Positions 1-64,000 of a DNA stretch of 64,000 nucleotides are shown here, one piece after another. Below the pieces are notes generated by a model. The model saw only the letters and a list, made by a program, of their open reading frames with translations. It made no database searches and was not told where the DNA came from. The position numbers and the translations under genes were made by a program. This DNA is from Ensifer canadensis (GTDB lineage Bacteria > Pseudomonadota > Alphaproteobacteria > Rhizobiales > Rhizobiaceae): assembly GCF_017488845.2 (NCBI RefSeq), contig NZ_CP083371.1:1240001-1304000 (forward strand), written 5' to 3'. The stretch's first letter is position 1. Every line of letters starts with the position of its first letter.

Positions 1-347
1 TAGATTGGCAGGAACAGAAGCACGCTGACGAGAAAGCTCGATTGATAGGGCAGGACATAGACAATGCCGTAGCCGACCACGCCGAACAGGATCGCGGTCG
101 ACATCAGCACGCGATAATTGCCGATCCGATCGGCAAGGATGCCGATGGAAACGCTGACGATGACGTTCACCGTCGCGGCGGCCAGAATCAGCAGTGAATA
201 GAGCCCGTCACTCAGGCCCAGTTCGTTGATGCCGACCACGGATTGATAGGGTGAGGTTGCCGCCCCGGCGAAGCCGAAGAGAAAGATCGCCAGCATGCTG
301 ACCCGAATCGACGGGTTGCGCATGGCGCTGAAAAGCGAGGAAGTCAT
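1..347 (-). CDS. MFS transporter, N-terminal part (runs off the window)
   Basis: Leftward coding sequence whose 3' end lies beyond the window edge; 115 codons are visible. It begins MTSSLFSAMRNPSIRVSML and shows at least three hydrophobic segments. Between helices 2 and 3 is the classic MFS loop motif, here GILADRIGNYR, close to the G-x-x-x-D-R-x-G-R-R consensus. It is therefore a major facilitator superfamily permease of the inner membrane; the substrate cannot be told from this part. It follows the M81 peptidase gene on the same strand after about 87 bp containing a short GC hairpin (394-414), so it may be the last gene of the RidA-RpiR operon. No strong Shine-Dalgarno is seen before the ATG, so the start is uncertain. 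Confidence 0.75.
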   Translation of the reverse strand, partial: MTSSLFSAMRNPSIRVSMLAIFLFGFAGAATSPYQSVVGINELGLSDGLYSLLILAAATVNVIVSVSIGILADRIGNYRVLMSTAILFGVVGYGIVYVLPYQSSFLVSVLLFLPI

Positions 348-434
348 GATGATGCACGTCCACGAAGGAGGCGATTTCAAAAGGGGAGCTTGGCGCCGGC
401 GGGTCGCACCGGCGGTTGCATTGCGGGAAGCTGC

Positions 435-1877
435 TTACACCGATTCCGACCAGCGCGCCGAGAGATTCGCCTTGGGCATAAAGTCGAATTCCTGATCGAA
501 GGGAAATGCGGGACGAGAGCGGTGCAGGCTTGCCAGATGGGGGATGTCCTGGTTGACGACACCATCGGTCAACGCCATCAGGTTGGGGTTGGCAATCGGC
601 GCGAGTTCCGGCGAGAGATAGCCTGACTTGACCACGAGCAACCGGACATTGCTCGGGTCGAGGCCGAGGCGGGTGAAGTCGGCGATATCGTGATAGGGTC
701 GACGTCGCGCCGAAAGCACGACGTCGATCGCCCCAACGCGGACAACCGCCTGGCGCTCCTTTGCAGGACCAGGATCATCGAGCCGTACGACTTCCACCAG
801 CATCTCCGCGACGGGACTTGCCGGATCGAGGCTGCCGCCGATCTTCAGCATCAGGTTTTCGCCGACGCCGGCAGCAAAGCAGGCTTCCACGGCAGGACGA
901 TCGGCGATACCGGCGATGAGTGCGCCGCGCCACCCCCGCGCAAGCAGAGCCTTCAACACATCCGCCCTATCGCCGACACCGCCGCCGGTCGGGTTGTCGC
1001 CGGAATCGGCAAGGATGATGGGGGTTGTCGTCGCCTTTTCGGCGACATCGAGCATGGCGTCGAGCGGGCCCGTCACAGGACCGAAACGGAAATTGCGACG
1101 TTCCGCCCAGTATGCCGCCGCAATGTCGACGGCTGCCTGCTCTGCCGCGGCCCGATCGGTCGCGGTAATCACGGCACAAGCCGTTGCACGCGGCTCGTCG
1201 GCCCAGACATAGCCGACCATCAGGTTGGCATCGAGCACACCCGGCCGCGCGTCGATGTCGGGCAGTTGCCGGTAGAGGCCCCTGGCCGGCTCGTCCTCGG
1301 TAGAGGTGCATTCCCCCGGCAGCAACACGGGGATCTTTGCCCACGCAACACCCGGGCGCGTCCCGCTGCGTAGCGCCTCAATGAGCATCGCCCAGGCGCG
1401 GATCATCGTTTCACGCGTGTCGATGTGCGGCGCGGTCCGATAGCCCGCGAAGATGTCGATCTGGTCGATGATACGCTGGCTGACATTGCCGTGCAGATCG
1501 TAGCTGGTGGCGATCGGGCAGTCCGGCCCGACGACAGATCTCGCGGCAGAGATCCAGTCCCCCTCAGCATCCTCCATGCCGTCGACCTTGATCGCCCCAT
1601 GCATGGCGAGATAGAGCCCGTTGATCGGCAGGGCCTGTTGCAGCCGGTCGAGAAACTCCGCCTTGAAGGCGTCGTAGGTCGGTCGGGACACCGGCCCACC
1701 GGGCACGGCGCGCGCGTGCAGGAGCGGCAGATGCTCGATGCCTTCAGCGTCGAGAAAATCGAAATACTCCGCCTGGAGCAGATCCGCCCCGCGCAGCACC
1801 CGAAAATCCTCGACCGCCATCAGCACCGGCGAATAGGTGCTGCACTCCGTATGGATACCGCCGACTGCAATGCGCAT
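435..1877 (-). CDS. M81 family metallopeptidase (MlrC-like)
   Basis: A 480-residue protein of the MlrC/microcystinase-C family, zinc peptidases whose founding member hydrolyses linearised microcystin. It opens MRIAVGGIHTECSTYSP, the family's N-terminal signature. Likely zinc ligands are the D127-x-H129 motif (SYDLHGN) and H151 (APHIDT); an MHGA motif is at 92-95. No signal peptide is seen, so it should be cytoplasmic. The start at 1877 is preceded by CAGGAGCT, and an in-frame extension further upstream would overlap the GH20 gene. It lies 11 bp behind the GH20 gene in one operon, suggesting work on peptide parts of amino-sugar-containing material. The true substrate is unknown; most rhizobial M81 proteins are uncharacterised. 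A second M81 gene lies at 6536-8011. Confidence 0.88.
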   Translation of the reverse strand: MRIAVGGIHTECSTYSPVLMAVEDFRVLRGADLLQAEYFDFLDAEGIEHLPLLHARAVPGGPVSRPTYDAFKAEFLDRLQQALPINGLYLAMHGAIKVDGMEDAEGDWISAARSVVGPDCPIATSYDLHGNVSQRIIDQIDIFAGYRTAPHIDTRETMIRAWAMLIEALRSGTRPGVAWAKIPVLLPGECTSTEDEPARGLYRQLPDIDARPGVLDANLMVGYVWADEPRATACAVITATDRAAAEQAAVDIAAAYWAERRNFRFGPVTGPLDAMLDVAEKATTTPIILADSGDNPTGGGVGDRADVLKALLARGWRGALIAGIADRPAVEACFAAGVGENLMLKIGGSLDPASPVAEMLVEVVRLDDPGPAKERQAVVRVGAIDVVLSARRRPYHDIADFTRLGLDPSNVRLLVVKSGYLSPELAPIANPNLMALTDGVVNQDIPHLASLHRSRPAFPFDQEFDFMPKANLSARWSESV

Positions 1878-1888
1878 GGAAGCTCCTG

Positions 1889-3808
1889 TCACAGTTTCGG
1901 GCTCAAGGGAGCGATCGCAGCAAAGCGCTGCCAGTCCTTGGCGGATTTCGGGGTCCATGCGGCTTCGGCGATGGCGCACAGCCTGGGGAAGACGAGCCGA
2001 TTGAAGTAGCCGCGCGACAGGAAATGCTCCGACCAGATGCAGGCCTGAACGCCCTTCATGCGCGCTTTCAGCTCATCCGGAAATTCGCCTTCGGCCTCGT
2101 AGCCATAGGTATGGGCCGACGTTGCCGTCCCGGCCCAGCTGGCGCCCGGTTCCTGCCAGGCGTCGGCCTGCGCCATGTCGAGATAATAGGCCTGACCGGG
2201 CGTCATCACCACGTCATAGCCTTCCCGCGCAAGCTCGATGCCGACCTCCGGCCGCTCCCACGCCATCAGCAACGTGCCTTCGGTCTCGACGCCGCCGCCA
2301 TGGGCGACCTCGTTCCACCCGGCAAGCTTGCGGCCGCGGACGGTCAGCATCTGCTTGACCTTCTTCAGGAAGAAGGATTGCAACGCAAAGGTGCCGGAAA
2401 GACCCTCTTTCTCCATCAGCTTCTTCGCCAGCGGCGAGGCAAGCCAGGAACCGTTGGCAACCTCGTCGCCGCCGATATGGATGTACTGACTCGGGAACAA
2501 CTCGACCATTTCGTCGAGCACTTTCTCGAGGAAGTCATAGGTAAAGGCGATCGCCGGATTGAGCGCATTGTTCGGGTAGCCCTGAACGGAATGATAGCTT
2601 TCCGGCGCTTCTTGGCCATCGGTCAGGTCAGGCAGGGCGACAAGCGTGGCGGTGCTATGGCCGGGAATGTCGATCTCCGGAACGATCTCGACGTGAAGCG
2701 CCGTCGCCTGGGCCACCAGGGCTTTCACATCCTCTTGGCTGTAGAACCCGCCGGCGGGTTCCGCACCGTTGCCGAGTTGCGGCAACAACGGTTCGTCCGG
2801 CCCGCGCAGCACGCCGATCGTCGTTAACGTTGGAAACGCCTTGATTTCAAGCCGCCAGGCCTCGTCATCCGTCAGATGCCAGTGGAAGATGTTGAGCTTG
2901 AACCAGGCGAGAATATCGATGAGGCGGGAAATGTCCGATGTCGGGTAGAATTGCCTGGATACGTCGAGATGACAACCGCGCCAGCCGTAACGCGGCGCAT
3001 CGGAGATCGTGCCCTGCGCCGGAAAACGGAATTTTTCCGGATGCGTGCGCGCGCCGTTCAGCAGCTGCGCCAAGGTCGTCAGCGCGTATTGCCGGCCGGC
3101 AGCACCACCATAGGCAAGGCGGATCTCCTTGGTCGAGAAGGCCAATTCGTAGGCCTCGGCAGCAAGCGTCGCATTCTTCGAGAAGACAATTGCCCGCCCT
3201 TGACTGGAGGCAACCAGGCTGAATGGCGCATGCCCCGCCGAAAACAGACGATGAAAAAGCCCAAGCACGCTCGCGACCGCTGCCACGTCGTCGGGCGCCG
3301 TCATCGGCGCGGGGTAAAGCACGACGGGAAAGCTGTCGCCTGCCCAGGCGTCGATTTGCGCCGGCCATGGCTGCATCGAAAACGACAGGTCGAGCTTGCC
3401 TTCGGGCAGTTGTGCTGGCGGAGGCTCGCTCATGGCATTTTCCAGGAGCAGATCGGAGACGGCGACCGGCACATGCTCGCCGCTCGAAAACGTCAGATAG
3501 GCTGACTTGGCACCATCAGTGCAGTGCTTCGCCTGTCGATGCAGGCCGCTCACCGTGAACGTCCAGCTTTCGCCGGGGCCAAGCGTCAGCCCGGCGGGTG
3601 GTGCGAATTCATGAAAATTGGCGTTGCGGCGCAGGAAAGTGGCGTTGTCGCAGGCCTCCGGCACGATTACGCGCGTGAGCGACGTGTACACCAGGCGGAA
3701 GCCCGTGAGCGGTGTGGCTGAGAAATTGAACAGCGTGAAGGTGAACCGGCCAAATGCGCCGCCGTCAGGCTGCCAGGACGCTTCGAGACGATAGGAAACG
3801 GGCGCCAT
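1889..3808 (-). CDS. GH20 beta-N-acetylhexosaminidase
   Basis: A 639-residue glycoside hydrolase family 20 enzyme, expected to remove terminal beta-linked GlcNAc/GalNAc by substrate-assisted catalysis. Residues 1-125 form a beta-rich N-terminal domain, about 135-265 a GH20b-like domain, and about 270-600 the TIM barrel. Visible barrel motifs are WRGCHLDVSRQF (276-287), FHWHLTDDEAWRLEI (308-322) and the catalytic pair D448-E449 in HIGGDE. No signal peptide is evident, so it may act on imported oligosaccharides in the cytoplasm. It is flanked closely by the SDR gene (25 bp) and the M81 gene (11 bp). Chitooligosaccharides or peptidoglycan/glycopeptide fragments are possible substrates; the peptidase neighbours favour the latter, by inference. 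Confidence 0.93.
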   Translation of the reverse strand: MAPVSYRLEASWQPDGGAFGRFTFTLFNFSATPLTGFRLVYTSLTRVIVPEACDNATFLRRNANFHEFAPPAGLTLGPGESWTFTVSGLHRQAKHCTDGAKSAYLTFSSGEHVPVAVSDLLLENAMSEPPPAQLPEGKLDLSFSMQPWPAQIDAWAGDSFPVVLYPAPMTAPDDVAAVASVLGLFHRLFSAGHAPFSLVASSQGRAIVFSKNATLAAEAYELAFSTKEIRLAYGGAAGRQYALTTLAQLLNGARTHPEKFRFPAQGTISDAPRYGWRGCHLDVSRQFYPTSDISRLIDILAWFKLNIFHWHLTDDEAWRLEIKAFPTLTTIGVLRGPDEPLLPQLGNGAEPAGGFYSQEDVKALVAQATALHVEIVPEIDIPGHSTATLVALPDLTDGQEAPESYHSVQGYPNNALNPAIAFTYDFLEKVLDEMVELFPSQYIHIGGDEVANGSWLASPLAKKLMEKEGLSGTFALQSFFLKKVKQMLTVRGRKLAGWNEVAHGGGVETEGTLLMAWERPEVGIELAREGYDVVMTPGQAYYLDMAQADAWQEPGASWAGTATSAHTYGYEAEGEFPDELKARMKGVQACIWSEHFLSRGYFNRLVFPRLCAIAEAAWTPKSAKDWQRFAAIAPLSPKL

Positions 3809-3833
3809 GATCTTCCTCCCAGAAGTCTTTCGG

Positions 3834-4610
3834 TCAGTAGTGGCTAGATTGTGAGAAGGTTCGCGCCAGTTCAGCCTGGCCGGCGGTCAGACCGCAATCA
3901 ACAGGCAGGCACACGCCCGAGATCGCAGCGGCGAGCGGCCCTGCGAGGAAATGTACGGCGTTGGCAACATCGTCAGGATTGACGATGCGCTGTAAGGGAT
4001 ACCAGCGGCGCGCTTCCTCGAAGACGTCAGGATTGGCGGCGGCACGCGCTTCCCATGCCTGCGTTCGCACGGTGCCCGGCGCAACGGCGTTGGAGCGAAT
4101 GCCGAACTTGCCGTACTCCACGGCGATCAGGCGTGTCAGGTGCAGCAGGCCGGCCTTGGCGACGCTGTAGGCTGGATGACCGAAGACATTCATGCCGTTG
4201 ACGGAGGCGATATTGATCACCGAGCCGCGGCTTTCCTTCAGCATGTCTTCCACCGCGCGAAAGCACAGGAAGGCCGCTTCGAGGTTCAGCGCATTGTCCA
4301 TGCGCCAGATATCCGGCGTCGTATCGTGCAGGCTGACGGCGCGTGCGGCGCCGGCATTGTTGACGAGCGTGCGCACCGTACCGTGCTCGCCGGCCGTCGC
4401 GGCCAAGTTTCCGACGCTTGTCGCATCCGTCACGTCACAGGCGACCGGAACGAAGCGCTTGCCGTCGCCGATCTCGCGCGCAGCCTTCTCGGCAGCACGG
4501 CTGTCGATGTCGGCAAGCAGGACGACGTCATGGTCTTCCCCAAGACGTCTGGCGATTGCGCGGCCGATATCGCCGGCTGCACCGGTGACGATGGCGACGG
4601 ACTGCATCAT
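3834..4610 (-). CDS. SDR family NAD(P)-dependent oxidoreductase
   Basis: A classical short-chain dehydrogenase of 258 residues. It has the nucleotide-binding TGAAGDIG (9-16), the structural NNAG (84-87), the catalytic Ser136 (INIAS) and the Y148-x3-K152 pair. An acidic residue at the end of strand beta-2 (ADID) favours NAD over NADP, which is an inference. It sits 21 bp after the RpiR gene and 25 bp before GH20 in the same operon, so it probably oxidises or reduces a sugar or amino-sugar derivative made by that pathway. The exact substrate cannot be assigned. The first two codons are both ATG; the second is an equally possible start. Confidence 0.9.
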   Translation of the reverse strand: MMQSVAIVTGAAGDIGRAIARRLGEDHDVVLLADIDSRAAEKAAREIGDGKRFVPVACDVTDATSVGNLAATAGEHGTVRTLVNNAGAARAVSLHDTTPDIWRMDNALNLEAAFLCFRAVEDMLKESRGSVINIASVNGMNVFGHPAYSVAKAGLLHLTRLIAVEYGKFGIRSNAVAPGTVRTQAWEARAAANPDVFEEARRWYPLQRIVNPDDVANAVHFLAGPLAAAISGVCLPVDCGLTAGQAELARTFSQSSHY

Positions 4611-4631
4611 GCGGAAACCTTTCGCGGCACG

Positions 4632-5495
4632 TCAGTCTCCCAGCAACTGGCGGTCATCACCGTCGCGGTGCGTCACCAGCTGCTGCTTGATGCGCCGAAG
4701 TGTGACCGTCGCCTGCGGCTGAACCCGGTAGGCAACGAGACTTGAGAGGATATCGAGCAGCGCCAGATAGGCGATGCGGGTGGAGGTCGGACGATAGATG
4801 TTGTTGCCTTCTGGCAGGTCGACAGGAACCGTGATCGTCGCCGCGGCCGCGACCGGGCTGTTGCTCTGGGTCAGCGCAATCGTCGGCACCTTGAGCTCGC
4901 GCGCCAGCGTGAAGGCGCGCACGAGTTCGGCGTTCCGGCCCGAGAAGGATGAGCCGATCAGAACGTCGCTTGGGCGAGCGGCGGCCGCCATCATCAGTTG
5001 CATGCTGTGGTCGGAACTGGCGGTAACACGCAGGCCGTAGCGAAAGAGCCGGTTCTGCAACTCGCTGGCTATCATCGAGGAATTGCCGCCCGAACCGAAG
5101 GCATAGATCATTTCGGCCGTCGCAATGCGCTCGACCGCCTGTTCGATTGCCGCGAGATCCAGCGAACGATGCAGGAGGAAAAGCGCGTTTTGCGCCTTGG
5201 TGATGATGTCCTGGGCGACGTCGCCGGTCTCACGGCTCTTCGGCTCCGGCTTCAGGTAACGCATGCCGATATAGGCCGTGCGCGCCAATTGCACCTTGAA
5301 ATCGGAGAAGCTATCGCAACCGAGCCGCCGACAGAAGCGCGTGACCGTGGGAGGAGAGACATCGGCCTTGCCGGCCAGCTCGATGATCGATGCGTTCACC
5401 GCGAACTCGAAATCGTTCAGGAGAATATCGGCGATACGGTTCTCGGATTGCGAGAGCCGGCCCTTTTCTTCCTGAAGTGTCGCGAAAATATCCAT
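4632..5495 (-). CDS. RpiR/MurR family transcriptional regulator
   Basis: A 287-residue regulator with an N-terminal HTH_6 domain (about residues 1-80; motif VSPPTVTRFCRRLG) and a SIS sugar-phosphate-binding domain (about 115-250; YAFGSGGNSSMIASE, then SSFSGRN). Regulators of this type sense phosphosugars and control sugar or amino-sugar catabolic operons. Start chosen at MDIFATLQEEKGRLSQSE, where the family alignment begins; the frame is open further upstream but that part is arginine/serine-rich and overlaps ridA. It lies second in its operon, 25 bp behind ridA, so it is probably autoregulated. Its likely target is the 5911-6023 divergent region, which has a tandem direct repeat. Confidence 0.92.
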   Translation of the reverse strand: MDIFATLQEEKGRLSQSENRIADILLNDFEFAVNASIIELAGKADVSPPTVTRFCRRLGCDSFSDFKVQLARTAYIGMRYLKPEPKSRETGDVAQDIITKAQNALFLLHRSLDLAAIEQAVERIATAEMIYAFGSGGNSSMIASELQNRLFRYGLRVTASSDHSMQLMMAAAARPSDVLIGSSFSGRNAELVRAFTLARELKVPTIALTQSNSPVAAAATITVPVDLPEGNNIYRPTSTRIAYLALLDILSSLVAYRVQPQATVTLRRIKQQLVTHRDGDDRQLLGD

Positions 5496-5520
5496 CGGCT
5501 GCCGAAGTCCTTGGGGTCTA

Positions 5521-5910
5521 TCAGCCTTCCTTCGGCTTGTAGGCGATGCAGTCGATCTCGACCTTGCAATCAACCATCATCGCCGACTGGACGCAGGCCC
5601 TCGCCGGTGGATGCGCACCGAAATACTCCTGATAGATCTTGTTGAAAGTCCAGAAATCACGCGGATCGTCGAGCCAAACGCCGCAACGCACCACGTGCTC
5701 GGTACCGTATCCGGCCTCGTCCAGAATGGCCAGAAGATTGGCGATCGCCTTGTGCGTCTGAGGGATGATACCGCCCTCGATGATCTCGCCTTTTTCCATG
5801 GCGACCTGACCGGAAACATGCAGCCAGCCGTCCGCTTCCACCGCGCGCGCAAAGGGTAATGGCTTACCGCCCGCACCGACTTGTTCAGTGCCATACCGTT
5901 TGATGGTCAT
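5521..5910 (-). CDS. RidA family protein (enamine/imine deaminase-like)
   Basis: A 129-residue YjgF/YER057c/UK114 protein. Family members deaminate reactive enamine/imine intermediates produced by PLP enzymes or act as accessory enzymes in amino-acid and amino-sugar catabolism. Visible landmarks are the N-terminal GAGGKPLPFARAV, the VSGQVAMEKG segment, and near the C-terminus RACVQSAMMVDCKVEID, where the conserved Arg sits. It is the first gene of the leftward operon; the start at 5910 has no long leader. Its place with RpiR, SDR, GH20 and M81 genes suggests it clears an imine made during catabolism of an amino sugar or unusual amino acid, which is inference. Confidence 0.92.
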   Translation of the reverse strand: MTIKRYGTEQVGAGGKPLPFARAVEADGWLHVSGQVAMEKGEIIEGGIIPQTHKAIANLLAILDEAGYGTEHVVRCGVWLDDPRDFWTFNKIYQEYFGAHPPARACVQSAMMVDCKVEIDCIAYKPKEG

Positions 5911-5943
5911 GTGTGCCTTCGTGCAAATTATTTTCTTTGATCG

Positions 5944-5983
5944 TTGACAAGTGACCATAGAAAGCTGAATTTGACCAGAGAAA
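5944..5983. promoter_or_regulatory. Divergent promoter/operator with tandem repeat TGACCAtAGAAA
   Basis: Between the divergent starts lie two near-identical 12-mers, TGACCATAGAAA (5952-5963) and TGACCAGAGAAA (5972-5983), offset by exactly 20 bp, about two helical turns. A sigma70-like -35 box TTGACA (5944-5949) with a weak AT-rich -10 around 5966-5971 could serve the rightward operon. RpiR regulators often bind tandem or inverted repeats in such regions, so this is a candidate operator for the neighbouring RpiR protein. The repeat is seen directly; the binding is inferred. Confidence 0.4.
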
Positions 5984-6023
5984 AACACCATTCATGAAAA
6001 GAATTTCAATCCAGGGCGAAAAC

Positions 6024-6515
6024 ATGCGGGATCCCTTCCTCAATCCGTTCCCCTCTTCCGACATCGCGCGCCATAGCATCTGGGAGATGCTTGTGCCGCG
6101 CGATATCGACGCTTTTCTTTCGGCCGACTGGTCGATGGTGGCAGGTGACTTTGTCCAAGACGGCTTCATCGGCATCGATGGACGTCGCGAGACCAATCCC
6201 GACAATTGGCGCCTCACCTTTCCCTCGCTTTCGGCCTATCGCGATGAGTGGCTGCGCCAGGCGAAAGATTTCGCGGGCCTCTCCTTCGCGGAAGACACAC
6301 GCACGGCGATCTTCACGACGACGACGCTTGAGGACATCGAGGTCAACGGCGACTTCGCGCTTGCGCGCAAGAAGTTCGACGGCGGGTTGAAGAAATCGGA
6401 CGGCAGCTTCGACGTGATGAAATGGCAGACGGTCTATTATTGCCGCCTGCACGAGGGACGCTGGAAGATCTCCGGTTTCACCGGCTACCTGCCGAACCCG
6501 ATGGGACCGGCCTAA
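6024..6515 (+). CDS. Conserved hypothetical protein, possibly NTF2/SnoaL-like
   Basis: A 163-residue soluble protein beginning MRDPFLNPFPSSDIARHSIWEM. The pattern of an N-terminal helix with an F-L-S-A-D-W motif and a C-terminal VMKWQTVYYCRLHEGRWKIS strand resembles the cone-shaped NTF2/SnoaL fold, but I do not recognise a named family with certainty. Start chosen at 6024, with CAGGGCG placed upstream; an in-frame ATG at 5994 would add ten residues but lacks a clear ribosome-binding site. It is translated just ahead of the second M81 peptidase (20 bp gap) and divergently from ridA, so it belongs to the same regulatory unit. Confidence 0.6.
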   Translation: MRDPFLNPFPSSDIARHSIWEMLVPRDIDAFLSADWSMVAGDFVQDGFIGIDGRRETNPDNWRLTFPSLSAYRDEWLRQAKDFAGLSFAEDTRTAIFTTTTLEDIEVNGDFALARKKFDGGLKKSDGSFDVMKWQTVYYCRLHEGRWKISGFTGYLPNPMGPA

Positions 6516-6535
6516 AAAGCAAAAAGGCAACGGCA

Positions 6536-8011
6536 TTGCGGATCTTCACAGCAGCGCTCGCAACGGAAACCAATACCTTCTCGCCCATCTGCATAGATCG
6601 CCGCGCCTTCGAGGCGTCGCTCTACGCGCCGCCGGGCGAGCATCCTGAGACGCCGACGCTCTGTACGGCGCCGATCACGGTCGGCCGCCGCATTGCGGCG
6701 GAAAAAGGCTGGACGCTGATCGAAGGCACCGCCACCTGGGCGGATCCTGCCGGCCTCGTCAACCGCCAGACCTATGAGAGCCTGCGCGATGAAATCCTCG
6801 ACCAGTTGCGCGCCGCGCTTCCGGTCAATGCCGTCGTCATGGGACTGCACGGCGCGATGGTCGCTGCCGGCTACGAGGACACCGAGGGCGATCTTCTTTC
6901 TCGCATTCGCGAGATCGTTGGCCCTGATGTTCTCGTCTGCGCCGAGTTGGACCCGCACAGCCACTTGACCCAGAAGCGCGTTTCGGCGTCAGACTTCTTC
7001 GTCTACTTCAAGGAGTTCCCGCACACCGACTTCGTCGATCGTGCCGAGGATCTCTGGCGGATCGCCATCGACACGCTGGAAGGTCGCGTGACGCCTGTGA
7101 TGTCAGTGTTCGACTGCCGCATGATCGACGTCTACCCAACTTCGCGCGAGCCAATGCGCTCCTTCGTCGACAAGCTGATGCGTATCGAAGCGGAGGACGC
7201 CGATGTCCTGTCGCTTTCGATGGTGCACGGCTTCATGGCGGGCGATGTTCCGGAAATGGGCACGAAGGTGCTCGCCGTGACCAACGGCAAACCGGAGAAA
7301 GGCGAGGCGCTCGCACGGGAACTCGGGCTCGAACTCTTTTCGAAACGCGGAACCTTCATCATGCCGCAGATCGACGAGAAGCAAGCTGTCGCCGAGGCGA
7401 AGGCTGCGACCGAAGGCCCGGTCGTCATCGCCGATGTCTGGGACAACCCGGGCGGCGGAACCGCGGGCGACGCGACGGTGCTGCTCGAGGAACTGCTGGC
7501 ACAGGGTGTCACCAATGCCGCCGTCGGAACGATCTGGGATCCGATGGCCGTGCAGATCTGCATGGCCGCCGGCGAAGGCGCCGAAATCCCGTTGCGCTTC
7601 GGCGCCAAGTCGGCTCCGGGAACCGGCAATCCTGTCGATGGCATCGTCAAGGTGGTCAAGCTGGTCCGCGACGCCGAGATGCGGTTCGGCGAGAGTTTTG
7701 CCCCCTTCGGCGATGCAGCCCTCATTTCCTATCGCGGCATCGATATCATCCTGAATTCGACGCGGGCGCAAAGCTTCGATCCGAGCCTCTTCTCGGTGAT
7801 GGGCCTCGACCCGCAGTCAAAGAGCATTCTGGTCATCAAATCGACCAACCACTTCTACGCCTCGTTCTCCAAGATCGCCGCGCAGATCCTATATTGCTCG
7901 GCCGGCACCCCCTACCCGAACAACCCCGCCAAGACCGCCTATCTGCGCGCACCCAGGAATATCTGGCCGAAGGTCGCCGATCCGCATGGTCTCGAAAAGG
8001 GAGCGGCGTGA
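6536..8011 (+). CDS. M81 family metallopeptidase (second copy)
   Basis: A 491-residue MlrC-like protein, paralogous to the product of 435-1877. Its N-terminus reads RIFTAALATETNTFSP. Probable zinc ligands are the D139-x-H141 motif (ELDPHSH) and H163 (EFPHTDF); LHGA is at 104-107. A glycine-rich stretch VWDNPGGGTAGDATVLLEEL aligns with DSGDNPTGGGVGDRADVLKA of the first copy. Start is a TTG at 6536 with an AAGGCA ribosome-binding site; no ATG or GTG fits the family N-terminus and the frame upstream overlaps the previous gene. It is the last gene before a strong bidirectional terminator. Substrate unknown; pairing with the other M81 gene suggests two steps or two substrates of one peptide pathway. 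Confidence 0.87.
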   Translation: MRIFTAALATETNTFSPICIDRRAFEASLYAPPGEHPETPTLCTAPITVGRRIAAEKGWTLIEGTATWADPAGLVNRQTYESLRDEILDQLRAALPVNAVVMGLHGAMVAAGYEDTEGDLLSRIREIVGPDVLVCAELDPHSHLTQKRVSASDFFVYFKEFPHTDFVDRAEDLWRIAIDTLEGRVTPVMSVFDCRMIDVYPTSREPMRSFVDKLMRIEAEDADVLSLSMVHGFMAGDVPEMGTKVLAVTNGKPEKGEALARELGLELFSKRGTFIMPQIDEKQAVAEAKAATEGPVVIADVWDNPGGGTAGDATVLLEELLAQGVTNAAVGTIWDPMAVQICMAAGEGAEIPLRFGAKSAPGTGNPVDGIVKVVKLVRDAEMRFGESFAPFGDAALISYRGIDIILNSTRAQSFDPSLFSVMGLDPQSKSILVIKSTNHFYASFSKIAAQILYCSAGTPYPNNPAKTAYLRAPRNIWPKVADPHGLEKGAA

Positions 8012-8100
8012 ACCAAGGCAGTTTATGCGGCGGCCGCGATCGAGGCGGATAGTCAGCAGATCGGCCTTCTGATCTGGCCTATTCTCATCACCAATAACGA

Positions 8101-8142
8101 AAACGGCCGCTGTCCTGGTCATGGACAGCGGCCGTTCTTGTC
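8101..8142. terminator. Bidirectional stem-loop terminator
   Basis: A perfect 14-bp inverted repeat: AACGGCCGCTGTCC (8102-8115) pairs with GGACAGCGGCCGTT (8123-8136) around a 7-nt loop. It lies between the convergent second M81 gene and the sugar-importer ATPase gene, with short T/A runs on both sides, so it probably ends both transcripts. Confidence 0.85.
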
Positions 8143-8162
8143 TTAGTCTAGCTACGCTCCGC

Positions 8163-9296
8163 TCAGGCCCCCGCCGGGTCGAGCAAGCCCATGTCGATAT
8201 CGGTGAGTTCGACACGCCGCTCGAGCGCGATGCCCGCCTCGTCGAACAGATGGCAGTCGGCGGCACGTATGCCGGTCAACACCTGTTCCTCCGGGCGGAT
8301 TGCCACCGTGCCCGGCAGCATCGCGCAATAGTTCTCCCCTTCACCGCTGATGGCGGCATAGGCAACGGTATGGGCGCCCAGGCGCTCGATCACCGTTGGC
8401 GTGACTGTCAGCAACAGGTCTCCGGCGCCGAGCAAAATGTGCTCGGGCCGGACGCCCAGCGTCAATGTCCGCCCAACCAGGCCATCGTGCGGCCTGACCG
8501 GGACGACAACCGTCTTCCCCTTGTAATCGACCTCTACGCCGGCATCGCTGACGCCTTTGCAGGTGACCGGCAGGAAGTTCATCTTCGGGTTGCCGATGAA
8601 ACCGGCGACGAAAATGTTGGCTGGCTTATGGTAGAGCTCGAGCGGCGCGCCTGTCTGGGCGATTTCACCGGCATTGAGCACGACGATCCGGTCCGCCATC
8701 GTCATCGCTTCGACCTGGTCGTGCGTGACGTAGATCATCGTGGCCCGCAATTGCCGATGCAGCTTCGCCAATTCAATGCGCATGTCGGCGCGCAGCGCCG
8801 CATCGAGGTTAGAGAGCGGCTCGTCGAACAGAAAGATCTTCGGTTCGCGCACGATCGCCCGGCCGATGGCCACCCGTTGGCGCTGGCCGCCGGAGAGCAT
8901 TCCCGGTTTTTGCTGTAGCCGCTGGTCCAGATGGAGAATGCGCGCTGCATGCTCCACCTTGGCCTTCAGTTTCTCTTCCGGCATGTTTTCCACGCGAAGC
9001 GGAAAGGCAATGTTCTCGAAGACAGACATGTGCGGGTAGAGCGCATAGGATTGGAACACCATCGCGATCCCGCGCTTGACCGGCGGCAGGTCGTTGACGC
9101 GTTTGCCATCGATCACGATGTCCCCCGAGCTGGTCTCATCGAGACCGGCTATCATCCTGAGCAATGTCGACTTGCCGCAGCCGGAGGGTCCGACGAAAAC
9201 GACGAACTCACCGTTCCTGACTTCGAGCTGGATACCTTTCAGCACCTCGAATGTCCCGTAGAATTTCTGAACCGTATTGAGATTGAGCTGTCCCAA
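8163..9296 (-). CDS. Sugar ABC transporter ATP-binding protein (UgpC/MalK type)
   Basis: A 377-residue CUT1-family ATPase that energises sugar import. Walker A is GPSGCGKST (36-44), the signature is [14 protein letters not shown], Walker B ends [12 protein letters not shown], and the H-loop is VTHDQVEA. About 140 C-terminal residues form the OB-type regulatory (TOBE) domain typical of MalK/UgpC. A TTG start at 9296 is preferred: GGAGA sits seven bases upstream and the protein then begins [14 protein letters not shown] like its relatives. A GTG six codons earlier is the alternative. It is the last gene of the leftward operon and lies behind a hairpin after the binding-protein gene. Confidence 0.93.
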
Positions 9297-9350
9297 GAAA
9301 CTGTCTCCGGCCACCGGCGAGAAGCGGCACGTTCGTAAGCGGATTGGCCT

Positions 9351-9377
9351 GGGCCGCGGACCAAAGATCCGCGGCCC
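9351..9377. repeat. GC hairpin after the binding-protein gene
   Basis: Perfect 10-bp inverted repeat GGGCCGCGGA / TCCGCGGCCC around a 7-nt loop, in the 88-bp gap between the binding-protein gene and the ATPase gene. No U-run follows on the leftward transcript, so it looks more like a 3'-end stabiliser that raises binding-protein mRNA over the downstream gene than a full terminator. Confidence 0.6.
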
Positions 9378-9384
9378 GGTGATT

Positions 9385-10614
9385 TTACTTGTACTCTTCG
9401 AGGTCGGCGGCCGCCTTCTTCAAGGCGTCGGCCGGTTCGGCCTTGCCGGTCACCACCGACTGGACCATTGCGATGATGACGTTCTGGAAGCCCTTGTAGT
9501 CGGTAAAGAGCGGCTCCGGACCACCGAACGCGATGCCGTCGATGAACGGCTGCCAATAGGGGTCCTTCTTGACGAATTCGTCAACCATCGGCGACGGACG
9601 CAACGGCGTCAGGCCGGCCGCGCCTTGCAACTCATACTCACCTTGCGGACCGGGCGAGGTGATGAATTTGGCGAATTCGGTCGCCTTCTCTTCGACACCG
9701 GAGCCCTTGAAGATCGCCAGGCTGTCGGTAATCAGCAGCGTCCCCTCGCCCTTGGCCGATGGGCCGAGCGGCAGCGGCGCAACGCCCCAGTTGACCTTGG
9801 TGTCCTTCAGGCGCACGGCGGCACCAGACCCGCCCTGGATCATGCCGACCTTGCCGTCGAGGAAGATCGCGCGAACCTCGTTCTGTTCGTAGGCGGTCGC
9901 CCCTTCGACGGAATAGGGAGTGATGTCCTTGTAGGCCTGGAGCGCGGCGAGAACCTCCGGGCTGTCGATGACGATCTTGTCGCCATCGATCACCTTGCCG
10001 TTGTTGGTGTACACCCAGTGCATGAACTGGTGCATCGTGTTGTCGAAGGTCTTGGCCGGAAGGCCGTAACCGGCGATACCCGTCTTTTCCTTGATCGCCT
10101 TGGCGAACTCGATCTCTTCGGCCCAGGTCTTCGGCGGCTTCTCAGGATCAAGGCCGGCCTGCTTGAACAGGTCCTTGTTCCAATAGAGCGCCTTGGTCGA
10201 GAACGCGATCGGAACGCCCCACTGGTTGTCGTCGAAGGTCACCGTGTCGACGATGTTGGGGTAATAGCTCTTCTTTTCCTCGTCCGTCATCGGCACGGGA
10301 ACGATGAGATCATTCTGGGCGAACTCCTTCAGCGTGCGCGAGCCGACATAGGCCATGGCGACCGGCGTGCCGGCAGCGGCAAGCGTCGTTGCCTTATCCT
10401 GGCACTGGGCCCAGCCGACAACTTCCGGCGTGACTTTCCAGCCTGGATTCTTTTCTTCCCACTGCTTGATGTATTTGGCGTGAACCGCATCCATGGTGTC
10501 GCCGCAGTAGATCCAGCTGATCTCCTGGTCGGCCGCCTGGGCGGTGACTGCGCCAAGCGCGGTCGAACCGAGCAGGGCGAGCGCGAGTACCCCTGTCTTG
10601 AATTGAATTGACAC
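9385..10614 (-). CDS. ABC transporter sugar-binding protein (CUT1, family 1)
   Basis: A 409-residue periplasmic solute-binding protein. A Sec signal peptide is evident: [16 protein letters not shown] followed by a cleavage site near [10 protein letters not shown]. The mature part has the family-1 extracellular SBP pattern, including [19 protein letters not shown] and the [15 protein letters not shown] loop. It supplies substrate to the two permeases encoded just upstream. The sugar is not predictable from sequence alone; the neighbouring Gfo/Idh/MocA dehydrogenase suggests a polyol, inositol-like or aminosugar compound that is oxidised after uptake. Confidence 0.93.
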
Positions 10615-10649
10615 GTTGCAAGCTCCCGTTCTCTGGTGGTTGGTTGGTC

Positions 10650-11507
10650 TTATTGTTTCACCGCGCCTGCGGTCAGCCCGCTGACGAGATACCGTTGTAG
10701 GAGGAAGATCACGACGACCGCCGGCGCGATGCCGACGAAACTCGCCGCCATGAGCTCGTTCCAGATCACCTCTTGGCGACCGAAATAGGCGAAGAGCCCG
10801 ACCGGTAGCGGCATGTATTCGCTCTTGGAGTTGAAGGTCAGGGCATAAATGAACTGCTGGGCATAGGCGCCGATGAAGGTGGTGATCGCCACCACGGTGA
10901 TGCCCGGCATGGCGATCGGCAGGATCACGCGGCGCAGCGTATAGAAATGGCTCGCGCCATCGACGAAAGCGGCCTCGTCGAGCTCACGCGGAATGCGCAT
11001 CATGTAAGTGCGCAACAGCCAGATCGCCGACGGGATAAGGAAGGCGACACCCGGCATGATCATGGCGAGATAGGTGTTGAGCACGCCGAAGCTGCGCATC
11101 AGCCGGAAAAGCGGAATGAGCAGCACGGCGCCGGAGAACATGTTGACTGCGAGAAAGGCGCCGAGCAGCGCGCCGCTGCCGCGGAATTTGAAGCGGGCAA
11201 AGGCATAGGCCGCCGGAATGACCAGTATCAGCACGATGGCTGTGACGATGGTGGAGATGAAGAAGGAATTGAAGATGTACCGAGCGAAACCGGGCACGCT
11301 GTCCCACATGGTCCGATAGGCGGCGAATGATCCGTTTTCCGGCCAGAACTTGTAGGGGGAGGAAAAGAGCAGACCCAGCGGCTTCAGCGAAACGAGGAAC
11401 CCCTCGACGAATGGCGCCAGAATGAAGGCCAGGAAAACAAAGATCCCGGCATAGATGGCGACGAGTTCGTACCAGCGATATCGGTTGATCAAGGCAGGCT
11501 GGCTCAT
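10650..11507 (-). CDS. Sugar ABC transporter permease (MalG type)
   Basis: A 285-residue inner-membrane subunit with about six hydrophobic segments (for example YAGIFVFLAFILAPFVEGF near the N-terminus). The EAA loop that contacts the ATPase is DEAAFVDGASHFYTLRRVIL. It pairs with the MalF-type subunit encoded upstream, overlapping that gene by 4 bp (ATGA), so the two are translationally coupled. Its length and the position of the EAA loop match CUT1 MalG-like proteins. Confidence 0.94.
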   Translation of the reverse strand: MSQPALINRYRWYELVAIYAGIFVFLAFILAPFVEGFLVSLKPLGLLFSSPYKFWPENGSFAAYRTMWDSVPGFARYIFNSFFISTIVTAIVLILVIPAAYAFARFKFRGSGALLGAFLAVNMFSGAVLLIPLFRLMRSFGVLNTYLAMIMPGVAFLIPSAIWLLRTYMMRIPRELDEAAFVDGASHFYTLRRVILPIAMPGITVVAITTFIGAYAQQFIYALTFNSKSEYMPLPVGLFAYFGRQEVIWNELMAASFVGIAPAVVVIFLLQRYLVSGLTAGAVKQ

Positions 11508-12388
11508 TTCTGTTCTCCCGAGGACAGGCGGCTGGTGACCCGGAAATAGGCAAAGCAGAAGATCGACAGGAAGATGCAGATCAGCACCGCGCGTGCAGCA
11601 CCCTCGCCGTATTTCTTCGACCCTATGGCGGTGCGGTAGGTATCGATGATCATCGTGGTAGTTTCGCCGTTCGGACCACCCTGCGTGAGGATCCAGATGA
11701 TATCGAAGGAGTTAAAGGTCGCGATCAGCGACAACATCGACATCGTGATCAGCGACGGCACCAGCAGCGGCAGCGTGATGCGCCGGAATCGATAGAAGCG
11801 CCCTGCTCCATCCGTCCAGGCCGCCTCATACAGATCCTGCGGGATCGCCTGCATCGCAGCCAGCATGTAGAGCGTGACCAGCGGCACGCCGATCCACACG
11901 TCGGTAACGATTGTCGCCCAGAAGGCCGTCTCGCCGCGTGCGAGGAAAGCGATCGGTCCGTCGATGAGACCCCAGTTCTGCAGCACGCCGGAAATCATGC
12001 CGAACTGGCCGTTGTACATCCAGCCCCACATGAAGATGCCGATGGCCATCGGGACGATCCACGGCGGCATGGTGAGCAGCCGGAAAAGCGCGCGGCCGGG
12101 CACGGCTGCGTTCAGCATGGTCGCGCCGAAGACACCGATGATCATTTTGATCGAGACCGAGAAGAAGGTCCAAATGAAGGTGCGGAAGATGACCTCGGCG
12201 AAGGTCTCGTTGAAGATCTTGTCATAGTTGGCCCAGCCGACCCATTTCGTCGTCTTCTTCAGCGACGCGTCGGTGAACGACAGGATGAAGGTGTCGACAA
12301 GGGGATAGGCGACGATGACCGTGACGTAGAGCACGGCTGGTAGGAGCAGGATCCAGGCGAAGATGATCGTGCTGCGTTGAACACTCAT
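11504..12388 (-). CDS. Sugar ABC transporter permease (MalF type)
   Basis: A 294-residue CUT1 permease with six predicted membrane segments, starting with the helix IIFAWILLLPAVLYVTVIVA. The EAA loop is YEAAWTDGAGRFYRFRRITL. It forms the membrane channel together with the MalG-type partner, whose start codon overlaps its stop. It lies 13 bp after the dehydrogenase gene in the same operon. Confidence 0.94.
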   Translation of the reverse strand: MSVQRSTIIFAWILLLPAVLYVTVIVAYPLVDTFILSFTDASLKKTTKWVGWANYDKIFNETFAEVIFRTFIWTFFSVSIKMIIGVFGATMLNAAVPGRALFRLLTMPPWIVPMAIGIFMWGWMYNGQFGMISGVLQNWGLIDGPIAFLARGETAFWATIVTDVWIGVPLVTLYMLAAMQAIPQDLYEAAWTDGAGRFYRFRRITLPLLVPSLITMSMLSLIATFNSFDIIWILTQGGPNGETTTMIIDTYRTAIGSKKYGEGAARAVLICIFLSIFCFAYFRVTSRLSSGEQK

Positions 12389-12401
12389 CCCGCTTCTCCC
12401 C

Positions 12402-13559
12402 TCAAGCCGCGCGCGAGTGCAAGGCTTCGTCGAACCGATCCCAGATCGGCCTGAGATCGATCACGGTCCGCTTGCGCCGGGCCTCGTCCATCGACAAGGC
12501 GAGGATACCGGCTTCGAGCGCATCGATCGTCGAGACCGGCAGCGGCCGGCCGTCACGCACATGGCCGATGATGTCGGTCGCCATCTGCTCATCGGCGCCG
12601 TAGTGCTGCGACAGCTCGGTGGCCGCGTACTTGTTCTCGACCACCTTCTTGCCGCTCAGCATCTCGTGCACGTCAAAATAGCCGCGGATAAAATCCCCCT
12701 CGGCCATGCCCCGCGATCCCATGATGCAGAAGCGTCGGAACTGGTCCGGCACATTGAGATTGGTGTGGAAGTTCATGCCGACGCCATTGGCATATTCGAC
12801 GATGGCGACCTGATAGTCGATGATGTCGCCGTCGCTGTCGAACACCTTGTCGGATCCCATCCAGCCGCTCGGCTTGCGATGGAAAAGCTCGAGATCGTTG
12901 ATGCCCTCGCGTGCGGGGTCGTTTGCGGGAATGAAGCTCTTGCGGCCGCCGAAGCTGGCGACACGTTCCGGACGCGCACCGACGACGCCGTTGTAAAGGT
13001 CGAGGTCGTGGCAGCATTTTTCCAGCATGAAGCTGCCGGAATAGCGCTCGTAGCGGCGCCAGTCGCGCATGAAGAAGGCGCCGTGATAGGGTTCGATATG
13101 TTCGGATGCCTCGATCGAGACGACCTGGCCGAGCTTTCCTTCGGCAAGGGCCGCACGCAGGTCGCGATACATCGGCGCGTAGCGCAGCACGAGGCCGACC
13201 ATCAGCCGCTCGTGACCGAATTTCGCCATCAACTGCGCAAGCTCCAGGCTTTCCTGGACCGTCGTCACGATCGGCTTTTCGCTGAAGACTTTGAGGCCGG
13301 CCTCGAGCCCGATCCGGATATGATCGAGATGCATGTGGTTGGGCGAACCGATCATCAGCAGGTCGAGCTTTTCATTGGCGATCAGCTCTTCAGGCGTCGC
13401 ATAGGCCGTGCCGGCGGAGATGCCTTTTTCGGTCAGGCCCGGCAGTCCGGCCGGATTCGGATCGACGTATCCCGCGATCTCGAAGTTCTCATCCATGGCT
13501 TTGAAAACGTAGCCCAGATATCCCAGACGGAATCCGAGTCCGATTATCCCGACTTTCAT
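12402..13559 (-). CDS. Gfo/Idh/MocA family oxidoreductase
   Basis: A 385-residue NAD(P)-dependent dehydrogenase. The N-terminal Rossmann fold begins KVGIIGLGFRLGYLG and contains the acidic DPNPAG turn; the family motif EKPIVTT is near residue 95. The C-terminal half is the alpha/beta substrate domain, with a KCCHDLDLYN segment resembling the Gfo/Idh metal or substrate site. Members oxidise sugars, inositols or aminosugars. As first gene of the importer operon it probably acts on the imported sugar. The promoter should lie in the 265-bp intergenic region upstream. Confidence 0.92.
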   Translation of the reverse strand: MKVGIIGLGFRLGYLGYVFKAMDENFEIAGYVDPNPAGLPGLTEKGISAGTAYATPEELIANEKLDLLMIGSPNHMHLDHIRIGLEAGLKVFSEKPIVTTVQESLELAQLMAKFGHERLMVGLVLRYAPMYRDLRAALAEGKLGQVVSIEASEHIEPYHGAFFMRDWRRYERYSGSFMLEKCCHDLDLYNGVVGARPERVASFGGRKSFIPANDPAREGINDLELFHRKPSGWMGSDKVFDSDGDIIDYQVAIVEYANGVGMNFHTNLNVPDQFRRFCIMGSRGMAEGDFIRGYFDVHEMLSGKKVVENKYAATELSQHYGADEQMATDIIGHVRDGRPLPVSTIDALEAGILALSMDEARRKRTVIDLRPIWDRFDEALHSRAA

Positions 13560-13824
13560 GCGCGCACTGTTCCCTTGCCTTATGGCGTAATTTATTTTCG
13601 CAGACTGGGACAGTTTTTTCAGGTCGTCAACCTAAATCCGCGTATTTTGTAAAATTGTGAAATTCATTTTCATAAACCCGGAAAATACCGGAAATGCGGG
13701 AATAGCCTCTACAACCAATAAGAGAGGCAACCCCTTCACGCCACAACAGAGGGAAAGCGGTCCAGACCAATGGGGCTCGCCGCGCAGTGCATCTCCATCG
13801 CGCCAGAACGAATTGTTGACGAAA
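13560..13824. other. Intergenic: leader of sugar-importer operon and 3' end of betaine-importer operon
   Basis: No gene is seen here. The left part is AT-rich (13590-13700) and should hold the leftward promoter of the dehydrogenase/importer operon; TTGACG around 13630 on the reverse strand is one candidate -35. A short direct repeat CCGGAAA recurs at a 10-bp step (13678 and 13688). No rho-independent terminator is obvious for the gene ending at 13825. Confidence 0.35.
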
Positions 13825-14565
13825 CTACCGTCCCATTCGAGAACTGATGCTTCGTTCGGCTGCCTGCAAGGCGTCGTGGATCAACACCGCGAGCACCGCG
13901 ACGATGAGGCCGCCTTGTACGACGAAGGCGAGATTGTTCGACTGGAGGCCGGCGATGATCACCTCGCCGAGCGTCCTTGCCGCGACCGTCGAGCCGATCG
14001 TCGCCGTCGCCAGACTGATCACCACGGAGAGCCGGATGCCGGCGAGGATGACCGGCATCGCCAGCGGCAGTTCGATTTTCATCAGCCGCTGGCGCCCGGT
14101 CATGCCGGTGCCCCGCGCCGCCTCCATGATCGAAGGCGGCAAGGTCGTAAGCCCAGTCAGAGCATTCTCGAAGATCGGCAGCAGGCCGTAGAGGAAGAGC
14201 GCAATCAGCGTCGGCTTCTCGCCGAAGCCGAAGATCGGCACGGCGAGCGCCAGCACCGCAACCGGCGGAAACGTCTGGCCGATGTTCACAAGGCTGCGCG
14301 AAAGCGGCAGGAATTCTGCTCCGGAAGTGCGTGTCACCAGGATCGCCAGAGCCAGCGCGACCACCGTCGCGCCAGCCGTTGCAATCGCGACAGTGCGCAG
14401 ATGCAGAAACGTCAGTTGCAGCAGGCTGCCCTGGTTATAGATGGCCGGCGCATTCTCCTGCACAAGCGGTCGCAACAGCGGCTCGAACCACTGCGGCTGG
14501 ACCAGAAACGCGATCAGAAGGGCTAGAGCAAGCAGCCGGAACAGGTTGGGAAGACGCAGCATCAC
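13825..14565 (-). CDS. Quaternary-amine ABC transporter permease (YehW/OpuCB type)
   Basis: A 246-residue permease with five to six hydrophobic segments. The ATPase-contact loop reads IMEAARGTGMTGRQRLMKIELP, split here around the E-A-A-x3-G core, as in OpuC/YehW permeases. Its neighbours are an ATPase, a second longer permease and an OsmF-like binding protein, the four-part set of the E. coli YehZYXW (osmF) system. Its start overlaps the ATPase gene's stop by 4 bp, showing coupled translation. It likely imports glycine betaine, choline or a related compound. Confidence 0.9.
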   Translation of the reverse strand: MMLRLPNLFRLLALALLIAFLVQPQWFEPLLRPLVQENAPAIYNQGSLLQLTFLHLRTVAIATAGATVVALALAILVTRTSGAEFLPLSRSLVNIGQTFPPVAVLALAVPIFGFGEKPTLIALFLYGLLPIFENALTGLTTLPPSIMEAARGTGMTGRQRLMKIELPLAMPVILAGIRLSVVISLATATIGSTVAARTLGEVIIAGLQSNNLAFVVQGGLIVAVLAVLIHDALQAAERSISSRMGR

Positions 14566-15500
14566 GATGGCCCCGCGGCACGCTGCGCCAAGCTTTCAAG
14601 ACTGACCTTGCCGATGAGGACACCATCGGGGCCGACGACGGGAAGAGCCTTGCGGCCGGACCAGAGAAGCGTCGACAGGGCCTCGCGTTGACTGGCAGCG
14701 CTTGAGATCGCCTCTCCCTCAGCGGTACCCGGTTCAACGGCTGATGACACCGGCTCGATCGCCAGCAGGCGAAACGGGCGCTCACCGGCCCCGATCAGGC
14801 TCTCGACGAAAGCGGTCGCCGGTTTGACGAGCATTTCGGCCGGCGTTGCGTATTGCACCACCTCGCCCTTGTCCATGACCGCAATCCGGTCGGCCAGATG
14901 GAAAGCCTCCTCCATGTCGTGCGTGACGAGGACAACAGTCGTTTCGAAATGTTTCTGGATCGCCAGCAGGTCGTCCTGGGCCTTGGCGCGAATGATCGGG
15001 TCGAGCGCGCCGAAGGGCTCGTCCATCAGCAGCACCTTCGGCTCTGCCGCAAGCGCGCGGGCAACGCCGACGCGCTGCTGCTGGCCGCCGGAGAGTTCGT
15101 GCGGATAGCGCGGGCCGAACGCCGCGGGGTCGAGCTGAAAAAGCGTCAGCAGCTCGGCGACCTTCGCGTCTATGCGGGCGCGATCCCAGCCGAGCAGCGT
15201 CGGCACGCTGGCGATGTTCTGAGCGACCGTGCGATGTGGAAACAACCCGTGCCCCTGGATCGCATAGCCGATCCGGCGACGCAGCTCGTAGCCCGGCAAC
15301 GAGCGGTTATCCTCGCCATCGAGCCTGATCGTGCCCGATGTCGGTTCGACCAGACGATTGATCATCCTAAGCAGCGTCGTCTTGCCGGAACCGGACGTGC
15401 CGACGATAACGGTAACCGTGCGCGGCGCGATCGTCAGGCGGACATCCCTGACGACAGTGGTTTCGCCATAGCGCTTGGTAATGCCTTCGATCTCGATCAT
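14562..15500 (-). CDS. Quaternary-amine ABC transporter ATP-binding protein (YehX/OpuCA type)
   Basis: A 312-residue ATPase. It starts MIEIEGITKRYGET; Walker A is GTSGSGKTT, the signature [15 protein letters not shown], Walker B VLLMDEPFGALDP. After the ATPase core a C-terminal part contains CBS-like sequence (about residues 240-312; VGPDGVLIGKVSLESL), as in OpuCA-type subunits that sense ionic strength. The frame is open far upstream but only this ATG at 15500 fits the family and it overlaps the preceding permease gene by 4 bp (ATGA). Whether a full regulatory CBS pair is present is doubtful; only about one repeat's worth of sequence remains. Confidence 0.92.
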   Translation of the reverse strand: MIEIEGITKRYGETTVVRDVRLTIAPRTVTVIVGTSGSGKTTLLRMINRLVEPTSGTIRLDGEDNRSLPGYELRRRIGYAIQGHGLFPHRTVAQNIASVPTLLGWDRARIDAKVAELLTLFQLDPAAFGPRYPHELSGGQQQRVGVARALAAEPKVLLMDEPFGALDPIIRAKAQDDLLAIQKHFETTVVLVTHDMEEAFHLADRIAVMDKGEVVQYATPAEMLVKPATAFVESLIGAGERPFRLLAIEPVSSAVEPGTAEGEAISSAASQREALSTLLWSGRKALPVVGPDGVLIGKVSLESLAQRAAGPS

Positions 15501-16663
15501 GCGCTTTGCACCTGGTTGCGGTTCGGAGTAGCCGCCTCGATCACGGCGTCGAGGACGATTGCGGCCGTGAAGGCAAGGATAACGGTCGGCACTGCCCCGA
15601 GCAGCACCAGATCCATCGCCGTCTGCCCCACCCCCTGGAAGACGAAGACGCCGAAACCGCCGCCGCCGATCAGCGCCGCGATCGTCGCCAACCCGATGTT
15701 CTGAACGAGCACGATGCGAATGCCGGTGAGAACGACCGGAAAAGCCAGCGGAAACTCGATACCGGCAAGGCGTTGGAAGTCGGTCATGCCGATGCCGCGT
15801 GCCGCGTCGTTGGCTTCTCGCGGCACGCCGGCAAGCCCCACCACTGTATTGGCGACGACAGGCAGCAGCGAATAGAGGAAAAGGGCAACGAATGCCGGTG
15901 CCGCCCCGATCCCACGGATGCCGATGGCGGCAGCACCCGGAACATGGATCGCAATCCAGCCAAGCGGCGCTATCAGAATGCCGAAAAGTGCAATCGACGG
16001 GATCGTCTGGATCGCATTCAGGACACCCAAAAGGCCATCGCGCAGGCGCGTGACACGATGGCAGAGAACGCCGAGCGGAATGCCGACAATGGTGGCGGCG
16101 GCAAGCGAACCCAAGGCGAGCATCACATGCTTGCCTGCCTCGGCCCAGAAGGTGTCGGCGCGGCTGGCATATTCTTTCAGAAGCGACAGACCGTCCCAGG
16201 TGCCGGACCACAGGAGCGCGGCAATAAAACCAAGGACGGCGGCAAGGAACAGCACTCGCACCAGCGGGGATGGACGCATCCGGGTCAATGCGTCGGCCGC
16301 TAGAAGACCGAGCGCAAACAAAAGAATCCAGAACCCTGATGCTGGCGAAACGCGGGCGTAGGTATTTTCAGGCGGCGTCAGGTGGCCGGCTGCAGCACCG
16401 ATACCGAGCGCCAATGCCGCGATCGTCGAAAAGGCGATGGCAAGGCGTAGCGGGCTTGGCGTTTTCAGGAGGGCGACAACCGCCGTGGCGATCACGAGGA
16501 TAAGGATGATGGCAGCCCACGCCGGAGGCAACGCCTCGCCGAGCGATCTCGCCTCGCCGGCGACGATGCGGTTGGCACGAAAAGTCGCAAAGGGCGCCAG
16601 CAAGGCGCCGTAGGCGGTAAGCACGGCAATGATCACGCCAAGCTTGTCCACGCGGAGCTGCAT
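15497..16663 (-). CDS. Quaternary-amine ABC transporter permease (YehY type)
   Basis: A 388-residue permease, longer than its partner because four extra hydrophobic segments (residues 1-165) precede the transporter core. The core starts around AGKHVMLALGSLAAATIVGI and includes the coupling loop ANDAARGIGMTDFQRLAGIE. This extended architecture matches E. coli YehY. It is separated from the binding-protein gene by 115 bp containing a terminator-like hairpin. Confidence 0.9.
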   Translation of the reverse strand: MQLRVDKLGVIIAVLTAYGALLAPFATFRANRIVAGEARSLGEALPPAWAAIILILVIATAVVALLKTPSPLRLAIAFSTIAALALGIGAAAGHLTPPENTYARVSPASGFWILLFALGLLAADALTRMRPSPLVRVLFLAAVLGFIAALLWSGTWDGLSLLKEYASRADTFWAEAGKHVMLALGSLAAATIVGIPLGVLCHRVTRLRDGLLGVLNAIQTIPSIALFGILIAPLGWIAIHVPGAAAIGIRGIGAAPAFVALFLYSLLPVVANTVVGLAGVPREANDAARGIGMTDFQRLAGIEFPLAFPVVLTGIRIVLVQNIGLATIAALIGGGGFGVFVFQGVGQTAMDLVLLGAVPTVILAFTAAIVLDAVIEAATPNRNQVQSA

Positions 16664-16721
16664 CAGATCCCTTTTTCTCGCCCGGCTTCCGCTCGACGGA
16701 CCTTGGTCGTTCTACGCCTAG

Positions 16722-16760
16722 AAAACAAAACGCTGGTCGGATGCGTGCATCCGACCAGCG
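16722..16760 (-). terminator. Intra-operon terminator/attenuator after osmF-like gene
   Basis: Perfect 13-bp stem CGCTGGTCGGATG (16731-16743) / CATCCGACCAGCG (16748-16760) with a 4-nt loop. On the leftward transcript it is followed by TTTTGTTTTC, a good rho-independent terminator. It separates the binding-protein gene from the permease and ATPase genes, so partial read-through would give an excess of binding protein. Confidence 0.85.
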
Positions 16761-16778
16761 TCGCGCATTTGCGTCAAC

Positions 16779-17690
16779 CTATTTCAGAAAGCCGTTCTTC
16801 TTCAGGAAGTCTTCGGCAACCGTCTTGGCCGGTTCACCACCGACTTGGACGCGGCCATTCAACTCCTGCAGTGTCACCAGATCGAGTTTCTCGAAGACCG
16901 GCTTCAGCAGGGACTCGATCTGAGGATTTTCCTTCAGCACTGCCTCGCGAATGATCGGAGCCGGCTGGTAGATCGGCTGGACTGCCTTGTCGTCTTCCAA
17001 CACCACGAGGCCGGAGGGGGCGATGCCGCCATCGGTGCCGTAGACCATCGCGGCATTGGCACCATTCGTCTGGTTAGCAGCCGCAGCGATTGTCGCTGCC
17101 GTATCGCCACCCGAAAGCGTGATCAGCTGCTCCGGCTTCAACGTGAAGGCGTAGGTCGTCTGGAATGCGGGAAGCGCTGCTGCCGAGTTGACGAATTCGG
17201 ACGATGCGGCGAGCACGATGTTTCCGCCGCCGGCAACATACTTGCCGAAATCGGACAACGTCGCCAGCTTGTTGGCTTCAGCGACGTCCTTGCGCAGCCC
17301 GATTGCCCAGGTGTTGTTGGCCGGCGATGGCGTCAGCCAGACAATCTTGTTGGCGTCGTAGTCGAGCTTCTTGGCGGACTCGTAGGCCTTCGCCGCGTCC
17401 TTCCAGACCGGGTCATCGGCCTTCTCGAAGAAGAAGGCGGCATTGCCGGTGTACTCCGGGTAGATGTCGATCTCGCCGGCGGTGATCGCCTTGCGCACCA
17501 CCGGTGTAGCACCGAGCTGTACGCGGTCTACAGTTTTGATATTATTGGCATTCAACACAGCAAGGATGATGTTGCCGAGCACACCGCCTTCTGTATCGAT
17601 CTTGGAGGACACCACGACGTCGGCGTTGGCGGCGGCTGCAGTGAGTGTCAAGGCAAAGGCTGTCCCGATAAGCAGTTTGGTCAGGCGCAT
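16779..17690 (-). CDS. Glycine-betaine/choline-type ABC substrate-binding protein (OsmF/YehZ-like)
   Basis: A 303-residue periplasmic protein with a Sec signal peptide (MRLTKLLIGTAFALTLTAAA, cleavage near ANADVV). The mature part has the OpuAC pattern VVVSSKIDTEGGVLGNIIL and EIDIYPEYTGNAA, typical of the OpuCC/OsmF/ProX group that binds quaternary amines through aromatic residues. It is the first gene of its operon. The substrate could be glycine betaine, choline or carnitine; OsmF itself binds betaine only weakly, so assignment stays open. Confidence 0.92.
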   Translation of the reverse strand: MRLTKLLIGTAFALTLTAAAANADVVVSSKIDTEGGVLGNIILAVLNANNIKTVDRVQLGATPVVRKAITAGEIDIYPEYTGNAAFFFEKADDPVWKDAAKAYESAKKLDYDANKIVWLTPSPANNTWAIGLRKDVAEANKLATLSDFGKYVAGGGNIVLAASSEFVNSAAALPAFQTTYAFTLKPEQLITLSGGDTAATIAAAANQTNGANAAMVYGTDGGIAPSGLVVLEDDKAVQPIYQPAPIIREAVLKENPQIESLLKPVFEKLDLVTLQELNGRVQVGGEPAKTVAEDFLKKNGFLK

Positions 17691-18025
17691 GGAGATCTCC
17701 CTCGAAATTCAGTCCCGCAGTTTGATCACGGAATATTCGCGTCGTCCGGGCAAGCCATTCCATATATGTCAGTCTTCGACGAAAAATAGAGCTGCACGCA
17801 GGAAGTGCGGCGCGCGAAAAATTCCAACATCAAGTAACGCGATCGAAAGCATCAACTACCGCATGGGGCAGCGTAGGATTGGACGTTGCAATCAACAGCG
17901 TTGTCGGTCACTCTGATTGAGGCCCGCCGGAAACATCCGCTTTCACTCTTGGTTGCGATGCCGCTCGATCCGAACCGCTTGGGGGCTGGCGGCGCGGGTT
18001 CGCCCGGCGAACGTTCGGGGAATTG
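17691..18025. other. Intergenic between divergent osmF-like and DUF4126 genes
   Basis: No convincing gene. The stretch should hold the leftward promoter of the osmF-like operon and the rightward promoter of the DUF4126 gene, whose ATG is preceded by CGGGGAATTG. I see no clear inverted repeat or known operator. Confidence 0.35.
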
Positions 18026-18493
18026 ATGTCAATCTATCTTCTCGCGCTTCTCATCGGCGTGGTCGCCGGCCTTCGCGTCATGACTGCACCTGCCGCCGTC
18101 AGCATTGGTGCGGCCGCCGGCTGGTTGCCGCTTTCCGGCACCTGGGCAGCCTTCATGGGCTTCCGCTTTACGCCTTACATTTTCGGGCTCCTCGCGCTCG
18201 TTGAATTCGTCACCGACCAGTTGCCGAGCACACCGAGCCGCAAGGTGCCGCAACAGTTCGGCGCACGCATCGTCAGCGGCGGATTCTGCGGTGCGGTGCT
18301 GGGCACTGCCGGCGGTTCGTTGGTCGGCGGCCTGATTGCCGGCGTCATCGGCGCCGTGATCGGCACGCTTGGTGGCTATGAGGCGCGCAAACGCCTGGTC
18401 GCAGCCACCGGCGGTAAGGACCTGCCGATTGCCCTGCTGGAAGACGTCGTTGCAGTGCTGCTCGCGCTCTGGGTGGTGTCCTCGGTCCTATGA
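18026..18493 (+). CDS. DUF4126 family membrane protein
   Basis: A 155-residue integral membrane protein with about four to five hydrophobic segments and many glycines, e.g. MSIYLLALLIGVVAGLRVMT at the N-terminus and GGLIAGVIGAVIGTLGGYEA in the third helix pair. The layout matches DUF4126 proteins, whose function is unknown. Start is the ATG at 18026; a TTG one codon earlier is less likely. Its stop overlaps the start of the flavoprotein gene (ATGA), so both are co-translated and probably work together. Confidence 0.8.
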   Translation: MSIYLLALLIGVVAGLRVMTAPAAVSIGAAAGWLPLSGTWAAFMGFRFTPYIFGLLALVEFVTDQLPSTPSRKVPQQFGARIVSGGFCGAVLGTAGGSLVGGLIAGVIGAVIGTLGGYEARKRLVAATGGKDLPIALLEDVVAVLLALWVVSSVL

Positions 18494-19866
18494 CAAAACA
18501 TTTCGACGCCATCATCATCGGCGCAGGCCAGGCGGGACCATCATTGGCCGGTCGTCTGGCCGCGGCCGGCAAGGCCGTGGCGCTTATCGAGCGCAAGCTC
18601 TTCGGCGGCACCTGCGTCAACACCGGCTGCATGCCGACCAAGGCGATGGTCGCCAGCGCCTACGCCGTGCACATGGCGCGTCGCGGTGCCGATTTCGGCG
18701 TGACAACCGGCCCGGTTTCGGTCGATTTCAAGCGCGTCATGGCGCGCAAGGACAAGGTGAGGACCGACGCCCGCACGGGCGTTGAAAACTGGCTCAAGGG
18801 GATGGAAAACTGCACCGTCATCGAAGGTCATGCCCAATTTGAGGACCCGCACACGATCCGGGTGGGCGAAGAAATCCTCACTGCCGACCAGATTTTCCTG
18901 AACACCGGCGGTCGGGCGGCAGTACCGGATTTTCCCGGTGTCGACGACGTGCCTTTTCTCACCAATGTGTCGATGATGGACCAGGATGTTCTTCCAAGGC
19001 ATCTGATCATCGTCGGCGGCAGTTATATCGGCCTTGAATTCGCCCAGATGTTCCGCCGCTTTGGCTCCGAGGTAACGGTGATCGAGAAGGGCCCGAAGCT
19101 GATTGCCCGCGAAGACCCAGATGTCTCAGATGCGGTCCTTGCGATCCTGGAGAAGGAGGGCATCCGGTTTCGGCTCAACGCCGAATGCATTCGTTTCGCC
19201 AGGCGAGGCGACGATGTCGTCGCCGGCGTCGATTGCACCTCGGGCGCGCCGGAGGTCACCGGCTCACATCTGCTGCTTGCGACGGGCCGCCGGCCGAACA
19301 CCGACGATCTCGGGCTCGACAGGGCGGGCGTAAAGACCGACGCGCACGGCTATATTGAGGTCGATGACGCCTTGCGGACCAACGTGCCGCACATCTTCGC
19401 CATGGGAGATTGCAACGGCCGCGGCGCCTTCACCCACACTGCCTATAACGACTTCGAGATCGTCGCCGCCAACCTGCTCGACGGCGAGCAGCGGCGCGTC
19501 AGCGACCGCATCTCCACCTATGCGCTCTATATCGACCCGCCGCTCGGGCGCGCCGGCATGAGCGAGACCGAGGCGCGCAAGACCGGCCGCAAGATTGCCG
19601 TCGGTAGGAGGCCGATGACCCGGGTCGGCCGGGCGGTCGAAAAAGGCGAGACCGAGGGATTCATGAAGGTTGTCGTCGACGCCGACAGCAAGGAGATCCT
19701 CGGCGCATCGATCCTGGGCACCGGCGGCGACGAAGCGGTTCAGAGCATTCTCGACGTCATGTACGCCAAGAAGCCCTACACCACGATCACCCATGCGGTG
19801 CACATTCACCCGACGGTTTCGGAGCTTATCCCGACGGTCTTCGGGGATCTCGCGCCGGCAAACTGA
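18490..19866 (+). CDS. FAD-dependent pyridine nucleotide-disulfide oxidoreductase (mercuric-reductase-like)
   Basis: A 458-residue class-I flavoprotein disulfide reductase. FAD binding: IIIGAGQAGPSLAGRLA (8-24). Redox-active disulfide: C42 and C47 in GGTCVNTGCMPTKAM. NAD(P) site: IIVGGSYIGLEFAQMF; second FAD motif: ATNVPHIFAMGDCNG-like segment with AMGD. The C-terminal HIHPTVSEL supplies the usual catalytic His of the partner subunit. It lacks the N-terminal HMA domain and the C-terminal Cys pair of true MerA, so Hg(II) reduction is unlikely; it belongs to the MerA-like group of unknown substrate. Translationally coupled to the DUF4126 gene. Confidence 0.9.
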   Translation: MTKHFDAIIIGAGQAGPSLAGRLAAAGKAVALIERKLFGGTCVNTGCMPTKAMVASAYAVHMARRGADFGVTTGPVSVDFKRVMARKDKVRTDARTGVENWLKGMENCTVIEGHAQFEDPHTIRVGEEILTADQIFLNTGGRAAVPDFPGVDDVPFLTNVSMMDQDVLPRHLIIVGGSYIGLEFAQMFRRFGSEVTVIEKGPKLIAREDPDVSDAVLAILEKEGIRFRLNAECIRFARRGDDVVAGVDCTSGAPEVTGSHLLLATGRRPNTDDLGLDRAGVKTDAHGYIEVDDALRTNVPHIFAMGDCNGRGAFTHTAYNDFEIVAANLLDGEQRRVSDRISTYALYIDPPLGRAGMSETEARKTGRKIAVGRRPMTRVGRAVEKGETEGFMKVVVDADSKEILGASILGTGGDEAVQSILDVMYAKKPYTTITHAVHIHPTVSELIPTVFGDLAPAN

Positions 19867-19887
19867 CGGTCGGCAAGCCGACCGTCA
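19864..19887. terminator. Stem-loop between convergent genes
   Basis: TGACGGTCGGC (19864-19874) and GCCGACCGTCA (19877-19887) form a perfect inverted repeat that starts on the flavoprotein stop codon and ends 9 bp before the stop of the convergent M20 gene. No strong U-run follows, but the position fits a shared terminator. Confidence 0.6.
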
Positions 19888-19896
19888 GGTGTTGGT

Positions 19897-21048
19897 TCAG
19901 ACCAGCGCAGAGCGTGCGAGATGGTAGAAATACATCGCGCCACGTTCGAGGATTTCGTCGTTGAAGTCGTAGCGCGTGGTGTGGAGCCCGCTGCTCTCAC
20001 CATTGCCAATCAGCACGTAGGCGCCGGGAACCTCTTCGAGCAGGAAGGAAAAGTCCTCGCTGCCCATCAACGGCTGGGCGAGTTCGACGAACGCGCCTTC
20101 ACCGAATTTCTCGCTGATCACGGCGCGCGCCTCTGCGACCGCCTCCGCGTCGTTGATGGTCGCGGGATAACCGACCTGCCAGCCGAAAGTAACATCGGCA
20201 TTGAAGCTCTGCGCCTGGAAACGCGCAATCTGCTCGACGCGCTCCTGCAACTGCTTTCGCACGGCAGGATCGGTTGCCCGCATGCTGATCTCCAGCACTG
20301 CGGTGTCGGGAATGATGTTGGACGCCGAGCCCGATTGGAACGAACCGACGGTCACGACCGAGGGCTGATGCGGCGAGACGTTGCGCGACACGAGCGTCTG
20401 CAGCGCCATGACGACGCTTGAGCCGACGACCACCGGATCGACCGTCAGTTCCGGCTGCGCCCCATGGCCGCCTTTGCCCCTGATCGTCAGCGTCAGCACA
20501 TCGATCGAGGCGGCCATGGCACCGGCGCGCGTCGAGAAGGTACCGGCCGGCAGACCTGGCCAGTTGTGAAGCGCAAAGACGCGCTCGCAGGGAAAGCGCT
20601 TGAACAGGCCGTCCTCGATCATCAGCTTGCCGCCGCCGAAATTCTCCTCGGCGGGCTGGAAGATCAGATGCACGGTTCCGTTGAAACTCGCATCCTGCGA
20701 CAGCGCCCAGGCGGCGCCCAGCAGCATGCTCGTGTGACCGTCATGGCCGCAGGCATGCATCGCGCCGGGATGCTGGCTCTGATAGGCGAGTCCTGTTTCT
20801 TCCTGCATCGGCAGCGCATCCATGTCGGCACGAAAGCCGATCGACCGGTTGCTGTTGCCGCGCTTCAGTGTCGCGACGATGCCGGTCGTTGCAAGCCCGC
20901 GCGTCACCTCGAAGCCCCAGGACTGCAGCAGGCCGGCGACGAATTCCGAGGTCTTCACTTCAGACAGGCCGATCTCCGGCATCTCGTGCAGCTTGTGGCG
21001 GATATTGACGAGTTCAGGCAGGAATTTCGACAGGATCACGTCGCGCAT
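19897..21048 (-). CDS. M20 family amidohydrolase (hippurate/N-acyl-amino-acid hydrolase type)
   Basis: A 383-residue zinc amidohydrolase of the M20/HipO group. Metal-site motifs are HACGHDGHTSMLLGAAW and GSEDFSFLLEEVPGAY; an NxPGLPAGTF-type region precedes the dimerisation domain. Such enzymes remove acyl groups from amino acids (hippurate, N-acetyl or indole-acetyl conjugates). Start set at MRDVILSKFLPELVNIRHKL, with GAGGAGAACACC upstream; the longer frame overlaps the ATPase gene. As the last gene of the DDAH/CtlX/ornithine-cyclodeaminase operon it probably deacylates an imported arginine or ornithine conjugate, which is inference. Confidence 0.9.
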   Translation of the reverse strand: MRDVILSKFLPELVNIRHKLHEMPEIGLSEVKTSEFVAGLLQSWGFEVTRGLATTGIVATLKRGNSNRSIGFRADMDALPMQEETGLAYQSQHPGAMHACGHDGHTSMLLGAAWALSQDASFNGTVHLIFQPAEENFGGGKLMIEDGLFKRFPCERVFALHNWPGLPAGTFSTRAGAMAASIDVLTLTIRGKGGHGAQPELTVDPVVVGSSVVMALQTLVSRNVSPHQPSVVTVGSFQSGSASNIIPDTAVLEISMRATDPAVRKQLQERVEQIARFQAQSFNADVTFGWQVGYPATINDAEAVAEARAVISEKFGEGAFVELAQPLMGSEDFSFLLEEVPGAYVLIGNGESSGLHTTRYDFNDEILERGAMYFYHLARSALV

Positions 21049-21058
21049 GGTGTTCTCC

Positions 21059-21826
21059 TCAAGCCATCTGCAGGAACTGGCGCAGGCGCGCCGACTTCGG
21101 GTCACGCATGACCTGCGACGGGGCGCCGCGTTCTTCAACGAGCCCCTTGTGAAGGAAGATGACTTCGCTGGAGATGTCGCGCGCCAGCGACATTTCATGC
21201 GTCACCATCACCATGGTGCGCCCCTCCTCCGCCAGTTTCTTGATGACCAGCAGCACCTCGTTGACGAGTTCCGGGTCCAGCGCCGATGTCGGCTCGTCGA
21301 AGAGCATCACATCGGGTTTCATCGCCAAAGCCCGCGCGATCGCTGCGCGTTGCTGCTGGCCGCCCGAAAGCTGGTTGGGATAGTGGTCGCGCTTCGGCGT
21401 GATGCCGACCTTCTCCATCAGCACCTCGGCCTCGCCGACGGCGTCCTTGCGCGTCATGCCAAGCACATGCATCGGCCCCTCGATGATGTTTTCGAGGATG
21501 GTCTTGTGGGACCAGAGATTGAAGCTCTGGAACACCATGCCGAGGCGGGTGCGGATATGCTCGAGCTGGCGCTTGTCGGCGGCAACGAGCTTGCCGTCCT
21601 TGCCCTTCAACGTCCTGATCACTTCGCCCGATACCGAGATTTCGCCCTCGTCGGGCGTCTCGAGATAGTTGATGCAGCGCAGCAGCGTGCTTTTGCCAGA
21701 GCCGCTGCTGCCGATCAGCGAAATGACGTCGCCGGATTTCGCTTCGAACGAAACACCCTTGAGTACCTCGACCGAGCCGAAGCTCTTGTGGATGTTCTTC
21801 ACTGACAGTGCGGTTGCGACCATCAT
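21059..21826 (-). CDS. Polar amino-acid ABC transporter ATP-binding protein (HisP/OccP type)
   Basis: A 255-residue ATPase of the polar amino-acid uptake family. Walker [10 protein letters not shown], signature [15 protein letters not shown], Walker [18 protein letters not shown]-loop [15 protein letters not shown] ribosome-binding site precedes two adjacent ATG codons. It serves the two permeases and the family-3 binding protein upstream. Within the operon it lies 10 bp before the M20 gene. Confidence 0.95.
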
Positions 21827-21860
21827 CGTTCCTCCCGTGGCGCCTCTGCGCGCCGTGTAC

Positions 21861-22562
21861 CTATGCCTTCGCCGTGCGGTAGCGGGTCAGCCGCTTTTCG
21901 ACGACGTTCATCACTCGCGTCAGAATGAAGACGACGGTGAAATAGATGATGCCGGCCGCGATCAACGGCTCGAAGATCAACAGCGACTGACGCTGCAGCA
22001 TGCGCGCGGTGCCCATCACCTCGAGAATGGTGATCGTCGAGGCGAGCGAGGTCGTCTTCAAAAGGATGATCAGATCGCCCGTCAGAACCGGCAAGCAGGA
22101 TCGCAGCGCCTGCGGCAGCGTGATCCGCCTGAGTATCATCGACGATCGCATGCCGATCGATTTTGCGGCCTCGATCTGCCCACGCGGGATCGCCTTGATC
22201 GCGCCGCGGATGACTTCGGCATTGTAGGCCGCCTGGTTGAGGCTGAGCGCGAAGATCGCGTACCACAGGCCGTCGCGAAGATACGGCCACAGGAAGCTGT
22301 GGCGAACCCAGGTTCCCGGCAGGACCTGCCCGAGGCCGTAATAGATGAGATAAATCTGCACGAGTAGCGGCGTACCGCGAAACGCGAAGGTGAAGACATA
22401 GGCCGGCATCGATAGGATGCGTCGGGTCGAAAGCCGGGCGAGCGCGACAAACGTGCCTATGACCAGACCGAAGACGCCGGCAACGGCGGTCAACAGCAGC
22501 GTCAGCGGGGTCGCCTTGATGAGCGCCGGCAAGAAGCCGACAACGTTGGAGATCGTTTCCAT
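21861..22562 (-). CDS. Polar amino-acid ABC transporter permease (HisM type)
   Basis: A 233-residue permease with about five hydrophobic segments. FAFRGTPLLVQIYLIYYGLG is the usual segment after helix 2 and IPRGQIEAAKSIGMRSSMIL the ATPase-coupling loop of the His/Glu/Gln/Arg/opine subfamily. ATG at 22562 overlaps the stop of the preceding permease by one base (TGATG), so they are coupled. It pairs with the HisQ-type partner to form the channel. Confidence 0.94.
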   Translation of the reverse strand: METISNVVGFLPALIKATPLTLLLTAVAGVFGLVIGTFVALARLSTRRILSMPAYVFTFAFRGTPLLVQIYLIYYGLGQVLPGTWVRHSFLWPYLRDGLWYAIFALSLNQAAYNAEVIRGAIKAIPRGQIEAAKSIGMRSSMILRRITLPQALRSCLPVLTGDLIILLKTTSLASTITILEVMGTARMLQRQSLLIFEPLIAAGIIYFTVVFILTRVMNVVEKRLTRYRTAKA

Positions 22563-23275
22563 CAATTGTGCCCCCGGTTAAGGCGGCGTTCGATCTGCGC
22601 GATCACCAAGGCTGAGACAAGCGTAATCAGCAGGAACAGGACGGCCGTCAACCCGTAGAAGAAAATGTATTGCTTGGTGCCCGCGGCAGCGCGGTAGCCG
22701 GTATAGAGCAACTCGCTGAACGAGCCGAGCACGCTGATGATGGCGCTTTCCTTGGTGATGGAAAGCCAGAGATTGCCCATGCCGGGCACGGCGTGGCGCA
22801 TCATCTGCGGCAGCACGATACGGGTGAAGACCTTGCGTGGCCGCATGCCGATCGAAACCGCAGCCTCGATCTGCCCGGGCGGAACGGCGAGGAAGGCCGA
22901 ACGCAGCACTTCTGTCATGAACGCGCCGGAGACGAAGGCAAGCGCGATGATTGCCGCCCAGAACGAGCTGAACTGAAACGTCTCGGCGACGAGACCAAAA
23001 TGCTTCAGCAGCCGCTCAGCGCCGCTCGCCACCGAGAAATACAGAAGCAGGATAACCAGGAGTTCGGGAAGCGAACGCACGACGGTCGTGTAGATATCGG
23101 CCAGAAGACGTGGCAAGCGGTGCTTCGACAGCTTGCCGGCAGCGCCCAGCAGCCCGAAGACGACCGCGACTGCATAGGCGACCACGGATACCTGCAGCGT
23201 CATCACCAGGCCCCAGGCGAAATCATCGCCCCAGCCCTCGCCGCCCCAGGCAAGCAATTGCCAGTAATACTCCAT
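22562..23275 (-). CDS. Polar amino-acid ABC transporter permease (HisQ type)
   Basis: A 237-residue permease beginning MEYYWQLLAWGGEGWGDDFA, a start pattern common to HisQ/OccQ proteins. VRSLPELLVILLLYFS and the coupling loop VPPGQIEAAVSIGMRPRKVF mark the family. It lies 124 bp after the binding-protein gene, with a hairpin in that gap. Confidence 0.94.
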   Translation of the reverse strand: MEYYWQLLAWGGEGWGDDFAWGLVMTLQVSVVAYAVAVVFGLLGAAGKLSKHRLPRLLADIYTTVVRSLPELLVILLLYFSVASGAERLLKHFGLVAETFQFSSFWAAIIALAFVSGAFMTEVLRSAFLAVPPGQIEAAVSIGMRPRKVFTRIVLPQMMRHAVPGMGNLWLSITKESAIISVLGSFSELLYTGYRAAAGTKQYIFFYGLTAVLFLLITLVSALVIAQIERRLNRGHN

Positions 23276-23354
23276 CCGTCGCTACCTGTTCCCGATTGGT
23301 GTCGTCAGCCAAAGGCTGCGATGATGCCCCGGACGCTGCGGTCCGTTTGGCGAT

Positions 23355-23386
23355 CGAGGGCGAAGGGCCTCGGCCCGTCGCCCTCG
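23355..23386. repeat. GC hairpin between binding-protein and permease genes
   Basis: CGAGGGCGA (23355-23363) pairs with TCGCCCTCG (23378-23386). The inner 14 bases can pair further. No U-run follows on the leftward transcript, so it probably protects the 3' end of the binding-protein message rather than stopping transcription completely. Confidence 0.55.
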
Positions 23387-23399
23387 AAAACGTCCGTTA

Positions 23400-24200
23400 T
23401 CACTTCTTGCCGAAGATCCACTTGTCGACGAGCGTCTTGATCTGCCCATCCTTTTCGAGAGCGGCGAGGCCGGCATTGACCTTCTCGAGGTTCGCAGCGT
23501 CGCCCTTGCGCACCGCATAGGCAACACCTTCGCCGAGTACGGCGTTCTTGGGAACCTCGACCTTGATTTCGTAGTCGGCGCCGTCAGGCGACTTCAGGAA
23601 CGTCTGGATGTAGAGGTCCGGGATCAGAACGTAGTCGACGCGGCCGGCGACGAGATCGGCGACGGAGTTGTCGGCGGTATCGTAGCTCTTGGCCTCGGCG
23701 CCCGGCAGATACTTGGCGACGTAGGCCGATTGCACGCTCGACGTCTGAACGCCGATGATCTTGCCCTCGACGCTGGCCGGATCGATGATCTGGCCACCGC
23801 CGTCGGCGGCGTCGGTCGTCTTGATCTCGCTGGTGTCGGACTTGGCGCCGACGAAGGACGTGCCTTCGGTGTAGTAAGGCGTCGAGAAGTCGACGACCTT
23901 GCGGCGCTCATCGGTGATCGAGAACGCACCGATGATGAAATCGACCTTGTTTTCCTTCAGCGACGGGATGAGGCCATCCCACGCCATCTGGTTGATGTCG
24001 CACTTCACGGCCATCTTTTCGCAGAGGGCACGCGACAGGTCGGCTTCAAGGCCTTCCCATTCGCCGCCGGCGTTGACCTGCGTGAACGGCATGTAGGGCT
24101 CGGGCGTCATGCCCAGACGCAGCGTGTCCTCAGCGAAAGCAGCGCTTGCCGCCATGGTGAGGGCGATCCCCGCGAACAGGGCCGACTTGAAAGTTCTCAT
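23400..24200 (-). CDS. Amino-acid ABC substrate-binding protein (family 3, Lys/Arg/Orn/opine-like)
   Basis: A 266-residue periplasmic binding protein with a signal peptide (MRTFKSALFAGIALTMAASA, cut near AFAEDT). Family-3 motifs are seen: LRLGMTPEPYMPFT at the mature N-terminus, WDGLIPSLKENKVDFIIGAF, TDERRKVVDFSTPYY, and the IIGVQTSSVQSAY ligand loop. A good GGAGGAAAC ribosome-binding site precedes the ATG. It sits 30 bp after the DDAH gene, so the ligand is expected to be a guanidino or ureido amino acid such as methylarginine, arginine or citrulline; this is contextual inference. Confidence 0.93.
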   Translation of the reverse strand: MRTFKSALFAGIALTMAASAAFAEDTLRLGMTPEPYMPFTQVNAGGEWEGLEADLSRALCEKMAVKCDINQMAWDGLIPSLKENKVDFIIGAFSITDERRKVVDFSTPYYTEGTSFVGAKSDTSEIKTTDAADGGGQIIDPASVEGKIIGVQTSSVQSAYVAKYLPGAEAKSYDTADNSVADLVAGRVDYVLIPDLYIQTFLKSPDGADYEIKVEVPKNAVLGEGVAYAVRKGDAANLEKVNAGLAALEKDGQIKTLVDKWIFGKK

Positions 24201-24230
24201 GATGTTTCCTCCGCGAATATTATGTCTGGA

Positions 24231-25034
24231 TCAGAGCGTGTTGCTGAACCAGCGCAGCGACATGCAGGACAGGCCGGCGTCGATCTTGCCGATTTCAGTC
24301 GTCTTCATCGGCACGACCTTGTAGCCGAGCTTGTCGAGCATCTCGATCGTGCGCGGGAAGTCGGAGCCAACCATGACGACGTCGTTGACGCGCAGCGCAT
24401 TGGCCGCCGGCTCTTCGCCTTCGGGAATAATGACCTGCTTGAAGCGGTCGAACACGCCGGACTTGGCAAGACGAGCGGTCGAGAGCACGGTTTCCTCATC
24501 GAGCAGCGAGCAATCGGTCTTGAAGTGCAATACGCCTTCCGGTGTGGTGACGATCTCGCTCTTGCGGCCGAGCTTGTCGAGGCACGCCTGCAGCGCTTCG
24601 GCGCCGACCTTGTCGGTGCGGGCGGAAAGACCGATCATCACGCTTTCGCGGGTCGTCAGCACGTCGCCGCCATCGGCAAGGCCGGTGCCCGGCAGATCGA
24701 GAACCGTCTCGAACATCGCGCGAAGCGTCGGCTCGATCTCGATGGTTTCCTTGACGCGGGTGGCAGCACCCGGACGCAGGAGGATCGCGCCTTCGGTGAA
24801 CACCAGCGCCGGATCTTCGACGAAGATCGAATCCGGGAAGGCTTCGAGCGCCGGAAGCACGGTGACCTTGACGCCCGCATCCTTCATCGCAGCGATGTAG
24901 GTATCGTGCTCGGCCTTCACGCCCTCATAGGTCGGATTGCCACGGTCATCGGCACGCAGGCCGTTGACGACGGTGGTCGAGGGCGTGCGGACGATGATGT
25001 TGTTGAAATTGTAGACGGGGCGTGCTTGCGACAT
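24231..25034 (-). CDS. ddaH: Dimethylarginine dimethylaminohydrolase (DDAH) family protein
   Basis: A 267-residue member of the guanidino-group-modifying superfamily. DDAH hydrolyses N-omega-methylated arginine to citrulline plus (di)methylamine by a covalent thiouronium intermediate. FPDSIFVEDPALVF (66-79) forms the substrate-carboxylate site, His170 (GVLHFKTD) and Cys257 (GLSCMSL) are the catalytic pair; the acidic residue that precedes them falls in DGGD (121-124). Length matches bacterial DDAH (about 255-270). Start at MSQARPVYNFNNIIVRTP, 31 bp after the CtlX gene; a longer frame upstream belongs to CtlX shadow sequence. Arginine deiminase is a less likely alternative, because ADI is much longer. 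Confidence 0.88.
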   Translation of the reverse strand: MSQARPVYNFNNIIVRTPSTTVVNGLRADDRGNPTYEGVKAEHDTYIAAMKDAGVKVTVLPALEAFPDSIFVEDPALVFTEGAILLRPGAATRVKETIEIEPTLRAMFETVLDLPGTGLADGGDVLTTRESVMIGLSARTDKVGAEALQACLDKLGRKSEIVTTPEGVLHFKTDCSLLDEETVLSTARLAKSGVFDRFKQVIIPEGEEPAANALRVNDVVMVGSDFPRTIEMLDKLGYKVVPMKTTEIGKIDAGLSCMSLRWFSNTL

Positions 25035-25065
25035 TTGTAGTACCTTTGGCTTGGATGAGGTGCTT

Positions 25066-26037
25066 CTATCGATCGGATGTGGCGGCGTAAAGCTTTTGCG
25101 TACCGGCGGGTTCTCTGCGTGACAAATGCACGCCGGCGAGCATGCAGCGCACGGAGCCGCCGGCAAGCTCGATGGTCGGCACGTCGAAGGCGAGCACGCG
25201 CGCCGAAACCTCGATCGCCTTGACCTGGTCCGGCCGAAGCGACGCAAGCGCACGCGCCGACATCACGACGACACGGCCATCGGCGCCGTCGAGTTCGATC
25301 GCGTTGCCGGCAAAATTCTCGATCTGATCGATCGTGAGATCGATGACCTGCCGGCCCGTTTCCTCCAGCCGCGCGCAAATTTCCTGTCGCCTTGCCGCGT
25401 CGGGGATCATGCTGGTGCCGATCAGCGCGAAATCCGTACCGATGCACATCAGCACATTGGTATGGTAGATCGAGTTGCCGTTGCGGTCGACCGCACCAAA
25501 CACCATCGGCTCGAAGTTGAAGTGGGTGCAGAAGCGCTCCAGCGCCACCTCGTTGGTGCGGTTCGACCGGGCCGCATAGGCCACGCGACCGATATGGTCG
25601 AGCACCATGGCGCCGGTGCCTTCAAGATAGACGCCGTCCTTTTCGAGGCCTGAGTAGTCGATCACGTCCTGGACGCGATACTCGTTCTTGAGCATCTCGA
25701 TGATGTCGGCGCGGCGTTCGCTCTGACGGCTTTCCGAATACATCGGATAGATGGCCACATGTCCGCCCGAATGGGTGGAGAACCAGTTGTTCGGGAACAC
25801 CGAGTCCGGACGGGTCATCGTCTCGTCTTCGAACAGGTGGACGGCGACGCCGGCGGCCGACAGGCCATCAGCCATGCGCGTCACTTCATCAAAAGCGGCA
25901 GTTGCGATCGCCGAGGGCTTGCGCGCCTCGTCAGTCGACTGGAAGGCATTGTCCTTGGCCGTCATCGGGTTCGGGCCGAAATGGTGCGGACGGATCATCA
26001 CGACACCCTTCGGCGCCTGTACGGACAGTCTCTTCAT
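25066..26037 (-). CDS. ctlX: CtlX-type citrulline hydrolase (amidinotransferase/deiminase fold)
   Basis: A 323-residue protein of the same pentein fold as DDAH but a different family. The N-terminal MIRPHHFGPNPMTAKDNAFQ is the CtlX hallmark. Catalytic residues should be Glu139 (LEGTGAM), His192 (YHTNVLM) and Cys298 (GGSVRCMLAGVHL). CtlX proteins are reported to convert citrulline to ornithine, carbon dioxide and ammonia. Start chosen at MKRLSVQAPKGVV; the stop of the ornithine cyclodeaminase gene is 1 bp upstream, so coupling is tight. It would join DDAH (citrulline source) to ornithine cyclodeaminase (ornithine sink). Confidence 0.85.
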   Translation of the reverse strand: MKRLSVQAPKGVVMIRPHHFGPNPMTAKDNAFQSTDEARKPSAIATAAFDEVTRMADGLSAAGVAVHLFEDETMTRPDSVFPNNWFSTHSGGHVAIYPMYSESRQSERRADIIEMLKNEYRVQDVIDYSGLEKDGVYLEGTGAMVLDHIGRVAYAARSNRTNEVALERFCTHFNFEPMVFGAVDRNGNSIYHTNVLMCIGTDFALIGTSMIPDAARRQEICARLEETGRQVIDLTIDQIENFAGNAIELDGADGRVVVMSARALASLRPDQVKAIEVSARVLAFDVPTIELAGGSVRCMLAGVHLSRREPAGTQKLYAATSDR

Positions 26038-26038
26038 C

Positions 26039-27088
26039 TCAGGCAACGCTCCGCTCGGCAATGACAGCGGCCGCCGGCTGCTTGAACAGTCCGTAGAGAT
26101 CACGCGGATGCTCCGGCTGCGTCGTCAGGTCGAGCTCGGTGTAGAAGGCCGTGCCCTGGATCCTGTCACGAAGGAAGCGCAGCGCCGAAAAGTCTTCCGT
26201 GGCAAAGCCGACGGAATCAAAGATGGTGATCTGCGAGCCCAACCGGCGGCCTTCAGCCTCGCCGGCAATCACGCGCCAGAGTTCGATCACCGGGAAGTCC
26301 GGCGCCATCTGCTGGATTTCTCCTTCGATCCGCGTCTGCTCCGGATATTCGACGAAGACATCGGCACGACGCAGGATATCGCCCTGCAGTTCGGTCTTGC
26401 CGGGGCAGTCGCCCCCTACGGCGTTGATGTGCACGCCGGCGCCGACCATATTGTCGGAGAGGATCGTCGCGTTGCGCTTGTCGGCCGTCACCGTCGTGAT
26501 GATGTCGGCGCCAGCAACGGCCTCTTCTGCGGTCTTGGCGACAACGATATCGAAATCCATGTCGGCGAGGTTCTTCAGGAACTTGTCCGCCGCTTCGATG
26601 TCGATATCGAACACCTGCAGGCGCTTGATCCCGAGCAGGGCCCGGAAGGCGAGCGCCTGGAATTCCGACTGCGCGCCAAGCCCGATGATCGCCATCGAGC
26701 GGGCATCGGGGCGAGCCAGGTACTTTGCGGCCAATGCAGAGGTCGCCGCCGTGCGCAGACCCGTCATGATCGTCATCTCGGAGACGAGGCAGGGATAACC
26801 AGTGCTGACGTCCGAGAGAACACCGAAGGCCGTCACAGTCTGCAAGCCAACATTCGGATTCTTCGGGTGGCCGTTGACGTATTTGAAGCCGTAATGCTCG
26901 CCGTCGGACGTCGGCATCAATTCGATGACCCCCGTCTTCGAATGGCTCGCCAGCCGCGGGGTTTTCTCAAAAGCGTTCCACCTGCGGAAATCGTCTTCGA
27001 TATATTCCGCAAGACCCAACAGGAACGTTTCAATGCCGATCGATTTGACCAGCTCGATTACGTTGCCGACACCGACATACTGAACCAC
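26039..27088 (-). CDS. Ornithine cyclodeaminase
   Basis: A 349-residue NAD-dependent enzyme of the OCD/mu-crystallin family that turns L-ornithine into L-proline and ammonia. Visible: RVASH-type substrate site (PRLASHSKTGVIELMPTSD), FKYVNGHP, NAD-binding GLGAQSEFQALAF, TTVTADKRNATI, VGGDCPGKTEL and the catalytic Asp in FDSVGFATEDF. A GTG start at 27088 with GGAGA seven bases upstream gives an N-terminus that aligns without gap to Pseudomonas ornithine cyclodeaminase and the same total length. An ATG at 27169 would overlap the TTGCGCAA operator and add AT-rich, non-family sequence. First gene of the leftward methylarginine operon, divergent from an Lrp regulator. Confidence 0.92.
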   Translation of the reverse strand: MVQYVGVGNVIELVKSIGIETFLLGLAEYIEDDFRRWNAFEKTPRLASHSKTGVIELMPTSDGEHYGFKYVNGHPKNPNVGLQTVTAFGVLSDVSTGYPCLVSEMTIMTGLRTAATSALAAKYLARPDARSMAIIGLGAQSEFQALAFRALLGIKRLQVFDIDIEAADKFLKNLADMDFDIVVAKTAEEAVAGADIITTVTADKRNATILSDNMVGAGVHINAVGGDCPGKTELQGDILRRADVFVEYPEQTRIEGEIQQMAPDFPVIELWRVIAGEAEGRRLGSQITIFDSVGFATEDFSALRFLRDRIQGTAFYTELDLTTQPEHPRDLYGLFKQPAAAVIAERSVA

Positions 27089-27158
27089 GATTTCATCTCC
27101 ATCGGGAAATTCGATGAGGTCAGCGTAGGCACGCAAGAAGCGAGTTGAAATTTTAAAC

Positions 27159-27188
27159 TTGCGCAACATCTTGCAAAAGATTGCGCAA
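27159..27188. promoter_or_regulatory. Candidate Lrp-type operator, two TTGCGCAA palindromes
   Basis: The perfect 8-bp palindrome TTGCGCAA occurs at 27159-27166 and 27181-27188, 22 bp apart, i.e. on the same face of the helix. It lies between the ornithine cyclodeaminase start and the divergent lrp-like gene. Phased palindromes in a divergent promoter are typical targets of Lrp/AsnC octamers, so this is probably the operator of the neighbouring regulator. The motif is seen; binding is inferred. Confidence 0.55.
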
Positions 27189-27215
27189 ATTGTACAACTC
27201 ATCTATAAGATTTTT

Positions 27216-27641
27216 ATGCATATCTTCGATGACCTCGATCACCAGCTTATCTCGCTTCTGCGAGAAGACGGCCGCGCGCCCTACTCCAAGGTCGCCTCGG
27301 TTCTCGGCATATCGCGTGCAACCGTACAGACGCGCATCGACCGGCTGCTGGAAACCGGGGCGGTGCTGGGCTTCACATTGCGCGTCCGCCAGGACTATGA
27401 CCAGCGCGCCATTCGGGCAATCATGATGATCGAGGTCAGCGGGCGCACGACCACAAAGGTGATCAAATTCCTTCGCGGCCTGCCCGAACTCTATGCTCTC
27501 CACACCACCAATGGCGCCTGGGACATGGTGGCCGAAATTCGCGCCAACAGCCTCAGCGACTTCGACCGCATCCTGCGCGAGGTCCGCGACGTCGAAGGCG
27601 TGCTCAACAGCGAGACGAGCATACTTCTCAGCACCATCTGA
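27216..27641 (+). CDS. Lrp/AsnC family transcriptional regulator
   Basis: A 141-residue Lrp-type regulator. The N-terminal HTH runs LDHQLISLLREDGRAPYSKV then GISRATVQTRIDRLLE; the C-terminal RAM/effector domain begins around residue 60 with FTLRVRQDY and ends in GVLNSETSILLS. Start is the ATG at 27216 (MHIFDDLDHQ). Divergent from the ornithine cyclodeaminase operon, it most likely activates it in response to ornithine or arginine, as in other rhizobial ornithine-cyclodeaminase systems. Confidence 0.93.
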   Translation: MHIFDDLDHQLISLLREDGRAPYSKVASVLGISRATVQTRIDRLLETGAVLGFTLRVRQDYDQRAIRAIMMIEVSGRTTTKVIKFLRGLPELYALHTTNGAWDMVAEIRANSLSDFDRILREVRDVEGVLNSETSILLSTI

Positions 27642-27676
27642 CATCTGCGCGTCCCCCCGCCATCACCAATACAGGC

Positions 27677-28204
27677 ATGACCGTGAGCCACATTCCCCAG
27701 ATCGATTACGACACCGCTTCCGACGCTATCCGTGCCGCCCACGACGAGGAGGTCCAAGTCCGTGGCCGCATGACCAATATGAAGCGTACCCTCTTGCATT
27801 CGCCGACGGCGCACCGGATCTATGCCGAGTGGTTCACGCTGCGGGAGGAGTTGCGGCCTGTTCTCGACGACCGGGCGATCTGGCTGCTCTCGCATGCAAT
27901 CTCCGAGGCGATGAAATCGCCGATCGCGATGGGCTTTTTCCGCCGCGCCTTCGCCAATTCCGGCGCCGACTTCCATTCCCTCGTGCCGACCGAGGACGAA
28001 CAGCGGCTGATCGATTTCGGCCGGGCGATCGTCGCCAATTCGAATGCGGTGCCGGCAGAGATCTGGGACGGGTTGAAAGCGCGCTATGACAATGCGGCGC
28101 TCGTCAACCTCGTGGCATTTGCGGGGATCATGGTCGCAACCGCGCTGTTCAACAACGTGGTCGAAGTCGAATTCGATAGGGAATTGGCGCCGTTCATGGA
28201 TTGA
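27677..28204 (+). CDS. AhpD-fold (carboxymuconolactone decarboxylase-like) protein
   Basis: A 175-residue, mostly helical protein starting MTVSHIPQIDYDT. The pattern with RMTNMKRTLLHSPTAHRIYAE and a hydrophobic C-terminal helix (LVNLVAFAGIMVATALFNNV) matches AhpD-fold/CMD-like hypothetical proteins. The C-x-x-C redox pair of true AhpD is absent, so peroxidase activity is not predicted. It lies 35 bp after lrp on the same strand and may share its transcript. Specific function unknown. Confidence 0.7.
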   Translation: MTVSHIPQIDYDTASDAIRAAHDEEVQVRGRMTNMKRTLLHSPTAHRIYAEWFTLREELRPVLDDRAIWLLSHAISEAMKSPIAMGFFRRAFANSGADFHSLVPTEDEQRLIDFGRAIVANSNAVPAEIWDGLKARYDNAALVNLVAFAGIMVATALFNNVVEVEFDRELAPFMD

Positions 28205-28211
28205 GCGGGCC

Positions 28212-28234
28212 GTGGCCCGAGACGGTCGGGCCAC
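28212..28234. terminator. Stem-loop between convergent genes
   Basis: Perfect 9-bp stem GTGGCCCGA / TCGGGCCAC with a 5-nt loop, in the 44-bp gap between the AhpD-fold gene and the convergent osmC-like gene. There is no U-run, but the position fits a bidirectional terminator. Confidence 0.6.
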
Positions 28235-28248
28235 TCATACAAAGAGGG

Positions 28249-28677
28249 TCAATCTGCGTATCGGGTCACAAATTCCGGGTTGCCGCGCAAGGTGTTGCTG
28301 ACGGTGCAGATTTCATTTTCGGCAGCCTCGGCAATGGCATGCCGGGTCGCGTCGTCAAAATCGCCTTTGATGTCGAAGACGATCTCGAATTTCCCGATCC
28401 GTGACGGTTCGTCATGGGCCTTCTCGCCCGTCACCCTGGCGCTGACTTCGGTCAACCGGTCGAGGACGCCAAAACGGCTGGCGGCAATGCGGGCGCTCAA
28501 TACCAGGCAGCTGGCGAGCGAAGCATAGAGCAGGTCAAGCGGTCCGTAGCCCGGCTGCGACGGGCCCGTCACGATATCCAGTTCGCCGCCGGTAACCGAA
28601 GTCACGTGCGGAAAGCCGGTCCTGCCCACCACTGCCGTGGCGCCTGTTTCTCGCGTCCTTACCTTCACGTCTGCCAT
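28249..28677 (-). CDS. OsmC family protein
   Basis: A 142-residue OsmC/Ohr-superfamily protein; members reduce organic or fatty-acid hydroperoxides with a cysteine pair. The landmark helix GPLDLLYASLASCLVLSARI carries the peroxidatic Cys; the second Cys is in ENEICTVSNTL near the C-terminus. Start at MADVKVRTRETGA; an ATG six codons upstream is also possible. It stands alone, downstream of hairpins that follow the peptide-binding-protein gene. Confidence 0.88.
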   Translation of the reverse strand: MADVKVRTRETGATAVVGRTGFPHVTSVTGGELDIVTGPSQPGYGPLDLLYASLASCLVLSARIAASRFGVLDRLTEVSARVTGEKAHDEPSRIGKFEIVFDIKGDFDDATRHAIAEAAENEICTVSNTLRGNPEFVTRYAD

Positions 28678-28748
28678 TTTACTCGCCTTCTCCAATGTTC
28701 GCAGAATCGGGTTCAGCCACTACGCAGAAGTCCCGATTCGGCCGTGGT

Positions 28749-28815
28749 GCCGCGGGTCACAAGTGGCCCGCGGCTCTGATATGTCCGCGCTCAGTTGCAG
28801 GTGCAAGTGAGCGCG
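28749..28815. terminator. Tandem hairpins after the peptide-binding-protein gene
   Basis: Two inverted repeats lie in the gap downstream of the leftward binding-protein gene: GCCGCGGG / CCCGCGGC (28749-28774, extended by CAC/GTG) and CGCGCTCA / TGAGCGCG (28786-28815, with inner TTGC/GCAA). Neither has a long U-run; together they probably end or process the binding-protein transcript before osmC. Confidence 0.5.
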
Positions 28816-28823
28816 CACAGGAA

Positions 28824-30416
28824 TCAGTTCTTTTTGACGAGGCGGTAGAAGACGAAGTCGGAGGTAGCGCCGTTGACGTAACCTTCGACCTTGTCCTTCA
28901 TCGCAACCTGAGTTGCGGCCTGGAACATGATCACGATCGGTGACGTTTCCTGCACCTTGCGCTGCAGGTCGACATAGAGCGCCGAACGCTTGGCCGGATC
29001 GGCTTCCTTCAACGCAGCTTTCGTCGCTTCGTTGAGCTCTGCCGGGACTGCCCAGCCGTTACGCCATGTGGTCGTCGACTGATACTTGTCGTCCGCATTG
29101 TCTTCGTTATAGGCGAAGGCCTTTGCGTTCGAGTGCGGGTCCATGAAATCAGGGCCCCAATAGAGCAGCATGGCCTCATGCGTACGGGCACGGTATTTGG
29201 TGATGACCTGGCTGCCGGTTCCCGGGATGATGTCGAAGTTGATGCCGGCTTCGGCGAAGGAAGCCTGCAGCGACTGTGCCATGTCGGTGAACGGCGTCGA
29301 GTTGATAACATCGAGCGTCACCTTGATCGGCGTCTGGATGCCGGCATCGGCAAGGATCTTCTTCGCCTTTTCGACATCGTAGGTATAAGGCGTTTCGTCG
29401 AGCGAGCCCGGGAAGCCCTTCGGCCAGAAGGCCTGGTGGACCTCCATCTGGCCCTTCAGGAAGCTGTCAGTCATGCCCTTGTAGTCGACGAGATAACGGG
29501 CTGCTTCCCAGACGGCTGGCGGCTGCAGGGCTGCGGCCTTCTGGTTGAACGACAGGAAGTGGACGGCCGCCTGTGGGTAGGATTCGACCTTCATGCCGCT
29601 CTTGGCCCCAAGGCTTGCGACCTGGTCGGGCGTCAGGTTCTTCGCCATGTCGACGTCGCCGGTTTCAAGCATCAGCTGCTGGGTTGCGGCTTCCGCAACG
29701 TGACGGATGATCACGCCCTTGATGGCCGGAGCGCCGCCGAAATAGTTCGGGTTGCTCTGCAGGTTCAGAAGTTCCCCGGCGCGGAAAGCCTTGAGCACGA
29801 ACGGGCCGGAACCGGCCGAGTTCGCCTTGAGCCAGGCATTGCCGTAGTCGCCGTCGGCTTCGTTCGCCTTGACGGCTTCCGCGTCGACGACCGAGGCCGG
29901 ACGTGCCGCCAGAACGTTGAGTACGAACGCCGACGAGAAGTCGCCTTCATACTTGATCGTGACCTTGTTGCCGTCGGCAGTCACCATCTTGTCGATATTT
30001 TCAGGTGTCCAGCCGAGCTGCGTCAGGATGAAGGCAGGCGCCTTGTTGAGCGCGACGACGCGCTTGAAGGAGTAGACAACATCTTCGCCACGCAGCGGGT
30101 TGCCGGAGGAGAAGGTGACGCCATCTCGCAGGGTGAAGGTGATCGTCTTTGCCGCATCGTCGGCGGTCCATTCGCTGGCAAGACCAGGCGAAAGCTTCAG
30201 GACGTCGGGCGCATCATATTGCACCAAACGGTCATAGGTCTGCGTCACATATTCGCCGGACGAAAACTCGTAGGCTTCGGCCGGATCGATGCTGACGATA
30301 TCGTCGATGTTCTGGGCAACCACCAGCACTTCGGCCGGGGTCTCCGCCAAAGCTGCCGGAGCCACGCTCAGCATAAGGGATGCCGCGAAAACCGCGGCCT
30401 TGAACATTCTCATCAT
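28824..30416 (-). CDS. Peptide/opine-type ABC substrate-binding protein (family 5)
   Basis: A 530-residue DppA/OppA-family periplasmic protein with a signal peptide (MMRMFKAAVFAASLMLSVA, cleavage near ALAETP). Family-5 landmarks: DIVSIDPAEAYEFSSGEYV, the LVQYDAPDVLKLSPGLASEW segment, FTLRDGVTFSSGNPL. The matching permeases and ATPases are on the opposite strand at 31231-34795, with a regulator between. Substrate is unknown; family-5 proteins bind peptides but also opines, sugars and nickel. It lies 7 bp after the XRE-cupin gene and is probably its co-transcript. Confidence 0.92.
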   Translation of the reverse strand: MMRMFKAAVFAASLMLSVAPAALAETPAEVLVVAQNIDDIVSIDPAEAYEFSSGEYVTQTYDRLVQYDAPDVLKLSPGLASEWTADDAAKTITFTLRDGVTFSSGNPLRGEDVVYSFKRVVALNKAPAFILTQLGWTPENIDKMVTADGNKVTIKYEGDFSSAFVLNVLAARPASVVDAEAVKANEADGDYGNAWLKANSAGSGPFVLKAFRAGELLNLQSNPNYFGGAPAIKGVIIRHVAEAATQQLMLETGDVDMAKNLTPDQVASLGAKSGMKVESYPQAAVHFLSFNQKAAALQPPAVWEAARYLVDYKGMTDSFLKGQMEVHQAFWPKGFPGSLDETPYTYDVEKAKKILADAGIQTPIKVTLDVINSTPFTDMAQSLQASFAEAGINFDIIPGTGSQVITKYRARTHEAMLLYWGPDFMDPHSNAKAFAYNEDNADDKYQSTTTWRNGWAVPAELNEATKAALKEADPAKRSALYVDLQRKVQETSPIVIMFQAATQVAMKDKVEGYVNGATSDFVFYRLVKKN

Positions 30417-30423
30417 CGCTCTC

Positions 30424-31110
30424 CTATTTTCGATGAGGTTTGGTTTTTGTTGTCGTCGCCGGCTTGGGGGTTGCCTGAGGCATACCGGTCTCGTTGGGCA
30501 AGGGTGTACGGGATCGGAACAGAGGCAGGGTGCCGGTCCAGATCAGCCGGACGGGCCGATCCGTCTTGTTCCACCAGTAGTGTGGCTGGATACCCCGAAA
30601 ATGCAGGCCGTCGCCGGGGGTAATTGTGGTCTCGTCGTCATCGAGACCGAACAGGATTTCGCCCTGCAGGACGTACACCAGTTCCTCGCCCTCATGGCTG
30701 AACACCTCCGAGCGGTGTCCGGCGGGGATGGTGATGACGAAGCTGGATAGCTGGTTCCCGGCAAAGTCCGCACCGATCCGCTCATAGGACACCGGCGAGC
30801 CGCCGACGGAAAAGACCATGCGCTCGCTGGCGCGTGACAGACCGGTATCGATCGCCGGTGCCAGGATGAAGTGGTTGAGCTCGGCGTTCAGCCCCTGGGC
30901 GATCTGCGCAAGCGTGCCGAGGGAAGGCATGGCGAGATCGCGCTCGATCTGGCTGAGATAGCCAACCGATACCCCCGCAGCATCGCTCAGCGCCTGCAGC
31001 GTCATATGCATCTGCCGCCGGCGCGCACGCAACAGCGCGCCGATCCGCGGCTGGCCCGCAGTCGCGGCCCTGGCGGATGCGGTCTCTGCATCCTCAGATG
31101 GCACGGTCAC
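30424..31110 (-). CDS. XRE family regulator with C-terminal cupin sensor
   Basis: A 228-residue regulator. HTH: MTLQALSDAAGVSVGYLSQIERDLAMPS, shortened here to its recognisable GVSVGYLSQIER core (about residues 46-57). Cupin_2 sensor: HRSEVFSHEGEELVYVLQGE, then GDGLHFRGIQPHYWWNKT. A Lys/Thr-rich tail (KPATTTKTKPHRK) is unusual. GTG start with a GGAG box nine bases upstream. Such proteins usually repress the adjacent transport or catabolic operon and are released by a small ligand. It sits between the two halves of the Dpp-type importer and can control both. Confidence 0.92.
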   Translation of the reverse strand: MTVPSEDAETASARAATAGQPRIGALLRARRRQMHMTLQALSDAAGVSVGYLSQIERDLAMPSLGTLAQIAQGLNAELNHFILAPAIDTGLSRASERMVFSVGGSPVSYERIGADFAGNQLSSFVITIPAGHRSEVFSHEGEELVYVLQGEILFGLDDDETTITPGDGLHFRGIQPHYWWNKTDRPVRLIWTGTLPLFRSRTPLPNETGMPQATPKPATTTKTKPHRK

Positions 31111-31230
31111 AATGGATTCTCCTCACCAGTAAAATTTTTTTGATTTAAGCAAACTTATTTATATACTCCAAGCGAATTCTTGCGCTATCGACAGCCGCGA
31201 CCGCAAGCGAACGAGGGATGGAATCGCCAC
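31111..31230. promoter_or_regulatory. AT-rich divergent promoter region of split Dpp-type importer
   Basis: The 120-bp gap between the XRE-cupin gene and the first permease gene is the most AT-rich stretch nearby (31131-31176). It contains the small inverted repeat TAAG-CAAA-CTTA (31146-31157). It should hold both promoters and the operator of the XRE-cupin regulator. Confidence 0.4.
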
Positions 31231-32307
31231 GTGGCAAACAACAACACGACTACAGCGCCCGCGCCGACGCGCCGCGCCGGGGCACAAAGCCCGGGCAGAC
31301 GGCGCCTTTTTTCGCTGCTTGGCTTTCTCGTCACGCTTGGCGTGACCTTCATCGGGCTGCTCGCAATCACCTTCTTCATCGGCCGCATCGTGCCGATCGA
31401 CCCAGTGCTCGCCGTCGTCGGCGACCGTGCCCCCGTCGCCGTCTATGAGCGCGTCCGCGAGGAAATGGGTCTCGATCGACCGCTGGCCGCCCAGTTCGTC
31501 AGCTATGTCGGCGATGTGGTCACCGGCAACTTCGGCACGGCAGTATCAACCGGCAAGCCGGTGATCGAGGATCTCGCCCGGGTCTTCCCGGCGACGCTGG
31601 AGATGGCGACGCTCGGCATCATCCTCGGCGTACTGATCGGCGTGCCGCTCGGCGTCGTCGCCGCAAGCCGCCGCGGCTCCTGGCTCGATCAGGGCATCCG
31701 CGTCGTCGGCCTGCTCGGTTATTCGGTGCCGGCCTTCTGGCTCGGCCTCGTCGGGCTCGCCGTCTTCTACGCGAAGCTGAAATGGGTCGGCGGCCCTGGT
31801 CGGGTCGATATCTTCTACGACGGCGTCGTCACCCCGATCACCGGCCTTATCCTCGTCGACAGCATCATCGCCGGCGACTGGGAGATCTTCCGCAACGCGG
31901 TCTGGCATCTCATCCTGCCGGCGTCCTGCCTCGGCTTCTTCTCGCTTGCCTATATCGCCCGCATGACACGGTCCTTCATGCTCGATCAGTTGAGCCAGGA
32001 ATATGTGACGACGGCGCGGGTCAAGGGCGTTCCGGAACGGCTCGTGATCTGGCGCCATGCCTTCCGCCCGATCCGCGTGCCGCTGATCACCGTCATAGGG
32101 CTTTCCTATGCCGGCCTGCTCGAAGGCTCCGTGATGATCGAGACGATCTTTTCGTGGCCCGGCATCGGCAACTACCTGACCGTCGCCCTGCTCAACGCCG
32201 ACATGGCGGCCGTCCTCGGCTCGACCCTGGTGATCGGCGCGGTCTTCATCGGCATCAACAAGATATCGGACGTGCTCTATCGCGTGCTCGATCCGCGTGC
32301 GCGCTAG
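31231..32307 (+). CDS. Peptide-type ABC transporter permease (DppB type)
   Basis: A 358-residue permease with an N-terminal Thr/Ala/Pro-rich lead (about 30 residues) before the first helix LFSLLGFLVTLGVTFIGLLA. DppB hallmarks are ERVREEMGLDRPLAAQFVSY, FGTAVSTGKPV and the coupling loop EYVTTARVKGVPERLVIWRH. GTG start at 31231 with GAGGGATGG upstream; a TTG 17 codons earlier is possible. It is the first gene of the rightward half of the importer. Confidence 0.9.
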   Translation: MANNNTTTAPAPTRRAGAQSPGRRRLFSLLGFLVTLGVTFIGLLAITFFIGRIVPIDPVLAVVGDRAPVAVYERVREEMGLDRPLAAQFVSYVGDVVTGNFGTAVSTGKPVIEDLARVFPATLEMATLGIILGVLIGVPLGVVAASRRGSWLDQGIRVVGLLGYSVPAFWLGLVGLAVFYAKLKWVGGPGRVDIFYDGVVTPITGLILVDSIIAGDWEIFRNAVWHLILPASCLGFFSLAYIARMTRSFMLDQLSQEYVTTARVKGVPERLVIWRHAFRPIRVPLITVIGLSYAGLLEGSVMIETIFSWPGIGNYLTVALLNADMAAVLGSTLVIGAVFIGINKISDVLYRVLDPRAR

Positions 32308-32319
32308 GGAGAAGCGGAC

Positions 32320-33225
32320 ATGACAACACTTCGCGACTGGCTGATCGACGACAGCCCCGCCTCGCCGATGCAAGCGCGCCTTGGCAGGTTCTACCGGATT
32401 TTCGGCGCGCTGATGCACAATCCGCTCGCCGTGGTCGGCGCGATCATCATCCTGGTGCTCGTGTTGACCGCACTGTTCGCACCCTGGATCGCGACGCATG
32501 ATCCGCTTCGCCAGGCACTCGGCGAGCGCCTGCTGCCGCCAAGTGCCGAGCATTGGATGGGAACCGACGAACTCGGCCGCGATATCTGGTCGCGCGTCGT
32601 CTACGGTGCACGCATCACGCTGGCGATTGTGACGCTGGTGGCGGTGCTCGCAGCGCCCGCCGGCCTGGTGATCGGTGTTGCCGCCGGCTATTTCGGCGGC
32701 TGGGTCGATCGCATCCTCATGGGCATCACCGACATTTTCCTGTCGCTGCCCAAGCTGATCCTGGCGCTTGCCTTTGTCGCGGCGCTTGGTCCCGGCATCG
32801 AAAATGCGATCATCGCCATCGCCATCACCTCCTGGCCGGGTTACGCCCGTGTCGCCCGTGCCGAGACGATGACCTTCAAGAACTCGGAATTCATCTCGGC
32901 CGTGCGGCTGCTCGGTGCGTCGAGCCTCCGGGTCAATCTCGGTCACGTCCTGCCGCTCTGCACCTCTTCGATGATCGTGCGCGTCACGCTGGACATGGCC
33001 GGCATCATCCTGACGGCAGCCGGCCTCGGCTTTATCGGGCTGGGCGCCCAGCCGCCGCTTCCCGAATGGGGTGCGATGATCTCGCGCGGCCGTTCCTTCA
33101 TTCTCGACCAGTGGTGGGTGGCAACCATGCCAGGCTTTGCCATCATCCTCGTCAGCCTCGGCTTCTGCTTCCTTGGAGACGGTCTGCGCGATGTGCTCGA
33201 TCCGAAGAGCGGGGAGCAACGCTGA
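32320..33225 (+). CDS. Peptide-type ABC transporter permease (DppC type)
   Basis: A 301-residue partner permease. The N-terminal segment, first helix AVVGAIIILVLVLTALFAPW and the periplasmic HWMGTDELGRDIWSRVVYGA are typical of DppC/OppC. The coupling loop is SAVRLLGASSLRVNLGHVLP. The stop overlaps the following ATPase start by one base (TGATG). Confidence 0.95.
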   Translation: MTTLRDWLIDDSPASPMQARLGRFYRIFGALMHNPLAVVGAIIILVLVLTALFAPWIATHDPLRQALGERLLPPSAEHWMGTDELGRDIWSRVVYGARITLAIVTLVAVLAAPAGLVIGVAAGYFGGWVDRILMGITDIFLSLPKLILALAFVAALGPGIENAIIAIAITSWPGYARVARAETMTFKNSEFISAVRLLGASSLRVNLGHVLPLCTSSMIVRVTLDMAGIILTAAGLGFIGLGAQPPLPEWGAMISRGRSFILDQWWVATMPGFAIILVSLGFCFLGDGLRDVLDPKSGEQR

Positions 33226-34058
33226 TGAACCCGCTTCTCGAAATCGAAAACCTGCGCGTCACCTTCCCGACGCCGCGCGGCGACCTTGAGGTCGTCCGTG
33301 GCCTCTCCTTCACGCTCGGCCGCGAACGCCTTGGGATCGTCGGCGAGAGCGGTTCGGGAAAGTCGATGACCGGCCGCTCGATCCTGAAACTGGTGCGCGC
33401 ACCGGGCCGGGTAACGGCAGACAAGCTGACCTTCGACGGCATCGACCTGCTGACACGCTCCGAACGGCAGATGCGCCCGATCCGCGGCGCCCGCATCTCG
33501 ATGGTGATGCAGGACCCGAAGTTCTCGCTGAACCCGGTGATGACGATCGGCGAACAGATCGCCGAGGCCTTGCTGACGCATCAGCGTATGCCGCGCCGCG
33601 AAGTGAACAACCGCGTTCTGACCATGCTGGAATCGGTCCGGATCGCCGACCCGGAGCGCGTTGCGAAACTTTACCCGCACGAAGTTTCCGGCGGCATGGG
33701 CCAGCGCGTCATGATCGCAATGATGCTGATCCCGGAACCCGACCTCCTGATCGCCGACGAACCGACTTCGGCGCTCGACGTCTCGGTGCAGGCACAGGTC
33801 CTCGACATCATCGACGAACTGGTCAAGCGCAAGGGCATGGGCCTGATCTTCATCAGCCACGACCTCAACCTTGTTTCGAGCTACTGCGACCGGATCCTGG
33901 TGATGAACACCGGCGAGGTCGTGGAAGAGTGCAAGGCGGGCGAATTGATGAATGCCAAACACCCCTATACCCGTGGTCTGATCGCTTCGATCCCGCGTCT
34001 CGACGAAACCCGGACCGAGCTTCCCGTGCTCGACCGCAGCGCATGGGCAAAGAAATGA
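33225..34058 (+). CDS. Peptide-type ABC transporter ATP-binding protein (DppD type)
   Basis: A 277-residue ATPase. It starts MNPLLEIENLRVTFPTPRGD; Walker A is GESGSGKSM, signature VSGGMGQRVMIAMML, Walker [19 protein letters not shown]. The C-terminal extension is short and lacks the cysteine-rich OppD tail seen in the second Dpp-type system of this window (49141-50154). Its stop overlaps the start of the second ATPase gene (ATGA). Confidence 0.94.
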   Translation: MNPLLEIENLRVTFPTPRGDLEVVRGLSFTLGRERLGIVGESGSGKSMTGRSILKLVRAPGRVTADKLTFDGIDLLTRSERQMRPIRGARISMVMQDPKFSLNPVMTIGEQIAEALLTHQRMPRREVNNRVLTMLESVRIADPERVAKLYPHEVSGGMGQRVMIAMMLIPEPDLLIADEPTSALDVSVQAQVLDIIDELVKRKGMGLIFISHDLNLVSSYCDRILVMNTGEVVEECKAGELMNAKHPYTRGLIASIPRLDETRTELPVLDRSAWAKK

Positions 34059-34795
34059 CGGCGCTTTCCCTCAAGAACCTCGACATCTTCTACGGCGACG
34101 CGCACATCACGCACGACGTCAATCTCGAGATTGCCGATGGCGAAAGCTTTGCGCTCGTCGGCGAGAGCGGCTCGGGCAAGTCGACGGTGCTGAAGGCAAT
34201 CGCCGGCCTTGCTCCCGAGTGGACCGGAGAGATCAACGTCTTCGGCAAGCCGCGCAGCCACGGTATCGACCGGGCCTTCTCCCGTCAGTGCCAGATGGTG
34301 TTTCAGGATCCCTACGGTTCGCTGCATCCGCGCAAGACCGTCGATGCCACGCTCGGCGAAGCGTTGACCATTCACGGCATCGGAAATCGCAGCGCGCGTA
34401 TTGAAGAAGTGATGTCCTCCGTCGGCCTCGACCGGAAATTCCGCTTCCGCTTTCCGCACCAGCTCTCCGGCGGCCAGCGCCAGCGCGTCGCCATTGCGCG
34501 TGCACTGATGCTGAAGCCGAAGGTGCTGTTGCTCGACGAGCCTACCTCGGCACTCGACGTGTCGGTACAGGCGGAAATCCTGAACCTGCTCAAGCGTTTG
34601 CGGCAGGAACAGAACCTGACTTTCCTCATGGTCACCCACAACCTTCCAGTCGTTTCCTTCCTTTGCGACCGGCTGGCAGTGATGCGGCAGGGCCGCATCG
34701 TCGAAGTGGCCGATGTCGCCGACCTCAAGCGTGGCGACCTCAAGGACCCCTATTCGCGCGAACTGATGCACATCAGCGCAGCGCACGCGAACTAA
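34055..34795 (+). CDS. Peptide-type ABC transporter ATP-binding protein (DppF type)
   Basis: A 246-residue ATPase, partner of the DppD-type subunit. Walker [10 protein letters not shown], signature [15 protein letters not shown], Walker [19 protein letters not shown]. It lacks the C-terminal oligopeptide domain found in full-length DppF (about 330 residues), so it is one of the short forms. Translation is coupled to the preceding gene. Confidence 0.93.
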   Translation: MTALSLKNLDIFYGDAHITHDVNLEIADGESFALVGESGSGKSTVLKAIAGLAPEWTGEINVFGKPRSHGIDRAFSRQCQMVFQDPYGSLHPRKTVDATLGEALTIHGIGNRSARIEEVMSSVGLDRKFRFRFPHQLSGGQRQRVAIARALMLKPKVLLLDEPTSALDVSVQAEILNLLKRLRQEQNLTFLMVTHNLPVVSFLCDRLAVMRQGRIVEVADVADLKRGDLKDPYSRELMHISAAHAN

Positions 34796-34813
34796 TCAAC
34801 ATTCCAAGGACTT

Positions 34814-35323
34814 ATGATGAACAGTGAACAGATCGCTGCCGCGTTGGCTGAATTCGACGCGGCGATTGCCAAGGACATCGACGCGGACGCCGTATGGGGC
34901 GCGCTTCAGACGCTTTGCCGCCAGGTGATCGGCGCCAAGCTCTTCACGATCATGACCGTCGACATGGTCAACGAAGTCGCCCGTCGCGCCTATACCTCGC
35001 ATCCGGAGGAATACCCGACCTCCGGCACCAAGCCGATCCGCTACGACAGCTGGTTCGACATCGTGCACAAGGCGCATCAGACCTTCGTCGCCAATACGAT
35101 TGTCGACATCTCCAAGGTATTCGGCGACCACGAAACGATCTGGGCACTCGGCTGCGGATCGGTCGCCAACATCCCCGTCGTTGTCGGTGGCGAACTGCTC
35201 GGAACCGTCAACTGCCTCGACGTCGAACATCATTACACGCCCGAGCGCGTTGCCCTGTCGAAGCATCTGGAACTGCCGGCCAAGCTGGCTTTCCTCGCCG
35301 CCGCTCGCTCGGCCAAGAACTGA
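34814..35323 (+). CDS. GAF domain-containing protein
   Basis: A 169-residue soluble protein made of one GAF-like domain. Landmarks: ALQTLCRQVIGAKLFTIMTV, the WFDIVHKAHQTFVANTI segment, and VANIPVVVGGELLGTVNCLD, the closing strands of the GAF sheet. No output domain is attached. It follows the DppF-type ATPase by 18 bp and ends before a hairpin, so it is the last gene of the importer operon. Similar stand-alone GAF proteins occur beside ABC importers in rhizobia; role unknown, perhaps ligand sensing or modification. Confidence 0.78.
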   Translation: MMNSEQIAAALAEFDAAIAKDIDADAVWGALQTLCRQVIGAKLFTIMTVDMVNEVARRAYTSHPEEYPTSGTKPIRYDSWFDIVHKAHQTFVANTIVDISKVFGDHETIWALGCGSVANIPVVVGGELLGTVNCLDVEHHYTPERVALSKHLELPAKLAFLAAARSAKN

Positions 35324-35329
35324 CATGTC

Positions 35330-35360
35330 GTGGCCGGGGGCATCGATTGCCCTCGGCCAC
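35330..35360. terminator. Stem-loop between convergent operons
   Basis: GTGGCCGGGGGCA (35330-35342) pairs with TGCCCTCGGCCAC (35348-35360), 13 bp with one mismatch, 5-nt loop. It lies between the GAF gene and the convergent sugar-importer ATPase gene. Confidence 0.75.
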
Positions 35361-35369
35361 GCCTTTGCC

Positions 35370-36461
<1,092 letters not shown>

Positions 36462-36511
36462 GCTGACGCCTTTTCTGCTGACGATAGCCGGCGCGAAAAG
36501 CGACCGGGATA

Positions 36512-36559
36512 CTGCATAATCCCTCAAATCGACATCGATCTGAGGAGAACTTTATGCAG
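36512..36559. repeat. 48-bp nested inverted repeat upstream of ATPase gene
   Basis: CTGCATAA (36512-36519) and TTATGCAG (36552-36559) are perfect inverted arms. Inside them CCTCA (36522-36526) pairs with TGAGG (36541-36545), and TCGA faces TCGA in the centre. The structure lies 50 bp before the ATPase start. It could be an RNA stem-loop or a palindromic operator. Confidence 0.5.
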
Positions 36560-36663
36560 CAGGTTTCAAGCGCCACAGCGTCTTTAGTGCGCCATATCTG
36601 ACGCGCGGCGCTGTAGCGTAGCTGCAACCGGGACGGTGCGCCCCGGCCGCAGATATCGAGAAA

Positions 36664-36688
36664 CCCGCCCCGGTCACTTCGGAGCGGG
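36664..36688 (-). terminator. Weak terminator after sugar-binding-protein gene
   Basis: On the leftward transcript CCCGCTCC pairs with GGGGCGGG (one G-U pair), loop 9 nt, followed by TTTCTC. It begins 12 bp after the binding-protein stop codon and probably attenuates expression of the ATPase gene. Confidence 0.6.
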
Positions 36689-36700
36689 CGCTGGCTCATC

Positions 36701-38155
36701 CTATTTCTGTGGCAGGCCCATCGATGCGCGATAGGCAGCAAGCTGCTTGTCACGACCGAATTCGTCCGTCAGCTTGTTCCACTGCTCAGCGACGCTATCA
36801 AGCGCCTGTTGCGGTGTGACTTCGCCGGCAAGTGCCTTGGAAAGTTCGATTTCAAGCACTTCGGTGTAGGAGAAATAGCCCGGCAAACGCATGTCGAGCG
36901 CGATGTTCTTCGCGGTCACCGCCTCCTTCTGCGCGCCCAGGTACTCCTTGGCTTCACGCTCGGAGAAGATCTTCGACCAGAGATCGACATTGGTCGTGTG
37001 GGAGATGCGATAGGGATTGACGCCGGTACCGCCGGTGATCGCCGCCTGGCCGGAGACGGCAGGGCTCGACAGATACTGAATGTAGTTCCAGGCCGCTTCC
37101 TGCTTGGTCGACGATGCGGGTACCGCCGCCTGCCAGCCGCCGAACGCCATGAAGGAGGTCTGCACGACGTGGTCGAACTTGTCCCACTTCTTGGTCTTGT
37201 AGTTCCAGACCTCGTCCGAACCCGGCAAGGACGCCGAGCCGACATTGCCTGCCACCTTCGACTGCTTCGGGTCGGCGCCGATAACGCCGGTATCGCCCCA
37301 GCCGATCGACTCGGCAACCTGGCCGCCGGCAAACGCCGCGTTCACTTCGCCGAAAGAGAAGTTCAGGGCATTCGGCGGAGCGAGCTTCGAGGCGCGGATA
37401 TATTCCTCGAGGCCGCGGACCCAGCCGGGATTGTTGACCTGCGCATCCATCGTGTCCGGATCGAAGAACATGCCGCCTGGATTGTCGGGATGGCTGGTGT
37501 AGCCGGCAACGTGGCTGAAGAGGAACCAGAACTGCTGGCCGCCGCGGCGGAAGGCTTCGGCCGTTCCCCACAGGTTGTTGGAGGGCTGGTTGAAATATTC
37601 GGCGATGTCGAGATACTGCTTCCAGGTCTTCGGCGGCGCCAGATCGTAGCCGTATTTCGCCTTGAAGGCCTTCTGGTTGTCGGCATTCTCGAACAGGTCG
37701 ATACGATAGCTGTAAGTATGGGCGTCACCATCCATCGTCTGTGACAGGATCTTGCCGTTCCAGACCATCAACTGTTCGCGATAGACCGGTGCGATATCCT
37801 CCCAGTCGGCGCCTTTCTGCATGTCGGCGGGCATTTCCGACAGGAAATCGGTAAAGTCCGGCGCCCAAGCCGGCGCAAAGGCGATGACGTCAAAGGCATC
37901 TTCGCCCGATGTCAACGACGTAACGATTTTCGGATAGAGTTCCGACCACGGAAACTCGACCACCTTTACCTTGCCGCAGGTCTTTTCCTCCCAACCCTTG
38001 GCCGCAAGTTGCAGCGCGGACGCGATATAAGGCCCGGTCTGCGTGGTCGCCGTCAGTTCGACGCCGGAATAATCGGGGTCGCAGGCGAGTGCCGTGCCGG
38101 TGCTTGCCATGGCAAGGACACCCAGCGACGCTGATGTCAGTAGCAGTTTCCTCAT
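36701..38155 (-). CDS. ABC transporter sugar-binding protein (CUT1, family 1)
   Basis: A 484-residue periplasmic protein. Signal peptide MRKLLLTSASLGVLAMASTG, cleavage near ALACDP; a Cys follows the hydrophobic stretch, so a lipoprotein form is conceivable, though the L-A-C lipobox is imperfect. Family-1 features: LTATTQTGPYIASALQLAAK, WSELYPKIVTSLTSGEDAFD, APPKTWKQYLDIAEYFNQPS. It belongs to the operon with RbsD/FucU, PfkB kinase and DeoC, so the ligand is probably a pentose, deoxypentose or nucleoside; inference from context. Confidence 0.92.
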   Translation of the reverse strand: MRKLLLTSASLGVLAMASTGTALACDPDYSGVELTATTQTGPYIASALQLAAKGWEEKTCGKVKVVEFPWSELYPKIVTSLTSGEDAFDVIAFAPAWAPDFTDFLSEMPADMQKGADWEDIAPVYREQLMVWNGKILSQTMDGDAHTYSYRIDLFENADNQKAFKAKYGYDLAPPKTWKQYLDIAEYFNQPSNNLWGTAEAFRRGGQQFWFLFSHVAGYTSHPDNPGGMFFDPDTMDAQVNNPGWVRGLEEYIRASKLAPPNALNFSFGEVNAAFAGGQVAESIGWGDTGVIGADPKQSKVAGNVGSASLPGSDEVWNYKTKKWDKFDHVVQTSFMAFGGWQAAVPASSTKQEAAWNYIQYLSSPAVSGQAAITGGTGVNPYRISHTTNVDLWSKIFSEREAKEYLGAQKEAVTAKNIALDMRLPGYFSYTEVLEIELSKALAGEVTPQQALDSVAEQWNKLTDEFGRDKQLAAYRASMGLPQK

Positions 38156-38196
38156 TCTTTCCTCCCTTGAATGAATTCTTGCCGAAAAACAGGTCG

Positions 38197-39225
38197 TTAT
38201 TTGATCGCCCCCAGCAGCAGACCGGAGCGCATGAGCCGGCTCAACAGCCCGGCCATGACCATCATCGGAATGATCGCCACCAGCGCGGCGGCGGAGATTG
38301 CCCACCACTCGTCGCCGCGCTGGCTGTTCTGACCAGCCACGAGGATCGGCAGCGTCTGCCATCTCGAATTGGTCAGGAACAGCGCGAACAGGAACTCGTT
38401 CCAGACGAAGGCTAGCGTGATCATGAATGTCGCGATCAACCCCGGCTTCGACATCGGCAGAACGATGCCGAAGAAAATCCGCCAGGACGGAACGTTGTCG
38501 ACCATGGCCGCCTCTTCGACTTCGACTGGCAGCGCTTCGAAGAAATCGCGCATCAGCCAGATGACGATCGGCAGCGAGAAGGCGACATAGGCGAAGGTCA
38601 GGCCGATATAGCTATCGACCAGCTTGAAGCCGAGCTTGCCCATTTCGGTGTACATCAGATAGAGCGCGAAGGCGGCAACGATTGGCGGGAACATGCGCTG
38701 GCTGACGAACCAGAAGACGATGTCGTTGTTGCCGAGTTCAGGCCCCGGCAACCGGAAGCGACTTGAGAACACCGCCAGCGCCAAGGCGGCGATGAAGGCG
38801 TAGATCAGCGAGATCCCCTGCCCGAAGCCGAGCACATTGCGACCGAGCAGGAAGCCGCCGAAGGCGATGACGACGAAGATTAGGGCGGAGGCCAGCCGGA
38901 AGCGGAAGGTAAAGCGCACCAGCGCATAAGCTGCCATCGCGCCGATGCCTGTCGCGAGGATAGACGCTGAAAGGCCGATGATCGTCGAGGCCAGGAAGGT
39001 GTTGTAGAACTGGCCGCGCTGGCCGGACAGAAGTTCGCGCCAGGCCGTGAGGCTCGGCTCGAAATCGACGAAGGGCAGATAGGTCGGCCCGCCGACGACG
39101 GCGATCGGCGTCTTGAACGACGTGATCAGGACCCAATAGAGCGGGAAGAAAGTAATGGCGAGCCAGATGAGGCAACCGCCGAGCGCGGCCCAACGCCGTT
39201 TCCCCTTGAGGGTGCGCACGCTCAT
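38197..39225 (-). CDS. Sugar ABC transporter permease (MalG type)
   Basis: A 342-residue permease, longer than usual for MalG-type subunits (about 275-300) because of extra periplasmic/hydrophobic sequence around residues 120-175 (FGFGQGISLIYAFIAALALA-like). First helix ALGGCLIWLAITFFPLYWVL, coupling loop EEAAMVDNVPSWRIFFGIVL. Coupled by an ATGA overlap to the MalF-type gene. Confidence 0.92.
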   Translation of the reverse strand: MSVRTLKGKRRWAALGGCLIWLAITFFPLYWVLITSFKTPIAVVGGPTYLPFVDFEPSLTAWRELLSGQRGQFYNTFLASTIIGLSASILATGIGAMAAYALVRFTFRFRLASALIFVVIAFGGFLLGRNVLGFGQGISLIYAFIAALALAVFSSRFRLPGPELGNNDIVFWFVSQRMFPPIVAAFALYLMYTEMGKLGFKLVDSYIGLTFAYVAFSLPIVIWLMRDFFEALPVEVEEAAMVDNVPSWRIFFGIVLPMSKPGLIATFMITLAFVWNEFLFALFLTNSRWQTLPILVAGQNSQRGDEWWAISAAALVAIIPMMVMAGLLSRLMRSGLLLGAIK

Positions 39226-40100
39226 TTGTGCTTCTCCAGATACGGCTTGAGGATGGCGAGATAGACGAGGCCGATCACCGTGATGACGATCAGGAACAGA
39301 AACGACAGCGCCGAGGTGTAGCCGAGATTGAATTTCTTGAAGCCCTCCTGATAGGCAAAGAGCGTCAGCGTTTCGGTCGAGATTCCAGGCCCGCCGCCCG
39401 TCATCACGAAGACCGTGTCGATAATCTTGTAGCTTTCGATCAGCCGGATGAAGACGACAGCAACAGAGATCGGCAGCAGCATCGGAAAGGTGATGTCGCG
39501 GAACTGTTGCCAGGGTGTCGCGTTCTCCAGCGCCGCGGCCTCGTAGACGTCATCGGGCAGCGTCTGCAGCCCGGCCAGCAGCATCAGAATGACAAAAGGC
39601 GTCCATTGCCAGACCTCGACGGCGATAATCGACCCGAGCGCCCAACTCGTCTGCGTCAGGAACGGCAAATTGGGAAAACCGAGAGCACTCATCAACTCGT
39701 TGAGCGGACCCATCGTCGGATTGAGAACCTGACGGGCGATCAGCGCCACAGCAACCGGGGCCACCAGCATCGGCAATAGAAAGCTGACGCGAAAGATGCC
39801 CTCGCCCGGCACACGGGAATTAAGCGCAAGCGCGACGGAAAGGCCGATCACATATTGCAGGCCGACGGAGATGAACGCGATCAGCGTGGTCGTGCCCGCA
39901 ACATGCCAGAAGCGTGGGTTCTGTAAGAGATCCGCATAGTTGCCAAAACCGACGAAACGCGCCGGCATCGGCGGCACCAGACGCATGCTCATGAAACTGG
40001 TGGTCAGCGAATAGATCAACGGAAAGATGGAAATCACCAGGACGATGATGAGAGCCGGCCAGATGAAAAAGTGCTTGATCGGGTCGTTGCGCGTGGTCAT
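39222..40100 (-). CDS. Sugar ABC transporter permease (MalF type)
   Basis: A 292-residue CUT1 permease with six membrane segments, first helix HFFIWPALIIVLVISIFPLI. Coupling loop YEAAALENATPWQQFRDITF. Start overlaps the stop of the PfkB kinase gene by 4 bp, so kinase and transporter are made together. Confidence 0.94.
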   Translation of the reverse strand: MTTRNDPIKHFFIWPALIIVLVISIFPLIYSLTTSFMSMRLVPPMPARFVGFGNYADLLQNPRFWHVAGTTTLIAFISVGLQYVIGLSVALALNSRVPGEGIFRVSFLLPMLVAPVAVALIARQVLNPTMGPLNELMSALGFPNLPFLTQTSWALGSIIAVEVWQWTPFVILMLLAGLQTLPDDVYEAAALENATPWQQFRDITFPMLLPISVAVVFIRLIESYKIIDTVFVMTGGGPGISTETLTLFAYQEGFKKFNLGYTSALSFLFLIVITVIGLVYLAILKPYLEKHK

Positions 40101-41029
40101 GCGGCCGCCCCTCGCCCAAGTAGAGCCTCTATCTCCGCAAGGGTCGGCATGGCAGGTGCTGTGCCGCGGCGGGTAACCGAGATTCCGGCCGTCGCGCAGC
40201 CGAAGCGTGCTGCCTCAACCGGGGCCAATCCCCGCGCCAGTGCCGCCGAGAACCCGCCGACGAAGGCATCGCCCGCACCGGTCGTGTCGATAACCGCGCC
40301 GCTTGCCATCGCCGGGACGAAAACGGACTGGCTCTCACTGTGGAGAAGGACGCCCCGTTCGCCGAGAGTGATCAACGCGGACTTTGCGCCCTTCTTCAGA
40401 AGGGCGTCACCTGCCCGCCGCGCATCGTCGGCCGTGGCAAGAGCAAATCCGACCAGCGCTGCCGCTTCGGTCTCGTTCGGCACGATGTAATCGCAAAGCG
40501 GGTAGATCGCATCCGGGAAGGGTTCCGCCGGCGCCGGATTGAAGACGGTGACGACACCTGCCGCATGTGCGATTTCGAGCGCTCGCTGGGCGGCAGCCGC
40601 AGGCTGCTCCAGCTGCGTGACGAAGATGCGCGATCCTTCGATCGTTTCTCGCGCCGCCTCGACATCGTCGATACCGATCGACCCGGCCGCACCGGGATAG
40701 ACGATGATCGCGTTCTCGCCATTCTGGTCGTTGACGTAGATGAAGGCCGCACCGGTCGGAAGGTCGTCCATCTGGACGATCTTGGGTGTCACGCCTGCCT
40801 CGGCATAGGTACGAAGCGCCATCTCGCCGAAGGTATCGCGCCCGATTTTCGAGATGAAGGAAACCTGACTGCCCGCCCGCGCTGCGGCGACGGCCTGGTT
40901 CGACCCCTTGCCACCCGGCCCGACCGAAAAGCCGCTGCCGGTAATCGTTTCGCCGACAACGGGCATGCGCCGCGCCAGATAGGCCGTATCGGCCACGAAG
41001 ATCCCCAGGATCGAAACACCAACCTTCAT
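40097..41029 (-). CDS. PfkB family sugar kinase (ribokinase/deoxyribokinase-like)
   Basis: A 310-residue ribokinase-family protein. Substrate motif GGKGSNQAVAAARAG (about 38-52) and the ATP/anion-hole signature DTTGAGDAFVGGFSAAL near residue 250, where the Asp is the catalytic base. Ribokinase phosphorylates D-ribose at O5; close relatives act on 2-deoxyribose. The DeoC gene in the same operon makes deoxyribose the attractive substrate. GGGAGGCAGGA precedes the ATG. Coupled to the importer genes by an ATGA overlap. Confidence 0.92.
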   Translation of the reverse strand: MKVGVSILGIFVADTAYLARRMPVVGETITGSGFSVGPGGKGSNQAVAAARAGSQVSFISKIGRDTFGEMALRTYAEAGVTPKIVQMDDLPTGAAFIYVNDQNGENAIIVYPGAAGSIGIDDVEAARETIEGSRIFVTQLEQPAAAAQRALEIAHAAGVVTVFNPAPAEPFPDAIYPLCDYIVPNETEAAALVGFALATADDARRAGDALLKKGAKSALITLGERGVLLHSESQSVFVPAMASGAVIDTTGAGDAFVGGFSAALARGLAPVEAARFGCATAGISVTRRGTAPAMPTLAEIEALLGRGAAA

Positions 41030-41150
41030 TCCTGCCTCCCCTGGTCAGGCCGCGACGAAGGACGAAGCGGAGATCCAGCTAAATTTCACAACTTCAAGAT
41101 CTTACGACGATCAGCTCAGGCGGCTGATGCTTAGGCTAACGTATGGTCAG

Positions 41151-41606
41151 CTAGGCCGTTTCCGGTGGAATGACGCCCTTGGTGAAAAGGAAGCAGCCAT
41201 AGAAGCGCGTCTCGCCGGTGGTTATGACGCAATAGGCCTTCTTGGCTTCCTCATAAAACGCAAAGCGTTCGATGCCGTACATCGGCGCAGGCTTGCCCTC
41301 GGCGCGGTCGATTTCGGCCTGGACCTCCTGTTGCACGCCGGGAATTTCCGTCGGCGCCCCCATGATCTCCATGCGCCCGGCCGAAGGCTGCAACGGCGTG
41401 TCGAGCGGCAATACCGACAGGACCGCCTTCACGGCGCGTGCAGCAGATACGTTGTCGATCCGCAAAAGCTTGCCGAGCGTGGTCTGCCTGGCGATCGCAT
41501 CGGATGGGAAATTGGTGTCGGAGATGACCAGTGTATCACCGTGCCCCATGGAACGAAGCGCGTGCAGAACATCGGCATTGAGCGCCGGGTCCAGATTTTT
41601 CAGCAT
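41151..41606 (-). CDS. RbsD/FucU family sugar mutarotase/pyranase
   Basis: A 151-residue protein of the RbsD/FucU family, which interconverts pyranose/furanose forms or anomers so that the kinase receives the right form. MLKNLDPALNADVLHALRSM is the family N-terminus with the catalytic His in SMGHGDTLVISDTNFPS; C-terminal ETRFYGCFLFTKGV. The form of the N-terminus and the FYGCFLFTKGVI end look more like FucU than RbsD. Start at 41606 with GAGGAGGG upstream. The 121-bp gap to the kinase and 153-bp gap to the aldehyde dehydrogenase suggest an internal promoter. Confidence 0.88.
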   Translation of the reverse strand: MLKNLDPALNADVLHALRSMGHGDTLVISDTNFPSDAIARQTTLGKLLRIDNVSAARAVKAVLSVLPLDTPLQPSAGRMEIMGAPTEIPGVQQEVQAEIDRAEGKPAPMYGIERFAFYEEAKKAYCVITTGETRFYGCFLFTKGVIPPETA

Positions 41607-41699
41607 AGACAACCCTCCTCCAGACGCCCGCTCGCATGCTCCCGAGTGGCGTGAAACTGCGTGCCGCCATGTCGGCGCCACGCTCTCCCAAATCTACCA

Positions 41700-41711
41700 T
41701 GCAACGTTGCA
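41700..41711. promoter_or_regulatory. LacI-type operator-like palindrome TGCAACGTTGCA
   Basis: A perfect 12-bp palindrome with central CG, the form recognised by LacI/GalR-family repressors. It lies in the gap between the aldehyde dehydrogenase gene and the RbsD/FucU gene, 94 bp upstream of the latter's start, and may control an internal promoter for the mutarotase-kinase-importer part. No LacI-family gene is in the window. Confidence 0.45.
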
Positions 41712-41759
41712 GTCGCTGCATTCTCGAGCCGGCTCCCCCCGCCCCGAGATGGGGATCCC

Positions 41760-44153
41760 TTACTCGCCGTAAGGGATCCAGATGTTTTTGACGTCGGTGG
41801 CGCGGCGCAGATAGGCTTGTCCTTCTGCAGCCGAGCGATCGAACCAGTCGGTCGCCTTGCCATTGTCGACAAAGGTCCGCTTCAGGTTCCCTGCCGAGAG
41901 CTTTTCGACCATTGTCGAAAGCTCCTGCGTGCCGAAGGCCCAGAGCGCGTCGACGTCGTTGTGGCTTGCCAGCGTTTTTGCCAGCTCCATCGCCGAGCCC
42001 GTGACGATGTTGATGACCCCCGCCGGAACATCGGACGTCTCGAGGATCGAGTAGAAGTCCGTCGCTGCCAACGGGTGCTGTTCGCTTGGAACCGCAACGA
42101 CGCGGTTGCCGGTAGCGATCAACGGTGCCACCAGACTGATGAAGCCGAGCAGCGGCGCTTCCGTCGGGCAGACGACACCGACGACACCGATCGCTTCGGG
42201 CATGGCAAGCGCGACGCCGCGCAGCGGCGGCTGATGGACCACGCCCTCGTATTTGTCGGCCCAGGCGCCGTAGCTGAAGAGCCGAGAGATCGAAGCCTCG
42301 ACCTCTGCCTTCGCGTTGGCTGCCGAGGCGCCGGTCATCGCGACGATACGGTCTGCAAATTCATCCGCCCGGCCGCTCAGGTTTTCGGCGACGTAATAGA
42401 GGATCTGTGCACGATTATGCGACGTCGCCGACGCCCAGCCGGAGGCCGCATGCGCCGCAACGACGGCGTTGCGGATATCCTTGCGGTTGCCCTCACCGAC
42501 CTCGCCGAGCACTTTGCCCTTCGGCGAAAGGACAGGGCGCGAATAGTTGCCATCCGGGCGCGCCTGCTTGCCGCCGATGAAAAGCTTGGCCGTGCGATCG
42601 AGCGACGGCAGCGAGAAATCGCCGGACGCCTGCTTCAACACCGGTTCTGCCGGTGCTGCACGCAGCTTCCGACCGACCCAGGCCTTGGGCTTCAGATATT
42701 CGTAGCAGCCTTCGCGGCCGCCCTCGCGGCCGAAGCCGGATTCACGCTTGCCGCCAAAACCGGCCGCAGCGTCAAAGAGATTGGTGGCATTGACCCAGAC
42801 GACGCCGGCCGCAAGCTTGGCTGCGACGTTCAGCGCCAGGCCGATCGTTTCGCTCCAAACGCTTGCGGCCAGGCCGTAGCGCGAATGGTTGGCGAGCTGG
42901 ATTGCCTCCTCCGGCGTGCGGAAGGTCATCGACACGGCGACGGGTCCGAAGATTTCCTCGGTCGCGACGATCGAAGTCGGCTGCACGTTGGTGAGCAAGG
43001 TCGGCGGATAGAAGCTGCCGCCCTTCGGCAGCTCGATCTTCGGCTGGTGAAGCTTCGCGCCTTCGGCGACGCCCTTGGCGACCAGGCTCTCGATGCGCTG
43101 CAACTGCACCGGCGCAACAATCGCCGCCATATCGATCGCCTTGTCGAGCGGATGGCCGACGCGCAGGGTCTGCATGCGCCGCGTCAGGCGCTCGTAAAAG
43201 AGCGGAGCGACGCCTTCCTGCACCAGAAGTCGGGAACCGGCACAGCAGACCTGGCCCTGGTTGAACCAGATCGCGTCTACCACACCTTCAACGGCGCCAT
43301 CGATATCAGCGTCGTCAAAAACAATGAAAGGCGACTTGCCGCCGAGCTCAAGCGTCAGCGATTTGCCGGTACCAGCCGTCTTTTCGCGGATCAGGCGGCC
43401 GACCTCCGTCGAGCCGGTGAAGGCGATCTTGTCGATATCCGCATGCTCGACGATCAGCGCGCCTGTTTCGCCTTCGCCGGTCACGACGTTCAGCACGCCG
43501 GCAGGCAGTCCGGCTGCAGCGGCAAGTTCCGCGAAAAGCAAGGCCGTCAGCGGCGTGAACTCCGCCGGCTTGAGGATGACCGTGTTGCCCAGCGCCAGGG
43601 CCGGCGCGACCTTCCAGGCGAGCATCAGGAACGGAAAATTCCACGGGATGACCTGACCGACGACGCCAACCGGCACCTGATCGGCAAACTCGGTTTCCTG
43701 CAGCTGCGCCCAGCCGGCGTGGTGGTAGAAGTGGCGGGCGGCCAGCGGAATGTCGATGTCGCGCGTTTCACGGATCGGCTTGCCGTTGTCGATCGCCTCG
43801 ACCACCGCGATCAACCGCGCATGGCGCTGGATCATGCGGGCAAGGGCATAGAGGTGGCGGGCACGTGCATGGCCCGGCAGCTTGGCCCAGGACCCTTGCG
43901 CCTTTCGTGCCGCCGCGACCGCGTCGTCCACGTCCTTGGCGCTACCCAGGGCGACCTTTGCCAGAAGAGCGCCGGTTGCGGGTTCAAAGGTTTCGAAGGC
44001 CTTGCCGGAGGAAGACGCGACAAAAGCACCGTTGATGAAGTGGCCGAACTCGCCTTTGTGGCGCGCCAGCCACTGGCGAGCTTCGGTGTCGGCTTCCGGT
44101 GCGGGACCATAGGACATTTCGTCAAAATACCTTGCGACTGTCATCGGGATCAT
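41760..44153 (-). CDS. Two-domain aldehyde dehydrogenase (ALDH16-like)
   Basis: A 797-residue protein with two aldehyde dehydrogenase units. Domain 1 (about 30-500) is complete: VIPWNFPFLMLAWKVAPALA, FTGSTEVGR, catalytic Glu269 in LELGGKSPF and Cys303 in NQGQVCCAGS. Domain 2 (about 520-797) keeps the NAD-fold pattern (GVVGVVCPTEAPLLGF) but has neither the Glu nor the Cys motif, so it is degenerate. This matches the ALDH16 architecture known from some bacteria and animals. Start overlaps the deoC stop by 4 bp (ATGA); the next in-frame ATG is three codons on. It probably oxidises the acetaldehyde made by DeoC to acetate, by inference. Confidence 0.88.
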   Translation of the reverse strand: MIPMTVARYFDEMSYGPAPEADTEARQWLARHKGEFGHFINGAFVASSSGKAFETFEPATGALLAKVALGSAKDVDDAVAAARKAQGSWAKLPGHARARHLYALARMIQRHARLIAVVEAIDNGKPIRETRDIDIPLAARHFYHHAGWAQLQETEFADQVPVGVVGQVIPWNFPFLMLAWKVAPALALGNTVILKPAEFTPLTALLFAELAAAAGLPAGVLNVVTGEGETGALIVEHADIDKIAFTGSTEVGRLIREKTAGTGKSLTLELGGKSPFIVFDDADIDGAVEGVVDAIWFNQGQVCCAGSRLLVQEGVAPLFYERLTRRMQTLRVGHPLDKAIDMAAIVAPVQLQRIESLVAKGVAEGAKLHQPKIELPKGGSFYPPTLLTNVQPTSIVATEEIFGPVAVSMTFRTPEEAIQLANHSRYGLAASVWSETIGLALNVAAKLAAGVVWVNATNLFDAAAGFGGKRESGFGREGGREGCYEYLKPKAWVGRKLRAAPAEPVLKQASGDFSLPSLDRTAKLFIGGKQARPDGNYSRPVLSPKGKVLGEVGEGNRKDIRNAVVAAHAASGWASATSHNRAQILYYVAENLSGRADEFADRIVAMTGASAANAKAEVEASISRLFSYGAWADKYEGVVHQPPLRGVALAMPEAIGVVGVVCPTEAPLLGFISLVAPLIATGNRVVAVPSEQHPLAATDFYSILETSDVPAGVINIVTGSAMELAKTLASHNDVDALWAFGTQELSTMVEKLSAGNLKRTFVDNGKATDWFDRSAAEGQAYLRRATDVKNIWIPYGE

Positions 44154-45163
44154 CCAATCGGGTGTCGGTTGAGGGCCGAGTAGGCGCCGGTCACGTGATG
44201 CTCCAGCTGGCGTTCGATATCGCCGAGGAGGCTCGATGCGCCGACGCGGAAAAGGTCCGGCTCCAGCCACTCACGACCGAGTTCGTCCTTCATCAGGAAC
44301 TGGTAGTTGAGGATATCCTTGGCGGCCGAGATGCCGCCGGCCGGCTTGTAGCCCACCTTGATGCCGGTGCGTTCCTGATAGGCGCGGATCATGCGCAGCA
44401 TCACCAGCGTCACCAGAAGGGTGGCGTTGACGCCTTCCTTGCCGGTGGAGGTCTTGATGAAATCGGCGCCCGCCATCATGCAGACGAGCGAAGCGCGGGC
44501 CACATTGCGCAGCGTCTTCAGGTCGCCGGTCGCCAGGATCGCCTTGACATGCGCATCGCCGCAGGCGGCGCGGAAGTCGCGCATCTCGTCATAGAGAGCC
44601 TGCCAATTGCCGGTCAGCACATGCTCGCGGGTAATGACGATGTCGATTTCCTTGGCGCCATCGGCAACCGAAGCCTCGATCTCGCGCAGCTTGACGTCAT
44701 GCGGAATGAGGCCGGCAGGAAAACCGGTGGAGACGGCGGCAACCGGAATGCCCGAACCTTCAAGCGCGTCGACGGCGGTCGAAACGAAACGATGATAGAC
44801 GCAGACGGCGCCGGTGGTGATACCGCGACTGCCCATGCCAAGCGCATCGAGAATGTCCTGGCGAACCGGCTGGCGCGCCTTGGCACAGAGCCGCTTGACG
44901 CGTTCGGTCGTGTCGTCGCCGTTGAGCGTCGTCAGGTCGATGCAGGTCACGGCCTTCAGCAGCCAGGCGGCCTGCGCGTCCTTCTTCACCGTCCGGCGAC
45001 CAGGCAGCGTCGAGACGCGTCGTTCGGCAGCCGAAAGGTTGACACGCTGGTCGACAACCCAGCCGAGATCAAGCTCCATGCCATCGTTGCGCGGCCAGTT
45101 ATGGCCAGCGGCCACAGGTGCCACGGCTTTCGCGGCCACATTCTTCACAGCAAGGTCTTCCAA
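44150..45163 (-). CDS. deoC: Deoxyribose-phosphate aldolase
   Basis: A 337-residue DERA that splits 2-deoxyribose 5-phosphate into acetaldehyde and glyceraldehyde 3-phosphate. The Schiff-base lysine is K237 in ADFIKTSTGKEGVNA, the second lysine K273 in VGYKPAGGIS, the acid EIDIVI is near 172. It is the long form (as in human DERA), about 70 residues longer at the N-terminus than E. coli DeoC. TTG start at 45163 with GAGGAG seven bases upstream; an ATG nine codons earlier lacks a ribosome-binding site. First gene of the catabolic operon, 178 bp downstream of deoR. Confidence 0.94.
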   Translation of the reverse strand: MEDLAVKNVAAKAVAPVAAGHNWPRNDGMELDLGWVVDQRVNLSAAERRVSTLPGRRTVKKDAQAAWLLKAVTCIDLTTLNGDDTTERVKRLCAKARQPVRQDILDALGMGSRGITTGAVCVYHRFVSTAVDALEGSGIPVAAVSTGFPAGLIPHDVKLREIEASVADGAKEIDIVITREHVLTGNWQALYDEMRDFRAACGDAHVKAILATGDLKTLRNVARASLVCMMAGADFIKTSTGKEGVNATLLVTLVMLRMIRAYQERTGIKVGYKPAGGISAAKDILNYQFLMKDELGREWLEPDLFRVGASSLLGDIERQLEHHVTGAYSALNRHPIG

Positions 45164-45236
45164 GCGATTGCTCCTCGAACTCCCTGACATCGCGGCACGA
45201 TAGCACGGCTGTTACCCGTGTCGGCGGCGATTCTCA

Positions 45237-45266
45237 TTTTGTTATTTTTCTATCGTATTTTTGTTA
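45237..45266. promoter_or_regulatory. Candidate DeoR operator, direct repeat TTTTGTTA
   Basis: TTTTGTTA occurs at 45237-45244 and again at 45259-45266, 22 bp apart, within the AT-rich gap between deoR and deoC. DeoR-family repressors commonly bind tandem repeats near the promoters of sugar operons. Seen in sequence; binding is inferred. Confidence 0.45.
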
Positions 45267-45341
45267 GCATTCCACCAGAAACGCGACGTGTCAAGCGACC
45301 TATCGCGTTTCGGTGAAATGCTGCCATTTTTTGGCGAGGTC

Positions 45342-46073
45342 TCAGATCACCGGAATGCGCGTGTCGCCGTCCTCGGTGATCACCGAACGAAAGACGTTCA
45401 TCGGTGCAAAGAATGCGGGCTTCAGCTTGCCGATCTTGCTCAGGTCGACAACGAGGTGGCTTTCGCGCGCGAGCGAGATCACCTTCTGCTTCACCGCCAC
45501 CTCATGAAAATGCACGCAGGTTGCACCACGTCCCGGGTCCACGCCTGCGGCCGAGAGAAAGGCGACATTGATCCCAAGCAAATCGAGCGTTTCCAGCCCA
45601 GAATTCCCCGAGAACGACGCCGAGGCCGGATGATAGACACCGCCGAGCATGACGATGCGGACATTGGGTTTTCGCGTCAGCCTGTCAGCAACATTTAACG
45701 AGTAACAGACTGCAGTAATTGAATAATTGTCCGGAATGAGATCGACCAGATACTCGAGCGTCGTACCGCAATCGATAAAGATGGTTTCGTCCGGACGAAT
45801 GTGCTGCGCCGCATGGACACAGGCCTCGCGTTTTGCCGCTGCATGACTGTCGGCCTCGCGCGCCAGCTCATAGGGCATATCGCCATCGATCTCGCCCGCA
45901 GGCACGATGTGGCCGCCGAGGAAGGTGAATTGCCCGGGATTATCGGCGACATCCCGCCGGATGGTCATCTCGGAAACCCCGAGCAAGGCAGCGGCATCGC
46001 GCAGATGAAGAACGCGACGGCCGGAGAGCGCGTCGGCGAGTTGAATGATGCGGGCTGTCTTGCGGCTGGCCAT
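45342..46073 (-). CDS. DeoR family transcriptional regulator
   Basis: A 243-residue DeoR/GlpR-type regulator. N-terminal HTH: HLRDAAALLGVSEMTIRRDV; C-terminal DeoR-C sensor with IFIDCGTTLEYLVDLIPDN and VMLGGVYHPASASFSG. The N-terminal domain begins IIQLADALSGRRVLHLRD, as in E. coli DeoR. It is the gene immediately upstream of deoC on the same strand and should repress it until a deoxyribose phosphate is present. Confidence 0.92.
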   Translation of the reverse strand: MASRKTARIIQLADALSGRRVLHLRDAAALLGVSEMTIRRDVADNPGQFTFLGGHIVPAGEIDGDMPYELAREADSHAAAKREACVHAAQHIRPDETIFIDCGTTLEYLVDLIPDNYSITAVCYSLNVADRLTRKPNVRIVMLGGVYHPASASFSGNSGLETLDLLGINVAFLSAAGVDPGRGATCVHFHEVAVKQKVISLARESHLVVDLSKIGKLKPAFFAPMNVFRSVITEDGDTRIPVI

Positions 46074-46198
46074 AATCGTTCCGTCTGTCCGGTCGTTCGA
46101 GCCAAAACATCACAGCAGAGATGGCCGAACACAATTTGTGACAATTATCACAAAGTGTCGTTATTCGGCAAGTAACTTCACACGACCCGGCAAAAGCA

Positions 46199-46232
46199 GA
46201 CGACGGAGACCGCAATGCAAGCCTCCGTCGTC
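46199..46232 (-). terminator. Terminator of the peptidase/peptide-importer operon
   Basis: GACGACGGAG (46199-46208) pairs with CTCCGTCGTC (46223-46232), loop 14 nt. On the leftward strand the stem is followed by TGCTTTTGCC. It lies about 70 bp beyond the Xaa-Pro aminopeptidase stop and before deoR, so it ends the 53606-46300 operon. Confidence 0.7.
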
Positions 46233-46299
46233 GAAAATTGTCGCTTTGAGAATGCCGCCGGCGGTAGATCAAAGAAACCCGCCGCCGCTTTTCGCTCGG

Positions 46300-48102
46300 C
46301 TAGCTGGCGATCGGCGCGGTACGCGCTGCCAGCCACGCTGCGGTCTCCGGATCGAACACCCCTTCCATGGTCTTGGCTACACGCCAATGGTAGGTGTCGA
46401 TCCACTGCCGCTCAGTTTCGCTCAGCAGGCTGATATCCGCGAGCCGCAGATCGATCGGCACCAACGTCAGGCTGCGGAAGCTCATGAAACCATCGCCGTC
46501 GTCGATCACTTCCACCTGGTTCTCGATGCGGATGCCGTATTCCCCAGCCTTGTAATAGCCAGGCTCGATGGTCGTCACCATGCCCGGCCGCAATTCGATC
46601 TCGTTGACGCGCCGGTCGAAACGCTGCGGCTGCTCGTGCACCGACAGGAAGTGGCCGACACCGTGACCGGTGCCATGATCATAGTCGAGCCCGAGGTCCC
46701 AAAGCGGCCGGCGCGCGAAGGCGTCGAGGTGATGGCCGTAGGTCCCCTTCGGGAATTTGAGCGAGACCATGGAGATCAGCCCCTTGAGGACCGCCGTATA
46801 GGTGCGGCGCACTTCATCGCTGACAGCTCCGATCGCGGTCGTGCGCGTCGCGTCCGTCGTGCCGGTAAAATACTGCCCACCTGAATCGAGCAGATAGATG
46901 CCTTGCGAGGTGATCGGCGCATCGCTCTTGGCGCTGGCCGCATAGTGGCACATGGCGGCATGGCCGGCGGCCGCCGAGATCGAGCGGAAGCTCGGCTCGA
47001 CGAAGGTCTCCTCCATCTGCCGAAGGGCGAGAATACGATCCTCCGCCTCCAGTTCGGTTACCGGGCGCCCGTCCTTCTCGCGCTTGGCCGCATTGGCCTC
47101 CAGCCATGCGAAGAACCTGATCCACGCAGCACCATCATGGCGATGGCAATCGCGAAAGCCCTGGAGTTCAACGGGATTCTTCAGCATCTTGGCAAGCGTG
47201 ATCGGGCTGCGCAAAAGGCGCACGCTGCCGCCAGCCTCGCGCGTCGCATGGGCGACCGCCGATGGGGCAAAGCCGGCATCGACGAGCGCCACCCGCCCGG
47301 CGGCAGCGGTCCGGACGCGGTCGAGCAACACCTCCGGCTCGGACATCGTCACGCCGTCGAGTTCGAAGTCCGAGAGGTCATTGGGCAGCTTGCGGTGGTC
47401 GACGAGCCATTCGACCCGGCCGTCCCTGTCGGCGATCATGAAGGATTGCGGCATTGGGTTGAACGCTATGTCACGGCCGCGAACATTCAGGAACCAGGCG
47501 ATGTTGTCGGGCTGCGCCTCGATCAGCACGTCGGCGCCTTGCTCCGCCAGCATCTGGCCAATGCGGCGCTTCTTGTCGGCGACGCTTTCGCCGGCATAGT
47601 CGCGCGACAGGGCCATCACGTTGCCAAGCGGGCGTTCGGGCTGGTCCGACCAGATCGCATCGACGAGATCATCGGTTACGGCGACCCACTCGGCGCCAGC
47701 GGCGACAACCGATTGGCCGCAATCCATGTCCCAGGTCGACGGCAGCAGCATCGAATTGAAGCCGACGCGTTCGCCCTTGCGCAGGTTCTTCCGCAGCCAG
47801 TCCTTGAGCGGTGCGTCGTAGAAATGCTCGATGGCGAAGCTGTCGGCATCAATCTCTTGGCGAACCTGCACCTGATAGCGACCGTCGACGAAGATTGCCG
47901 CGCGGTCGCGCATGACGATCGCAACGCCGGCAGAACCGGTGAAGCCGGTGACAAAAGCGAGCCTGTTGTCATGGGGCGCACAATACTCGCCCTGATGTTC
48001 GTCGAACCGCGGGACGACGTAGCCGTCCAGCCCCTGCTCGTCGAGTTTGCGGCGCAGGGCCTCGATCCGGCCGGAAGCCTCCAGCCTGTCTTTCGATGTC
48101 AT
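46300..48102 (-). CDS. Xaa-Pro aminopeptidase P family (M24B)
   Basis: A 600-residue cytoplasmic metallopeptidase that removes the N-terminal residue from peptides with proline in position 2. Three-domain layout of aminopeptidase P: two creatinase-type N-terminal domains (about 1-310) and the pita-bread catalytic domain. Metal ligands are seen in LLDSGGQYFTGTTDATRT, GHGVGHFLSVHE, EPGYYKAGEYGIRIEN. It is 28 bp behind the last ATPase gene of the Dpp-type importer, so it should process the imported peptides. This points to proline- or hydroxyproline-containing peptides as the natural cargo (inference). Confidence 0.94.
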   Translation of the reverse strand: MTSKDRLEASGRIEALRRKLDEQGLDGYVVPRFDEHQGEYCAPHDNRLAFVTGFTGSAGVAIVMRDRAAIFVDGRYQVQVRQEIDADSFAIEHFYDAPLKDWLRKNLRKGERVGFNSMLLPSTWDMDCGQSVVAAGAEWVAVTDDLVDAIWSDQPERPLGNVMALSRDYAGESVADKKRRIGQMLAEQGADVLIEAQPDNIAWFLNVRGRDIAFNPMPQSFMIADRDGRVEWLVDHRKLPNDLSDFELDGVTMSEPEVLLDRVRTAAAGRVALVDAGFAPSAVAHATREAGGSVRLLRSPITLAKMLKNPVELQGFRDCHRHDGAAWIRFFAWLEANAAKREKDGRPVTELEAEDRILALRQMEETFVEPSFRSISAAAGHAAMCHYAASAKSDAPITSQGIYLLDSGGQYFTGTTDATRTTAIGAVSDEVRRTYTAVLKGLISMVSLKFPKGTYGHHLDAFARRPLWDLGLDYDHGTGHGVGHFLSVHEQPQRFDRRVNEIELRPGMVTTIEPGYYKAGEYGIRIENQVEVIDDGDGFMSFRSLTLVPIDLRLADISLLSETERQWIDTYHWRVAKTMEGVFDPETAAWLAARTAPIAS

Positions 48103-48130
48103 GTGGTCTTTCCCTATTGAATATTTGTCT

Positions 48131-49144
48131 TCACGCGCCGCCGATCGTTTCGGCGAAGTGACAGGCGGTCATGCCGTTGCCGACCGGCCGCAGTGCCGGC
48201 TTTTCCCGGCGGCAAAGCTCGGTTGCGTGCGGGCAGCGGACGTGGAAGGGGCAGCCGGGCGGAATGTCGAGCGGGCTCGGCAACTCACCCGACAGGGCTG
48301 GCGCCCTGCGCCGCTCCGTCGGGTCGAGCGACGGGGCCGCGGCCAGCAGGGCTTGCGAGTACGGGTGCATCGGCTTGGAAAACAGCGCCTCCGACGGCCC
48401 GATCTCGACGATGGCGCCGAGATAGATCACCGCCACGCGATGGGAGACATGGCGCACCAGCCTGAGGTCATGGGCAACAAAGAGCACCGTCAGCCCCAGA
48501 TTGTCCTGCAGTTCCAGCAGCAGATTGACGACCTGCGCCTGAACGGACACGTCGAGCGCGGAGACGAGCTCATCGGCAACAAGGCAGGTCGGCTCCAGCG
48601 AGAGTGCCCGCGCGATGCCGATGCGTTGGCGCTGGCCGCCGGAAAACTCGTGCGGATACTTGTCGGCTGCGCCATCAGGCAGCCGCACAAGGTCGAGCAG
48701 TTCGTCGACACGGCGGTCGACGCCGGCGCCCTCGCGCATGCGATGGACAGTGATCGCCTCGCGCAGAGTATCGCGCACGGTCATGCGCGGATTGAGCGAG
48801 GTATAGGGATCCTGGAACATCATCTGGACGCGCTTGTTGTAGCCGCGTCGCCTGGCGCCCTTGAGGTCGATGACACTCTCGCCTTCGAAACGGATATCGC
48901 CCGATGTCGGCCGGTGAAGACCGGCGATACAGCGCGCAAGCGTCGACTTGCCGCAACCGGACTCGCCGACGATCCCCAGCGTTTCGGCCGGCATCACGTC
49001 GAGATCGACGCCGTTGAGCGCTGAGACGACCTGCCGCGGCCGACCGGCAAGCGTATCCGACAGCGAGCGACGCTTCTCGAACCGCATGAAAAGGTCGCGG
49101 ATGGAAAGTAGCGGCGTGGCCGCTTCTTGCATCGATTGGCTCAT
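48131..49144 (-). CDS. Peptide ABC transporter ATP-binding protein (DppF/OppF type)
   Basis: A 337-residue ATPase beginning [19 protein letters not shown]. Walker A GESGCGKST, signature FSGGQRQRIGIARAL, Walker B CLVADELVSALDVSVQAQ; here Glu replaces the more usual pattern DEPVSALD, giving DELVSALD, as in many OppF proteins. Full-length C-terminal oligopeptide domain with ELPSPLDIPPGCPFHVRCPH and cysteines (C-x-F-x-x-R-C). ATGA overlap with the preceding ATPase gene. Confidence 0.94.
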   Translation of the reverse strand: MSQSMQEAATPLLSIRDLFMRFEKRRSLSDTLAGRPRQVVSALNGVDLDVMPAETLGIVGESGCGKSTLARCIAGLHRPTSGDIRFEGESVIDLKGARRRGYNKRVQMMFQDPYTSLNPRMTVRDTLREAITVHRMREGAGVDRRVDELLDLVRLPDGAADKYPHEFSGGQRQRIGIARALSLEPTCLVADELVSALDVSVQAQVVNLLLELQDNLGLTVLFVAHDLRLVRHVSHRVAVIYLGAIVEIGPSEALFSKPMHPYSQALLAAAPSLDPTERRRAPALSGELPSPLDIPPGCPFHVRCPHATELCRREKPALRPVGNGMTACHFAETIGGA

Positions 49145-50154
49145 TGCGCCGCCTCCCGTGCGCTGAAATGAACGAGGGCTTCCTCGCGGTGGTGGCAGGC
49201 GACCTGGCGCAGCCGTCCGATCGCTTCGAGGCTCGGGCGAACATCCCGGCATTCCGGCCCGGCCACGGGACAGCGTGCCGTAAACGCGCAACCGGCCGGC
49301 AAGGCGTTGAGTGACGGCGGTGCTCCGGGGATGGAATAGAGCGGCGTGCGTGGTGCGACATCGCGCGGGATAGAGCGCAGAAGTCCCAGGGAATAGGGAT
49401 GCCGGGCGTCGCCGATGACATCAGCCGTCGGTCCTGTCTCGCAAAGACGGCCGCCATACATCACCGCTACACGATCGCAGGTCTCCGCCACCACGCCCAT
49501 GTCGTGGGTGACGAGGATCACGGCCATGCCGAGGTCGCGGCTGAGCGCCTGAATGAGCCGTAGGATCTGATCCTGGATGGTCACGTCCAGCGCCGTCGTC
49601 GGCTCATCGGCCAGCAGCAGCTTCGGGTTGGACGCAAGGGCGATGGCGATCATCACCCGTTGCCGCATACCGCCGGAAAACTCGTGCGGGTAATCGCCGA
49701 GCCTGTTGCGCGCCGCGGGAATGCCGACCATGTCGAGCAGTTCGATCGCGCGCGCCTTTCTGGCTTTCCCATCCAGATCGGTATGGGCGGCAAGGTTTTC
49801 CGATATCTGCAAACCGACGGTCAACAACGGGTTCAGTGACGACATCGGCTCCTGAAAGATCATCGCGATCTCGCGTCCACGCACCCGTCTGAGCGCGCCC
49901 TCGTCGAGCGGCACCAGATCCCGGCCCTTCCAGAGGATTTCGCCGCCGACGCGGCCGCGTGGCCGCACGATGCCGAGGATCGAGCGCAAGGTGATGCTCT
50001 TGCCCGAGCCGGATTCGCCGACAAGCCCAAGGATCTCCCCCGCCCGCACCTGAAACGAAACATCGTCGACGGCAACAAGAGGGCGCTCTGGCAGGCCGAA
50101 TTCCGTGCGCAGATGCCGGACGTCCAGAACCGTTTCTTTCTCGAGTTGGTTCAT
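49141..50154 (-). CDS. Peptide ABC transporter ATP-binding protein (DppD/OppD type)
   Basis: A 337-residue ATPase. Walker [10 protein letters not shown], signature [15 protein letters not shown], Walker [19 protein letters not shown]. The C-terminal oligopeptide domain has [18 protein letters not shown], a cysteine cluster that in some Opp/Dpp ATPases holds an iron-sulfur centre. It lies 1 bp after the permease gene and overlaps the next ATPase gene. Confidence 0.95.
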
Positions 50155-50155
50155 G

Positions 50156-51025
50156 TCAGCGCCCTTTCGGTCGAAGCAGATCGGCCAGCGCGTCGCCGAC
50201 GAGGCTGAAGCCGAGGCCGGTGAGCACGATGGCGATGCCCGGCATCAGGCTCATCCACCAGGCTGTCAGCAGGAAGTTGCGGCCTTCGGCGATCAACACG
50301 CCCCATTCGGCCGCCGGTGGCTGTGCGCCCAGGCCGAGATAGCCGAGCGAAGAGCCGAGCAGGATGGCGAGCGCCATATCGGTCATCCAGTAGACGATGA
50401 TCGGCGAGATCGCGTTGGGAAGCAGATGCCGGAAGATGATGCGTCGGTCGGAATAACCGAGCACGCGGCCGGCCGCGGCATAATCATTGGCCTTTTGCGC
50501 CATGATCTCGGCCCGCGTGAGACGGGCGTAGTACACCCAGTTCACCGCGGTGATCGCCACATACATGTTGACGAGGCCAGGCCCGAGCACCGCGACGATG
50601 GCGATGACCAGAACGAGGAAGGGAAAGGTGATGATCGCATCGACGCAGCGGCCGAAGATGGTGTCGGCGATGCCACCGTAATAGCCGACGAAAGCTCCGA
50701 TCGTCATGCCGATCAGAAGTGCGAAGATCGTGGCGAAGAAGGCCATCTGCATGTCGACGCGATAGGCCCAGATGACGCGCGAGAGCACGTCGCGCCCGAA
50801 ATTGTCGGTGCCGAAGGGATGGGCGAGGCTCGGCCCCTGCTGGATTGCACTCAGGTCGAAGGCAAGCGGATCGTAGGGCGCGAACATCCCAGGGAACAGC
50901 GCCAGCGCGATCGACAGCGCGAGGATCGCAAAGCCGATGACGAAGGACGGTCGTAAGAAGGCCCGGCCGAGGAAGGCGCGCACGCGACCCGCCTTACGGA
51001 TGGGAGATTGCACGACGATACTCAT
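50156..51025 (-). CDS. Peptide ABC transporter permease (DppC type)
   Basis: A 289-residue permease. N-terminal helix FVIGFAILALSIALALFPGM, periplasmic HPFGTDNFGRDVLSRVIWAY, coupling loop AAGRVLGYSDRRIIFRHLLP. It pairs with the DppB-type subunit, whose stop overlaps its start by 4 bp. Confidence 0.95.
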   Translation of the reverse strand: MSIVVQSPIRKAGRVRAFLGRAFLRPSFVIGFAILALSIALALFPGMFAPYDPLAFDLSAIQQGPSLAHPFGTDNFGRDVLSRVIWAYRVDMQMAFFATIFALLIGMTIGAFVGYYGGIADTIFGRCVDAIITFPFLVLVIAIVAVLGPGLVNMYVAITAVNWVYYARLTRAEIMAQKANDYAAAGRVLGYSDRRIIFRHLLPNAISPIIVYWMTDMALAILLGSSLGYLGLGAQPPAAEWGVLIAEGRNFLLTAWWMSLMPGIAIVLTGLGFSLVGDALADLLRPKGR

Positions 51026-51963
51026 GACTGACGAAGCCTCGGATCGAGCCAGGATTGCACGATGTCCGTCAGCAAGAAGACGACGGAAACCAGCACGGCG
51101 AAGGTGAGTGTGAGCCCCTGGATCAGCGGATAGTCACGCGCGAAGATCGCCTCCAGCATCAGCCGGCCGACGCCCGGAACGGCAAAGACGGTCTCGGTGA
51201 CCAGCGTTCCGCTCATCAGGTTGCCGATGGAAAGGCCGAGCAGCGTCACGGTGGAGACCAGTGCGTTGCGCAGCACATGCCGGGTCATGACGATGCGCCG
51301 CGAAAGCCCCTTGGCGCGGGCGAACTGCACGTAGTCGGCATCGAGCACCTCGATCAGCGAGGCCCTGAGATTGCGAAGAATGATGGCCGAGGTGTAAAGC
51401 GCGACGCTGAGCGCCGGCAGGATCAGGTGATGAAGATTGTCGAGAAAGCCCGTTCCGTAGCCGCCGACCGGAAACCAGCGCAGCTGGGCTGCGAGGACCG
51501 TCAACAGCACGAGGCCGATGTAGAAGACCGGCATGGACAGCCCGACCTGGAAGACGCTGCGGATTGCAACATCGACGGGACCGTTGACCCGCGACGCGGC
51601 AAGGAACGCCAGCGGCCCTGCGAGAGAGATCGCCAGCAGAACGGAATAGAGCGCCAGGAAGACCGTGGTCGGCAGGCGCGCGAGGATGATCTCGGTCACG
51701 GGCGCCTTCAGCATGATCGAACGCCCGAGATCGCCGGTCAGCGTGTTCTTGACGAAGACGAGAAACTGGATCGGCAGCGGCTGATCGAGGCCGAGATTGT
51801 GGCGGATCTGCTCAAGTTGCGCGTCCGTTGCCTTGGCTTCGGCCATGGCGATGGCCGGGTCGCCCGGCAGCAGCCGGACGAGCAGGAAGATGAAGATCAT
51901 CACCAGAAGAAAGGTCGGGATGATCTGCAGCAACCGCGCCAGAAGATAGGATAACGAGGGCAT
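51022..51963 (-). CDS. Peptide ABC transporter permease (DppB type)
   Basis: A 313-residue permease starting MPSLSYLLARLLQIIPTFLL, a typical DppB N-terminus. Further landmarks: LEQIRHNLGLDQPLPIQFLV, LGRSIMLKAPVTEII and the coupling loop DYVQFARAKGLSRRIVMTRH. It follows the binding-protein gene by 65 bp. Confidence 0.95.
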   Translation of the reverse strand: MPSLSYLLARLLQIIPTFLLVMIFIFLLVRLLPGDPAIAMAEAKATDAQLEQIRHNLGLDQPLPIQFLVFVKNTLTGDLGRSIMLKAPVTEIILARLPTTVFLALYSVLLAISLAGPLAFLAASRVNGPVDVAIRSVFQVGLSMPVFYIGLVLLTVLAAQLRWFPVGGYGTGFLDNLHHLILPALSVALYTSAIILRNLRASLIEVLDADYVQFARAKGLSRRIVMTRHVLRNALVSTVTLLGLSIGNLMSGTLVTETVFAVPGVGRLMLEAIFARDYPLIQGLTLTFAVLVSVVFLLTDIVQSWLDPRLRQS

Positions 51964-52028
51964 GGATTGAACCTTGTAAGCGATGCCGGGCAGCTCTCGC
52001 CGCCCAACATCATGAATTCAGGCTGTCG

Positions 52029-53606
52029 TCACTTGGCCCGCCAGGCCTCGGAGAAGTCGTTCGCACCGAGCGGCGTCTGCACGTAGCCCTCGATCGACTT
52101 CGAGACGGCAACGGCAAAAGGGGTCTCGAACAGGAAGAGCAGCGGCGCGCCCTCTGCATAGACTTCCTGCATCTGCTTGTACTCGTCCTTGCGCTTGGCC
52201 GGATCGACCTCGATGTTGGACGCTTCGAACAGCGTGTTGAACTCCTGATTGTTCCAGCCCGTGCCCACGGCCTGGCGCTGCTTGTAGTAGCCGAGCCAGC
52301 CGGTCACCTGCGCCGGGTCGTTGACGTCGTTTGCCCAGCCATAGGTGTGGATGTCGAAGTCGCCGGAGCGGTTCTTCTCACCGCGGGTCGGATTGTCGAC
52401 CTGTTCGACCTTGAGATTAACGCCGAGCGGCGACCACATCTGCTGCAGCGCGGTGAACAAGGTCGCGTCGTCGGCGCTGCCGGCAAGCGTCGTAAACTTC
52501 ACCTCGAAGCCGCCGCCGAGACCGGCTTCGTCAAGCAGTTGCTTGGCCTTGTCTGGATTGTAGGGGTAGAGCGGCTCAGGCCCATAATGGAGCTGGGTGG
52601 CGGCCGACATCAACGACGTCATCGGTTTGCCGGTATCGAAAGTGACGAGCTTGATCAGCACGTTCTTGTCGGTGGCGTAGTTCAGCGCCTGCCGCACTTT
52701 TACATCAGCAAGCGGGTTCTTGGAGCCGTCCTCGCGTGTCTCGCGCGTATTGATCGGTGCGTAGACGATGCGGGTCGAGGGAAAGAGCTCCATCTTCAGA
52801 GCCGGATCAGCGCTGAGTTCGCCAACGCGAGCGAAAGGAATGAACTCCGCGGCATCAACTTCACCGGCCTGAAGCTTAAGGATGCGGGTGGCATCGTCTG
52901 GGATGATGACGAAATCGACCTGATCGAGATAGGGCAGCGGCTGCCCATCCGTGCCGGGCCGCCAGTAGTTGGGATTGCGTGCGAAGGTCATGCTTGAGCC
53001 CTGCACGCGGCTCTTCATCGTGAATGGGCCCGATGTGACCGGGCCGGCCTCGAAGAAGGCACGCGCCTTTTCCTGATCGTTGGCGCCGGCCGCCTTCTCG
53101 AAGGCCGCTTGCGGCATGATGCCGGTGTTGAAGGTTGCGAGGATAGAGACGATGGTCGGGTCCGGGTTCTTGAGCGCCAGCGTTACCTGATTGCCATCGG
53201 CGGAGACTTTGTCGACGGCGCCAAGCAGACCCGCCCAAGGGCCAAGCTCGGGATTGCGGGCCCGGTCAAGGGAAAACACCACGTCGGCGCCGGTCAGGGC
53301 CGACCCGTCGGAGAATTTCAGTCCGTCGCGCAGCTTGAGCTTGATCGAAAGCCCGTCGGCAGCAACGTCATAGCCCTCGGCCAACCCTGGAACGATCGAA
53401 CCGTCCGGGCCGTTGCGCAGCAGCGTTTCGTATAGGCCGGTGACCATCCAGAGGTCCGGGTTGCGATCGGCATAAACAGGATCGATGACCGTGGAATCGT
53501 CATAACGCGCAAAGGTCATCGCACCGCCACGTTCGATGGCGAGCGCAGACGTGGCCGCGGCCAGCCCAAGGGCGGCACCCAGTAAGATCGGCAACAAACG
53601 TTTCAT
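52029..53606 (-). CDS. Peptide ABC substrate-binding protein (family 5)
   Basis: A 525-residue periplasmic DppA/OppA-type protein with a signal peptide (MKRLLPILLGAALGLAAATS, cleavage near ALAIER). Landmarks: YETLLRNGPDGSIVPGLAEG, KLKLRDGLKFSDGSALTGAD, and RILKLQAGEVDAAEFIPF. It is the first gene of the operon ending with the Xaa-Pro aminopeptidase. Its promoter region carries ATTGGATCCAAT, the palindrome also found before the proline-racemase-family gene, which ties the two transcripts together. Confidence 0.93.
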   Translation of the reverse strand: MKRLLPILLGAALGLAAATSALAIERGGAMTFARYDDSTVIDPVYADRNPDLWMVTGLYETLLRNGPDGSIVPGLAEGYDVAADGLSIKLKLRDGLKFSDGSALTGADVVFSLDRARNPELGPWAGLLGAVDKVSADGNQVTLALKNPDPTIVSILATFNTGIMPQAAFEKAAGANDQEKARAFFEAGPVTSGPFTMKSRVQGSSMTFARNPNYWRPGTDGQPLPYLDQVDFVIIPDDATRILKLQAGEVDAAEFIPFARVGELSADPALKMELFPSTRIVYAPINTRETREDGSKNPLADVKVRQALNYATDKNVLIKLVTFDTGKPMTSLMSAATQLHYGPEPLYPYNPDKAKQLLDEAGLGGGFEVKFTTLAGSADDATLFTALQQMWSPLGVNLKVEQVDNPTRGEKNRSGDFDIHTYGWANDVNDPAQVTGWLGYYKQRQAVGTGWNNQEFNTLFEASNIEVDPAKRKDEYKQMQEVYAEGAPLLFLFETPFAVAVSKSIEGYVQTPLGANDFSEAWRAK

Positions 53607-53660
53607 CTCTCACTCCTCCTGTTTGATCGACCGGCTAGCGCCGGCACGACGCCTCACACC

Positions 53661-53680
53661 AATTGGATATTGGATCCAAT
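53661..53680. promoter_or_regulatory. Operator palindrome ATTGGATCCAAT upstream of peptide importer
   Basis: The perfect 12-bp palindrome is at 53669-53680, preceded by an extra half-site AATTGGATA (53661-53669). It ends 63 bp before the binding-protein start codon. The same core occurs before the gene at 54469-55500. Seen directly; a GntR-type or other dimeric repressor is the expected binder. Confidence 0.65.
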
Positions 53681-53782
53681 TTTTCCGAACGTTTTCCTTT
53701 GCGTCCGGATTGCAGCGAAGGCATTCTTGTTGTTCCCCTTTTTAAAGCGGTACTAAGCCGAGTTGATCAGCTTGCATAACCG

Positions 53783-53801
53783 ACTTTAGCTGGACTAAAG
53801 T
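53783..53801. promoter_or_regulatory. Inverted repeat ACTTTAG-N5-CTAAAGT upstream of XRE-cupin gene
   Basis: A perfect 7-bp inverted repeat with 5-bp spacer, 36 bp before the start codon of the XRE-cupin regulator. Placement and symmetry suggest an autoregulatory operator. A related TAAAG/CTAAG pattern lies around 53740-53757. Confidence 0.5.
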
Positions 53802-53836
53802 ACAACAATAGACGCGAGTCAAGCGGAAAGAAAATC

Positions 53837-54457
53837 ATGCCTCTCGATACCGATGAGGCGCCAGCGGCAAACGCCGGCGCCCCCCTCACCGACATGCCTG
53901 CGGCCGCAACGATCGGCCAGATGCTACGCGCGCGCCGCAAGGAAATCGGCAAGACGATGAAGCAGGTCGCGCGTGAAGCCGGCCTCACGGAGGGCTTCAT
54001 CAGCCAGATCGAAAGAGGCATTTCGACCCCTTCGCTGATCTCGCTCTACAATGTCGCCAATGCGCTCGGCACCAGCGTCGATACGTTCCTGTCGCAGCCG
54101 CCGCAGCACGCCCATTCCATTGTGTCTCACGCCGGCGAACGCCGCGGTTACAATGTCGAGACGAAGGAGCGTGTCTATGAACTGCTCGAGCGCGGCTTTC
54201 CCGGCGCCCAGCTCAACGGCTGCATCACCCACATGCCGGCCGGCTACGCTTCCGAGTTAACCAGCCATGAGGGCGAGGATTTTCTCTATCTGATTGAAGG
54301 CGAAATGCTCTACGAGATCGACGGCAAGGAGTATGTCCTGAAAGCGGGCGACACCCTGCACTTCCCCTCGTCGCTACCGCACCGCGCCCGTAACATCGGC
54401 GCAGGGCCGGCCCGTGAACTCTGGGTCGGCACAACGCGCATCATTGCCGAACAATAG
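53837..54457 (+). CDS. XRE family regulator with C-terminal cupin sensor
   Basis: A 206-residue regulator. HTH_3 core KTMKQVAREAGLTEGFISQI (about 39-58), cupin_2 domain about 115-200 (ASELTSHEGEDFLYLIEGEM; GDTLHFPSSLPHRARNIG). It lies between the divergent peptide-importer operon and the convergent proline-racemase-family gene. It is a natural candidate controller of both. The stop is 11 bp from the stop of the convergent gene, with no clear terminator between. Confidence 0.92.
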   Translation: MPLDTDEAPAANAGAPLTDMPAAATIGQMLRARRKEIGKTMKQVAREAGLTEGFISQIERGISTPSLISLYNVANALGTSVDTFLSQPPQHAHSIVSHAGERRGYNVETKERVYELLERGFPGAQLNGCITHMPAGYASELTSHEGEDFLYLIEGEMLYEIDGKEYVLKAGDTLHFPSSLPHRARNIGAGPARELWVGTTRIIAEQ

Positions 54458-54468
54458 CGTCTGACGGC

Positions 54469-55500
54469 CTATTGCTTGCGTGGCCAGGTATCCGCGAGCC
54501 GATAGCCTGATGGCCACGGATCGGCCGGGTCGAGCATCACCTGATGCGTACCGGTCACCCAGGCACGGCCGGAGATTTCCGGGACGACGGCCGGGCGCCC
54601 GCCAACGGTGGTTTCGCCGACGATACGGCAATCGAACGTCGAGTCGACAATCGAGTGGCCAACAAAACGCTGGCCGACCTTGATCTGGCCGCGCGCGTGA
54701 AGCACCGCCATCCGCGCGGAGCAGCCGGTGCCGGTCGGCGACCGGTCGAGCTTTGCCGGCTGGATCACCACTGTGTTGCGTCCGTGCAGGACGCCATCGC
54801 GCTCTTCCACCGGCAGCGTCAGCTGGCAGAACGAGATATGTGCCCATTCCGGGTTTTCCGGATGCGCGAAGCCGAGCTGCTCGTTGGCGGCACGGGTGAT
54901 CTTGATCCCGGTCTCGGCAAGCTCTCGCGCCTCATCCGGCGTCACGGAGAAGCCGAGCATGCGAGCATCGGTGATGACGAAGCTGTCGCCGCCATAGGCG
55001 GTGTCGACGGTGAGTGTGCCGAGCCCTTCCACCTCGATCTTGGCATCGAGCTTGCCGGCAAAGGACGGGACGTTGGTGACGGTGATGCGCTCGGCCTTGC
55101 CGTTGCGGCAGGTGGCAACGACATCGACGAGCCCGCCGGGCGCCTCCAGCACCATTCTCGTCTCCGGCTCCTGCATCGGCACGATGCCGCTGTCGAGCAG
55201 GACGGTCGAAACGCAGATCGAGTTGGACCCGGACATCGGCGGCGTGTCTTCAGGCTCCATGATGATGAAGCCCATGGTCGCGCGTGGATCCTTTGGCGGC
55301 ACCAGCAGGTTGATGTGGCGGAAAACACCGCCACGCGGTTCGTTGAGCACAAAATTGCGCAGGGTCTGATCCTCGGCGATGAAGCGTCGCTGCTCCCACA
55401 GCGTCTTGCCCGGCGGTGGCGCAACGCCGCCGACGATGACATCGCCGACTTCACCCTCCGCATGGCAGGAAACAATATGAATGACCTTGCTGCTGCGCAT
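54469..55500 (-). CDS. Proline racemase superfamily enzyme (hydroxyproline epimerase / trans-3-hydroxyproline dehydratase type)
   Basis: A 343-residue protein of the proline racemase superfamily. The N-terminal [19 protein letters not shown] and the [20 protein letters not shown] motif (C260) are typical. At the first catalytic position it has Ser90 ([11 protein letters not shown]) in place of the Cys of canonical proline racemase and 4-hydroxyproline 2-epimerase. Ser/Cys members are reported to include hydroxyproline epimerases and trans-3-hydroxy-L-proline dehydratases, so the reaction stays open between these. Start is the ATG at 55500; the frame continues upstream without family similarity. 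The ATTGGATCCAAT operator 138 bp upstream is shared with the peptide importer. Confidence 0.88.
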
Positions 55501-55635
55501 CTCTCGCCTCCACGCGATGCATGCGGACCGCATCCACATGCCATGCCTTGATATCTGTACGCCGACACTCGGGAGACTGGCTCTCTTTTCAGTGACCAAA
55601 CGGCCGCCGCAGCCGACGTGGGACCAGTAATAGAA

Positions 55636-55651
55636 ATATTGGATCCAATAT
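55636..55651. promoter_or_regulatory. Operator palindrome ATATTGGATCCAATAT
   Basis: A perfect 16-bp palindrome upstream of the leftward proline-racemase-family gene. Its 12-bp core is identical to that at 53669-53680. Flanking DNA is AT-rich, as expected of a promoter. Confidence 0.65.
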
Positions 55652-56120
55652 ACAATCTGAAATATACGATTTTTTGCGCAAAGCCGCGATGCTGAAAGCA
55701 ACGAACTCTGCCGCACGGGCGAACCGGCGCCCAAACACCGGCAATCGTTGGGTTTTATCGTGCGCGCGATTACGAGCCGAAATGCCGACCAGACTGGCAT
55801 TTCGAAGGCACTGGGAGGATTGCCGACCATCCTACCCAGCGGTCATATGGATTTCGAGGGTGTCGGATGGAGCAAGCAGTTGCTGATTAGATCCGATGCA
55901 TCGAAGGCCACGCATTGACCAATCTGAGGAGGCGACCAGCGAGCCCTCCCGCAATGAGGCTCGGCGTCATGCTGTCAGACGAATACCAGACGTCAGGTGA
56001 TCAGCTGAAACCGACAGGAAGAGGCCGGCGTCTACCGTCCTGAAAAGAAAATCTCGAGATCTCGCCTCCGCCAGGGAATGCAGAAGCCCGGCCGATCGCT
56101 GTGAGGAAGATATTCACGGA
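55652..56120. other. Intergenic, no convincing gene
   Basis: No gene is supported. One rightward frame is open from about 55655 to the TGA at 55916-55918 without ATG; its end ([19 protein letters not shown], then WSKQLLIRSD) reads protein-like and might be a fossil of a lost gene, but I cannot name the family. The rest shows no promoter or repeat I trust. Confidence 0.3.
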
Positions 56121-56624
56121 ATGCGGAGTAGATCTGGAGTCGGAACTCTCAGTCGGAGCAGGCGAAAATTGTGTAACGTCTCATTGACCTCGCTACGGGC
56201 TGGAAATCGGGAGCGTCTGTCCCGTTCACTCGTCAACCCATGCAATCGAACCTTCCGAACACCCGGTCTTGTCGCGGGACGTAGGACGACGTTCCTTCGA
56301 GCGCCCGTTTACGCTGCCGTTATCGGGGCCGCGTTCGCCTTCAATGGAGTCGCGACAGCGAACGAGCCTTGCAGCGGCAGAAAGGGAGGTGTCAATCACT
56401 GCCAAGGGTCGACGTTTATATGCAACGATGGTTCGGTGAGCGGCAGCAAAAAAGATTGCCGATCTTACATGGGTGGCGCATCGCTAATGGGATCGGCTAC
56501 TTCAGAGATGGCACCAACAGCGACCGGAAGCTGCCCCTGCGCCAGCGGTACTTATTGCATCGGTCCGCGTGGCGGGCACTTCTGCATTACGGATGACGGC
56601 TCAAAAAGTTATTTAAAGAAGTAG
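56121..56624 (+). CDS. Small cysteine-rich secreted protein (start uncertain)
   Basis: The C-terminal 75 residues look like a known rhizobial type of small exported protein: EPCSGRKGGVNHC, ICNDGSVSGSKKDC, then CPCASGTYCIGPRGGHFC and the end SKSYLKK, with eight cysteines that could form disulfides. A hydrophobic stretch (VYAAVIGAAFAFNGVATA) just before is a likely signal peptide with cleavage near ATANEP. The region before it (from ATG 56121) is Arg/Ser-rich and unlike a normal leader; TTG codons at 56169 or 56184 are alternatives, or the true 5' end has been lost. Function unknown. Confidence 0.5.
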   Translation: MRSRSGVGTLSRSRRKLCNVSLTSLRAGNRERLSRSLVNPCNRTFRTPGLVAGRRTTFLRAPVYAAVIGAAFAFNGVATANEPCSGRKGGVNHCQGSTFICNDGSVSGSKKDCRSYMGGASLMGSATSEMAPTATGSCPCASGTYCIGPRGGHFCITDDGSKSYLKK

Positions 56625-57376
56625 TTTGCTTGATGGGGTTCTGGCCATCTCGCTTATGCGCAAATCTAATGGGACCCTTCGTGCGTCCCTACCTGCTTCC
56701 CGATTGCGCGATTGCATATGCCTGAAAAGTCGTTTCCGACTACTGGGTCTCCGTTTCCACGGCGCCTGACTCGATTATGCCCATGGCTAGGCCGAGTTCA
56801 ACCATGGTTTTCATGTGGCCGAGCGTTACCTCATCGTACCGCAGGGCCATTTGGCTTCGCAGTTCGGATCAACCTATGTGTAACCTAAAGCTCGACAGAG
56901 CGGTCTAAGGAATTCTCCCGAAACATCGCGGCTCCGCCGTGCCGCTTCGCGTCGTCGGTAGAAAGCGCTGACAGGTTCGCGCGATTTCTCCGGACATACG
57001 TTGGTACATCTATCATCGCGTCCCGGGTGCCGTTATCTGTTGGCATACGCACTCTGTTCTCGGGACGCACTCACTGGCAGTGGCACGTCCCGGAGGAACA
57101 GGTGCGACACTTCTACGAGCGAGCCCGCATGCTGCCGAATATAATGGATATCGCGCGCTCATCTCGTCGGTCACAAGATGAACCAACTCAAGTAGACGAT
57201 GATGGGACTTGATCAAACCATTAACTTCCCTGTTCAGATCATAGACTGGCCGCGGTCCTCCAGATCGCGACGCTTTCCGATTGAAGTGATGCACCGTCTT
57301 CGCACAGTTGCTCGCGTTCCGATTCTGGGGCCGTCCTTCCAGCCAACGAATAGCAGATTACGTCAGCAATCTTTCC
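56625..57376. other. Intergenic, gene-poor
   Basis: No gene is well supported in these 750 bp. A leftward 36-codon frame (56740-56850), beginning MALRYDEVTLGHMKTMVELG and ending at TAG, has a protein-like composition and may be the tail of a lost gene; family not recognised. The remaining sequence shows no consistent coding frame. Confidence 0.3.
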
Positions 57377-58171
57377 TCAACCCCCAAGCCGCGGCACCCA
57401 TATCGCCGACTGCTCGTCCCCATGCGCGCTTGCCATCCCGTCCATCACGCATGCCCCCACCCAGGCGCATACGACAGCATCCAATGCATCCTCGAAGGCC
57501 TTCATCTCGTATCTCCGAGCGGTGACCGATTGCAATGTCAATGCCGCCGCAACGCCTCGGATCCGAGCATCCAGAAGTCCGACGATCTGGCTCCAGACCT
57601 CGACAAGCTTCTCCAGTCGCGCGCCTGGAGCCACTTCCGGCCAGTATTTTCTCACCTTCGAAGCCTTGTACGGTAGCCTTCGCTCTGCGTCCGCCAATTC
57701 GATAAGCGCCGGGTGCGGGTAGACCTCGATGAGGACGCGCCCGGCAGGATCCTCGACAGCCAGCGGATATCCGATGTCGTTGAACCCGATCCGGAGTTCG
57801 TCACTGAGCTTGCCCGGGCGGGTCACGCTCGGAGTGTGAGTGCTCGCATGTCTCGCGCCATACAAGGACGAAATCATATTGTCCGATGCCCTCCGTCCGG
57901 TGATCGGTGTCATTGATAGCGGCATGTCGATTGCCACGAGATCGACAGGGGTGCCGACCTTGTCGCTGGCGGCCTCAATGATGGCAGTCGCATCAGGCAG
58001 CGATCCCCGATGCCGCAGGATCGGAACGCCGCCAAGGTCGGGCTGCAGGAAGGCAGAATAAGAAGCTGCAACCTCGACCAACTGCCAGCCGGAGCCGTCG
58101 TTGGCGATCAACGCGACCCCGCTGGGCTCGCGTTCGGTCCAAGCTGCGTCGATCCCCAGAACTGATCTCAT
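57377..58171 (-). CDS. DUF429 domain-containing protein
   Basis: A 264-residue protein starting MRSVLGIDAAWTEREPSGVA, the DUF429 opening with an RNase-H-like GIDAAW strand. Other landmarks: DLVAIDMPLS (about 77-86), RPGKLSDELR-like segment, RVLIEVYPHPALIEL and the C-terminal FEDALDAVVCAWVGACVMDG, all with conserved acidic residues. The fold suggests a nuclease or phosphotransferase, but the function is unknown. It stands alone. Codon use looks intact, so this is one of the few whole genes in the decaying zone. Confidence 0.85.
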   Translation of the reverse strand: MRSVLGIDAAWTEREPSGVALIANDGSGWQLVEVAASYSAFLQPDLGGVPILRHRGSLPDATAIIEAASDKVGTPVDLVAIDMPLSMTPITGRRASDNMISSLYGARHASTHTPSVTRPGKLSDELRIGFNDIGYPLAVEDPAGRVLIEVYPHPALIELADAERRLPYKASKVRKYWPEVAPGARLEKLVEVWSQIVGLLDARIRGVAAALTLQSVTARRYEMKAFEDALDAVVCAWVGACVMDGMASAHGDEQSAIWVPRLGG

Positions 58172-58180
58172 TTCGTCTCC

Positions 58181-58489
58181 GTGCGGTTACGCTTTCTAGT
58201 GACTTTCCTCCAAACTGTTGCAAAGACAACCGAAGAAGAGCCGCATTCCGTGGGAAATTGGGAAGACACCCGTGGCCTTGTTCTGGCGAGGGATGAATAC
58301 AAATGCGTCTCGTGCGCGGCAAAAGTAAAGTCCCGCGATGCCGACGTGCATCATCTCCTTCCGAGATCGATGGGCGGGTCCGACGAGCTATCGAACCTCG
58401 TCACCCGAAAACGGGGGTTCAGGCACGCGAAAGTATGGGTTTTGCTGGCACTCGGTGCATGGCTATCCGCCCTTATTCTCGCCTCGTGA
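58181..58489 (+). pseudogene. HNH endonuclease remnant
   Basis: The frame contains NWEDTRGLVLARDEYKC, VSCAAKVKSRDADVHHLLP and RSMGGSDELSNLVT, i.e. the first Cys pair and the H-N part of an HNH nuclease. After NLVT the expected C-x-x-C-H end is missing and the frame becomes unrelated hydrophobic sequence to the stop at 58489. So the domain is broken within its metal site. Possibly the tail of a larger HNH or helicase gene whose flanks are lost. Confidence 0.55.
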
Positions 58490-58956
58490 GACCGTAAGCG
58501 GCCCTCGCTGGCAGCCAGGGCTCGGGGCGAAGCCTGAAAGCTTAATACACAGGGAACTCACCCGCCATTTCCGGCGTTATCGGGGCCGGAGGTACGACCC
58601 CAGCAAATCGTTGATCAAAAGCTCAACACGCAGCCACCCAGACCCGTATTCGATGTTGTAGAACATTGCATCCGACGCAGTATAAGCAGCAAGGAACAGG
58701 TCAGGCTCCTATCCCGGTTAGGGAAGTGTGCGAGCAGGTATGGGCTGGAACCAACGCCCCGCCCCAACGACCTCGCTTTCGTGAGCGGTGGCTGCGGTAC
58801 GGTTTGTCTGGCGGCGGCTCTCTTCTCTGACTTAAACAACCGAGCTTCGTGCCGTTCCGTTTGGCGTTGGCAACAGGCGGTAAGACCTCGGTTCATTGCA
58901 TACATGATGCGCTGCATCGCACGGCGGATAGCCACTTTGAGAACAATGGAGACGAC
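58490..58956. other. Intergenic, nothing clearly functional
   Basis: No gene is supported. A GGAAC-N17-CGTT match (58553-58578) resembles an EcfG promoter, but the next gene starts 380 bp away and about one such match is expected by chance in a window of this size. Confidence 0.3.
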
Positions 58957-59253
58957 GTGGCACACCTCATCGAGATACTCGTTCCTGTTCCGGATGATGA
59001 TACCCGCACAATACTCGAGGGTATGCGGCAAGAGCTAACGGCGACCTTCGGCGGAGTGACAATGCATGTGACGGCGCCAGCTGAAGGGCTGTGGCAATCG
59101 GGCGGCGGCGTGGAACGGGACCGCATCGTCATCGTCGAGGTGATGGCCCAAGAACTAGACCGTGTTTGGTGGGGGACTTATCGAAAGGAACTCGAGGCTC
59201 GACTGCACCAGGATGAGATCATCATCCGTTCAATTATGATAGAACGGCTCTAG
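58957..59253 (+). CDS. Conserved hypothetical protein (98 aa)
   Basis: A small soluble protein: VAHLIEILVPVPDDDTRTIL, the conserved-looking block FGGVTMHVTAPAEGLWQSG, then VIVEVMAQELDRVWWGTYRK and EIIIRSIMIERL. I recognise this as a family of short uncharacterised proteins common in rhizobia and Bradyrhizobium, with a ferredoxin-like alternation of strands and helices. GTG start with GGAG upstream. No operon partner; the next gene is a broken esterase. Function unknown. Confidence 0.68.
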   Translation: MAHLIEILVPVPDDDTRTILEGMRQELTATFGGVTMHVTAPAEGLWQSGGGVERDRIVIVEVMAQELDRVWWGTYRKELEARLHQDEIIIRSIMIERL

Positions 59254-59459
59254 CTCTGATGGGACCATTCCCAATCCCGTCTCACGCACGCATCATGGAG
59301 CATGACAAGTTGCACGCGTTGCGAGTGTGGCAAGCGGGCAGGCCCTATTTTGGCACCCTCCGATCTATCACCGGACGAAGATCTATTGTGCGGTGCAGCA
59401 ACCTTATCGCCGCCCGAGGGTTAAGTATATCCGCCAGCCTGACGCGTCCTTGGAGCACC

Positions 59460-59894
59460 CATGAGATCTCCGATACTCTCGAACGCCTAGCACGAATGCG
59501 CACGGTCAAAGCCGGTGACCACACCACCTCGATCCTTCGGAAACTCGACCATTTCGGGGACAATCCCGGGGCTCTGGCGGCCTGGCAATACGCGCCAGCC
59601 CAGCTCCCCTCTTCGCCAGCCCTTGTGGTCGTGCTGCACGGCTGCACGCAGACAGCCGCAGGTTACGACGCCGGCTCCGGCTGGTCCGCATTGGCCGAGG
59701 ACTACGGTTTCGTGGTTCTCTTTCCCGAACAGGTCCGGCAGAATAACGCAAACCTGTGTTTCAACTGGTTCGACATTGCCGATACGCGTCGCGATCAGGG
59801 CGAGGCGATGTCCATCCGGCAGATGATCGCTGCGATGGTGGCAAAGTATGATGTCGATGAACAGCGAATCTATATCACCGGCCTCTCGCCGTAG
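59460..59894 (+). pseudogene. PHB-depolymerase-type esterase, 3'-truncated
   Basis: The frame matches the N-terminal part of secreted/intracellular PHB-depolymerase-like esterases: ISDTLERLARMR, VVVLHGCTQTAAGYDAGSGW, LFPEQVRQNNANLCFNWFD, then RRDQGEAMSIRQMIAAM and ends YITGLSP-stop. The family continues G-L-S-A-G-G-A-M, where the Ser is the catalytic nucleophile, so the gene breaks exactly at the nucleophile elbow and the rest (about 200 residues) is absent. The first Met retained is at 59496. Clear gene loss by deletion or rearrangement. Confidence 0.75.
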
Positions 59895-60079
59895 CTCATT
59901 TTTGTTTTCGCCAACCCGAGCCTGACGTCCTTCCCGACGAGATCGAACCCGGATGAACTGCTTCCAGTCTAACAGCTCCGTTGCCGAGCATACGAAGTCG
60001 GTCCACGCGAACAGTGTCTAGCCGGGAGGCCAGCCCGCCGCTCATGGTCGCGGCGCTCCGGCAAGCGCGAATCGTTATC

Positions 60080-60154
60080 TCAGGACAGTCCAAAGAATGA
60101 CAAAATAACGACGACAATGACAACGAGGCCGACGAGATAGATGATCTGGTTCAT
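60080..60154 (-). CDS. 24-aa hydrophobic membrane peptide
   Basis: A tiny leftward gene: MNQIIYLVGLVVIVVVILSF followed by FGLS and TGA. It is a single membrane helix. AGGAGTGATGAA gives an excellent ribosome-binding site. Nearly identical peptides are common in rhizobia, often near stress genes. A GGAAC-N17-TGTT element (60182-60207) sits 28 bp upstream. Function unknown. Confidence 0.7.
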   Translation of the reverse strand: MNQIIYLVGLVVIVVVILSFFGLS

Positions 60155-60181
60155 TTCATCACTCCTTGTGTGTGCCCAGGA

Positions 60182-60207
60182 AACAGCGCGATAGCCCATT
60201 GTGTTCC
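60182..60207 (-). promoter_or_regulatory. EcfG-like promoter for the 24-aa peptide gene
   Basis: On the reverse strand GGAAC (60207-60203), 17-bp spacer and TGTT (60185-60182) resemble the alphaproteobacterial general-stress sigma factor consensus GGAAC-N16/17-CGTT, with one mismatch. Distance to the start codon is suitable. Confidence 0.45.
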
Positions 60208-60677
60208 GATCGGAGCGGTGCGTCCGTAACGCTCGCTAGGGAGTCGGGCGAGCCGTCGGGCGGCGTCGATCGACTTTCTACTCCGGTCAATACAGTCGGT
60301 TGATGTTTGTGAATGGGCACATTCGCTGCGAGAGGAAGGCCGGACGACCCGCCGTTAACATGGCAGCCATAGCCCTCCCCGCGCCGCCTCAACCACACCA
60401 GCAGCTGTGAGCAGTCAGATAATGCACGGAGCGTCTATGCTTTCGTACCTTGGTCAATATAATCGTGATCGACGGGTGTTGTCGGTCGCCGAGCCACTGA
60501 GATCGTAAGAGAAGAGTACGTCATCGTGCGCATAAGCTGTCCCAACCGGGTGGTATGAAGGCGGGCTCCAATATGGGTCCTGAAGAATCTTTGTCTCATT
60601 CGACCGCACAATGAACGACAGGCTCGCTGTTCGAACTCCCGCCGCTACGCTGTTTTGAGTTGGAACATCTGCGGAAC
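60208..60677. other. Intergenic, nothing clearly functional
   Basis: About 470 bp without a supported gene. A leftward frame (60454 onward) gives SFIVRSNETKILQDPYWSPP and a few more residues that read protein-like, but it is continuous with the antisense of the gene at 60743 and I cannot name a family. Confidence 0.3.
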
Positions 60678-60702
60678 GGAACAAGCGATGTCGGATGGCG
60701 TT
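60678..60702 (+). promoter_or_regulatory. EcfG-type (general stress) promoter
   Basis: GGAAC (60678-60682), 16-bp spacer, CGTT (60699-60702): an exact match to the alphaproteobacterial EcfG consensus. It ends 40 bp before the ATG of the PhnA-like gene. Confidence 0.75.
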
Positions 60703-60742
60703 TAAGCCTTTAATCACGCTCCCGTGAGCCAAAGGAAAAGCC

Positions 60743-61645
60743 ATGACCGAACCTGTCTCGATCCATCCCGGCGCCATCGGCGATCCGTCTGCCACAACGC
60801 TGTTCAACAAGATTTCGTGGGGTTCGATTTTCGCGGGCGTTGCGATGGCACTTGCTGTCCAGTTTCTCTTGAACCTATTGGGCGTCGGTATCGGCGCGGC
60901 GGTCCTTGATCCCGCAACGCCCGACAACCCCGAAGCAACCACCTTCTCGATCATGGGCGGCATATGGTTTGTCGTCGCTGGCATCATCGCTTCATTTGTC
61001 GGCGGATATATCGCAAGTCGCCTTTCCGGTCGTCCGAGCAATACGACTGGCGGCTACCACGGCTTGACGACCTGGGCAGTCACCACTCTCGTCGTGCTCT
61101 ATCTACTGACGACCTCAGTCGGTGCGCTGGTGGGCGGCGCCTTCAGCGGGTTGTCGAGCGTGGTGGGCGGCGTGGGACAGACAGCTGCCACGGCAGCGAC
61201 CGCGGCAGTTCCCGCCCTTGCCAATTCTGCCAACCCCATGGCCGGGATAGAACAACAAATTCGGGGGTCGACCGGCAACGATCCCAAAGCCCTGCAGGAT
61301 GCGGCAGTCGCCGCTGTGCAGGCTGCTGTGACGGGTGACGAAGCGACCGCCGAAGATGCTCGCGTTAAAGCGGCCGATGCCGTTGCGAAGGCACAGGGCA
61401 TTCCTGCCGATCAGGCGCGCGCGCAGGTCGACCAATACGAAAAGGCATATCGAGAAAACGTCGCAGCTGCCAAGCAACAGGCCCTGGAGGCGGCCGAAGC
61501 CACAGCCACAGCAATCTCCGCCGGGGCCATCCTCGGCTTCCTCGCGCTCGTGCTTGGTGCCGTCGCAGCCTGGTTCGGAGGCGTCAGCGGAACGAAGCAT
61601 ACCCTCCTGCTCTCCGGCCCAGCAGCAACCCGCCCTCGTGTTTAA
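60743..61645 (+). CDS. PhnA-like membrane protein
   Basis: A 300-residue protein of the rhizobial type annotated PhnA-like. Hydrophobic segments: around FAGVAMALAVQFLLNLLGVG (about 30-50), GGIWFVVAGIIASFVGGYIA, TTWAVTTLVVLYLLTTSVGA, and a last one near the C-terminus (ISAGAILGFLALVLGAVAAW). Between the third and last lies an Ala/Gln/Asp-rich soluble stretch of about 110 residues, likely helical (ADAVAKAQGIPADQARAQVD). Driven by an exact EcfG promoter, it belongs to the general stress response. Function is unknown; the name does not imply phosphonate use. Confidence 0.82.
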   Translation: MTEPVSIHPGAIGDPSATTLFNKISWGSIFAGVAMALAVQFLLNLLGVGIGAAVLDPATPDNPEATTFSIMGGIWFVVAGIIASFVGGYIASRLSGRPSNTTGGYHGLTTWAVTTLVVLYLLTTSVGALVGGAFSGLSSVVGGVGQTAATAATAAVPALANSANPMAGIEQQIRGSTGNDPKALQDAAVAAVQAAVTGDEATAEDARVKAADAVAKAQGIPADQARAQVDQYEKAYRENVAAAKQQALEAAEATATAISAGAILGFLALVLGAVAAWFGGVSGTKHTLLLSGPAATRPRV

Positions 61646-61653
61646 CCAACTCC

Positions 61654-61681
61654 GGCCACCGGAGTTCGGTGGTCGGGTTTT
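61654..61681 (+). terminator. Rho-independent terminator after PhnA-like gene
   Basis: GGCCACCG (61654-61661) pairs with CGGTGGTC (61667-61674; one G-U), 5-nt loop, then GGGTTTT. It sits in the 54-bp gap before the yciE-like pseudogene and would reduce transcription into it. Confidence 0.6.
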
Positions 61682-61699
61682 ACCACCATGGAGCCCATC

Positions 61700-62195
61700 A
61701 TGGCCGACAGAAAGAAACTCGCCGACCTTTTCCACGATACACTGAAGGACGTGTACTTCGCCGAAAAGAAGATCGTCGCTACCCTGCCCAAAATGCAGGA
61801 GGCTGCCATTAGCCAGCAACTCAAGGACGCCTTCACCAAGGCACCTTGGCGAAACGAAGGTCCATGTCGAACGCCTTGAGCAGGTGTTCGAGATGATCGG
61901 CAAGAAACCTGAAGCAAAGACCTGCAACGCCATTCTTGGAATTACCGAGGAAGGTGAGGAGGTCATGAAAGACTACGAGGGCTCGCCTGCCCTAGATGCC
62001 GGGCTGCTTGCTGCGGCACAGGCCGTCGAACATTACGAGATGTCCCGCTACGGCACGCTGAGAACATGGGCGCTCGAACTGGGCTACAACGAAGCCGCGG
62101 GGCACCTGCAGTCGACACTTGACTAAGAGCAGGCCACCGATCTCACGCTCACGGCGATCGCCACGTCTTTCGTAAACCAGAAGGCAGAAGCCTAA
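61700..62195 (+). pseudogene. YciE/YciF-type (DUF892) ferritin-like gene, frameshifted and with a nonsense codon
   Basis: Frame 1 gives MADRKKLADLFHDTLKDVYF, AEKKIVATLPKMQEAAISQQ and FTKAPWRNEG, then a stop. Removing one G from the GG at 61840-61841 restores FTKHLGETKVHVERLEQVF and joins frame 2, which reads on to AGHLQSTLD. There a TAA (62124-62126) interrupts; beyond it the same frame continues EQATDLTLTAIATSFVNQKA to a second stop at 62195. The intact family is about 165 residues with a four-helix ferritin-like fold linked to stress. So one insertion and one nonsense mutation have disabled it. Confidence 0.85.
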
Positions 62196-62225
62196 GAGGC
62201 TTTCGCGACAAAGGAGGAGAAGCAC

Positions 62226-62774
62226 ATGGCAAGCACAGCACTGAAAGCCCTTCTCGGTGTCCTGGCGGTGGCGGGGTATCAGAACAGGGAGAAAATCGGG
62301 GAGCTTCTGCGAGGTCTGACGCAGAAACCACAAGGCGGATCAATTGACCAGCAGGAGGCGACAGGGGGATTGGGCGACCTCCTTGGCGGTCTGACCGGCG
62401 GCTCGGGTGGCCTCGGCGGACTTGGCGGCCTGCTCGGCGGCACAACGACAGGCGGCATGTTAGCGGGCGGTCTCGGCGATCTTCTCAAGCAGTTCCAGCA
62501 GAACGGACAAGGAGAGGCCGCCAAATCGTGGGTGCAAACCGGCCCAAACATTGAGATCGATGATCGTGAGTTGTCCGAAGCGCTCGGGCCGGAAGTTCTG
62601 GAGGATCTCTCCGCAAGGACCGGTCTGCCTCAAGAGGAGATTCTAAGCCGCCTCAGCCGTGATCTGCCAAAGGCCGTGGACGACCTCACACCCAATGGGG
62701 TCCTGCCTCAAGAGGACGAATTCTCGTTGGACGGCAGGCAAACCGTTCCGCCGCCAAAAACACAGATAATCTAG
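62226..62774 (+). CDS. DUF937/YidB family protein
   Basis: A 182-residue protein starting MASTALKALLGVLAVAGYQN. Residues about 45-80 are a glycine/leucine repeat (LGDLLGGLTGGSGGLGGLGG); the following part fits the YidB/DUF937 domain: NIEIDDRELSEALGPEVLED and SARTGLPQEEILSRLSRDLP. GGAGGAGAAGCAC provides a strong ribosome-binding site. It is the last gene of the stress cluster and ends before a hairpin. Function unknown. Confidence 0.82.
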   Translation: MASTALKALLGVLAVAGYQNREKIGELLRGLTQKPQGGSIDQQEATGGLGDLLGGLTGGSGGLGGLGGLLGGTTTGGMLAGGLGDLLKQFQQNGQGEAAKSWVQTGPNIEIDDRELSEALGPEVLEDLSARTGLPQEEILSRLSRDLPKAVDDLTPNGVLPQEDEFSLDGRQTVPPPKTQII

Positions 62775-62786
62775 TAGCAACAGAAC

Positions 62787-62818
62787 GCTTAAGGGCCGCC
62801 GCATAGCGGTCCTTAAGC
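62787..62818. terminator. Stem-loop after DUF937 gene
   Basis: GCTTAAGGGCCGC (62787-62799) pairs with GCGGTCCTTAAGC (62806-62818), 13 bp with one G-T pair, 6-nt loop. No U-run follows, but it lies 12 bp after the stop codon and is the likely end of the stress-cluster transcript. Confidence 0.65.
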
Positions 62819-62905
62819 ACTACCGACGGCGCTGGCCAGAAGGCATCCGCTGAACCTGTTCAAAAGGCGCCGTACCCACTCAGGAGGGGTCGCCGTGCGC
62901 ACCCT

Positions 62906-63235
62906 TCACGAACCGCTTTTGCTTTGCGCTAGTAGCAGTTCCGACAGTCGCTTGGCATTCTTAAGCGCATGACCATCGCGGTCGTTGTTGAAATATGCCC
63001 AAACAGCTTTCGCCTCGCTTTGACGAATGCGCTCCGCCCAGGTCCTCAATTCAGCGTCGCTGTAGTCATGCCGATACCATTGGCTGAGCCCGTGAAACCT
63101 TATGTAGATATCATCAGCCGTTTTCACCAATTCGTCGGGCAAGCAGGGGCCACTGCAGGAGCAAAAGATAGTCCCGGATTTCTCAAAGGCGCTGAAAACG
63201 CCGTCGTTCCACCAACTCTTGTGGCGGAATTCCAC
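62906..63235 (-). pseudogene. DUF72 protein, C-terminal fragment
   Basis: About 109 residues match the C-terminal half of DUF72 (TIM-barrel) proteins: VEFRHKSWWNDGVFSAFEKS, DDIYIRFHGLSQWYRHDYSD, AKAVWAYFNNDRDGHALKNA. Full-length members have about 240 residues; the N-terminal half is missing and an in-frame TAG lies just upstream. The next DNA upstream belongs to an imuB remnant, so the fragment is a rearrangement product. Confidence 0.7.
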
Positions 63236-63253
63236 AACTTTCTACGGCGAGGA

Positions 63254-64000
63254 TCAAGCTGATCTAGAATAGCGCGCGACATCTCGGCGGAGTACCGAAC
63301 GCTTGGAAGCAGTCATGTTCCTGGGGCCATCGTCGCGTGCCGGCTTCGCGGTACCCGCTCGGATCGCCTGCCGGGTGCCGTCGACTTTCTCGACGATCAA
63401 GTCGGTCCGCCGGACGCTGAGACCCTTGCGCTGAAGCCCGTCGACGAGCTGGACGACCAGACGTCCGACGTACTTGTTAATCGTCTCGGACGCGGCGATG
63501 GGCTCCGCGAACGAGCGGCTGACCTCGATCAGCTCTGGGCTGCGGATGGGATCGATGGGTTCGGACACGCGACCGAACATCTGGTCGAGACGCCGGCCAC
63601 TTCGGGACCGAACCGGAGGGCGAGCGGCGCGCGAGCGGTGTTCGCCAGTTCCCCGATCGTCTGGAACCCCAGCGTACGTAGGTCGCCGACGACCTTCTCG
63701 GGCAGCCGCAGCAGGGCGATCGGCAGACGCTCGACGGCTCTGACGGTCTCGCCGCGCGGCGTGATGACGGTTTCCCTGCTGATCGCGCGCGCGCAGGCGT
63801 GTGCCGCACCCCACGTGTCGGCTATCGCCACCCTGGCCGTAAGACCCTTGGAACGAAAGCGGTTGGCGATCCCGCTCAGCATCGGTTCTTCTCCGCCTTG
63901 GATGTGGTCAGCACCCTCCGTGTCGAGGACGATGCCATCGGGCGCATCCACGGCGACGATCGGCGAGTAGACGGTCAGTGCCCACAGCGTTATCCGTTCG
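63254..64000 (-). pseudogene. imuB: imuB-like Y-family polymerase homologue, frameshifted and 3'-truncated (runs off the window)
   Basis: The leftward frame from the window edge reads SPIVAVDAPDGIVLDTEGAD, LSGIANRFRSKGLTARVAIA and ALRFGPEVAG, typical of ImuB, the inactive Y-family partner of DnaE2 in SOS mutagenesis. Near 63597 the frame shifts by one base; the next frame continues RRLDQMFGRVSEPIDPIRSP, PIAASETINKYVGRLVVQLV and RTDLIVEKVDGTRQ. After about residue GTAKPARD it ends in unrelated sequence at 63254. So there is at least one frameshift and a lost C-terminus. The 5' end is beyond the window. ImuA or DnaE2 genes are not visible. Confidence 0.7.

Follow-up and report, generated by a model that had tools for sequence, protein, structure and literature searches.

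The eight leftward genes at positions 19897-27088 of a window from Ensifer canadensis (the whole 64,000-nucleotide stretch of DNA that was analysed), divergent from an Lrp-family regulator gene at 27216-27641 (+), probably form an operon for the catabolism of N-omega-substituted arginine, with mono- and asymmetric dimethylarginine as the likeliest substrates, that arose by the merger of two modules.

Gene content and layout

All nine genes of the preliminary description (eight leftward plus lrp) are present in the order and on the strands it gave, including the divergent Lrp gene, and the arrangement is operon-like, as it had proposed, with the gene order kept in several genera. The features are as follows.

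27216..27641, plus strand: Lrp/AsnC-family regulator, 141 aa (Pfam AsnC_trans_reg and HTH_AsnC-type)
27159..27188, unstranded: possible Lrp operator (exact match to a pattern picked post hoc)
27150..27177, minus strand: sigma70-like promoter candidate overlapping the boxes (TTTGCA-16-TAAAAT, 9/12)
26039..27088, minus strand: ornithine cyclodeaminase (ocd), 349 aa (NF005762)
25066..26037, minus strand: CtlX, putative citrullinase (citrulline to ornithine), 323 aa (NF046062; FPNN/HTN motifs)
24231..25034, minus strand: DDAH-family guanidino hydrolase, 267 aa (solved DDAH relatives; catalytic residues)
23400..24200, minus strand: periplasmic binding protein, polar amino-acid family (Pfam SBP_bac_3; solved relatives)
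22562..23275, minus strand: ABC permease 1, HisQ/ArtQ-like (BPD_transp_1; TIGR01726)
21861..22565, minus strand: ABC permease 2, ArtM/HisM-like (BPD_transp_1; TIGR01726)
21059..21826, minus strand: ABC ATPase, HisP-like (Pfam ABC_tran)
19897..21048, minus strand: M20D amidohydrolase, 383 aa (TIGR01891; solved relatives)
19863..19888, unstranded: terminator-like stem 3' of the operon (11-pair stem)

Intergenic distances are 1 bp between ocd and ctlX, 31 between ctlX and ddaH, 30 between ddaH and the binding-protein gene, 124 between the latter and the first permease gene, 34 between the second permease and ATPase genes, and 10 between the ATPase and M20 genes; the two permease genes overlap by 4. 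Starts were refined to 26037 for CtlX, 21048 for M20 and the ATG at 27216 for Lrp, which leaves 127 bp in the divergent ocd/lrp gap. The OCD start is most likely the GTG at 27088, because the NCBIfam match opens one residue downstream, a GGAG precedes this codon by 8 bases, and at 10 of 15 Ensifer/Rhizobium loci the longest frame for OCD runs to 347-349 aa.

The hydrolases and the cyclodeaminase

The CtlX and ornithine cyclodeaminase calls of the preliminary description are borne out by scores over the curated NCBIfam cut-offs (417.3 bits against 334 for NF046062, and 547 against 350 for NF005762, respectively). The FPNN and HTN motifs of CtlX, invariant in 22 aligned sequences, are those with which the family is described, where ADI has FTRD and HLD (PMC9007349). 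By sequence, CtlX has no PDB relative at E 0.001. The ocd-ctlX citrulline module has already been published, as putative (PMC9007349; Price et al. 2022); in the available text of that work, citrulline hydrolysis by CtlX is proposed from fitness data, biochemical studies are called for, and CtlX was important for growth on both citrulline and ornithine.

The DDAH assignment stood in part, in that the catalytic and pocket residues match those of solved DDAHs, but the curated equivalog scores were missed. The closest solved structures are P. aeruginosa DDAH (5e-51) and mammalian DDAH1 (4e-22), and the protein remains under all curated dimethylargininase cut-offs, with 215.8 of 450 bits for NF045658, 138.8 of 340 for NF045660 and 24 of 300 for NF045659. 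L26, D68, F71, E73, D74, R93, R139 and D252, which we take to be substrate-pocket positions of DDAH, are invariant in 39 aligned sequences including P. aeruginosa ddaH. D121, H170 and C257 align with the catalytic residues of solved DDAHs and correspond to the positions of the DDAH1 triad, Asp126, His172 and Cys273 (PMC10256801). Like mammalian DDAH1, the protein has D where the P. aeruginosa enzyme, whose His162 is mentioned in passing in the available text of PMC6273216, has E. Family membership is no proof of activity; human DDAH2 is reportedly inactive on ADMA (PMC10256801).

That DDAH and CtlX act in series, as the preliminary description held, is the simplest reading of these neighbouring genes, since CtlX presumably uses up what a DDAH releases. 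Methylarginine is the putative substrate of this DDAH, which stays under the curated dimethylargininase cut-offs.

Importer, amidohydrolase and the identity of the substrate

The polar amino-acid ABC importer is complete, as had been claimed, with a binding protein (SBP_bac_3), two 3TM-type permeases (BPD_transp_1 twice) and an ATPase (ABC_tran). None of its genes passes an equivalog model, the sole model passed being the permeases' domain model TIGR01726 (66.2 and 58.0 against a cut-off of 42.2), and the binding protein stays under the Lys/Arg/Orn-binding model TIGR01096 (192.8 bits, cut-off 256.35). The best solved relatives of the binding protein include arginine-, nopaline-, octopine-, histidine- and Lys/Arg/Orn-binding proteins. 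The Asp of Lys/Arg/Orn-binding protein that we assume to be key for the free alpha-amino group is not surely placeable in the aligned binding protein.

The M20 protein passes the subfamily model TIGR01891 (362.5 bits, cut-off 153.75) and no equivalog model, the nearest being DoeB2 at 355.9 of 550; its solved relatives are an IAA-amino acid hydrolase homologue, YxeP and N-alpha-acyl-glutamine aminoacylase. We rejected its presence as proof of an acyl substrate, because 5 of the 12 over-cut-off M20D genes of the Ensifer genome have such permeases no more than about 2 kb away. The M20s linked to DDAH belong to more than one lineage.

These observations leave some room for another N-omega-substituted or otherwise modified arginine (N-hydroxyarginine, a plant or microbial antimetabolite, or an opine-like compound), used as food or detoxified, which we regard as unlikely, if the least unlikely of the alternatives. 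It would fit the sub-threshold dimethylargininase score, a binding protein about equally similar to nopaline- or octopine-binding and to arginine-binding proteins, an M20 that hints at a peptide or at modification of the alpha-nitrogen, and the lone ddaH at the corresponding spot in Sinorhizobium meliloti-type genomes, which remains after apparent operon loss as a detoxifier might. However, the aligned active-site positions are DDAH-like, and nothing in the neighbourhood names another substrate.

We give slightly less weight still to a plain arginine deiminase, with DDAH, CtlX and OCD constituting a split version of the AgrE/ArgZ arginine-ornithine-proline route and no methylated substrate involved. 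The same chemistry would feed citrulline to CtlX, the solved relatives of the importer include arginine- and opine-binding proteins, and a fused arginine dihydrolase-OCD enzyme (AgrE, in the references of PMC11659421) exists; however, the score is of the DDAH type (215.8 bits for NF045658 vs 37.2 for arcA), the protein has 267 aa vs the 408 positions of the arcA model, and four arginase-family genes with near-full model coverage are present in the genome anyway. The enzyme also reads FPDS and LHFKT in its own alignment, vs the FTRD and HLD that the available text of PMC9007349 gives for ADI.

Conservation of gene order and co-occurrence

The DDAH locus set comprised the best 80 of at least 519 confirmed relatives in named genomes, i.e., the closest relatives. 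At 35 of these 80 loci, ctlX directly precedes ddaH in the same orientation, with 35-141 bp between match ends, and ddaH has ctlX on one side and the binding-protein gene on the other rather than lying at an end. All 35 have the binding-protein gene, 29 have M20 and 19 have ocd, and the full set with ocd, lrp and M20 is found at 17 of the 80. Among the DDAH loci compared, L154 has an M20 match of only a 67-residue piece, and L170 shows none. The conserved adjacency of ctlX, ddaH and the binding-protein gene at these 35 loci indicates that the arrangement is more than chance. Conversely, 16 of the 35 ctlX-ddaH loci gave no ocd match within 4 kb and 27 of the 80 showed none of the partners, so that these genes do not form an obligate unit. 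Partners may be hidden at the loci that lie on short contigs (L115, L123, L129, L148, L157, L158, L161 and L166), and neighbour genes were called by a simple codon-position rule that is wrong in places (opposite-strand shadows, some Brucella loci).

Members of Ensifer and Rhizobium, environmental Brucella and one Paracoccus share the gene order, which is rare in wider genome samples. For the suggested search for a conserved ddaH-ctlX-ocd order, the outcome is ctlX-ddaH at 35 of the best 80 loci and ocd at 19 of these 35. Of 297 genomes sampled at the order level, 40 have a DDAH of at least 45% identity, 17 have CtlX and 10 have both, vs 2.3 expected (Fisher p 6.5e-6, ignoring kinship); the ten represent four families, with five genomes from one and three from another. 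Seven weak DDAH genomes (25-30% identity), two of which (G265 and G207) have CtlX, had been dropped from the 47 found at E 1e-10. The two genes are adjacent in only two of the ten genomes (G000 and G037) and separate in the other eight. Adjacency was found in none of 11 other DDAH genomes in a class sample of 385 (E 1e-40, 1.5 kb flanks) and in none of 12 other CtlX genomes in a phylum sample of 398 (E 1e-60). Within the family of Ensifer canadensis, DDAH at 45% identity or more is confined to 1 of the 13 genomes in the order sample, its own, so that ddaH is patchy. The modules also occur separately, as lrp divergent from ocd-ctlX without DDAH and as DDAH-binding protein-permeases-M20 without ctlX.

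A plain citrulline/arginine uptake and utilisation operon carrying ddaH as a passenger whose salvage role is unrelated is very improbable: ocd-ctlX without ddaH is widespread (in the genomes sampled and in the available text of PMC9007349) and the two genes lie apart in those eight of ten genomes, but ddaH sits between ctlX and the binding-protein gene at 35 of the best 80 of at least 519 loci, and a binding-protein gene stays near ddaH at 18 of the 45 without ctlX.

Regulatory region

No NCBIfam Lrp model reaches its cut-off for the Lrp-family protein, a relative of which adjoins ctlX or ocd-ctlX in many genomes. The candidate operator at 27159-27188 reads TTGCGCAA-N4-TTGCAA-N4-TTGCGCAA, with centres 11 bp apart; the pattern, chosen after seeing the sequence, has a mean of 0.01 in shuffled windows. 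The complete triple recurs only in locus L093 among the relatives compared, and single boxes are present in most close Ensifer relatives and absent from distant ones, for which reason we rejected the boxes as a conserved element beyond close relatives. The phased, poorly conserved boxes overlie a promoter-like site that is itself weak, since sigma70-like sites number 2 in 8 kb vs a mean of 1.5 in shuffles. At the other end, the 11-pair stem (19863-19888) lies at the junction between M20 and a convergent gene; terminator-like matches in the stretch number 9 vs a mean of 6.6 in shuffles, an uninformative count, and only the length of this stem is notable in the terminator search.

Proposed pathway and relation to known systems

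For the preferred reading, methylarginine catabolism, we propose that the ABC importer would take up the amino acid and that the M20 enzyme might release it from an acyl derivative or a short peptide. Judging from its family and active site, DDAH would then remove methylamine or dimethylamine to yield citrulline, CtlX would convert citrulline to ornithine and carbamate, the latter giving CO2 and ammonia (the family proposal from fitness data), and OCD would convert ornithine to proline and ammonia, its family reaction. The divergent Lrp-family protein may control the promoter. In the operon, two modules that can also stand apart would have merged: lrp divergent from ocd-ctlX, for citrulline use, and ddaH-importer-M20.

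Cyanobacterial AgrE/ArgZ is an arginine dihydrolase, to which OCD is fused in the case of AgrE. Like the Ensifer operon, it places a guanidino-superfamily hydrolase before OCD, but it is a single dihydrolase acting on arginine vs two enzymes in series. In P. aeruginosa, Lundgren et al. 2017, as cited in PMC8657755, reportedly described methylarginine metabolism by ddaR-ddaH. That system shares a DDAH-type enzyme for methylarginines, but in the P. aeruginosa record ddaH lies beside ddaR and an amino-acid antiporter, with no ctlX, ocd, ABC importer or M20 annotated within 6 kb. A second DDAH cassette, found in Phaeobacter, Sulfitobacter, Brucellaceae and Paracoccus methylarcula, carries an importer, an aminotransferase, a guanidino-oxoacid decarboxylase and an M20 of another lineage. 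This route of the arginine-transaminase type, with its AruI-like decarboxylase, resembles the Ensifer operon in its DDAH, its polar amino-acid importer and, in several cases, its M20, and differs in its aminotransferase, 5-guanidino-2-oxopentanoate decarboxylase and TetR-type regulator.

The published ctlX-ocd citrulline utilisation shares adjacent CtlX and OCD, the FPNN/HTN motifs and the conversion of citrulline via ornithine to proline; in contrast to the Ensifer operon, term counts over the main text of PMC9007349 give no mention of DDAH, dimethylarginin-, methylarginine or amidohydrolase. The novelty is thus narrower than first implied, because the ocd-ctlX half is already described there, whereas its joining to the ddaH-importer-M20 module looks like a new combination of known families. 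No published account of this operon was found in the open-licence literature, among the titles and abstract openings of the matches listed.

DDAH is best read as an adaptor by which arginine-type catabolic cassettes would accept N-omega-substituted arginine, here ending in proline. More tentatively, and rather doubtfully, such an adaptor may be portable, with alphaproteobacterial methylarginine systems assembled at least twice from differing importer-M20 cassettes and routes: citrulline-ornithine-proline here, and transamination plus decarboxylation in Brucellaceae and Rhodobacterales. Eukaryotic proteins are commonly modified by methylation of arginine, and on this portable-adaptor reading the M20s would free methylarginine from acylated or peptide remains of decayed methylated proteins. 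No paper on rhizobial recycling of released methylarginines as carbon or nitrogen was found among the matches listed from the open-licence literature. With its importer, two hydrolases in series and OCD, the operon would make methylarginine recycling testable in a soil bacterium and offers a genetic handle for a CtlX assay, and ctlX-ddaH on the one hand and ddaH with an aminotransferase and decarboxylase on the other may serve as genomic markers for the two routes.

Gene organization and putative promoter region

On a 1.9 Mb contig of the 8.1 Mb genome, eight leftward genes with tight intergenic spacing lie divergent from an Lrp-family gene. The genes and their order are those given in the preliminary description, and we observe both directly in the window:

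19897-27088, minus strand: in order, ocd (ornithine cyclodeaminase, OCD), ctlX (putative citrullinase), ddaH (24231-25034, dimethylargininase-family guanidino hydrolase, DDAH), binding protein, two permeases, ATPase, and M20D amidohydrolase
downstream of the M20 gene: terminator-like stem of 11 pairs
27159-27188: boxes TTGCGCAA-N4-TTGCAA-N4-TTGCGCAA, overlapping a weak sigma70-like site for ocd
27216 (start), plus strand: Lrp-family gene
27677-28204: neighboring gene, 175 aa, with no Pfam match

The eight genes are likely a single predicted transcript. A helically phased arrangement of boxes is compatible with Lrp binding, and the boxes at 27159-27188, a pattern picked only after being seen and not conserved in the promoter regions of the distant relatives compared, would fit such binding. 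We infer that an Lrp-family protein controls the operon.

Enzyme and importer identities

CtlX and OCD exceed their curated NCBIfam cut-offs (417.3 bits vs 334 and 547 bits vs 350, respectively), and the M20 protein passes only a broad amidohydrolase model. DDAH scores below the cut-offs of all three dimethylargininase models (215.8/450, 138.8/340, and 24/300), and the arginine deiminase model gives it a much lower score (37.2). Among solved structures, DDAH matches Pseudomonas aeruginosa DDAH (5e-51) and mammalian DDAH1 (4e-22), while no PDB relative of CtlX was found by sequence at E 0.001. When the window enzyme is aligned with 38 relatives, including one P. aeruginosa ddaH, neither Cys257, His170, nor any of the pocket positions varies; the acidic residue is Asp121, a position at which DDAH1 also has Asp but P. 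aeruginosa has Glu. PMC10256801 lists Cys273, His172, and Asp126 as the DDAH1 triad and reports that the family member DDAH2, which lacks the cysteine, does not have the activity; unlike DDAH2, the window enzyme has the cysteine. The best solved relatives of the binding protein include arginine-, nopaline-, octopine-, histidine-, and lysine/arginine/ornithine-binding proteins.

M20D genes beside importers are ordinary in this genome (5 of 12). It also carries four arginase-family genes matched over almost the whole model, plus fragments, and two further OCD-family genes; therefore, the operon need not be the sole arginine/ornithine outlet. Elsewhere in the genome, at L211 (G000:C5:23712-27762), an OCD-family gene lies next to a pair of polar amino-acid permease genes and possibly marks an opine- or ornithine-use cluster.

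Conservation and separability of the modules

The closest named relatives of the operon genes are mostly Ensifer adhaerens-like, with DDAH 94-100% identical in L091-L099 and L101. Among the best 80 of at least 519 DDAH loci in named genomes, which are close relatives and non-independent, ctlX lies on the same strand within 3 kb of ddaH in 35, with gaps of 35-141 bp between match ends. These 35 contain the binding protein in every case, M20 in 29, and ocd in 19, and the complete set including lrp occurs in 17 of the 80. The 45 loci without ctlX have the binding protein in 18, M20 in 14, and none of the partners in 27. The pair is rare in wider samples, being adjacent in 0/11 other DDAH genomes (385-genome class sample) and 0/12 other CtlX genomes (398-genome phylum sample; ten inspected within 1.5 kb, two among the fetched same-order regions). 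DDAH and CtlX co-occur in 10 of 297 genomes (2.3 expected), spanning four families, and are adjacent in only two of the ten. Within the window's own family, DDAH of at least 45% identity is present in 1/13 sampled genomes, the window's own. These distributions, together with the ordinary M20D-importer pairs and the additional arginase- and OCD-family genes noted above, weigh against the methylarginine-to-proline reading.

Across the 40 same-order regions retrieved, lrp divergent from ocd-ctlX is found without DDAH, and five genomes of a single genus, Pleomorphomonas, carry DDAH-binding protein-permeases-M20 but no ctlX. At locus L058 of genome G037, lrp lies divergent from ocd-ctlX-ddaH, and its 19 kb yielded neither a binding-protein nor a permease match. 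Two loci (L058:3657-4655, L072:8613-9596) encode, about 3 kb from ctlX, a protein of 327-332 aa with weak similarity to the DDAH of the window (24-28% identity).

A second DDAH-linked cassette

In 7 of the same best 80 loci (L154, L160, L162, L165, L167, L168, and L170), DDAH is joined to an importer opposite TetR-aminotransferase genes (PLP type), as on Phaeobacter and Sulfitobacter plasmids; loci of this kind include L172 and L173, and several carry M20, with no M20 match seen at L170, L172, or L173. Six of the seven, L168 being the exception, also encode a protein that shares 46-48% identity with the 5-guanidino-2-oxopentanoate decarboxylase of Phaeobacter. Both decarboxylases scored, from Phaeobacter (L172, 699) and the window's own genome (L212, 793), pass curated model NF005712 (cut-off 500). 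The full-length M20s of L160, L165, and L168 cluster with another own-genome M20 (L201; support 99) rather than with that of the window; DDAH has therefore been joined to no fewer than two importer-M20 cassettes. The own genome holds this cassette with M20 and without DDAH (L212:7679-15767, contig C1); at E 1e-10, the only DDAH match in this genome is the one in the window. At L179, in another alphaproteobacterial genome, DDAH (46%) has as its immediate neighbor a decarboxylase relative that shares 74% identity with the Phaeobacter enzyme.

Lone ddaH in Sinorhizobium

In a quick-method tree of the best 80 of at least 519 DDAH rows, one clade (SH-aLRT 94) unites 17 Sinorhizobium/Ensifer rows in which ddaH stands by itself; it is nested in a 25-row clade (SH-aLRT 98) to which the window and further rows carrying the operon also belong. 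Next to the flanking gene(s) beside which Ensifer adhaerens-type genomes carry the entire operon, Sinorhizobium loci (L104, L105, L111, L124, L130, L141, and others), like L171, have only ddaH. Shared flanks are the 16779 gene on one side and, in four, the 27677 gene on the other, which is also retained next to the full operon in ten relatives. OsmC and ABC transporter binding-protein genes lie on either side of ddaH on S. meliloti pSymB; OsmC and glycine-betaine-type binding-protein genes flank the operon in the window. On this tree and these flanks, the simplest reading would be loss of every other operon gene, although the lone-ddaH loci may instead have arisen by replacement or transfer. 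That ddaH is kept alone may point to a role independent of the operon, e.g., detoxification or the conversion of citrulline back to arginine.

Proposed route

Fitness data presented CtlX as a putative citrullinase often next to ocd, with a call for biochemical studies, in a paper whose main text never mentions DDAH or methylarginine (PMC9007349). The ocd-ctlX pair, i.e., the citrulline half, is already known; our literature search found no printed account of ddaH-importer-M20 combined with it, and this combination with ddaH is testable and looks new. The methylarginine-to-proline reading first proposed is plausible and partly supported, by gene content, order, conservation, and active-site residues, whereas we only infer the substrate, flux order, M20 role, and Lrp control. 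Most likely, the operon works by import, then citrulline, ornithine, and proline: the importer would take up an N-omega-substituted arginine, DDAH would convert it to citrulline and an amine, CtlX would convert citrulline to ornithine, and OCD would yield proline, which would enter central metabolism.
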